Part shown: piece after piece, positions 1-34,409 of the stretch
How the letters are laid out: each line of letters opens with the position of its first letter
Numbering within the stretch: position 1 is the first letter of the stretch
Assembly: GCA_020437545.1 (NCBI GenBank)
Contig: JAGQWH010000020.1
Location: forward strand, 1-34,409
Source: Ignavibacteriota bacterium
GTDB lineage: Bacteria; Bacteroidota; Ignavibacteria; Tepidaquicellales; Tepidaquicellaceae
Direction of reading: 5' to 3'
DNA length: 34,409 nt
Made by a program: the position numbers and the translations under genes
Notes under the pieces: model-generated
What the model saw: the letters and a program-made list of their open reading frames with translations, nothing else
What the model was told of the DNA's origin: nothing
Databases searched by the model: none

Positions 1-65
1 CTCTCTTTTCAAGATATATATACCTAAATTTGTTCCAATTATAATTATTAAAAATTTAACATTCA

Positions 66-3000
66 ATGTTTAATATTAAAAACTTGTATTTTATCCTATT
101 TGCTTTTTTGTTGTTACTTCCGATTAAAAATGTATATTCTCAATTCGATCCCCATCCAGAATTAGACTGGTTTACCATCGAGACAAAGCACTTTTATGTT
201 CACTATCACAGCGGCACCGAAAGGACAGCTCAGACAGTTGCGAAAATTGCAGAAGAAGTTTACGGACCTATCACCTCTTTATATGATTACAGACCAAAAG
301 ATCGTGTGACTTTTATTATAAATGATGTTTCCGATATTGCAAACGGAGCTACGGATTATTTCGGCAACAGAATCGAGATCTATGCTTCGGGAATGGATTA
401 CGATCTGAGAGGAACACATAACTGGCTTAGAAACGTTGTGACTCATGAATTTACTCACGCTATTCAGGTTCAGGCTTCCTTAAAATACGGAAGTAAACTT
501 CCTGCAATATATCTTCAGTGGCTTGGCTATGAAAACGAGATAAGACCTGATGTGCTTTATGGTTATCCGAATATTATAATTTCTTATCCTCTGTCCGGTG
601 TGGGTGTTCCGGCATGGTATGCCGAAGGAACTGCCCAGTATCAGCGGCAGCAGTTATCTTATGAATACTGGGATTCGCACAGAGACATGATTCTCAGAAG
701 TTACATTACCGATGATAATTTAATGTCATGGGGTGAGATGGGACAGTTTTCATCTATTACAAGTTTAAAAGCTGAATCCATTTATAATCTAGGTTTTGCT
801 CTGACAAGATATATTGCTGAAAAATACGGTGAAAACAAACTCAAGGAAATTACTTTAAATCTTGGAGACTTTACTAACTTCAGTATGGACAGGGCTGTGA
901 AAAAAGCATTGGGCATTGACGGTAAACAACTTTATAATGAATGGAAGGCATATCTTAAAAAAGATTACGGTATCAGACTCGCTGATGTAAAAAGCAGTAT
1001 GGTAGACGGATTGCTTATTGAAGAAATTGGTTTTGCAAATTATTATCCTCAGTTTTCACCTGATGGTAAGAAAATTGCTTACCTTTCCAATCAGGATTTT
1101 GACTACGGTTCCACAGGGCTTTTTATATATGATATTAAAAAGAAAAAAAGCGAATTCATTACAGCGCCAGTTGCGACAAATTATTCATGGTCACCTGATG
1201 GCAAAAAGATCCTTTTTGCAAAAAGAAATTCACCTCCGACCATTCATCACGCTACCATTTATGATCTTTATGAATATGATCTTAAATCAGAAGAGGAAAA
1301 AAGATTAACGGAAAACCTCAGGGCTTACTCACCTTCATATTCTCCTGACGGTAAAATGATATGCTTTGTAGTCAACAGAGACGGTACTTTAAATCTTGAG
1401 ATTGCTGATGCAAACGGAAAGAATTATGATCCACTCACTGCTTTTAATAATGGTGAACAGATTTATAATCCTAAATTTTCTAAAGACGGCAAGAAGATCG
1501 TTTTTGATTATTCTTTCGAGGAATCAAGAAAGCTTGCGGAAATTGACATTGAAACAGGAGATATAGAATTCATACTCGATGATAAAGGAATTGATTACCG
1601 GAATCCTTCTTTTTCACCGGACGGTAAAAAATTATATTTTTCATGCAATAAGACAGGTATATTCAATATTTACTCCATGAACATGGAGAACAAAGAAATA
1701 AAACAGATCACAAATGTTTTAGGCGGAGCTTTCATGCCGACTGTTGATTCCACAGGTGACATTGCTTTTGCAACTTATAAGTCCACAGGATATAAGATCG
1801 CCATGATCAAAGAATTTAAAGAGAAAGATCCGACAGAATTCGGTTCATACAAACAACCCGATAAACTCATTCCTAAATATGCAACTGAAGATTCTCTTAA
1901 AGCAGGCAGTCAGTATAACTGGGTCAAGCTGAAGAATTTTAATGACAAGGATGTTCCTAAATATAAAAAGGAACCATACAGCAGCAAATTCACTCCATTG
2001 TCTATTGTACCCGTTTTAAGATTCGATACATACAAAAGAGCGAATCAGTATAGTTTCTTTGAAGCAATAAAACCGGGGTTATACTTTTTTTCAAATGAAG
2101 CACTTAACAGATTTTCAATTTTCGGCGGAGCTTCCATAAATAGTCAGGCGGAAAGAGATCTGTTCCTTACATTCGAATACAATAACGGATTTCCTTTCTT
2201 CAAGGACTTTTTCACTAAACAGGTAAAGTTTCAGCCAAAGTTTACACTCGGCGGTTACAATGTTACAAGGAATTCCACAGTGAATATCGGATTCCCAACT
2301 GATACAATAGCTGACGATATTACATATGATCTCTTATCATTTGATTTCAGTATGGCTTTTAATATTATAAATTATAATCATCTTGTAGATGCCGGATACA
2401 TATTTTCACAATATGATTATGATCTTGATGCATTTGCAATTCCGGGTAGCGGTATATCCGTCCGTTCAACAAACGAGACCTACTTTAAGGCTAATGATTT
2501 TTTCCTTTCATATAATTATAATTATACAATGCCAAGCAGGAATTCTGATATAAATCCTATAGGCAGAAACATAGATATAAGATATGATTATGAGATAAGT
2601 AATATAAATCCTTCTATAGAGGTGAGTGATGACGGGACTGTCACGACAAATTATGAAACACGAAAGCTGAATAAACTATACGGTGAAATTTCTCAGGGAT
2701 TCGGATTATTTAATAACAGGCATTCTCTTACTCTTAAGCTGACCGGAGGTACTATATTCGGACCACCTGTCGAATCATTCTATGATTATTATGCTACCGG
2801 TTTACCCGGAATGAAAGGATACCCGTTTTACTCTCTCGGCGGCGGAAGAATGGCAGTTGCAAATCTTACTTACCGTATGCCTCTGATTCAAAAAATCGAT
2901 ACAAGAATATCTCCTTTGTATCTTGATAAACTTTATCTTTCGATATACGGTGATTTTGGAAATGCTTGGGACGGCAGCGCTACAAAGCTTGATCAGTTCA

Positions 3001-3182
3001 AAACTGACATCGGAGCTCAGCTCAGACTTCAGGCATTCTCATTTTATGTATTCCCTACTAGCATATTTTTTGATGCCGCTTATGGTTTTAATCAGTTTTC
3101 AAATGTCTATAATGATGAGTTATATACTTACGGTAAAGACTGGAATTTCTATTTCGGCATGCTGTTTGGATTTGATCTCTAA
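66..3182 (+). CDS. Secreted HEFTH metalloprotease-like / TolB-propeller / outer-membrane beta-barrel protein
   Basis: This 1038-residue protein appears to have three parts. An N-terminal signal peptide (hydrophobic residues 8-20, cleavage near YSQ at 24-26) is followed by a peptidase-MA-like domain with HEFTH at 127-131 and a downstream WYAEG (E187), the expected two-histidine-plus-glutamate zinc site of gluzincins. Residues about 320-590 carry at least five PD40 repeats of the form FSPDGKKI, as in TolB-type propellers. From about 640 to the end the sequence looks like an outer-membrane barrel: aromatic-alternating strands, a GMKGYPFYSLGG segment like the Omp85/BamA loop, and a terminal hydrophobic residue (GFDL). 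It is likely surface-exposed and processes or binds protein or peptidoglycan; the substrate is unknown. The ATG has no clear Shine-Dalgarno site. The domain reading is mine by eye; the protease site is the firmest part. Confidence 0.85.
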   Translation: MFNIKNLYFILFAFLLLLPIKNVYSQFDPHPELDWFTIETKHFYVHYHSGTERTAQTVAKIAEEVYGPITSLYDYRPKDRVTFIINDVSDIANGATDYFGNRIEIYASGMDYDLRGTHNWLRNVVTHEFTHAIQVQASLKYGSKLPAIYLQWLGYENEIRPDVLYGYPNIIISYPLSGVGVPAWYAEGTAQYQRQQLSYEYWDSHRDMILRSYITDDNLMSWGEMGQFSSITSLKAESIYNLGFALTRYIAEKYGENKLKEITLNLGDFTNFSMDRAVKKALGIDGKQLYNEWKAYLKKDYGIRLADVKSSMVDGLLIEEIGFANYYPQFSPDGKKIAYLSNQDFDYGSTGLFIYDIKKKKSEFITAPVATNYSWSPDGKKILFAKRNSPPTIHHATIYDLYEYDLKSEEEKRLTENLRAYSPSYSPDGKMICFVVNRDGTLNLEIADANGKNYDPLTAFNNGEQIYNPKFSKDGKKIVFDYSFEESRKLAEIDIETGDIEFILDDKGIDYRNPSFSPDGKKLYFSCNKTGIFNIYSMNMENKEIKQITNVLGGAFMPTVDSTGDIAFATYKSTGYKIAMIKEFKEKDPTEFGSYKQPDKLIPKYATEDSLKAGSQYNWVKLKNFNDKDVPKYKKEPYSSKFTPLSIVPVLRFDTYKRANQYSFFEAIKPGLYFFSNEALNRFSIFGGASINSQAERDLFLTFEYNNGFPFFKDFFTKQVKFQPKFTLGGYNVTRNSTVNIGFPTDTIADDITYDLLSFDFSMAFNIINYNHLVDAGYIFSQYDYDLDAFAIPGSGISVRSTNETYFKANDFFLSYNYNYTMPSRNSDINPIGRNIDIRYDYEISNINPSIEVSDDGTVTTNYETRKLNKLYGEISQGFGLFNNRHSLTLKLTGGTIFGPPVESFYDYYATGLPGMKGYPFYSLGGGRMAVANLTYRMPLIQKIDTRISPLYLDKLYLSIYGDFGNAWDGSATKLDQFKTDIGAQLRLQAFSFYVFPTSIFFDAAYGFNQFSNVYNDELYTYGKDWNFYFGMLFGFDL

Positions 3183-3216
3183 CATTTAAAAAATGAATTG
3201 ATCATATAATTTAAGA

Positions 3217-3247
3217 TTGAAAGAGTTTTTTAAATTCGTTACTTTGC
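3217..3247 (+). promoter_or_regulatory. Candidate promoter of tRNA-Arg
   Basis: A TTG at 3217-3219 is followed after 19 bases by TTACTTTGC at 3239-3247, close to the Bacteroidetes housekeeping promoter (TTTG, 19-21 bases, TAnnTTTG). The tRNA starts 25 bases downstream. The same arrangement (TTGAAAGA, a T-run, then TTGC with identical overall span) stands before tRNA-Thr at 33479. Confidence 0.5.
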
Positions 3248-3271
3248 ACATTGTTATTTTAAATCATAGTC

Positions 3272-3345
3272 GCGCCCGTAGCTCAATCGGATAGAGCAAC
3301 AGCCTTCTAAGCTGTAGGTTACTGGTTCGATTCCAGTCGGGCGTA
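3272..3345 (+). tRNA. tRNA-Arg, anticodon TCT
   Basis: The sequence folds as a complete 74-nt cloverleaf. The acceptor stem is GCGCCCG (3272-3278) with CGGGCGT (3338-3344), the first pair being G-U. The D stem is GCTC/GAGC, the anticodon stem ACAGC/GCTGT, and the anticodon loop CTTCTAA gives TCT at 3306-3308. The T arm contains GGTTCGATTCC. The discriminator base is A3345 and CCA is not encoded. It decodes AGA and possibly AGG. A terminator follows within 25 bases, so it looks like a single-gene transcript. Confidence 0.97.
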
Positions 3346-3366
3346 CTTGAAATAAGGATGTTTTTT

Positions 3367-3402
3367 AAACAGCGGTAATTTTTATTTCCGCTGTTTTTTT
3401 TT
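3367..3402 (+). terminator. Rho-independent terminator of tRNA-Arg
   Basis: AAACAGCGG (3367-3375) pairs with CCGCTGTTT (3388-3396) and is followed by a T-run. On the minus strand there is no T-run after the hairpin, so it serves the tRNA rather than the converging CapA-like gene. Confidence 0.85.
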
Positions 3403-3441
3403 ATCAAAATTAAGAATAGTTTGTTTATTGAAATTTATTTT

Positions 3442-4602
3442 TTAATCTGCTTCCCCTAATTTAATCTCTCCGTTTTCATTTATACTCAAACGCGTATCCG
3501 GAAAATCTTTTCCGGTTAATTCCTTTATTAATTTTGCTGCTCTAAGCTCCGGATCATGCACCGGGTATCCTCTTCCTTTTTGAGTATATGAATAAATATT
3601 TCCTTTTACAAAGTTACCCTTTTTATCAAGATATACTTTCAGTAGCGGAGCAATTCCCTGAACTCCGTAAGTGCTGAATTTACCGTAAGTACAGAAATTA
3701 CCAAGACTGTATGAAATCAATTTATTTTCATATAATTCAAGCGCTCTTGGCACATGCGGACCGTGACCAATCACAATATCCGCTCCGGCATCGATTACCG
3801 CATGGGCAAATTCATATACATCGCCTCTGTCTTCTCCAAGAAATATTTCTTTCTTTTTAGGAACTCTGACAGCAGAGCTGCCTTCAGCTCCACCATGAAA
3901 TGAAACTATGACAATATCACACTTTTTTTTAAGTTCACTTACAACTTTAACAGCATTACTGAGATCATTGATATTCTGAGAAGCAAAGTTAGGAGCAAAT
4001 GCCGTAAAGCCGAATTTATTTCCGTTAATCTCAAAAATAGTATATGGCAATTCAGCATAACCGGCATACCTGATAGAATTTTTTTCAAGAGTTTTAATAG
4101 TTGATTCTTTTCCCTCTTCACCCATGTCATTACTGTGATTATTAGCCAGGCTCACTAAATTAAAACCTGCTGACTTCAGAATCTCGCAATAGCTCTCGGG
4201 AGTTCTAAAGCTGTAACAGTTGTCAGGTGTATTACATACTTTTGGCTTCCCGCCTTTATCAAGAAATGTACCTTCAAGATTTCCAAAAACTATATCCGCA
4301 TAACCTGGAATATCATTTACACTGTCCAGTAAAAACTTTCCGTCATCAGGCGGTAAAGATACAGACGAAGGATAATTTGATCCGAGCATCAGATCTCCAA
4401 CTCCTATAATGCATATCAAACTGTCATCCGTAATATTATTTCCGGGTTTTTTAAAAGCTGCTAAAGAATCAGATTTTTCTGAAGAAGAAATATTTGTATT
4501 TGAATGAGGTTTAGTACAGGAAAAAATGAATACCGAAAATATTAATGGCAGAATTAAATATGCCAGTACAATTTTATATTTATGAACTAAGTAAAAAAAC
4601 AA
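3442..4602 (-). CDS. CapA-family (poly-gamma-glutamate synthesis CapA-like) lipoprotein
   Basis: The 386-residue protein has an N-terminal hydrophobic segment ending in a lipobox-like FIFSC, so it is probably lipid-anchored. The mature part shows the metallophosphatase-like motifs of the CapA family: GVGDLMLG near residue 67, FGNLEGTFLD, SLANNHSND, VSFHGGAEG, and VIGHGPHVPR followed by YSLGNFC near residue 300. CapA proteins take part in poly-gamma-glutamate capsule synthesis in Bacillus, but many homologues in other phyla stand alone with unknown substrates. No capB or capC partner is seen here, so a capsule role is not implied. It is transcribed alone, converging on tRNA-Arg and divergent from the SDR gene. 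Confidence 0.9.
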   Translation of the reverse strand: MFFYLVHKYKIVLAYLILPLIFSVFIFSCTKPHSNTNISSSEKSDSLAAFKKPGNNITDDSLICIIGVGDLMLGSNYPSSVSLPPDDGKFLLDSVNDIPGYADIVFGNLEGTFLDKGGKPKVCNTPDNCYSFRTPESYCEILKSAGFNLVSLANNHSNDMGEEGKESTIKTLEKNSIRYAGYAELPYTIFEINGNKFGFTAFAPNFASQNINDLSNAVKVVSELKKKCDIVIVSFHGGAEGSSAVRVPKKKEIFLGEDRGDVYEFAHAVIDAGADIVIGHGPHVPRALELYENKLISYSLGNFCTYGKFSTYGVQGIAPLLKVYLDKKGNFVKGNIYSYTQKGRGYPVHDPELRAAKLIKELTGKDFPDTRLSINENGEIKLGEAD

Positions 4603-4778
4603 ATTTTAATTATTTGATTTAACAGCAAAGAAAATTCAGATTAATAATTTAATTCATTTAAAACAATTCAGGACTGAATTCTGTTTTTAAAATTCCTGAT
4701 TCCTGATTCTTAATTAATTAAGCCTTTAATATTCAATTCACTAAACTTAGTTTATAAGAAAATCAAAAAAAATAAAAT

Positions 4779-5468
4779 ATGACTAAAGTAGTTTTAATCA
4801 CAGGAGCATCCAAAGGTATAGGTCTTTCATGCGCTAAGATATTTTTAAAAAACAATTACACTGTTATCAATGCATCTAGGACTAATGCAAAATCAATCAA
4901 AGATCCGTATTTCCATTTTATCAAAACTGATGTATCAAAAGAATCTGACATTAAAAAACTTTTTGAAACAGTCATAAAGAAATTCAAAAAGATCGATGTA
5001 CTGATATGCAATTCCGGATTCGGCAGATTTGCAAAATTAGCCGATTCGAAGACAAAGGATTTCGATGAAATGTTTGCAGTAAATGTTAAAGGACTTTATC
5101 TGTGCAACCGTTATGCTCTGAAATCCATGCTTAAGAATAAATCCGGAACCATAATAAACATATCTTCAATGGCAGGAAAGAATGGCGTAGCAACTGCTTC
5201 AATCTACAGCGCTACAAAACATGCAGTCATGGGTCTGTCAAGATCATTAATGGCAGAAGTCAGGGGAGACAATATCAGAGTAATTACTGTTTGTCCCGGA
5301 TCAGTTGACACAAATTTCTTTGACCATCCCAGTGCAGGTCTCAGCTCAAGAAGGGATACTATTTTATCTCCCGATGATGTAGCAGAGTCCTGTTTTTTAG
5401 CAGCTACTCTTCCCGAAAGGGCACTAGTTAATGAAATTGAGATCCGGCCATTAAATCCGGCAAAGTAA
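4779..5468 (+). CDS. Short-chain dehydrogenase/reductase (SDR) family oxidoreductase
   Basis: At 229 residues this is a classical-size SDR with a Rossmann fold. The nucleotide-binding motif TGASKGIG is at 8-15, the usual NAG appears as NSG at 78-80, the catalytic serine is in INISS (S130), and Y143 and K147 form YSATK. PGSVDTNF follows at the substrate-loop position. It resembles 3-oxoacyl-ACP reductase-like and sepiapterin reductase-like SDRs, but the substrate cannot be read from sequence. The ATG follows an A-rich leader without a Shine-Dalgarno site. It stands alone, about 140 bases ahead of the ATP synthase operon and on the same strand. Confidence 0.93.
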   Translation: MTKVVLITGASKGIGLSCAKIFLKNNYTVINASRTNAKSIKDPYFHFIKTDVSKESDIKKLFETVIKKFKKIDVLICNSGFGRFAKLADSKTKDFDEMFAVNVKGLYLCNRYALKSMLKNKSGTIINISSMAGKNGVATASIYSATKHAVMGLSRSLMAEVRGDNIRVITVCPGSVDTNFFDHPSAGLSSRRDTILSPDDVAESCFLAATLPERALVNEIEIRPLNPAK

Positions 5469-5559
5469 ATTTGTTCTGATATAAGATTTACGGACTGAAA
5501 TAATTGCTGTTCCTCGTTCAAAAAAAATAAAATTTCTTTAAAATCCCTTCAAAGTCGAA

Positions 5560-5590
5560 TTGATTTTGAAACGCAATTTCGTTAATTTTG
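5560..5590 (+). promoter_or_regulatory. Candidate promoter of the ATP synthase operon
   Basis: TTG at 5560-5562, a 20-base spacer and TAATTTTG at 5583-5590 match the Bacteroidetes promoter pattern. The predicted transcription start would lie only about 8 bases before the atpZ ATG, giving an almost leaderless message. It may instead be one of several starts. Confidence 0.35.
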
Positions 5591-5604
5591 TGTTCGCCAA
5601 ATAA

Positions 5605-5934
5605 ATGGATGATAACCAAAAAAATTCTGAGAAAGGTAATGATAATAACTCAGAAAAGAATATCAGTTCTTTAAAAAAAATTCTTTCCAAACCGTTATTA
5701 AAAGCTGACTCTAAAGTCGCCCAGTATTCGGGATTAGGAATTTCTCTTGTAATTACGATCCTGCTATTTCTATGGGTTGGAATGTGGCTTGACGGAAAGT
5801 TTGATACCGGTGTGTTATTTACCCTGATACTTACATTTATAGGATTTGCTGCCGGTTTTTACAGCTTTTATCTGAACATAAAAAAGCTGACGGAAAAAGA
5901 TAAGATTGAAAACAAAAAATTTAATAAATACTGA
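5605..5934 (+). CDS. atpZ: AtpZ/AtpI-family ATP synthase accessory membrane protein
   Basis: This is a 109-residue protein with a charged, Asn-rich N-terminus of about 38 residues and two transmembrane helices (about 47-65 and 70-90) joined by a WLDGKFDTG loop, the usual pattern of the AtpZ/AtpI family (Pfam AtpZ-like). In other bacteria members sit first in the atp operon and are proposed to help c-ring assembly or carry Mg2+/Ca2+. It is the first gene of an eight-gene operon. Its stop TGA at 5932-5934 overlaps a possible CTG start of the next gene. No Shine-Dalgarno site is seen. Confidence 0.85.
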   Translation: MDDNQKNSEKGNDNNSEKNISSLKKILSKPLLKADSKVAQYSGLGISLVITILLFLWVGMWLDGKFDTGVLFTLILTFIGFAAGFYSFYLNIKKLTEKDKIENKKFNKY

Positions 5935-5981
5935 AATCACTAGATTTTAAAAAATTTTTAATAAGGATCGTAATATTAAGT

Positions 5982-6335
5982 GTGATCCTTTTGATTTTGG
6001 GATTTATTCTGATAAATTATCTTGGACTGGAAAATCTCACAATTCCATTAATTACAGGATGGCTTGTTTGTTTTATCAATGTAGTGATCGGCAGTCTTAT
6101 AGTAACAAGGGCATTTAAAACACAGGGAAAAGGATTTTTTAATATAGTTTTGATGAGTATGGTAGTAAGAATGTTTGCCATAGCAGGTTTGGTCTTCATT
6201 TTGGTTTACTTTTTAAAATTTGACAGAATAGGTTTCCCGGTAATATTATTCATTTTTTACTTTTTGTTTCTTGTAATGGAAATAAATTATCTTTCAGGAA
6301 ATACTTATATAAAACAAAATACGCAAAATAATTAA
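5982..6335 (+). CDS. atpI: AtpI-like ATP synthase accessory membrane protein (start uncertain)
   Basis: As given from the GTG at 5982 it has 117 residues and about four hydrophobic helices, matching the small AtpI-type proteins coded before atpB. The GTG start cuts into the first helix. Reading the same frame back to 5931 adds 17 residues with a basic amphipathic start (KSLDFKKFLIRIV) that make a normal membrane-protein N-terminus. The only start there is CTG at 5931, overlapping the atpZ stop as CTGA. An AAGGAT at 5963-5968 could serve the GTG but is rather far away. The family role is c-ring assembly; placement in the operon supports it more than sequence does. Confidence 0.75.
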   Translation: MILLILGFILINYLGLENLTIPLITGWLVCFINVVIGSLIVTRAFKTQGKGFFNIVLMSMVVRMFAIAGLVFILVYFLKFDRIGFPVILFIFYFLFLVMEINYLSGNTYIKQNTQNN

Positions 6336-7331
6336 TTGATAAAAAATTTGCATTCAAAAATCACTTCTTACACAACTAATAATAATTTTATTAACAAGTT
6401 CGCTTTTTTAATTCTATTTCTCCTATTTACTGCAGGAGGGGTAAATTCTTTTGCTCAGGAAGAGGGTCATGAATCCAATTCCGGGACAACCGAAACAGAA
6501 AAGATCGAAAAATTAGGCGAAAAGATAGAGCATGAAGCAGAAGAACAGTTCAGTGTAATTGATAAAGTAGTTGATCACCATTATATTGATTTTTACTTTC
6601 TTGGAAAGCTTCATCTTCCTCAGTTTGCACCTGTTAATGTCTTCGGAATGAATATAGATTTTTCCATCACGAAGACAACTGTCATGATGTTTCTTGCTTG
6701 CATCATCTGCATAATACTTTTATGGTTTGCAGCTTCATCAAACAAGAAGAACAAAGTTCCGAAAGGATTAGGCAACATGGTTGAATCCATTGTAGTCTTT
6801 GTAAGAGATGACATTGTCGTTCCCAATATGGGCAAAGAGGGATTGAAGCTGATGCCTTTTTTCCTGACACTGTTCTTTTTTATAATGATCGCTAACCTGA
6901 TAGGTCTGTTCCCTTTTATGGCACAGCCTACAAAGAATATTAACATTACGACCGGTCTTGCTTTGATCACATTTTTTGTTACACAGGTAAAAGGTATCCA
7001 GGCTCAGGGATTCGTAAATTATTTTAAAGGACTTGTGCCTCCCGGAGTTCCGGTTTTTGTACTTCCTATAATGGTGGTTGTAGAGTTTATAGGATTATTC
7101 ACAAAACCATTTTCACTTCTAATGAGGTTGTTTGCAAACATAACTGCAGGATCAATAATCATATTTTCATTGATAGGATTAATTTTTGTAATGGAATATG
7201 CCGGCTCTGTAATAGCAGTACCGTTCGCATTGTTCATTTATATGATGGAAATTTTCATTGCACTGCTTCAGGCTTATATATTTACAATGCTTTCAGTATT
7301 GTATATTAATATGGCAATGCATCACCATTAG
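6336..7331 (+). CDS. atpB: ATP synthase Fo subunit a
   Basis: This 331-residue subunit a forms the proton half-channels against the c-ring. The conserved arginine is R264 in SLLMRLFANITAGS, and the last-helix motif is LLQAYIFTMLSVLYI with Q312. It has a long N-terminal extension with a signal peptide (hydrophobic 22-40, ending SFAQ) and a Glu/His-rich periplasmic stretch of about 50 residues before the first core helix, as is usual in Bacteroidetes-group AtpB. The start is TTG at 6336, immediately after the TAA of the preceding gene, so translation is probably coupled. No other in-frame start gives the signal peptide. It ends in HHH. Confidence 0.96.
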   Translation: MIKNLHSKITSYTTNNNFINKFAFLILFLLFTAGGVNSFAQEEGHESNSGTTETEKIEKLGEKIEHEAEEQFSVIDKVVDHHYIDFYFLGKLHLPQFAPVNVFGMNIDFSITKTTVMMFLACIICIILLWFAASSNKKNKVPKGLGNMVESIVVFVRDDIVVPNMGKEGLKLMPFFLTLFFFIMIANLIGLFPFMAQPTKNINITTGLALITFFVTQVKGIQAQGFVNYFKGLVPPGVPVFVLPIMVVVEFIGLFTKPFSLLMRLFANITAGSIIIFSLIGLIFVMEYAGSVIAVPFALFIYMMEIFIALLQAYIFTMLSVLYINMAMHHH

Positions 7332-7371
7332 GATTTTTGATCTTTGATTTTGGATTTTGGATTTCCAAAAT
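7331..7371 (+). repeat. GATTT-rich intergenic element, copy 1
   Basis: Between atpB and atpE lies a degenerate run of GATTTTGG-type units ending in a 7-bp hairpin (ATTTTGG 7354-7360, loop ATTT, CCAAAAT 7365-7371). Similar GATTT/TTGGGATTT sequence occurs at 26565-26620 and, inverted, at 33657-33697. It is not coding. Confidence 0.55.
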
Positions 7372-7451
7372 AATAAAACATAATACAGATTTTACAAAAA
7401 ATAATATTTCAAACAAAAAATAAAATAAAACAAAAAGGAGACTAATACAAA

Positions 7452-7673
7452 ATGGATTTAGCATTTTTAGGTGCCGGTATAGGTGCCGGATTAACAGTAA
7501 TAGGAGCAGGTATCGGAATCGGTAGACTTGCAGGATCAGCTATGGAAGCCAGCGGAAGACAGCCTGAAGCATTAGGTGAGATAAGAACATCCATGATCAT
7601 TGCTGCAGCGCTTGTTGAGGGTGTTGCTTTGTTCGGACTTGTTATCTGTATTTTACTTGCTACAAAGAGCTAA
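7452..7673 (+). CDS. atpE: ATP synthase Fo subunit c
   Basis: This is a 73-residue two-helix hairpin. Helix 1 is glycine-rich (GAGIGAGLTVIGAGIGIG), the polar loop has R36-Q37-P38, and helix 2 carries the ion-binding carboxylate E56 in ALVEGVALFGLV. The Na+-type signature (Ser/Thr directly after the glutamate, as in Ilyobacter) is absent, so proton coupling is expected. A strong AGGAG at 7436-7440, 11 bases before the ATG, makes this one of only two atp genes here with a Shine-Dalgarno site, which fits the high copy number of the c-ring. Two hairpins follow the stop. Confidence 0.97.
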   Translation: MDLAFLGAGIGAGLTVIGAGIGIGRLAGSAMEASGRQPEALGEIRTSMIIAAALVEGVALFGLVICILLATKS

Positions 7674-7683
7674 TTTACGGCTG

Positions 7684-7742
7684 ATATAAATTCGTTTTAT
7701 ATATCCAGATCCAGATTTCACGGGAAATTTTTTCCTGTGAAT
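7684..7742 (+). promoter_or_regulatory. Tandem RNA hairpins between atpE and atpF
   Basis: Hairpin 1 is ATATAAA (7684-7690) with TTTATAT (7695-7701). Hairpin 2 is TTCACGGGAA (7717-7726) with TTCCTGTGAA (7732-7741), ten pairs including one G-U. No T-run follows, so it is unlikely to terminate. It could protect the 3' end of an atpE-rich processed message or lower translation of atpF. Confidence 0.5.
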
Positions 7743-7772
7743 AATAAATTTTAAATTAAATAAATAAGAATA

Positions 7773-8342
7773 ATGATTTATTACTTATCATTACTTTTTA
7801 ATTATTCATTCGTTTTTTTGCTTAGTGAACCGGGTGGTCATGATGAGAAGCCAATGCTTCTTTCCGTAAATCCTGGTCTTATTATCTGGCAGATTATTAT
7901 TTTCATACTTCTTTTATTTCTTCTTAAAAAGATCGCATGGAAACCTTTGCTTACTTCTCTTCACACAAGAGAACAGGGTATAAGGGATTCGATCGAACAG
8001 GCTGAGAAAATAAAAGTTGAATCTGAGAATTTAGTCGTTGAAAATAAAAAAATCCTCGCTGAAGCTAATGCGCAGTCAATGAAAATAATCAGCGAATCCA
8101 GAGAAGCAGCAGGAAAATTGCGTGAAGAGTTAATGGCAAAGGCGCAGGAAGATTCGAGAAAGCTTTTAGAGCAGGCAAAAATCGAGATTCAGCAGGAGAA
8201 AGAAACTGCAATGGCTGATCTGAGAAATGAAGTTTCTGATCTTGCTATTAAAGCCGCTGAAAAGATCATTAATGAAAATCTCGATGAAAATAAGCAGAAG
8301 AAAATTGTAAATGATTTCATTTCGCAGATACCGAATAATTAA
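7773..8342 (+). CDS. atpF: ATP synthase Fo subunit b
   Basis: The 189-residue peripheral-stalk subunit has one membrane helix (about 34-51, IIWQIIIFILLLFLLKKIAWKP) and then a long charged coiled-coil of about 130 residues. A short hydrophobic stretch precedes the helix (about 3-17), so the N-terminus may be longer than in the typical 160-residue protein. The ATG has no Shine-Dalgarno site and follows a hairpin. It lies between atpE and atpH as in the usual order; there is one b gene, so the stalk is probably a homodimer. Confidence 0.95.
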   Translation: MIYYLSLLFNYSFVFLLSEPGGHDEKPMLLSVNPGLIIWQIIIFILLLFLLKKIAWKPLLTSLHTREQGIRDSIEQAEKIKVESENLVVENKKILAEANAQSMKIISESREAAGKLREELMAKAQEDSRKLLEQAKIEIQQEKETAMADLRNEVSDLAIKAAEKIINENLDENKQKKIVNDFISQIPNN

Positions 8343-8363
8343 AATTAACAGAATAAATACCAA

Positions 8364-8915
8364 ATGATAACCAAAGCAGCCAGAAGATATACAACAGCAC
8401 TTTATGATGTAGCAGAAGAGCAGAATAAACTTAATGAAGTTACTACTGACATTGAAAAGATCCTTGGACTTATCAATTCAAACAGAGACCTTGAATTATT
8501 TTTTAAAAGTCCTATAGTCAGTAAAAGTAAAAAACTTGCTCTAATAAATGAAATATTTTCCGGGAATATATCCAGTCTCACACTGGATTTTATGATACTC
8601 CTTATTAACAGAAGAAGAGAATTCCTTATGCAGGGATTATTTGAGGATTTTTTAAATCTGAGAAAGGAAAAGGAAGGAATAGTAGATGTACTCGTTAAGA
8701 CTTCCGTTCCTCTAAGCGATGAAGAGAAACAGAATATGAAACAGAAGATTGATTCATACACCAAACTTAAAGGTAATATGAGTTATGAGATCGATAAGTC
8801 GATTATAGGTGGATTTGTTGCTAAAATTAATGATACAATACTTGATGCAAGTATTAAAAGACAGCTGCAGAGACTTAAGGATAAATTTAAAGAAGGTGAC
8901 TTCAGTCTTAATTAG
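8364..8915 (+). CDS. atpH: ATP synthase F1 subunit delta
   Basis: The 183-residue delta (OSCP) subunit links F1 to the b stalk. The N-terminal helical domain begins AARRYTTALYDVAEEQ, and the C-terminal part has the typical VDVLVKTSVPLSDEE and a GGFVAKINDTILDASIKRQL signature at about 148-167. It begins 21 bases after atpF without a Shine-Dalgarno site. Its TAG stop at 8913-8915 is directly followed by the first unit of an 8-bp tandem repeat, so the array abuts the end of the gene. Confidence 0.95.
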   Translation: MITKAARRYTTALYDVAEEQNKLNEVTTDIEKILGLINSNRDLELFFKSPIVSKSKKLALINEIFSGNISSLTLDFMILLINRRREFLMQGLFEDFLNLRKEKEGIVDVLVKTSVPLSDEEKQNMKQKIDSYTKLKGNMSYEIDKSIIGGFVAKINDTILDASIKRQLQRLKDKFKEGDFSLN

Positions 8916-9043
8916 TTAATTGGTTAATTGGTTAATTGGTTAATTGGTTAATTGGTTAAATGGTTAAATGGTTAAATGGTTAAATGGTTAAATGGTTAAT
9001 TGGTTAATTGGTTAAATGGTTAAATGGTTAAATGGTTAAATTG
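8916..9043 (+). repeat. 8-bp tandem repeat (TTAAWTGG)16 inside the atp operon
   Basis: Sixteen contiguous 8-bp units fill the atpH-atpA gap. In order: five TTAATTGG, five TTAAATGG, two TTAATTGG, three TTAAATGG, and a last degenerate TTAAATTG. The period of eight puts TAA in every forward frame, so the array cannot be coding. It ends 43 bases before the AGGAG of atpA. Such arrays expand and contract by slipped-strand replication. Confidence 0.98.
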
Positions 9044-9100
9044 AAGTTTTAGAAATATAAATTTTATAAATAAGAATAAATCATTCAGGAGAAATAAAAA

Positions 9101-10627
9101 ATGGCAGAAGTAAAATCAGATGAGATTTCCGCGATACTCAGAAAACAGTTATCCGGATTTGAAACGGAAGTAGATATTTTTGATGTTGGAACGGTCTTGT
9201 ATGTTGGTGACGGTGTAGCTAGAGTTTACGGTTTATCAAAGTGCGAAGCAGGAGAGCTTGTAGAATTTCCGAATAATGTTTTCGGTATTGCACTTAACCT
9301 TGAAGAAGATAACGTAGGTTGCATTCTATTTGGTGAATCATCTCTTGTAAAAGAAGGTGATCTTGTTAAAAGGACAGGCAGAATTGCTTCCATGCCGGTC
9401 GGTGAACAAATGCTTGGAAGAGTAATTAATCCACTTGGTCAGCCGATTGACGGAAAAGGTGAGATTCATACTGATAAGTTCTCCCCTCTTGAAAGAAAAG
9501 CTCTTGGTGTTATTCAGAGACAGCCTGTAAAGGAACCATTACAGACTGGTATAAAAGCTGTTGATGCTATGATCCCGATCGGAAGAGGACAGAGAGAATT
9601 GATCATTGGTGACAGACAGACCGGAAAGACTGCTGTAGCTATTGATGCGATAATTAATCAGAAGGGTAAAGGAGTTTATTGTATATATGTGGCTATCGGT
9701 CAGAAAGGTTCGACTGTAGCTCAGGTTGTAAAAAGTCTGCAGGATGCAGGAGCTATGGAATTCACGACAGTGATTGCCGCAACTGCTTCAGATCCGGCTC
9801 CTCTTCAGTATATAGCACCGTTTGCAGGAGCTACACTTGGAGAGTATTTCCGGGATTCAAGCAGACATGCACTGGTAGTTTATGATGATCTTACAAAGCA
9901 GGCAGCTTCTTACAGAGAGGTTTCATTATTATTAAGAAGACCCCCGGGTCGTGAAGCATATCCGGGAGACGTTTTCTATCTTCACTCTAGATTACTCGAA
10001 AGAGCTTCCAAATTATCAGATGATCTTGGCGGTGGAAGTCTGACCGCATTACCTATCATTGAAACACAGGCAGGTGACGTATCAGCTTACATTCCTACAA
10101 ACGTAATTTCCATTACTGACGGACAGATCTATCTCCAGTCAAATTTATTCAACTCAGGTATCAGACCTGCTATTGACGTAGGTATTTCGGTATCAAGGGT
10201 GGGTGGTAATGCTCAGATCAAAGCAATGAAAAAAATTGCAGGTACTTTAAGACTTGACCTTGCGCAATACAGAGAGCTTGAAGCATTCTCCAGATTCGGC
10301 TCGGATCTTGATAAGGCAACTATGCAGCAGCTCAGAAGAGGTGAAAGATTAATTGAGATACTTAAGCAGAAACAGTATTCACCAATGCCTGTTGAAAATC
10401 AGGTTCTGATAATCTATGCAGCTACAAAAGGTTATTTAGATCAGATCCCTGTCGAGCATATTCAGAGATATCAGGAAGAACTTTTCTCACAGGTTGAAAA
10501 TCTTCATGCGGATATTCTATCAAGTATCAGAGAGACAAAAGATCTTACAGCAGAAAACAGTGAGAAGATGAATACTGTTTTGAAAGACTTTACGGAGAAA
10601 TTCAAATCTTCCGTGACTGTAATCTGA
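9101..10627 (+). CDS. atpA: ATP synthase F1 subunit alpha
   Basis: This 508-residue non-catalytic nucleotide-binding subunit has a P-loop GDRQTGKT at 170-177, the signature [14 protein letters not shown] at about 356-369 with the arginine finger R366, and full-length N- and C-terminal domains. It is present as three copies alternating with beta, which is not encoded in this window. An AGGAG at 9087-9091, 9 bases before the ATG, fixes the start and is the second of only two Shine-Dalgarno sites in the operon. The tandem 8-bp array lies just upstream. Confidence 0.98.
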
Positions 10628-10770
10628 TTTAAATGATGTTATGATAAAGATTTGTTTGATGAAATGTAACAGATTTTTTACAAAATGAAGAGATGAGTTG
10701 ATGATAATTTTTAAGTTAATAATATTCAGATAAATTATTAACTGCTAACTACAAAAAATTAACTAATAAA

Positions 10771-11649
10771 TTGGCTACACTTAAAGAATTAAAAGTCAGG
10801 ATTGGCGGTGTCAAAGGAACACAGAAGATCACCAAAGCTATGAAAATGGTGGCTTCTGCTAAGTTCAGAAGAGCGCAGGAAAGAATCATTACAATGAGAC
10901 CTTATGCTCATAAGATCAATGAACTTCTCAGTCAGCTTGTAGATGCTGCCGGAGAGGAAGCCGAAAAGATCATGACACAGAGGGAAGTTAAAAACAAACT
11001 TGTTGTAGTAGTTTCTGCTGACAGAGGTCTCGCCGGTTCCTTTAATACTAACATTATTCGTTACGCTTCAAATTATATAAATACTCTTGGAGCAGATACC
11101 AAAGTTATCACTGTCGGAAGAAAATGCACCGATGCATTTAAGAAAAAAGATGTAAATTTAATAAAGACTTATATAAACTTATTTAATGATCTTACTCTTG
11201 AAGTTTCAAATGATATTGTGAATAACATAATAGACGGATATGAAAAGAAATTATACGATGGCGTGGATATTGTTTATTCTAAATTCATTTCTGTTGTAAG
11301 ACAGGAAACTGCTATGGAGCAATTTCTTCCAATAAAAAAGATTGATGATATAAAAGAAAATACAGATAAAGAAGAAAAGAAAAACACAGATTATATTTTT
11401 GAACCGAATGCTGTTGATATTCTGAAAGTACTAATCCCTAAACAATACAGGATCCAGTTCTGGAAGATCCTTCTGGAATCAAACGCAGCAGAGCAGGCTG
11501 CAAGAATGACAGCTATGGAAACTGCAACCAAGAATGCTTCTGATCTGCTGGCTGAACTTGAATTATCGTACAATCAGGCAAGACAGGCTGCTATTACCAA
11601 AGAGATCCTTGAGATCGTCGGCGGTGCTGAAGCATTAAAGGATGCCTGA
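10771..11649 (+). CDS. atpG: ATP synthase F1 subunit gamma
   Basis: This is the 292-residue central-stalk subunit. The N-terminal helix has the family pattern ATLKELKVRIGGVKGTQKIT followed by KAMKMVASAKFRRAQ, and the C-terminal helix ends LSYNQARQAAITKEILEIVGGAEAL. The start is TTG at 10771: the conserved N-terminus begins exactly there and no ATG lies nearby. A charged KENTDKEEKKNTDY insertion near 190-207 is typical of the variable region. It is the last gene of the operon, with a terminator 27 bases after its stop. atpD and atpC do not follow and must lie elsewhere, as is common in Bacteroidetes and Chlorobi. Confidence 0.97.
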   Translation: MATLKELKVRIGGVKGTQKITKAMKMVASAKFRRAQERIITMRPYAHKINELLSQLVDAAGEEAEKIMTQREVKNKLVVVVSADRGLAGSFNTNIIRYASNYINTLGADTKVITVGRKCTDAFKKKDVNLIKTYINLFNDLTLEVSNDIVNNIIDGYEKKLYDGVDIVYSKFISVVRQETAMEQFLPIKKIDDIKENTDKEEKKNTDYIFEPNAVDILKVLIPKQYRIQFWKILLESNAAEQAARMTAMETATKNASDLLAELELSYNQARQAAITKEILEIVGGAEALKDA

Positions 11650-11675
11650 TAAATTAAACTTTATCTTATAAATTC

Positions 11676-11711
11676 AAAAGACGGATAACATAATATTATC
11701 CGTCTTTTTTA
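11676..11711 (+). terminator. Terminator of the atp operon, probably bidirectional
   Basis: AAAAGACGGATAA (11676-11688) pairs with TTATCCGTCTTTT (11696-11708) around a 7-base loop, with a T-run ending at 11710. On the minus strand the stem ends in TTTT, so it may also stop the converging lipoprotein gene. Confidence 0.9.
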
Positions 11712-11730
11712 TTGACGGTAAAATTCACTG

Positions 11731-13023
11731 TTAAAGTTCAGTTTCCCAGAGAATTCTTCCCGACTCCGTATCAATGCATACTGCCCTGAGCATTGACATA
11801 ATAATTAGTTTTCCATTACCCATCAAAGCTCTCTTTGTTCTGAAATCCGGATCACCCTTTGAAAATACTACATCAAAAGCAGATCTGTCCATTCCCTTTT
11901 CAGGATCCACATATATATTACTTAACTCTGTCTGCCATATCTGAGAAATATCAGAATCTTTACTCAGTCTGATCTTACTGATAAGCACTTTAGCCTGATC
12001 AGTAACATCTGTCTGACTAAGTATAAAAATACCATTATCTTTTGTCATAATTAAAAAGCTTTCATTTCCGGCTGCTCTCTTTATTTTATCGTTAGCATAT
12101 TTTATTTTTCTTTCAAGATTCTGAATATCCCTCTGGGCATATTTAATTACCATTGAATTTTCATTAGGTAATTTTTTGATTGAATCTATCTGAAGCTCAT
12201 ATTCTCTTATTTCATCATAAAAAGGTTTAAGATAATCATTTCCTGAGATAGAGGGATCTGATTGCACAGAACTCTCAATTATCTCACCTTTTAAAAAAGA
12301 AACATCCTTAAATTCTTTACCGTCATATTCGATATAATTTCTCGGACTACCCGTTAATGACATCCTTTTTTCCGGTGTGATGTTTACTGAATTTGTAAGA
12401 CAATTGTTATCAATTTTAAAATCCACCAGTAAATCTTCTGTCTTTTCAGCTTTCAGTGAAACAGGATCTATTAAATAAAGGAATCCCGAATTATCTGAAA
12501 CAACGGGTTTATTTTCCAGTGAATTAAATCCGTAATATTTTACTATACTGTTCCATTCAGGCTGACTTAAATTTCCTTTAAGGAACGGGTTAATCTCCGT
12601 AATTTTATCCTGAGAAATAATAACATCCAGTGTCTTCGGATCTCTTGCATGAAAACCAAGTGCCGGGTCAACACTCTTATACCAAAGCAAACCTTTTGTG
12701 TAACCTATAAATTTACACTCGCCGGTTTTACGATCACCAAATTCTATTCTCTTTATCAATTGTCCGGTATTAATATCATATGAAGATAATCTGTACTCCG
12801 TAAAACCCGTAATCTGTCTGATCCCGTTATTGTCGGATTTTGATGTAGCCTGAAAGATCTCCTCTTTTGAGATCAGAAAATCTTCACCGTCTGATTCAGC
12901 TATAATAAATTCAATAATGTCATCAGCATTATCTTTCATTACATTTTTCTTCATAGGATTACATGATGAAAACAGCATAGCTGAAAATATTATCAGAGAA
13001 AAATATATAAAGGTGTGCTTCAT
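11731..13023 (-). CDS. Lipoprotein with PQQ-like propeller features, function unknown
   Basis: I do not recognise a named family. The 430-residue protein has a lipoprotein signal peptide ending LFSSC (cysteine at 21). The mature part contains repeats with propeller character, such as SSYDINTGQLIKRIEFG, LYLIDPVSLKAEKT and the C-terminal VCIDTESGRILWETEL, the last closely like a PQQ-enzyme/BamB repeat. A charged helical stretch (about 268-322, rich in E, K and R) interrupts them. It is probably a periplasm-facing propeller anchored by lipid, perhaps as a scaffold or sensor. It is a single gene, converging on atpG, and is separated from the efflux operon upstream by that operon's terminator. Confidence 0.75.
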   Translation of the reverse strand: MKHTFIYFSLIIFSAMLFSSCNPMKKNVMKDNADDIIEFIIAESDGEDFLISKEEIFQATSKSDNNGIRQITGFTEYRLSSYDINTGQLIKRIEFGDRKTGECKFIGYTKGLLWYKSVDPALGFHARDPKTLDVIISQDKITEINPFLKGNLSQPEWNSIVKYYGFNSLENKPVVSDNSGFLYLIDPVSLKAEKTEDLLVDFKIDNNCLTNSVNITPEKRMSLTGSPRNYIEYDGKEFKDVSFLKGEIIESSVQSDPSISGNDYLKPFYDEIREYELQIDSIKKLPNENSMVIKYAQRDIQNLERKIKYANDKIKRAAGNESFLIMTKDNGIFILSQTDVTDQAKVLISKIRLSKDSDISQIWQTELSNIYVDPEKGMDRSAFDVVFSKGDPDFRTKRALMGNGKLIIMSMLRAVCIDTESGRILWETEL

Positions 13024-13131
13024 TTTCCTGAGTTTAGATTTTAAATTGTACTAAAATAGCTTTTAGAATCAATAAATTAAATTATCTAAATCAAGTATCT
13101 GAATTTTTTTTAAGTTGATTAATAAATCAGG

Positions 13132-13169
13132 TAAAAAAAAAAGCTCTGATAAATGAATATCAGAGCTTT
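13132..13169 (-). terminator. Terminator of the RND efflux operon
   Basis: On the minus strand AAAGCTCTGATA (13169-13158) pairs with TATCAGAGCTTT (13151-13140), with a 6-base loop and a run of about ten T after it. It is a strong intrinsic terminator 24 bases past the RND stop. Confidence 0.92.
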
Positions 13170-13192
13170 AAAAAAGAATTTGAATATTTTGA

Positions 13193-16100
13193 TCACTCTC
13201 CCTGAATTATCACATCAGTCTCAGCAACTGATGGACTCTTTTTCTTGAATCTGTCAAGGAAATCATTAACCGCAAGAAATATAGTTGGTACTACAACGAG
13301 AGTTAAGAAGGTTGCAACTGAAAGTCCGAAAATTATTGCAACACCCATCGGTCTCCAGAAAGCAGTATTCTGTCCGCCGATTACCCAGGATAATGTTCTC
13401 CAGTCGAAATCAACACCGGTCGTAAGAGGAACAAGCCCGAGAATCGTAGCTGCGGCAGTAAGAAATACCGGTCTCAATCTGATCATACCGGACTGGATCA
13501 CGGATTCTTCCCTGCTTAATCCCCTCTTCTCAAGTTCAACCTGAAAATCAAGAAGTATGATAGCATTTCTCACAACAATTCCCGCAAGTGCAATCACTCC
13601 AATTCCTGTCATGATTATTCCAAATGGTGTCTGAGTAATCAGCAAACCGAGTAATACTCCAAGCAGTGACAGTACCACCGTGATCATAATGATCATTGGT
13701 GATGTCACTGAATTAAACTCTATCACAAGAAAGAAAAACACAAGTAAAAGTGATACAAGGAATGCATTCCCGAGAAATGCCTGAGACTCCTGCTGATTTT
13801 CCTGCTCACCTGTATATATAATATTATACCCCGCCGGTAATTTCAGATCTTTTAACTTTTCTTTTACATCGGCTAAAACATCATTGCCCAATCTTCCTTC
13901 TGCATTAGCGGAAACAGTTACAACCCGTTTAAGATCTTTCCTGTTGATCGCTCCGAGTCCGCCGGAGAATTCTATATTCGCTACCGATGTAAGAGGAACT
14001 TTTGCTCCGTCTTTTCCCGGAATATAAATATTCTCAATAGCTGCAACATCTTCCCGTTGATTGGAGTCGAGTCTTACTGTTATGTCATATTCTTTATCCG
14101 ACAATCTGTATTTACTTGCTACCGTACCATTTATGGCAGTTCTGACAGTGGTTGCTATTGAAGTTGTATTCAGACTGTATAAAGCAGCCTTTTCCCTGTC
14201 TATAATAATTTTTATTTCCGGTCTTGCCTCATCATAATCATCTTTCAGATCTTTCATTCCCGGAATATCAACAATCATTCTTTTTACTTCGTCGGACAAT
14301 TTTCCGAGCTGTTCAAAATCATCACCCGAAATTTCAATATTCACAGGCGGTCCGGTCGGAGGACCTCCGGATTGCTTCATGATCCTGACATCAGCGGTTG
14401 TTATATTTTCAATCGCATCCCTGATCTCATCCATTGTTTTAAATGAACTTTGCTTTCTGTCAACTTTGTCATAAAAGCTTAAGGAGATTGTACTCTTATT
14501 AGAAACATCGCCGCCAAAACCTGAGCCAATCTCCGAACCTATATTTGTAAGAAAATATTCAAGATCTTCAAATGGAGGAAGCTTTTGTTCTATAACCGTT
14601 GTAACTTCATTTGACTTATCAAGATTTGTTCCAATAGGCATGTTAACATATATATAAGCCTGCTGAGGCTCTACTTCCGGGAAAAACTGAATTCCATTAT
14701 TAAAATTTCCATAGATAACGAATACAATGATCAATAAGGCAAATGTTCCGCCTATAGTAAATACTTTATGTCTTACCGCTTTTCTCAGAACTTTCTCATA
14801 ATTATTAACAATTCTTATGAATAAACGGTCAAACCATAAATGAAATCTTGTAATAAAATTATACCATTTGGTTTTACTTTCATGTTTTGCTCTGTCCTTT
14901 TTGAAATTTATATATCTTGCTGATAACACAGGGTTTATAACAAGAGCAACAAACAAAGATGAGAATAAACATACTATAAGTGTGATCGGCAGATACTTCA
15001 TGAATTCACCTACTATACCCGGAAAGAAAAGCAACGGGGCAAAAGATGATATGATTGTGAAAGTTGCAATAGTCACAGGGAACTGAACTTCACGCGGACC
15101 TTCTATTGCAGCATCATGGGGATTATATCCTTCTGTCTCCTGAAGTCTGTAAATATTTTCCGTAACTACAATTGCATCGTCAACAATTATACCCAGAACA
15201 AGTATCAGTCCGAAGAGAACAACAATGTTCATTGTTACTCCCATGATTCCCAGTATAACAAACGAGATGAGAAATGAAAATGGAATCGATGTGGCTACGA
15301 GTAAAGCATTTTTCAATCCCATAGCAGCGAGCAATATAAGACAAACAAGCAAGAAACCTGTAATGATACCATTTTCAAGTTCATGCACTGTGTTTTTTAT
15401 ATTCTTTGACTGATCACCTGTAAAGTTGATCTTAAGACCCGGAGGAAACTGGGCTTCTTTTTTCTTAACAAGATCTTTTACATCTTCCGCAATTCGTATT
15501 ATATTTTCACCGCTTCTTTTCTTTATAACTATCGTAACTGCCTCGCTGCCATTTTGTCTGGAAAGAGTTGTTCGCTCTTTATAGCCGTATATTACCTGAG
15601 CAACATCTCTGACATAAATTGGTTGTTCATTTTCAGATTTTACAACTATATCACTAATCAATTCAGGATCTTCATACTGACCCGGTACCCTAACGAGATA
15701 GTTCTGATTTCTGAGATCAACACTTCCCCCGGGGATACTCTGATTTTCAAGACCTATCTTGTTAATGATATCATTAAATGTCAGATTGTAATATTTGAGT
15801 CTGTTTGCATCTACATTTATCTTAACTTCCCTTTCAAGTCCGCCTTTTACTTCGGCACTTAGAATACCCGGTATGACCTCTATTTCATCACTGAGTTTGT
15901 CCGCATAATCTTTCAATGCTGCAAGTCCGAGATTACCTGATAGATTAACATAAAGCATTGGCTGTTCTGACAGATTGATCTCTGTAACAGACGGCTCTTC
16001 TATATCCGTGGGCATTTTGGTTTTGGCAATTGCAACCTTATCTCTTACTTTCTGAAGCGCTTCATCAATTTTCACATCCGGATTAAATTCAATATTGACC

Positions 16101-16369
16101 ATTGAAAAACTTTCCTGTGATATTGAAGTAACTTTCTTTACATCCTTAATACCTTTTACTTCTTTTTCAATCTCCTGAGTAACAAGGTTTTCCATGTCTT
16201 TTGGAGATACTCCAAAATAAAGTGTTGATACAAAAATATTCGGAATTGTGATTGACGGCGCTGACTCTTTGGGGATGGCATTATATGAAAACGCCCCGAA
16301 GAGTATAATTATAACCATTAAGATATAAACCGTAACGCTGTTATTTACTGCTATTTTTGAAATATTCAT
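13193..16369 (-). CDS. RND-family (HAE1/AcrB-type) efflux permease
   Basis: This 1058-residue inner-membrane proton/drug antiporter has the normal AcrB-family length and two-fold internal repeat: one membrane helix near 13-30, a large periplasmic loop, helices from about 335, a second periplasmic loop from about 560, and C-terminal helices from about 855. The proton-relay acidic pair D397-D398 is in LGIIVDDAIVVTENIYR. GVMGVTMN-like and GIVVRNAIILLDF segments match the family. The substrate is unknown. It is the last gene of tetR-tolC-MFP-RND, 17 bases after the adaptor gene, and ends at a strong terminator. Confidence 0.96.
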   Translation of the reverse strand: MNISKIAVNNSVTVYILMVIIILFGAFSYNAIPKESAPSITIPNIFVSTLYFGVSPKDMENLVTQEIEKEVKGIKDVKKVTSISQESFSMVNIEFNPDVKIDEALQKVRDKVAIAKTKMPTDIEEPSVTEINLSEQPMLYVNLSGNLGLAALKDYADKLSDEIEVIPGILSAEVKGGLEREVKINVDANRLKYYNLTFNDIINKIGLENQSIPGGSVDLRNQNYLVRVPGQYEDPELISDIVVKSENEQPIYVRDVAQVIYGYKERTTLSRQNGSEAVTIVIKKRSGENIIRIAEDVKDLVKKKEAQFPPGLKINFTGDQSKNIKNTVHELENGIITGFLLVCLILLAAMGLKNALLVATSIPFSFLISFVILGIMGVTMNIVVLFGLILVLGIIVDDAIVVTENIYRLQETEGYNPHDAAIEGPREVQFPVTIATFTIISSFAPLLFFPGIVGEFMKYLPITLIVCLFSSLFVALVINPVLSARYINFKKDRAKHESKTKWYNFITRFHLWFDRLFIRIVNNYEKVLRKAVRHKVFTIGGTFALLIIVFVIYGNFNNGIQFFPEVEPQQAYIYVNMPIGTNLDKSNEVTTVIEQKLPPFEDLEYFLTNIGSEIGSGFGGDVSNKSTISLSFYDKVDRKQSSFKTMDEIRDAIENITTADVRIMKQSGGPPTGPPVNIEISGDDFEQLGKLSDEVKRMIVDIPGMKDLKDDYDEARPEIKIIIDREKAALYSLNTTSIATTVRTAINGTVASKYRLSDKEYDITVRLDSNQREDVAAIENIYIPGKDGAKVPLTSVANIEFSGGLGAINRKDLKRVVTVSANAEGRLGNDVLADVKEKLKDLKLPAGYNIIYTGEQENQQESQAFLGNAFLVSLLLVFFFLVIEFNSVTSPMIIMITVVLSLLGVLLGLLITQTPFGIIMTGIGVIALAGIVVRNAIILLDFQVELEKRGLSREESVIQSGMIRLRPVFLTAAATILGLVPLTTGVDFDWRTLSWVIGGQNTAFWRPMGVAIIFGLSVATFLTLVVVPTIFLAVNDFLDRFKKKSPSVAETDVIIQGE

Positions 16370-16386
16370 TTACGTTTATAAAATTA

Positions 16387-17424
16387 TTAATTAATTATCT
16401 GAACTTTATCTCCGTCAGCCAATGGCTGAAATCCTTCATAAATCAGTTTCTCACCCGGATTTACTCCGGAGAGTATTAAAACTTTATTTCCGTCTCTTCC
16501 ACCCATATTCAATATTCTCTTTTTTGCAACATCATTTTCTAGAACAAAGACATATTTGTCATTTCCGAGATCAACTATATAATCCTGAGGTATTACAACT
16601 GCATTTTCCACTTTTGCTTTTTCTATTTCTATATTTGCGCTCATTTCAGGTTTAAGCCTTCCGTCCCTGTTATTTAAAACCATTTCTATTTCAAAAGTCC
16701 TGTTTACCGGACTTAATGTAGGTGAAACGTAATTGACGGTTCCGGAAAATTCCTCACCGGGATAAACATTAAAAGTTATTTTTACCTGTGATCCTTTTTT
16801 CACTTCCCCTATAAATCTTTCCGGTATTCCTGCTGATACTTTAACTCTTGAAACTTCTACAATATTTAATATAGGTGTACCCGGTCCGCAAACTTCACCT
16901 TTGCTCAGATATTTCATATCCACTATACCGCTTATCGGTGAAGTGACGTAAGACTTGCTTAATCTTGTTTCAAGAACATCAAGAGCATCTTCTGCAAGTT
17001 CTAGCTGAAATTTTGCATTAGTATAATCCTGCTCGGTAGTCACCTGTTCATTATATAATTTTTCCATTCTTTGAAAATTACTCTGAGCAAGTTCAAATTG
17101 AGTAATAGCCTGTTCATAAGCTGCAGCATCCTGATCTTTTCTTAATCTGACTACCACCTGCCCTTTTGATACTCTGCTGCCTTTATCAAAAGGCTGATAT
17201 GTTATCAATCCCCCTTCTTCGGAAGATACTTTTGCGCTTTCAAAAGGTTTTACAATTCCTACTACCTTGTAATTTTCCTGAAAGTTTTCGGGAATGATTT
17301 CCATGATCTTAACTGCCTGGAGATTTTTCTCAACTTCAGTTTTTGTTTCTCCTTCTTTACTGCAGGATTGAAGTGACAGACCTCCTGCTATTATTACAAA
17401 AAGGAAATAAAATATTTTTTTCAT
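16387..17424 (-). CDS. RND efflux periplasmic adaptor (membrane fusion lipoprotein)
   Basis: I choose the ATG at 17424 (345 residues). An upstream start at 17508 would add 28 residues ahead of the signal peptide and overlap the tolC gene. From 17424 the protein begins MKKIFYFLFVIIAGG and has a lipobox LQSC. The remainder shows the adaptor order: a lipoyl-like half motif (VSSEEGGLITYQPFDKGSRV), an alpha-hairpin (about 85-135), the second lipoyl half (TSPISGIVDMKYLSKGE), beta-barrel and membrane-proximal domains ending GFQPLADGDKVQI. It joins the RND pump to the TolC channel. Confidence 0.95.
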   Translation of the reverse strand: MKKIFYFLFVIIAGGLSLQSCSKEGETKTEVEKNLQAVKIMEIIPENFQENYKVVGIVKPFESAKVSSEEGGLITYQPFDKGSRVSKGQVVVRLRKDQDAAAYEQAITQFELAQSNFQRMEKLYNEQVTTEQDYTNAKFQLELAEDALDVLETRLSKSYVTSPISGIVDMKYLSKGEVCGPGTPILNIVEVSRVKVSAGIPERFIGEVKKGSQVKITFNVYPGEEFSGTVNYVSPTLSPVNRTFEIEMVLNNRDGRLKPEMSANIEIEKAKVENAVVIPQDYIVDLGNDKYVFVLENDVAKKRILNMGGRDGNKVLILSGVNPGEKLIYEGFQPLADGDKVQIIN

Positions 17425-17458
17425 GTTATATTGTTTAATAAAATTTTTAGGTGTTTTA

Positions 17459-18796
17459 TTATTTTTGTAGTAATTTTTCAAGTTCAGCTTTTGCAATCTG
17501 ATAATCATATATTGCCTGCAGATATGTAAGTCTGGATTCGGAAAGACTTAACTCTGCAGCCTGTACATCTATTTGATTTATTACTCCCGCCTGATAACTT
17601 GCATTAGCCAGCTCCAGGGCTCTTTCTGCAAGAATTACCGTTTTTCTTCTTGATGATATTCTTTCTTTGGCATCTTCAAGAGCTATAATTGAACTCTCTG
17701 CACGAAGTTTCAATCCCTGCTTTAACTGTGCTAACTGTTCGTCATTTTTCTTTACTTCGATTTCTGATTGCTTTACTTTATAGGAATTTCTGAAGAGATT
17801 CAGATTCCAATCCAGACCTAGTCCTACAAACAAAGTATTTCCGAATCTGTAGTCCATTATAGGCTGTCCGTCATTTTCATTCGAGAACAAAGTGTACTGA
17901 GCAAAAACAGACAGCTTAGGGAGATAATTTGCTTTATCTACTTTAACAAGCTCCTTATTAATATTTTTAAGCACTTCGAGCTGCTTTATTTCAATGTTAT
18001 CCCTTGCAATATTTTCTATAATTTCATCTGTAGTAAGCATAATTTCAGTGCTGTCATAAGTAAGTTCACCCTGTACTTCTATGTCCTGCTGATCTTTCAA
18101 TCCTATTTCATTCAGTAATATTTTTCTGCTGATCTGATAATTTCTTTCTGCTTCAGATAACTGAGGATTTGAATTATCAAGTCTGACTTTTGCTCTTAAA
18201 TAATCAAACTCTGTAGCGGTTCCTATCTTGTATTTTTTTTCAACAGCTATAAAATTTTCCTCGGAATTTTTCTGAGTAAGTTTACTTATGTCAACAATTG
18301 ATTTTGCAAGCAATGAAGAATAATAAGCATCTTTGACTTTCTTTTTAACGTCTATTTCAGTTTTTGTAATATTCTGCTCCTGAGTCTGTTCATAATAATC
18401 CGCTATTCTGATCGCAGCAAACACGGGAGTTCCGAGTATGGGAAGTGATTCTCTTACATCAATCAGATTGGAAAAGGAAATATCAGAACCCACTTCAAAC
18501 TGCTGATCGCCAATGTTGAGAACCTGTTTTCTGATTGCCCGCTGAAATCTTGAATTTAAATTTATGGAAGGCAGCAAATTATCACTGTATACTTCAGACA
18601 CTCTTTCCTGCGCCTGTAATTTTTCCAGCTTTGCAGAAATTATAGAGGAATTATTCTTATATGCCAGATTAATTGCCTGCTCAACATTATTTATTGTCTT
18701 AACCTGCTGTGCCCGGATCTGTGATGAAGCGGTAATAAGCAATATTATAAATACCGGAATTCCAATGGCTTTTTTAAAAGAAAATTTTAATATCAT
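17459..18796 (-). CDS. TolC-family outer-membrane efflux channel
   Basis: The 445-residue protein has a signal peptide (hydrophobic 10-25, cleavage near IRAQ) and two repeated helical/strand halves typical of outer-membrane efflux proteins, with long coiled-coil helices around 135-210 and 335-440 and beta-forming segments such as FAQYTLFSNENDGQ. It completes the tripartite pump with the adjacent adaptor and permease. It begins 4 bases after the tetR stop, so tetR, tolC and the pump genes are almost certainly one message. A lipoprotein cysteine as in OprM is not present. Confidence 0.95.
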   Translation of the reverse strand: MILKFSFKKAIGIPVFIILLITASSQIRAQQVKTINNVEQAINLAYKNNSSIISAKLEKLQAQERVSEVYSDNLLPSINLNSRFQRAIRKQVLNIGDQQFEVGSDISFSNLIDVRESLPILGTPVFAAIRIADYYEQTQEQNITKTEIDVKKKVKDAYYSSLLAKSIVDISKLTQKNSEENFIAVEKKYKIGTATEFDYLRAKVRLDNSNPQLSEAERNYQISRKILLNEIGLKDQQDIEVQGELTYDSTEIMLTTDEIIENIARDNIEIKQLEVLKNINKELVKVDKANYLPKLSVFAQYTLFSNENDGQPIMDYRFGNTLFVGLGLDWNLNLFRNSYKVKQSEIEVKKNDEQLAQLKQGLKLRAESSIIALEDAKERISSRRKTVILAERALELANASYQAGVINQIDVQAAELSLSESRLTYLQAIYDYQIAKAELEKLLQK

Positions 18797-18800
18797 TTAA

Positions 18801-19481
18801 TTATAATTTAATTTCTTTAGCTAATAATACTTTTGTTTTTTTAAACTTTTCTTTTCCCCTTACGGTAAGTATCCCGTTTAGAAGCATTTCATATGTGATC
18901 TGAAAAGCATTCAGAATTGTAAACTTATTATTTATCAGAAAATCATGATTGACCACAGCTTTTAAAGAAGAATCAAAACTTGCAATTATGATCGGAGTCG
19001 GATAATTTTCTATCAGTTTTTCCCTCTTTCCCTGATCGAGTAATTTTGTAAATATCTTGTTGACCTGATCATTCTTCATTTCATCTATTTCTCTTTTTAT
19101 CGCAGGTGCATGTATAGTAAGATCCCTCACCCATTTATCACTTATATTCATTGTCATATTACTGTGCATATTCAGAAGTCTTACAAATTTTACTACGACA
19201 TCCTCATCTCCTTCTATAATCTCCACTATTTTGGATTTAATGATACAGGTTGTATCATTGCAAATCGCCCTGAGAAGTTCCTCTTTTGAAGGGAAATGCT
19301 TATATATGGTTTTCTTGCTTATATGAAGGTCTTTAGCGATCTCATCCATTGAAGTCTTATAAAATCCTTCTGCATGAAATTTTTTACGGGCATGGTCAAG
19401 TATCTTGCTGCGGTCTTTTTCGGTCTGATTTAATATATTCAAAGAAACTATTATCGTTTTATGAGTTTCCAAACTAAACAT
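18801..19481 (-). CDS. TetR/AcrR-family transcriptional regulator of the efflux operon
   Basis: The 226-residue protein has a typical TetR N-terminal DNA-binding domain: ILDHARKKFHAEGFYKTSMD leads into the helix-turn-helix IAKDLHISKKTIYKHFPSKEEL (about 48-69). The C-terminal ligand-binding half is helical and variable. The usual fold starts near residue 22, so a TTG at codon 14 is an alternative start. It is the first gene of the efflux operon and therefore probably represses its own transcription. An almost symmetrical sequence 49-67 bases upstream of its ATG is a candidate operator. Confidence 0.93.
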   Translation of the reverse strand: MFSLETHKTIIVSLNILNQTEKDRSKILDHARKKFHAEGFYKTSMDEIAKDLHISKKTIYKHFPSKEELLRAICNDTTCIIKSKIVEIIEGDEDVVVKFVRLLNMHSNMTMNISDKWVRDLTIHAPAIKREIDEMKNDQVNKIFTKLLDQGKREKLIENYPTPIIIASFDSSLKAVVNHDFLINNKFTILNAFQITYEMLLNGILTVRGKEKFKKTKVLLAKEIKL

Positions 19482-19529
19482 AATAAATTACAATTTCAAG
19501 TTATAGTTCAGGGGATTTATAAAAAATAA

Positions 19530-19548
19530 CGTTAAGTTAACATTAACG
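19530..19548. promoter_or_regulatory. Candidate TetR operator
   Basis: CGTTAA (19530-19535) and TTAACG (19543-19548) form perfect 6-bp arms around a 7-base centre that itself contains GTTAAC. The size (19 bp) and the position upstream of an autogenous tetR gene fit a TetR-family operator. Confidence 0.5.
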
Positions 19549-19703
19549 GGGCTGTTTACGGTAAGATAAGAAATGAGTTGCGATTATATCATTTAAAGGA
19601 AAACATTGAATATGGTTAATTTCGTAAAATTAATTAATCGTAAAAAGAGAAAAGATATCCCCCGGATTTCCATATCCGAAAGGTTTTATTAAACTACACA
19701 TTT

Positions 19704-19733
19704 AAAAAAATTCCGGAAATCATAGGACCGGAA
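19704..19733 (-). terminator. Probable terminator of the sulfur-transfer operon
   Basis: On the minus strand TTCCGG (19733-19728) pairs with CCGGAA (19716-19711) across a loop of about 11 bases and is followed by seven T. It lies about 20 bases after the DsrE-like stop. The stem is short but GC-rich. Confidence 0.6.
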
Positions 19734-19753
19734 ATGACATCAGGAATAAAGTT

Positions 19754-20236
19754 TTATGTGAAAATAATGCTTGCACCGGCTGACTCTTCATAAAACTGTC
19801 CGACAGTTATGACATCATCCACTTCTTCACAGAAATCTTCTTTCTTCAGATGGAACATATCAACTGTTGCTTTGCATGCAAATATTTTGCATCCCGCATC
19901 GTGGATCATTGTAATAAATTCCCTGGCCGGCGGTATATCAAGCTTTTCCATTTCCTTCATCATTTTGGAGGTTGCAAAAGCACTCATTCCGGGCAGAGCT
20001 CCTATTATTGTAGGGATATGCATTGCAGGGTTTCCTACAGTCGCTACATGAAGATGATCCATACTTTTATTTACGATTGCATCAAGACCAAAAAATGTAA
20101 AAAACAAATTTGCTTCTATTCCTTCCATCCTTGCTCCGTTAGCCATTATCAAACCGGGATATACTCCTTCGAGTGTTCCTTTGGAAATGATTATTGAAAC
20201 CTTCTTAATAGGTTCGTATTTTGTTTCTTCAGACAT
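19754..20236 (-). CDS. DsrE/DsrF/DsrH-like sulfurtransferase family protein
   Basis: This 160-residue protein matches the DsrE-like family: KKVSIIISKGTLEGVYPGLI at the start, an FFTFFGLDAI strand-helix unit, and the cysteine segment GCKIFACKATVDMF near the C-terminus. Cysteines are C116, C121 and C136; C121 is at the position of the persulfide-carrying cysteine of DsrE-type proteins. The long middle with many methionines (LPGMSAFATSKMMKEM) is usual for the DsrE3 subgroup. Members bind and hand on sulfane sulfur. It is the last gene of a three-gene unit, 22 bases after the DsrC/TusE gene, and the partner is presumably that protein. Confidence 0.9.
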   Translation of the reverse strand: MSEETKYEPIKKVSIIISKGTLEGVYPGLIMANGARMEGIEANLFFTFFGLDAIVNKSMDHLHVATVGNPAMHIPTIIGALPGMSAFATSKMMKEMEKLDIPPAREFITMIHDAGCKIFACKATVDMFHLKKEDFCEEVDDVITVGQFYEESAGASIIFT

Positions 20237-20258
20237 AATTTTCTATTTAAATTTTTTT

Positions 20259-20576
20259 TTAAACACACCCTTTGGGTTTTGGTATACCGCCTATCCTGGC
20301 TGCCTTTTTTGCAGGTCCTTTTGGGAACAAAGCGTATAACTCTTTTGTCCCAACTCCGCTTTCCTTTGTAAGACGTCTGACAGTCGGTCCGTCTCCTTTT
20401 TCTATAAATTCCTTTCTCATGAAATTTATTACCAGCCAGTGTCTGTCCGTCAACTCAGGGATGCCTTCTGTTCTTGCAATCTCTTTTGCAATATCTTCAT
20501 TCCAGTCATCGAGATTAACTAAATTTCCATCTGCGTCAACTTCAATTTGTTTTCCTAAAAGATCTATTGTTGCCAT
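20259..20576 (-). CDS. TusE/DsrC-family sulfur relay protein with a single C-terminal cysteine
   Basis: This is a 105-residue DsrC-fold protein. The recognisable pieces are DDWNEDIAKEIA, LTDRHWLVINFMRKEF, GPTVRRLTKE and a flexible C-terminal arm ending GIPKPKGCV. The penultimate cysteine C104 is the CysA that carries persulfide. The second cysteine of true DsrC, 11 residues earlier, is alanine here (A93), so the CysA-CysB trisulfide chemistry with dissimilatory sulfite reductase is not possible. This points to a TusE-like or other one-cysteine relay role. It sits between the SQR-like and DsrE-like genes with short gaps of 30 and 22 bases. Confidence 0.94.
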   Translation of the reverse strand: MATIDLLGKQIEVDADGNLVNLDDWNEDIAKEIARTEGIPELTDRHWLVINFMRKEFIEKGDGPTVRRLTKESGVGTKELYALFPKGPAKKAARIGGIPKPKGCV

Positions 20577-20606
20577 ACATTTATTATTATTGTTTTTTAA
20601 TAAAAA

Positions 20607-21851
20607 TTATTCTTTTTCTTCATCAATTTGTTTTCCCGTCATGGTCATTTCGTTGCTTACAGGAAGTTCTCTTCCTTTAAGAAGAAGATTCCAGTAAGTC
20701 CATTTGAACAATAATTTGCCGAAATGATTCATACGGGTTTCCTGTAACAGTTTAAAAGGTCCTATTACAGGTAAAGGATAACTTCCTTTCAGCGGCTCGG
20801 TCTCATAGTTAAAATCAATAAGTAAAGCTTTACCGAAACCTGATTCTATAAAACAATTGGCATGACCGTCAAATTTTGCTTTCATTTCTTTTCCGTTTAT
20901 AAGACTCATAATATTCTCAAATAAAACCTCTGACTGGAAATGTACTACCGAACCTGCTTTAGAGCTCGGAAGATCTGTAGCATCTCCAATTACAAAAATG
21001 TTTTCATAATCTTTTGATTGAAGAGTATATTTATCTGTCGGAATGAAATTTAACTCATCACCCATTCCGCTTCTTTCTATACAACTGTTTCCTTTATTAG
21101 TTGGCACAGTGACAAGACAATCAAAAGGTACTTCCATTTCATCCCAAGATATAATTTTTTTGTTTTCATTATCAACTCTGCCTGTACTGAAATCAACGGT
21201 AGTTTTAATATTTTTTTCGGTCAGATAATCAGCCATTACTTCAGCGCATTTTTCTTTGGTAAATGCTGAAGATAACGGGGTAACAAAATGTATTTCAACT
21301 TTATCCCGCATTTTTTTCTCAGTAAAATACCAGTCCGCCAGAAATGCGAATTCGAGCGGGGCTACAGGACACTTTATCGGAAATTCAGTTATGTTTATAA
21401 CAAGCTTGCCGCCTTCCCATTTTTCAAAAAACCAGGCAAGATTCATAGCACCTTCTATTGTATAAAAATCAAAGATACAATTATACCAGAGATCTCCTTT
21501 TAGTCCTTCAGTTTCTTCGGGAGCTATCTCGGATCCTGTTGCAATTATCAGATAATCATATATAAGCTCTGTTCCTTCCTTTAGATATACTTTGTTTTCC
21601 TTTGGGACGATTTTATCGATCTCTTCCATTATTACATTTACATTCTTAGGGAAAAAATCTCTTTTAGGTCTTATGACATCTTCTTCCTTATAAATTCCAA
21701 AAGGAATAAAAAGAAATCCGGGCTGATAAAAATGAGTTTCTATATGATCAACAATTGTTATTTCCCATTCCATAGGATCAAGAGCTTTATGAAATTTATT
21801 AAGCATCATAGTACCGCCTGTCCCGGCTCCCAGTATTAAAAGTTTTTTCAT
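20607..21851 (-). CDS. Sulfide:quinone oxidoreductase-like FAD-dependent protein
   Basis: The 414-residue flavoprotein starts with a Rossmann dinucleotide motif (LLILGAGTGGTMMLNK) and has a second FAD contact at VIGDATDLPSSKAGS (about 287-301). Three cysteines lie where SQR redox cysteines are expected: C125 (WYNCIF), C161 (IKCPVAPLEFAF) and C333 (HANCFIESG). The PFKLL...WTYWNLLLKGR end resembles the amphipathic membrane-binding tail of SQR. It likely oxidises sulfide or persulfide and passes electrons to quinone. It is first in an operon with DsrC/TusE- and DsrE-like genes, so the sulfane sulfur produced may be handed to them. A related pyridine-nucleotide oxidoreductase role is the alternative. 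Confidence 0.85.
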   Translation of the reverse strand: MKKLLILGAGTGGTMMLNKFHKALDPMEWEITIVDHIETHFYQPGFLFIPFGIYKEEDVIRPKRDFFPKNVNVIMEEIDKIVPKENKVYLKEGTELIYDYLIIATGSEIAPEETEGLKGDLWYNCIFDFYTIEGAMNLAWFFEKWEGGKLVINITEFPIKCPVAPLEFAFLADWYFTEKKMRDKVEIHFVTPLSSAFTKEKCAEVMADYLTEKNIKTTVDFSTGRVDNENKKIISWDEMEVPFDCLVTVPTNKGNSCIERSGMGDELNFIPTDKYTLQSKDYENIFVIGDATDLPSSKAGSVVHFQSEVLFENIMSLINGKEMKAKFDGHANCFIESGFGKALLIDFNYETEPLKGSYPLPVIGPFKLLQETRMNHFGKLLFKWTYWNLLLKGRELPVSNEMTMTGKQIDEEKE

Positions 21852-21985
21852 TTTAAATAAATTATTCTGAAATTTTATCTCTGATTTATATCAAATTACC
21901 AATATGTATATTTAAAAAATATGACATTTCTGATTGACTTATCAATATTTAATTTAAATTAAATTATCTTATTTTTCATTATGCA

Positions 21986-22020
21986 ACAAAAAAAACCGTG
22001 AGATAATTCATCTCACGGTT
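21986..22020 (-). terminator. Terminator of the T9SS-exported BNR protein gene
   Basis: On the minus strand AACCGTGAGAT (22020-22010) pairs perfectly with ATCTCACGGTT (22004-21994) around a 5-base loop and is followed by eight T. It lies about 45 bases past the stop. Confidence 0.93.
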
Positions 22021-22065
22021 AATTTTCTGATTTACAAAAATGTAAAGAAAATAAGAATTTACAAA

Positions 22066-24069
22066 TTACTTAAGCAGAATCATTTGTTTTGTATCAGTAA
22101 AGTCATCTGTCTCGAGTCTGTAATAATAAACTCCTGATGGCAGATCTGATGCTACAAATTCTACTGAATGGTTACCTGCATTCTGAACTCCTCTTTCCAT
22201 TGTCTGAATAAGACTACCCTTAGCATCAAAGATTTTCATTGATACATTGGTTTTATTTTTCAGAATATAATCTATCTTGGTAGTTGGATTAAATGGATTC
22301 GGGTAGTTCTGAAGAAGGAAATAAGCAGATGGAATTTCATTAACACCTTCGACTCCTACCAGTCCCACATTAAGTGATACAGTTCTGATATGAACCGGTG
22401 TACCATTGGATCCTGTGCTCTTTAAAGTTACAGTATAAGCGCCGGCAGTTGTACCAGGAGCAGCATTGACTCTTACTAGTAATGAATCAGGATAATTACT
22501 TAAAGTATTTCCGTTTGGGAAAGATACAGTTAAAGCTCCTGAAGCAGGTGTCGGAGTAACAGTTCCGGAAAATGTAACTACATCAGTAAATAATTTTACA
22601 GACGGAATTATTGCATTAAAAGTAGTGAAATTGCTGTTATTAATATTTATAGTTGCAGGATTAACTTTGAATGCATAGTCAGGGAAGTAAGCACCAATAT
22701 TCTGATATGAATTAGATCTTCCGTCATACCATACAGAAAAAGATGTTTTAGTATTTGCTGTCATTCCGTCATAGTCACCTCTGTAACAGTTAGTATTCGG
22801 TGAACATGCAGGAGATGGATAAGTCCATGACTGTGTTGTAAGTTTTTGATTAGGAGCAAAAGTTGCACCTCCGTCATCAGTGTATGTTGCATATACATTC
22901 ACTGCATAGGTAGCAGGATTTTCTCTTGTATCATACCATTTTATATAGAGACGTCCTGTTTCTTTTTCACACCAGATTGCAGGAAACCACTGATCACTTA
23001 ATTCAGGATTTGCATTATCATTAACAGTAATCCTTGGTGACCATGTTGCTCCCTGATCATCAGAATATTGTAATATTATATCCGGTTTATTTCCATTTCC
23101 GACAGGTTCATTTGAAGCATATACCAGATAAAATCTTCCTCTGTGCGGACCGTAACTGTTATCCATTGCGATCATAGGATATGGTCTTGTTCGTCCGTTG
23201 TTGATTACAAGTCTTCCGGCAGAATTCAATGTACCCACATAACCTGCGACTGTCAAACTGGACATTTGTGAAAAAGTAGTTCCGCCGTCTGTAGATCTGT
23301 GAAATGTATAAGTAACATTGGAAGATGTTCCGGTATTAGTAACATACATTACACAACCGCCTTGTACAGGACCGTTAGGTCCAACTGCGATCATAACACC
23401 CGGAATAGTATTGCTGGAAGCATATGTCTGAGACCATGTTAAACCGCCGTCAGTGCTTCTGGAAAAATTACCCGGTGTAATAGCAGCATATAAATAATTT
23501 GAATAAGGACCGTTTGTCTGATCAGCTGCCATGGTGTTTCTGTCATTACCTGATACAGTCAGAATTGGCGGACCGTATGTTGCACCACCGTTAGTTGAAT
23601 TGTAGACATACTGTCCAGTAACACCTGAGCCATAGTGAAGCACACCAAGACTGTCAAAGGCTGACCATGGATCACAGCAAATATTGGAAACATAATTCGG
23701 ATTACTGTTAATCCAGTCATGTCCATTAATTGTGTAATAAGCATTCTGTCCTACACCACCGTTTACGCCAAACTGCATATTCTGCGGATTTCTTGGATTT
23801 GAAACAAGCATTTGTTCAGCAAAATCAACACCGATCTGAAAGTTATCATAACCTTCAGCATCAGTAATAATATCAAAATTATCACTCTTATTAATGACAT
23901 GTTGATATGCCTCTCTAGTAGGTCTGTCGATCAACGGATCACTTTCGTCATAATTAAAACGACTATCTTCTCCCTGACCCTGAAATATCTCTACACCTAC
24001 TACTGACAGAATTAACAGAATTAAAAAGCCTGTTAAACTGCCTTTAAAAAATTTGTTGGATTTTTTCAT
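22066..24069 (-). CDS. Secreted BNR/Asp-box repeat protein with T9SS type A sorting domain
   Basis: The 667-residue protein has a Sec signal peptide (hydrophobic 10-26). Its body is a six-bladed-propeller-like region with Asp-box motifs: STNGGATYG, STDGGLTWS, STDGGTTFS, SDDQGATWS and TDDGGATF, as in sialidase/BNR-fold proteins. An Ig-like segment follows (about 480-580). The C-terminal 80 residues form a type IX secretion sorting domain starting NYPNPFNPTTKIDYIL and ending LPSGVYYYRLETDDFTDT with a KQMILLK tail. This signal directs export across the outer membrane and attachment. No sialidase active-site set (Arg triad) is apparent to me, so enzyme activity is not implied. It is transcribed alone. 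Confidence 0.93.
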   Translation of the reverse strand: MKKSNKFFKGSLTGFLILLILSVVGVEIFQGQGEDSRFNYDESDPLIDRPTREAYQHVINKSDNFDIITDAEGYDNFQIGVDFAEQMLVSNPRNPQNMQFGVNGGVGQNAYYTINGHDWINSNPNYVSNICCDPWSAFDSLGVLHYGSGVTGQYVYNSTNGGATYGPPILTVSGNDRNTMAADQTNGPYSNYLYAAITPGNFSRSTDGGLTWSQTYASSNTIPGVMIAVGPNGPVQGGCVMYVTNTGTSSNVTYTFHRSTDGGTTFSQMSSLTVAGYVGTLNSAGRLVINNGRTRPYPMIAMDNSYGPHRGRFYLVYASNEPVGNGNKPDIILQYSDDQGATWSPRITVNDNANPELSDQWFPAIWCEKETGRLYIKWYDTRENPATYAVNVYATYTDDGGATFAPNQKLTTQSWTYPSPACSPNTNCYRGDYDGMTANTKTSFSVWYDGRSNSYQNIGAYFPDYAFKVNPATININNSNFTTFNAIIPSVKLFTDVVTFSGTVTPTPASGALTVSFPNGNTLSNYPDSLLVRVNAAPGTTAGAYTVTLKSTGSNGTPVHIRTVSLNVGLVGVEGVNEIPSAYFLLQNYPNPFNPTTKIDYILKNKTNVSMKIFDAKGSLIQTMERGVQNAGNHSVEFVASDLPSGVYYYRLETDDFTDTKQMILLK

Positions 24070-24139
24070 CGGATATTTATTTAGTTAATAAATTTTTGCT
24101 GGAAAGTTTAATATATACTTATTATAAAAGTATTTCAAA

Positions 24140-25399
24140 CTAAAAAATCAGTTTAATGTTAAGTAATTCTCTTCTCAGTATTTCTAACGCCCGCTGGGAT
24201 GCGCGCTCAATATTTCTTTGTCTTTCTTCACCGAATAAAAAACTCATCGCGAATGTTTTCTCATTTGAAGAAAAACCAATCCATACCAGTCCAACGGGTT
24301 TCTTGTCAGTGCCTCCGGATGGTCCGGCTATTCCCGTTGTGGATATTGAATAATCTGTCTTCATTATTTCTCTTACTCCTACAGCCATTTCGATTGCGGT
24401 CTCTTCACTTACTGCACCGTACTTACTTAAAGTTCCTTCCTTGATATTTAAAAGCTTGATCTTTTCAATATTCGAATATACGCAAACACCTCCGATATAA
24501 TATTCTGAACTTCCCGGAACGCTTACTATTCTTGAAGATATTTTACCTCCTGTGCAGGATTCTGCAACAGACAATGTCTTTTTTCTTTCTCTGAGGATTC
24601 TGCCTATAACTGTTTCCAGATCATCATCATTCTCGCCAAATATATAATCCTGAATTTTTGACCGGATAATCTTTTCAATTGCTGAGATCTTTTTTTCAGC
24701 ATCTGAAATGGAATTCCCTTCTGCATTGATACGAAGTCTGACTCCGGTAGCTGAAGGCAGGAACGCAAGTTTACTGTTTCCAATGAATTCTTTCACATTA
24801 CCGAGCATTTCGTTTAAAGATGATTCACCCGAACCTGTAGTTAAAAGTGTTTTGTGGAGAAATACTTTTTCAAATTTCTTTTCAAATTTCTTTTTAAGCA
24901 ATGGGATGATCTCATTATTAATCAGATCTTTCATTTCAAAAGGAACTCCCGGTATCGCAATTATAATTTTTTCATTTAAATCAAACATTAACCCGGGGGC
25001 AGTGCCATTAGCATTCCATATAACCTTTGACTTGGAAGGAACAAGCGCCTGTGCAATATTAACTTCCGGCATATTAATATTTCTCGAACTGAAAATATTC
25101 TTTACATGCTCGAGTACTTTATTATCAGTTTCGAGCCGGTCATTAAAAAATTTTACAAGTGTTGGTTTTGTAATATCATCATGAGTAGGTCCGAGTCCTC
25201 CTGTAATTATTGTTATATCATAATTTTCAGTGGAATCTTTTAATTCATCAAGAAGTATTTGTTCTTCATCTCCGATTACAACTGTTCTGTCAACAGGAAA
25301 ACCTGCAGAAAATAATTTTTCACCAATATAAGCAGCATTGGTATTTATGATCTGACCAATTAGTATCTCATCACCTATTGAAATTATTTTGGATTTCAC
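24140..25399 (-). CDS. cinA: CinA-family protein (nicotinamide-nucleotide amidase)
   Basis: The 419-residue protein joins two domains. The N-terminal MoaB/MogA-like domain has ISIGDEILIGQIINTNAAYI and ITGGLGPTHDDIT, now linked to ADP-ribose pyrophosphatase activity. The C-terminal PncC amidase domain has VAESCTGGKISSRI with the catalytic serine, a GAVSEETA helix and STTGIAGPSGGT. It recycles nicotinamide mononucleotide in NAD salvage; the competence link in the name comes from Gram-positive bacteria. It follows pgsA and pgpA by 55 bases, on the same strand. Confidence 0.95.
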   Translation of the reverse strand: MKSKIISIGDEILIGQIINTNAAYIGEKLFSAGFPVDRTVVIGDEEQILLDELKDSTENYDITIITGGLGPTHDDITKPTLVKFFNDRLETDNKVLEHVKNIFSSRNINMPEVNIAQALVPSKSKVIWNANGTAPGLMFDLNEKIIIAIPGVPFEMKDLINNEIIPLLKKKFEKKFEKVFLHKTLLTTGSGESSLNEMLGNVKEFIGNSKLAFLPSATGVRLRINAEGNSISDAEKKISAIEKIIRSKIQDYIFGENDDDLETVIGRILRERKKTLSVAESCTGGKISSRIVSVPGSSEYYIGGVCVYSNIEKIKLLNIKEGTLSKYGAVSEETAIEMAVGVREIMKTDYSISTTGIAGPSGGTDKKPVGLVWIGFSSNEKTFAMSFLFGEERQRNIERASQRALEILRRELLNIKLIF

Positions 25400-25454
25400 A
25401 ATTATACAATATTATATTTTTTAAAAGCCTGAATCATGAATATTTCTTAATATC

Positions 25455-25976
25455 TTAATTTATTATATACTGAAATAACCTGTATGAAGCATATGAGGAA
25501 ATTCCGGCATATACACCCGCTATCACATCATCCATCATAATTCCGAATCCGGAATTCAATTCATCAAAATATTTAGCTGGCTGTATCTTTGTAATATCAA
25601 AAAACCTGAAAGCAAAAAAACAGATAACTAATCCGGTAAGGTCAGGTGAATTTCCGTTAAATAAAATAAAAATCAAAACTGTCAGCCACATCCCTACTGC
25701 TTCATCAATAACAACCTCTGAAGGATCCTCCCCGAATCTTTTCATCATCTTATCCGAGGTAAAAATTCCTGCTGCAAAACAAACAATAATTAGAATAAAT
25801 AAAATTAACGGATTCAAAAACACGGCTGTAAAAAAAATTATCATTGCAAATGCGCTTGCGACAGTTCCGCTTGCTTTTGGGGAATAGCCTGTATAAAAAA
25901 AACTGGAAAAGAGGTTGGTAAAAAAATCAATTTTTACATTTTCATCCGCGATTTTTCTTTCTTTGTTTAATCTCAA
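25455..25976 (-). CDS. pgpA: Phosphatidylglycerophosphatase A
   Basis: This 173-residue membrane protein has the PgpA pattern: a SSFFYTGYSPKASGTVASAF start, then DPSEVVIDEAVGMWLTVL with the acidic catalytic residues, and several hydrophobic helices. A second conserved stretch is RFFDITKIQPAKYFDEL followed by GFGIMMDDVIAGVYA. It removes the terminal phosphate of phosphatidylglycerophosphate to give phosphatidylglycerol. It begins one base after the pgsA stop, so the two consecutive steps of the pathway are coded by coupled genes. Confidence 0.95.
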   Translation of the reverse strand: MRLNKERKIADENVKIDFFTNLFSSFFYTGYSPKASGTVASAFAMIIFFTAVFLNPLILFILIIVCFAAGIFTSDKMMKRFGEDPSEVVIDEAVGMWLTVLIFILFNGNSPDLTGLVICFFAFRFFDITKIQPAKYFDELNSGFGIMMDDVIAGVYAGISSYASYRLFQYIIN

Positions 25977-25977
25977 A

Positions 25978-26562
25978 TTAAGATGATGTTTTTATGGTGG
26001 CTTTGTCTTTTTCAAAAAAATATGAAACACCTGTTGCAACAGTGATCAGTGTTACAATTAACATTAATAAATAATTGGTTTCCGAAACTAAAAAATTACT
26101 TATAAGAGAAGAATATTCCGGACTGATATTAAAGGACAGCAGGCAGACCAGTATTACTATCAAAAAAATATAAGTCATCTGAATAAAAGTTTTTGTTTTG
26201 GCAATAAAAGATGTTTTCATTGTTTTTCCTTTATACTCCTGCATAGACCTTAACATCGTAATTACAATATCCCTGAACACTATAAGTATTACCATCCATA
26301 ATGGCATTATTCCAAGTATGAAAAAACCAATGAATGCTGATGAGGTAAGTATTTTGTCTGCCAGCGGATCAAGGAAGATGCCGACTTTACTGATTTCCCC
26401 GAATTTTCTTGCATGCCATCCGTCATACCAGTCTGTGAAAACCGCAACAAAAAAAACAAAGAGTGATATTTTTTTATATAACAGATTTTCCGAAAGGAAT
26501 AAAAAAAGAAATACCGGAGAAAGAATAATTCTTAATAATGATAATTGATTCGGAAAAGACAT
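25978..26562 (-). CDS. pgsA: CDP-diacylglycerol--glycerol-3-phosphate 3-phosphatidyltransferase
   Basis: The 194-residue integral membrane enzyme carries the complete CDP-alcohol phosphotransferase motif, D-G-x2-A-R-x8-G-x3-D-x3-D, as DGWHARKF...G...DPLADK at about 45-71. Four to six hydrophobic helices follow. It makes phosphatidylglycerophosphate, the substrate of PgpA coded next. The ATG lies just after a GATTT-rich intergenic repeat. A phosphatidylserine or cardiolipin synthase of the same superfamily is a less likely reading, given the adjacent pgpA. Confidence 0.93.
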   Translation of the reverse strand: MSFPNQLSLLRIILSPVFLFLFLSENLLYKKISLFVFFVAVFTDWYDGWHARKFGEISKVGIFLDPLADKILTSSAFIGFFILGIMPLWMVILIVFRDIVITMLRSMQEYKGKTMKTSFIAKTKTFIQMTYIFLIVILVCLLSFNISPEYSSLISNFLVSETNYLLMLIVTLITVATGVSYFFEKDKATIKTSS

Positions 26563-26564
26563 TC

Positions 26565-26620
26565 TGCGATTTGGAAATTGGGATTTTTGATTTGGGATTT
26601 ATTTTTTTATCATTCCCAAA
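26565..26620. repeat. GATTT-rich intergenic element, copy 2
   Basis: Between pgsA and the thiolase, units like GATTTGG, GGGATTTTTGATTTGGGATTT run together and end in a weak hairpin (TTTGGGA 26591-26597 with TCCCAAA 26614-26620). It resembles the sequences at 7331-7371 and, inverted, 33657-33697. Confidence 0.55.
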
Positions 26621-26662
26621 ATATAAATAATTGATAATTTTTTAAACTTATGTAATAATAAT

Positions 26663-27868
26663 TTACACTCTCTCAATAATAGTTGCTATTCCCTGCCCTA
26701 CACCTATGCACATTGTAGCAAGTCCGGTTTTTTTATTTTGCTTTTCAAGTTCATTCAGCAGAGTAATAAGAATTCTTGAGCCGCTGCTTCCGAGGGGATG
26801 TCCCAGAGCAATAGCTCCTCCATTAATATTAATTATATCAGTGTTAAGTTTTAATTCATCAATACAAGCAAGACTCTGCGCAGCAAATGCTTCATTAAGC
26901 TCAATAAGTTCAATATCTTTTAATTCAAGACCGGCTCTTGATAATGCTTTCTTAGTTGCGGGTACAGGTCCGATTCCCATGCATGACGGATCAACCCCGG
27001 CAATAGCCGAAGAGACATATCTGGCTCTTGGTTTCAGATTATGCTTTTTTACAAAATCTTCTGAAGCAATCATTAAAAGACTTGCACCGTCATTTATGCC
27101 GCTGGAGTTTCCGGCTGTGACTGTTCCGCCTTCTCTGAAAGCAGGTTTGAGCTTTGAAAGTATTTCCATGGTTGTATCAAATCTTGGAAATTCATCGGTA
27201 TCAAATATTACTTTATCTTTCCTGTTAATGATCTCCACAGGAAAAATTTCATCCTTAAATTTTCCGGATTCTATGGCAGTTTTTGCTTTCATCTGTGAGT
27301 TGAATGCAAATTCATCCTGCGATTCTCTTGATATCTTATATTTTTCAGCAAGATTCTCGGCAGTTTCTCCCATTGAATAAGGGTAAAATAGTTTTTCAAG
27401 TTTTGGATTGGTAAAACGCCAGCCTATCGTTGTATCATACATTTCAGCATTTCGACCAAATGGCGCAGGATTCTTTCCTACAACAAAAGGAGCTCTTGTC
27501 ATTGATTCAGTACCTCCGGCGAGATAACAATCCCCTTCACCATTTCTTATACCTCTTACTCCGTCAACAAATGCCTGCATACCTGAAGCGCACAGCCTGT
27601 TGACAGTACTACCGCCCACAGACACAGGTAATCCGGCAAGCAGAACACTCATTCTTGCAACATTTCTGTTTTCTTCACCGGCGCCGTTTGCATTTCCAAG
27701 TATCACGTCTTCTATTTCATCATGAGAAATATTATTTCCGTCAAAATTTCTTTTTACGATTTCACTGATCAGCATAGCAGCCATGTCGTCAGGTCTTACA
27801 CTCTTTAATGCGCCTGTGTGCTTACCAACTGCCGTTCTGATTCCATCTACAATATAAACTTCTTTCAT
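26663..27868 (-). CDS. Thiolase family protein (acetyl-CoA C-acyltransferase)
   Basis: The 401-residue thiolase has all catalytic features: the acyl-carrying C93 in NRLCASGMQAF, NEAFAAQ, the histidine H357 in GGAIALGHPLGSSGSR, and the second cysteine C387 in MCIGVGQG. The EENRNVARMSVLLAGLP stretch is like that of the degradative 3-oxoadipyl-CoA/3-ketoacyl-CoA thiolases (PcaF/FadA type). Without neighbouring beta-oxidation or butyrate genes I cannot tell degradation from acetoacetyl-CoA synthesis. It stands in a minus-strand run after the unknown exported protein. Confidence 0.95.
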   Translation of the reverse strand: MKEVYIVDGIRTAVGKHTGALKSVRPDDMAAMLISEIVKRNFDGNNISHDEIEDVILGNANGAGEENRNVARMSVLLAGLPVSVGGSTVNRLCASGMQAFVDGVRGIRNGEGDCYLAGGTESMTRAPFVVGKNPAPFGRNAEMYDTTIGWRFTNPKLEKLFYPYSMGETAENLAEKYKISRESQDEFAFNSQMKAKTAIESGKFKDEIFPVEIINRKDKVIFDTDEFPRFDTTMEILSKLKPAFREGGTVTAGNSSGINDGASLLMIASEDFVKKHNLKPRARYVSSAIAGVDPSCMGIGPVPATKKALSRAGLELKDIELIELNEAFAAQSLACIDELKLNTDIININGGAIALGHPLGSSGSRILITLLNELEKQNKKTGLATMCIGVGQGIATIIERV

Positions 27869-27908
27869 TAATAATTATTTATTTTATAATTTTATTAAAA
27901 GATCTGCA

Positions 27909-28514
27909 TTACTTGCAATATCCTTTGTAATTTATCATATAATCGTAAATTACTTTTCTTGCATCTTCCCTCATATCAATATTAAGATCATCATTCAGAT
28001 ATACTTTATTTACCTGATTCCATGCTTTACAAAAGTCTGTATCCATGGCTTTCTGTGCTTTTACCAGTCTGTATATTAAATTAACTGTATAACTTTTGCT
28101 GTTACTTTGCTGAGCCATTTTCAGATACGGCAGAGCATAATCCGGATCCTGATAATTATCCATTGCGTGAAGATATCCAAGAACAAATGCTTCATCAGTG
28201 CTTGCTGAGATCATATCATCACTAATGACATAAGAATTATAAATTATCATTGTATATTCTCTCGCATTATTTTTCCCGTTAATGTCCCAGCCGAGAGCAT
28301 TTATGACTGCTGCTTTTATATCAACCGGATTATTAACATCATGTAAATAATTTGCAATTTCCCTGTTAATGGTTCCCAGTTGCTCAGCCTGCAATACAAT
28401 ATCCACATCTGTATATTTTTCATGAAACGGAGTTGATGTCAGAGGCGAATCCGCCAGTAAAACATTAGAAGAAAATAAAATAATTATGCAGATAAGAACT
28501 TTTATATCTTTCAT
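27909..28514 (-). CDS. Exported protein of unknown function
   Basis: I recognise no family. The 201-residue protein has a signal peptide (hydrophobic 5-20, cleavage near LLADS) and no lipobox, so it is probably periplasmic or secreted. The mature part is mostly helical and acidic-aromatic, with a helix-pair look (DEAFVLGYLHAMDNYQDPDYALPYLKMAQQ) that suggests TPR/Sel1-like repeats, but no canonical TPR can be assigned. Two cysteines (C162 region FCKAW and the penultimate C200 in GYCK) could form a disulfide. It lies 36 bases after the DUF3127 gene on the same strand, and 40 bases ahead of the thiolase. Confidence 0.7.
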   Translation of the reverse strand: MKDIKVLICIIILFSSNVLLADSPLTSTPFHEKYTDVDIVLQAEQLGTINREIANYLHDVNNPVDIKAAVINALGWDINGKNNAREYTMIIYNSYVISDDMISASTDEAFVLGYLHAMDNYQDPDYALPYLKMAQQSNSKSYTVNLIYRLVKAQKAMDTDFCKAWNQVNKVYLNDDLNIDMREDARKVIYDYMINYKGYCK

Positions 28515-28550
28515 TACTAGTAATAGATTATATTTAAAATTGGAAAAAGA

Positions 28551-28901
28551 TCAGAATGGATATTCCTCATCCGGAGAAGTTTCAGGAGGAGCTTCATCAT
28601 GTGTAATATTTTCCTGACCATCACCTGCAGCCTGTATCTTCCATGCAGCCAGACTTGTAAAATAGGTTTTCTCTCCCTGCTTGTTTGTCCAGGGTTTTCC
28701 TCTGAGGTCAAACTGCACATCCACAAAATCACCAATTTTAAATCCATCTATCGCATCACAGTTATTTTGGGTTAGTTCAAATTTTATGAACTGCGGATAT
28801 TGTGCATTTTCGGCATACTCCACAACGAATTCCCTTTTTTTAAATGTGTCGGTAATTTGTTTAGCTTCAAAAATCTCAACTAATTTGCCTTTAATATTCA
28901 T
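28551..28901 (-). CDS. DUF3127 OB-fold-like protein with SSB-like C-terminal tip
   Basis: The 116-residue protein matches the DUF3127 family found mainly in Bacteroidetes and relatives: MNIKGKLVEIFEAKQITDTF, KKREFVVEYAE, IKFELTQNNCDAIDGFKIGD and DVQFDLRGKPWTN then KTYFTSLAAWKI. The pattern of short strands is that of an OB fold. The family is of unknown function; a nucleic-acid role has been suggested from the fold. The last residues are acidic and end DEEYPF, close to the SSB tip DDDIPF that recruits DNA-repair partners. The linker before it is Pro/Glu/Thr-rich (APPETSPDEE), again like SSB. It is the first gene of a minus-strand run. Confidence 0.85.
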   Translation of the reverse strand: MNIKGKLVEIFEAKQITDTFKKREFVVEYAENAQYPQFIKFELTQNNCDAIDGFKIGDFVDVQFDLRGKPWTNKQGEKTYFTSLAAWKIQAAGDGQENITHDEAPPETSPDEEYPF

Positions 28902-29118
28902 TTTATGATTTTAATTTAAATTTTCTAAAATTAATCTTATCATTAGAAATTAACAATTCATTATCTTTTAATATTTTTTGCCAATCTGAAACCTACATAA
29001 GTCATTATTTTAATTTTATTATGTGGTTCTTTTAAAATATTTTTGTATGTATCAATATAAAATACATTTAAATCGACAAATTTTAAAATTAAATTAAACA
29101 AACAAAAGGAGTTATCTC

Positions 29119-29679
29119 ATGATGAATGCAGCTCATCTTCACCTGGTACTAAATCATTTCCCTGTCATAGGTTCAGCAATTGCAATATTTGTATTAATAA
29201 TAGGAATACTCAAAAAAAGTGATGATATTAAAAAAACGGGAGCAATGATAATCGTTCTAACTGCACTGATCACAATCCCCGTATATCTTTCAGGCGAAGA
29301 TGCCCAGGCTAAGATAGAAGGTAATTATGATGACGTGGATGAAGAATTCGTAGAGCCTCATGAGGATTTTGCTTTGTACAGTTTTATTGCAATGGATATT
29401 GCCGGTCTGTTTGCTCTTGGTTCCCTCCTCATGTACAGGAAACAGAAAGCTCTTCCAAATTCAGTTACATATTTATTATTGATAGTATTATTAATAGTAA
29501 ACGGAATGATGGCATATACTGCAAATCTCGGAGGTAAGATCCATCATCCTGAAATTCGCGAAGATAAACTCCCCTGGGAATCAGGCACCGGTTCGGTAAC
29601 AAATGAAAATAAGTCAGGCAATTATATTGATGATGGTGATAAGGATGAATCTGATTCTGAATCAGAAGATGACGATTAG
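29119..29679 (+). CDS. Four-helix membrane protein with conserved histidines and acidic tail (DUF2231-like)
   Basis: The 186-residue protein has four membrane helices (about 14-31, 40-57, 86-105 and 115-136). The first helix starts HLHLVLNHFPVIG (H6, H8, H13) and the last is followed by NLGGKIHHPEI (H142, H143); the pattern recalls DUF2231-type membrane proteins, which have been suspected of binding haem. H81 is a further candidate ligand. The last 16 residues are almost all Asp, Glu and Ser. An AGGAG at 29107-29111 precedes two consecutive ATGs (29119, 29122), so the start is one or the other. It is transcribed alone; function unknown. Confidence 0.85.
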   Translation: MMNAAHLHLVLNHFPVIGSAIAIFVLIIGILKKSDDIKKTGAMIIVLTALITIPVYLSGEDAQAKIEGNYDDVDEEFVEPHEDFALYSFIAMDIAGLFALGSLLMYRKQKALPNSVTYLLLIVLLIVNGMMAYTANLGGKIHHPEIREDKLPWESGTGSVTNENKSGNYIDDGDKDESDSESEDDD

Positions 29680-29712
29680 AAATATCTAAAATAAAACAAT
29701 ATTTTATTTTAT

Positions 29713-30690
29713 CTAAAGTTTATCCAATACCGACTGCATATCTTCCGGTAATTCTGATTCGAAAAGCATTTCTTTTTTGGACACCGGATGTATAAATCCC
29801 AGCAATCTTGCATGAAGAGCTTGTCTCGGCATTAATTCAAGCAGATTCTTTGTCTGTGCTTTAATGTTAGATGTAAGATTAACCGAATGCGGATCTCGGC
29901 CTCCATAAGTTTCGTCTCCGAAAACGGGATGTCCTTTATGAGCCATATGAACTCTTATCTGATGTGTCCTGCCGGTTTGCAAATTCAGTTTTATTAATGA
30001 AAGGAATTCAAACTCTTTTAAGACTTCATATTTTGTAATTGCGATTTTTCCATTTTCATCATTATCTTTTAATACAGCAACTTTTTTTCTGTCCCGTTTA
30101 TCCCGGCCAAGTCTGTTGGTAATTTCTCCTTTTTTAGATTTTAGCTTTCCCCAGATAACAGCATTATATTCTCTTTGAATAGTGTGATGAAAAAACTGCT
30201 CGGACAATTTTCTGTGAGTGACTTCATCTTTAGCAATTACAATAAGTCCTGAAGTATCCTTGTCAAGCCGGTGAACTATACCTGCTCTTTCAAAACCATT
30301 AAGACTGGAAAGAGAATCTTTTTTTTGTTCCGAGTAATACATAATTGCATTAACCAGAGTACCACTGTAATTTTTATAAGCCGGATGAACAACCATTCCG
30401 GGAGGTTTGTTTATAATCATCAGATAATCATCTTCAAATACGATATCAAGAGGAATATTTTCAGCAACAACTTCCTGTTTATCAGGATAGTCTAACTCGA
30501 TCTCAATTTCATCACCCGGCTTTACAAGATAATTTGATTTGACCAGATCTCCATTAACGCTGACATATCCGAGATCAATTGCTTTCTGAACCTTTGTTCT
30601 TGATGCATTTTCTATAAAATTTGCTATGTATTTGTCGATTCTTTGCTTAGTCAGTATTTGAGGGACCAGAAATGTGTAATTTTTTTCCAT
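29713..30690 (-). CDS. RluA-family (RluD-like) 23S rRNA pseudouridine synthase
   Basis: I choose the ATG at 30690 (325 residues); a GTG at 30756 would add 22 residues coded wholly within an inverted repeat. The protein has an S4 RNA-binding domain (about 12-65, QRIDKYIANFIENASRTKVQ then GYVSVNG), and the catalytic motif GIVHRLDKDTSGL with the aspartate at 143. TGRTHQIRVHMAHKGHPVFGDETYGG completes the RluA family signature near the C-terminus. It isomerises uridines in 23S rRNA; RluD sites (1911/1915/1917) are the likeliest given the S4 domain. The gene is divergent from mltD. Confidence 0.93.
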   Translation of the reverse strand: MEKNYTFLVPQILTKQRIDKYIANFIENASRTKVQKAIDLGYVSVNGDLVKSNYLVKPGDEIEIELDYPDKQEVVAENIPLDIVFEDDYLMIINKPPGMVVHPAYKNYSGTLVNAIMYYSEQKKDSLSSLNGFERAGIVHRLDKDTSGLIVIAKDEVTHRKLSEQFFHHTIQREYNAVIWGKLKSKKGEITNRLGRDKRDRKKVAVLKDNDENGKIAITKYEVLKEFEFLSLIKLNLQTGRTHQIRVHMAHKGHPVFGDETYGGRDPHSVNLTSNIKAQTKNLLELMPRQALHARLLGFIHPVSKKEMLFESELPEDMQSVLDKL

Positions 30691-30697
30691 AGGACTT

Positions 30698-30760
30698 AAG
30701 TGTGGCACATTTGAATTTTCTCGCTTGTTACGCTGTTCAAAATAAAAATGTGCCACACTT
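30698..30760. repeat. Perfect 15-bp inverted repeat upstream of the pseudouridine synthase gene
   Basis: AAGTGTGGCACATTT (30698-30712) and AAATGTGCCACACTT (30746-30760) are perfect inverse complements separated by 33 bases; within the loop TTTGAA (30710-30715) and TTCAAA (30736-30741) can also pair. There is no T-run on either side. In the transcript the stem would end seven bases before the ATG at 30690. Confidence 0.9.
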
Positions 30761-30872
30761 CATTGTTTACTGTAATTTAAATAAACTTTTTTTATTTTAA
30801 ACGTACCTAAGATATAACTTTACTAAGTAACAATTAAGTTATTTATTTTTATGAAATATAAATAAACGAATT

Positions 30873-33470
30873 ATGAAAATTAAATTATTTAAAAATGTAT
30901 CTTTCTTAAATAATAAGAGAAAAACCTTATCTCTTATTATTTTTTCTTTTGTATTAATTTCATTCTCACAATTCATGTCAGGGTGTAGTGGTTCAGACGA
31001 AGTAGAGCTAACACAGAGGGATAAGGATTCTATCGCTACTTATACGATCTTACAAAAATCATTTTCAGCATACAGTAATGCTTTAAAGCATAATCAAAAA
31101 TCCGAAAACGAAAAAGCCCGTGAATCGTTTGAAAATGCTTTAAAGTATCTGGATGAAATAGATGATCAAATGATCAGCAGCGGTGAGAATTATTTCTGGA
31201 AGCAGGACTACAATGAACTGGCAAGAAGCATTGTTGAAGATTATCTTATTACACAGCCTGAGGTAAGTCAAAACAGCCGTGTTTTTGTTTTTGCCTCACG
31301 TATACCTGTCAATTATGAAAGAGTCGAAGAAGTTATAAAAGAAACAGGGATTGAACCTCTTCCTGACGGAAGTGATGTACCGCTTGTAATGAATTCTGCA
31401 GTGGAGCAATACATAGAGTTTTTTTCAAATACTGAAAGAGGAAGAAGCTTTATCGATAAGACTCTGTATCGTTCCGGGAAATATTTTCCTTTAATGAGAA
31501 AGATACTCAAATTAAATAACGCTCCCGAAGAACTGATTTATTTATCCGTTCAGGAATCCGGACTTAATCCCACTATAGTTTCAAGAGCAGGTGCTGTCGG
31601 TTTATGGCAGTTCATGCCTGCTACAGGAAACTCCTACGGACTATATCAGGATGGTTATCGTGATGACAGAAGAGATTTTGAAAAATCAACTGATGCAGCT
31701 GCACATCTTTTAAAAGATCTTTACAGATCTTTTGACGACTGGTATCTTGCTTTCTCAGGTTATAATGCCGGTCCGGGAAGGGTCAGAAGCGCTATCCGTA
31801 AAAGCGGATCAAAGGATTTCTGGAGTTTAAGAGGATATCTGCCGGGAGAGACAAAGAACTATGTTCCTTCCATTATTGCATTATCATATATTTTCAGAGA
31901 TCCGGAAGCTTATGGTTTTAAAGATATAGAATACGGTACTCCCATCTCTTATGACAGGGTAAATATAGAATCAAATATTACACTTCAGGAAGTAGCATAT
32001 CTCAGTGAAACGGATATTGAAACTATAAGAGATCTTAATCCGGAAATTATGAATGATGAGATCCCTTTATATGAAACACCGTATCAGTTAAGGATCCCTC
32101 ATGAGAAATATAAAGTATTTGCTGCAAATTATGAAAAGGCAACTGATATTGATAAAAGCAGCAGCTTCAAACCTGAATACGCCGGTACAGAAGTTACAGG
32201 ATATACAAGTACAACCGGTTTAACATATTACAAAGTCGAGAATTATGATCCGGGTGATCTGAAGAGCATAGGAAGTACTTCAGGAAGAAAACTTGTATCG
32301 CATGAATGTAAAAGGAAACAACCACTGGAAGCAATTGCAGTTTATTTTGATGTGAGACCAACCGATATCAGGATATGGAATAATCTCTCATATGGATCAT
32401 TACTGAAGAATAAACAAAAACTTAATATTTATTTAACTGAACAGCGGTATAAAAAACTCTATGGTGAAAACAATTCAAATCTTGAAGAAAATTCCGCTAA
32501 TGAGAACTTATCAGTTAATGATATTTCAGTTGGTAAAGTAAATAATTCTAAAATCGGAATTAACCCTTACCCGGTAGAAACCATAAGTATTGAAAAAACT
32601 GAAGAAATAAAAACCAAAGAGACACTTAACAAAAACGGGACTGAAAGCAGCATTACAAAAACTGAAGAAATTACAACAGAAGTTACAGACTCACAGACTT
32701 CTGATAATTCAGATAACAGCAGCGGGACAGAAACATTTACATTTAAAGATTCCGAAACAACAACGGATAATTCGTCAGAAGAAACTTTTGCTGAAGTCAA
32801 TAAATCACAGGAAACTACGGAGACAAATAATACTGAATACTATTCTGAAACAGATTCTGATACCGATTCTGAAACCGAATATGAATATGTAGAGGTAGAG
32901 CAAAATAAGACAGAGGAAGTAGCAGAAGTTAAAAAAGTAAACTATAACAATTCTGAAGTCTCAACTTATACTGTTTCCGGCGGTGACAATCTGTCATTGA
33001 TTGCCGGAAAATTCAATGTTAATGTAAGCGATCTTATAGAATGGAATGATCTGCAGTCTGATAAATTACTTGTAGGGCAAAAGCTGAAAGTTAAAAATTC
33101 CGGAACGGCAACATCGATACATGTTGTCAGTTCAGGAGAAAATCTTTCCTCAATAGCTGATAATTATGGAATGCCATTATCACAGCTAATGGAAATAAAT
33201 AATCTGAGTGATGATAAAATACTTATAGGTCAGAGATTAAAAGTTTACGGAAGTTCTTCAAACACTTCATCATCAGTAAGCAATTCATCGAAAAAAAAGT
33301 ATACTGTAAGTAAAGGTGAGACACTTGCGCTCATAGCAGAGAAAAATAATCTTTCGGTATCAGAAATTATGAAATGGAATAATTTAAAATCCGATAAAAT
33401 ATTAGTTGGGCAGGTATTAAAGTTATATGATGACGGAAGCAATAAAAAAGTTAGACGAAAGAAAAAATAA
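30873..33470 (+). CDS. MltD-like membrane-bound lytic murein transglycosylase with LysM domains
   Basis: This 865-residue lipoprotein has a lipobox FMSGC (C38) and a Slt-type catalytic domain at about 215-345: LIYLSVQESGLNP with the catalytic glutamate E228, AVGLWQFMPATG and YLAFSGYNAGPGRV. It cleaves peptidoglycan glycan strands to 1,6-anhydro products. Three clear LysM repeats close the protein (about 698-741, 748-791 and 808-851), with a degenerate one near 473-520. A linker of about 140 residues (555-690) is rich in Ser, Thr and Glu. It ends KVRRKKK, a basic tail. The 865 residues are much longer than E. coli MltD (about 450), mostly because of the linker and the extra LysM copies. The ATG has no Shine-Dalgarno site. 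Confidence 0.94.
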   Translation: MKIKLFKNVSFLNNKRKTLSLIIFSFVLISFSQFMSGCSGSDEVELTQRDKDSIATYTILQKSFSAYSNALKHNQKSENEKARESFENALKYLDEIDDQMISSGENYFWKQDYNELARSIVEDYLITQPEVSQNSRVFVFASRIPVNYERVEEVIKETGIEPLPDGSDVPLVMNSAVEQYIEFFSNTERGRSFIDKTLYRSGKYFPLMRKILKLNNAPEELIYLSVQESGLNPTIVSRAGAVGLWQFMPATGNSYGLYQDGYRDDRRDFEKSTDAAAHLLKDLYRSFDDWYLAFSGYNAGPGRVRSAIRKSGSKDFWSLRGYLPGETKNYVPSIIALSYIFRDPEAYGFKDIEYGTPISYDRVNIESNITLQEVAYLSETDIETIRDLNPEIMNDEIPLYETPYQLRIPHEKYKVFAANYEKATDIDKSSSFKPEYAGTEVTGYTSTTGLTYYKVENYDPGDLKSIGSTSGRKLVSHECKRKQPLEAIAVYFDVRPTDIRIWNNLSYGSLLKNKQKLNIYLTEQRYKKLYGENNSNLEENSANENLSVNDISVGKVNNSKIGINPYPVETISIEKTEEIKTKETLNKNGTESSITKTEEITTEVTDSQTSDNSDNSSGTETFTFKDSETTTDNSSEETFAEVNKSQETTETNNTEYYSETDSDTDSETEYEYVEVEQNKTEEVAEVKKVNYNNSEVSTYTVSGGDNLSLIAGKFNVNVSDLIEWNDLQSDKLLVGQKLKVKNSGTATSIHVVSSGENLSSIADNYGMPLSQLMEINNLSDDKILIGQRLKVYGSSSNTSSSVSNSSKKKYTVSKGETLALIAEKNNLSVSEIMKWNNLKSDKILVGQVLKLYDDGSNKKVRRKKK

Positions 33471-33478
33471 AAAAAGAA

Positions 33479-33509
33479 TTGAAAGAAAAATTTTTTAAGA
33501 GTATATTGC
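33479..33509 (+). promoter_or_regulatory. Candidate promoter of tRNA-Thr
   Basis: TTG at 33479-33481 and TATATTGC ending at 33509 repeat the layout before tRNA-Arg: TTGAAAGA, then a T-run with TTTTTTAA, and the TTG of TTGC ending 30 bases from the first T in both. The tRNA begins 16 bases downstream. The site overlaps the region just after the mltD stop. Confidence 0.5.
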
Positions 33510-33524
33510 GTATCTAAAAAATCT

Positions 33525-33597
33525 GCTGGCATAGCTCAATTGGTAGAGCAGCTGATTTGTAATCAGCAGGTTGGGGGTTCAAGTCCCTCTGCCAGCT
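33525..33597 (+). tRNA. tRNA-Thr, anticodon TGT
   Basis: A 73-nt cloverleaf. The acceptor stem is GCTGGCA (33525-33531) with TGCCAGC (33590-33596); the D stem GCTC/GAGC; the anticodon stem GCTGA/TCAGC, with loop TTTGTAA giving anticodon TGT at 33558-33560. The T arm contains GGTTCAAGTCC. The discriminator is T33597 and no CCA is encoded. A terminator begins 4 bases later, so it is transcribed alone or as the end of the mltD message. Confidence 0.97.
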
Positions 33598-33600
33598 CAG

Positions 33601-33640
33601 AAAGCCCTGATAATATTGATTATTATCAGGGCTTTTCTTT
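33601..33640 (+). terminator. Terminator of tRNA-Thr
   Basis: AAAGCCCTGATAAT (33601-33614) pairs perfectly with ATTATCAGGGCTTT (33622-33635) around a 7-base loop, followed by TCTTT. A strong 14-bp stem. Confidence 0.92.
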
Positions 33641-33656
33641 ATTAAACCTTTCATTT

Positions 33657-33697
33657 TGTGAAATCCCAAATCCGAAATTCAAATTCCCAAATCCATA
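33657..33697. repeat. GATTT-rich intergenic element, copy 3 (inverted)
   Basis: AAATCCCAAATCC, AAATTCAAATTCCC and AAATCC units follow one another; read on the minus strand they are the GGATTTGGGATTTT type of the element seen at 26565-26620 and 7331-7371. Not coding. Confidence 0.5.
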
Positions 33698-34071
33698 GGT
33701 CGATGACTTAAACAAACTCAATTGAATTCGAGACGTTGGCGTTTTAAAAAGTTTTGTGTATCCGATCTTTAAAGTTTAAAACACTCGTTATGCAAATTTT
33801 TTGGCCACAACAACAAAACCCCTGACTTGATCCGAACCCGGTTAATAAATAAACCTGACTAATAACTTCCCTCCGGCGAAGTCTCACGTATTTCGGACTC
33901 CAGCAAAAAAACATTTTATTACTTATCTCTTCCTTTCTATCCTTAAAAAAAATTTAAAGGAAAAGACATAAATTAGGTTTCAAATTTACGGAACATTTTT
34001 TGCAAACCGAAGTAGAACATCTTCAAAGCAAGCATCTGAAAATGAAAAATATGGAAACCCGATTAGAATAT
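33698..34071. other. Intergenic stretch without a recognised gene
   Basis: No convincing gene, RNA or known element is visible between the repeat after tRNA-Thr and the 21-bp minisatellite. The one structure I see is a small inverted repeat, GTTTTAAA (33741-33748) with TTTAAAAC (33775-33782). Base composition around 33790-33900 is richer in G and C than most intergenic sequence here, so it may be the remnant of a lost gene, but no frame resembles a known protein. Confidence 0.6.
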
Positions 34072-34374
34072 AACCGAAGCAAAATCAAATATGGTCAGGG
34101 CGAAATCAAATATGACCGGAGCAAAATCAAATATGGTCAGAGCGAAATCAAATATGGTCAGAGCGAAATCAAAAGTGACCGGAGCAAAATCAAATATGGT
34201 CAGAGCGAAATCAAATATTCTCAGAGCGAAATCAAATATGACCGGAGCGAAATCAAATATGACCGGAGCGAAATCAAATATGACCGAAGCGAAATCAAAT
34301 ATGCTCAGAGCAAAATCAAATATGCTCAGAGCGAAATCAAAAGTGTATTATACAAAACTATAAAATCACATTAG
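34000..34374 (+). CDS. Possible repeat protein of heptapeptide units (doubtful)
   Basis: A 124-codon frame runs from TTG at 34000 (or ATG at 34042) to TAG at 34372-34374. Its body is thirteen heptapeptides of the form D/G/S/A-R/Q-S-E/K-I-K-Y. It is not like a known family, and the I-x-Y spacing is not a coiled-coil heptad. No Shine-Dalgarno site precedes either start. Because the DNA period of 21 is a multiple of three, an open frame is expected from the repeat alone; a second forward frame is open too. Changes between units are largely at the first two codons. I therefore regard coding as possible but unproved. Confidence 0.25.
   Translation: MQTEVEHLQSKHLKMKNMETRLEYNRSKIKYGQGEIKYDRSKIKYGQSEIKYGQSEIKSDRSKIKYGQSEIKYSQSEIKYDRSEIKYDRSEIKYDRSEIKYAQSKIKYAQSEIKSVLYKTIKSH
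34072..34344 (+). repeat. 21-bp minisatellite, 13 units
   Basis: Thirteen contiguous 21-bp units each read, in one frame, x-R/Q-S-E/K-I-K-Y. The last nine or so bases (AAATCAAATAT) are nearly constant, and the first six differ between two classes, GACCGG or CGA variants and GGT/GCT/TCT followed by CAG. Units 3 and 6 are identical and units 4 and 7 are identical, so a 63-bp higher-order block (one class-1 unit and two class-2 units) has been duplicated; units 9 and 10 are also identical. Two units (5 and 13) end AAAAGT in place of AAATAT. Confidence 0.95.
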
Positions 34375-34409
34375 AATTAAAGAAATGGTTAAATCTAATT
34401 AAAATATAA

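Follow-up and report, generated by a model that had tools for sequence, protein, structure and literature searches.

Many dispersed intergenic arrays within one genome are known from the cyanobacterial STRR (short tandemly repeated repetitive) heptamers. The long simple sequence repeats (LSSR) of prokaryotes have units of 5-11 nt, and slippage was proposed for their origin (Mrazek et al. 2007, summarised in PMC4679880). The closest described population is that of the TAACTGA heptamers of Beggiatoaceae. These direct repeats occur in marine Beggiatoaceae, in Cyanobacteria and in some Bacteroidetes (MacGregor 2015, PMC4679880); they are 7 bp long, mostly present in 2-6 copies and found in forward orientation just upstream of start codons (PMC4679880). 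In a tree-of-life survey, repeats around bacterial genes were weakly enriched (PMC12699852).

The array studied here lies between atpH and atpA in the window, i.e. the whole stretch of 34,409 nucleotides that was analysed (Table 1). The first-pass annotation had described sixteen contiguous units that start directly after the atpH stop codon, end 43 bases before the Shine-Dalgarno site of atpA and lie in blocks of 5, 5, 2 and 3. The array is real, and its start, the 43-base gap, the blocks and both gene names were confirmed, but only 15 of the units are perfect. These read (TTAATTGG)5 (TTAAATGG)5 (TTAATTGG)2 (TTAAATGG)3 and their sense strand is the C-less strand. With a TRF score of 205 the array stood far above all other repeats with a period below 20 in the window. 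The C-terminus of atpH (LN*) is the native end, common to array-free relatives, and the imperfect unit that contains its stop codon, which the first-pass annotation does not mention, is likely the seed or the junction of the array.

Table 1. Features at the atpH-atpA junction of the window
Feature	Position	Strand	Basis or remark
atpH (delta/OSCP subunit)	8364..8915	+	Pfam PF00213, E=1.2e-44; array anchored at its TAG stop, 8913-8915
Final 8 bases of atpH, TTAATTAG (two terminal codons plus stop), which form an in-register imperfect unit	8908..8915	+	Sequence
15 perfect TTAAWTGG units, blocks x5, x5, x2, x3, directly 3' of the atpH stop	8916..9035	+	Sequence, TRF
Sixteenth unit TTAAATTG, imperfect, 3' edge of the array	9036..9043	+	Sequence
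57-nt leader between array end and atpA start, with AGGAG at 9087-9091; largely kept in congeners	9044..9100	+	By-eye alignment of L041, L042 and L043; folding
atpA (alpha subunit)	9101..10627	+	Pfam PF00006/PF00306/PF02874

The gene order of the cluster was read by Pfam as atpB-E-F-H-A-G with an ATPase_gene1-type protein ahead. The cluster (5605-11649) ends with atpG, atpD and atpC are absent from it, and the ORF call that follows (11731-13023) lies on the opposite strand. A 21-bp (7-codon) tandem repeat of about 12.6 copies is located at 34078-34341 near the contig end, where it overlaps the ORF at 34000-34374.

The array belongs to the broad class of the LSSR, with which it has several traits in common. 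As in the summary of that work, the units are 7-9 nt long, the pure runs go beyond chance (far beyond it for the 15 perfect 8-bp units here), non-triplet units are kept outside genes and the genomes are phylogenetically scattered; a change of length between close relatives was also observed, with differences in length and unit at orthologous sites of three congeners. Unlike the LSSR as described there, the 8-bp arrays are nearly all of one unit, and arrays of this genome are anchored at start or stop codons with a fixed polarity. With the TAACTGA repeats the arrays share the many dispersed intergenic sites, one short unit that carries a stop codon, the orientation bias and contigs that end in the repeat. 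The atp array differs from them in its unit of 8 bp (TTAATTGG or TTAAATGG), its 16 copies and its position, from the atpH stop to a point 57 nt ahead of the atpA start. The STRR are likewise dispersed intergenic short tandem arrays, but differ in unit length and host. A slippage-prone tandem tract is common to the atp array and to contingency-locus microsatellites; unlike these, the atp array shows no evidence of a promoter, in-frame or expression effect. A word search of the literature for the repeat unit gave chance matches only.

The size of the array population was determined with TRF in the window and 60 further contigs or stretches of the same genome, which cover 735 kb (0.74 Mb) of 4.3 Mb; overlapping calls were merged. 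This sample contained 148 arrays with units of 7-9 bp (101, 27 and 20 of 7, 8 and 9 bp), whereas at the same score threshold no array with a period up to 6 and almost none with a period of 10-13 was found. An unbiased subset of 532 kb held 71, 6 and 11 arrays of 7, 8 and 9 bp, from which about 570, 48 and 89 are extrapolated for the genome. The arrays are mostly intergenic (111/148), with 24 at contig ends and only 13 mainly within called ORFs, although the sequence is 87% coding. Nearly all 8-bp arrays consist of TTAATTGG, 23 of the 27 by TRF consensus plus the atp array itself, whereas several units recur among the 7-bp and 9-bp arrays. In the whole assembly, TTAAWTGGTTAAWTGG occurs 244 times, as arrays on many contigs and several times at contig ends. 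The array had been called unusual for a core operon. This did not hold, as numerous other intergenic gaps contain arrays of this 8-bp unit or of one of many 7- and 9-bp units; the first-pass annotation had itself named arrays in many other gaps as evidence against a regulatory role, and several hundred are estimated genome-wide.

Many contigs terminate in a 7-9-bp array (e.g. C10, C52, C135 and C146); this applies to 13 of the 79 contig ends of the unbiased sample, and the arrays therefore fragment the assembly. The array at L091:6442-6807 is 366 bp long with about 52 copies of the 7-bp unit CTATGAG, and the same gap has two further 7-bp arrays with other units. The palindrome TCCGCCNNGGCGGA is present in 98 genome copies (e.g. 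L094:4120, L095:3328, L108:9526 and L114:4182). In the sample, 11 of its 25 copies were at most 15 bp from a 7-9-bp array, compared to 3.4 for random intergenic placement (maximum 9 in 200 trials), and the palindrome often interrupts an array that goes on to its left and right, as though it had been inserted there. The loss of mismatch repair as a cause of the arrays was rejected: a MutS_V match above the cut-off was found in an 874-aa open frame of this genome, and similar frames are present in congeners. In any case, loops of 7-9 nt evade this kind of repair.

The occurrence of the unit in relatives was then followed with the trimer (TTAATTGG)3. It was present in both other species of the genus that were examined, but in none of 17 other genera of the family and order and in no other of 395 genomes drawn across the phylum. 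At the atpH-atpA gap, where the first-pass annotation had advised counting units in related genomes, the 16 units found here face about six degenerate units in the congener G001 and at most one or two vestigial units (TTAATTAATTGATTGATTGAAG) in the congener G002. In the other genera of the family examined the gap measures 3-149 bases and the array is absent. The stop codon of atpH is TAG in the two array-bearing species and TAA in the array-free congener, in which a TTGATTGATTG-like seed directly follows the stop and the downstream sequence is retained.

Similar turnover was observed at other sites, where arrays were gained, lost, shortened or had their unit replaced between congeners. At L101, 12 units here correspond to one or two in G002; at L106, a TTAATTGG array here is matched by a TACCTAA array at the same gene end in G002; and at L095, some 7- and 9-bp arrays are common to congeners with changed copy number. 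The densities per 100 kb of 7-, 8- and 9-bp arrays were 13.0, 1.1 and 2.1 here and 3.8, 2.4 and 0.5 in G002, whose sample includes three contigs picked for holding arrays, and were near zero in five other genomes. TTAATTGG arrays are also found in scattered other bacteria. A deep conservation at one site in Lacihabitans, Leadbetterella and Bacteroidetes B1 was rejected, as flanks of 95-99% identity point to recent common descent. A better case of an array that persisted at one orthologous stop over a longer time is given by L018 and L027: the TTAATTGG arrays of these two genomes, 4 and 9 units long, start at one orthologous gene end, and the upstream DNA is only 77% identical. Two viral contigs (L224 and L225) contain (TTAATTGG)3.

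We consider it likely that the atp array belongs to this genome-wide population of 7-9-bp arrays, having grown in place with fast turnover and without a job specific to the ATP synthase. A short TTAATT- or TTGATTG-like sequence at the atpH stop codon would have served as the seed, and replication slippage together with local block duplication would have extended it. Growth in place is supported by the block structure and by the seed-like sequence in G002; the repeated local expansion that had been deduced from the blocks agrees with the unit counts of the three congeners. The array would persist because it lies entirely after the native stop codon and leaves the atpA leader, which the congeners also keep, untouched. 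Its effect on atpA would then be small, if any, and the array is probably a slippage-prone simple-sequence tract close to neutrality, more a side product of the way in which such repeats originate than a device for the control of the ATP synthase. The neutral option that had been left open in the first-pass annotation thus fits best. A regulator specific to atp was rejected on two grounds: many other arrays exist, and at this site the congeners have an eroded array or none.

Slippage from random seeds alone does not predict that the arrays begin at gene edges with one polarity, nor that one unit dominates the 8-bp arrays or that TAG stops are enriched. These features would be expected from a polar copying mechanism, in which a 3' DNA end at a gene edge (e.g. 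...TTAG-3') anneals by a few bases to an array that exists at another site, copies part of this array and is rejoined without homology. The outcome would be a 5' junction fixed in the register of the stop codon, a free 3' edge and the spread of one unit through the genome. The edge analysis used gene calls from a simple greedy ORF caller and covered the 95 intergenic arrays that have a gene on either side; 68 of these wholly lack C on one strand. Along the C-poor strand, 44 of 94 arrays had their 5' edge no more than 10 nt from a stop codon, and another 14 had it at most 10 nt from a called start codon and pointed away from that gene. Taken together, 58 of the 94 5' edges but only 5 of the 3' edges were that close to a gene boundary (Fisher P=2e-17; all P values for polarity are descriptive, since the tests were chosen after the data had been inspected). 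The start-codon side is the weaker one, because a G-less strand contains no start codons and an ORF caller tends to put starts just after it.

Between -9 and +5 nt of the stop codon, the C-poor strand was sense in 38 arrays and antisense in 1, whereas more than 20 nt from the stop the bias was reversed (40 antisense, 8 sense). Of the 51 arrays at tandem junctions that leave 40 nt or more up to the next start, 35 were no further than 10 nt from the stop; uniform placement in the permissible part of the gap would put 12.3 there. Two arrays follow apparent tRNA 3' ends in the same sense, as read by eye. The stop codons matched the repeat one period downstream at 0.59 of the positions, compared to 0.16-0.38 off register; the codons upstream of the stop showed no such in-register match. 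TAG was enriched three-fold, with 19 of 38 array-anchoring stops compared to 83 of the 532 other stops (P=3e-6). As a source of seeds, stop-like triplets that follow ordinary stops were rejected, since their frequency falls from 0.088 to 0.073 and the enrichment is slight at most. A link to type-9-secretion C-terminal-domain genes, prompted by repeated C-termini, was not upheld either (8 of 44, P=0.06). Type-9-secretion tails at the C-termini of its proteins, together with the make-up of the phylum sample, suggest that the genome belongs to Bacteroidota in the broad sense.

Gene ends created falsely by stop codons within the arrays do not, from the sequence comparisons, appear to account for the polarity: the stop was native by its homologues at 22 of 26 testable gene ends (21 sense, 1 antisense), and the 13 coding arrays are too few to conceal an equal antisense class. 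The asymmetry of the edges was found again in G002 (9 versus 2 of 19, P=0.03) and in the scattered TTAATTGG arrays of other bacteria (16 versus 3 of 26, P=4e-4; 13 versus 3 of 23, P=0.005, with repeated sites collapsed), where the search pattern fixed the base before the first unit and may favour certain edges. In G357, a member of another genus with 7-bp arrays, the asymmetry was not significant (4 versus 2 of 12). The arrays are of a known broad kind; for their polarity at gene edges, and its anchoring at stops, we did not find a description in the few openly accessible papers examined.

Polar copying would explain both the polarity and the shared unit, and growth in place explains neither. 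Against the copying mechanism stand the array-free congener, whose seed and retained downstream sequence at atpH favour growth in place, the result in G357 and the lack of a 5'-to-3' purity gradient inside the arrays (P=0.71), by which directional growth read as such a gradient was also rejected. We regard polar copying as rather unlikely. Somewhat better placed, but still unlikely, is the more general reading in which the short tandem arrays of this lineage and the TTAATTGG arrays of unrelated bacteria owe their origin or upkeep to a polar process leading outward from gene ends, mostly stop codons. Such a process would run along the C-less strand and rewrite the stop codon into the register of the repeat.

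An effect at the level of the RNA was evaluated by folding. The sense transcript of the array is predicted to form a hairpin of A-U and G-U pairs with an MFE of -28.4 kcal/mol for 144 nt (z -6.2), and eight ideal units reach z -8.9. An intercistronic element was considered on this basis, in which the (UUAAUUGG)n hairpin would alter mRNA processing, stability or ribosome transit from atpH to atpA. The sense strand is the folding orientation, whereas the other strand has C-A mismatches, and the TTAATTGG and AATACTC families are predicted to fold well as C-less RNA. However, the stop-anchored families AAAGTTG, AAAAGTT, AACTATC and AAAAATC fold hardly better than their shuffles, so that a hairpin was rejected as the general reason for the position of the arrays. 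The TTAAATGG units lower the pairing, and the short degenerate array of G001 and the vestigial units of G002 also speak against an element of this kind. A masking of the atpA ribosome site was rejected, since its predicted accessibility does not change between presence and absence of the array (0.87 versus 0.86). Given this result, the kept leader and the eroded or absent array of the relatives, the influence on atpA that had been proposed earlier is not supported. A terminator or promoter within the array was rejected as well: no intrinsic terminator (GC-rich stem and T run) was found at 8700-9200, and no promoter above chance in the array region. In these models an RNA effect of the sense-transcript hairpin is possible, but a dedicated element between atpH and atpA seems very improbable.

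Least credible is a phase-variable or tuning switch, in which changes in unit number would reversibly adjust the atpH-atpA spacing or coupling: a long, pure, slippage-prone tract in an operon that differs in length between species would suit it, but the array lies 43 bases ahead of the Shine-Dalgarno site and outside promoter and codons, a promoter there is not beyond chance, and similar arrays follow genes of all sorts, so that nothing here indicates selection for variable expression.

In conclusion, a tunable spacer in the ATP synthase operon is not supported, and its place is taken by a testable genome-wide rule on where the arrays start and which way they face. If annotated, long-read genomes bear the rule out, it limits the ways in which simple repeats can be born in prokaryotes and cautions against reading regulation into any single array of this kind. 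The 7-9-bp arrays also break assemblies. An outward polar process, if true, would give these repeats a directed origin instead of one from random slippage seeds.
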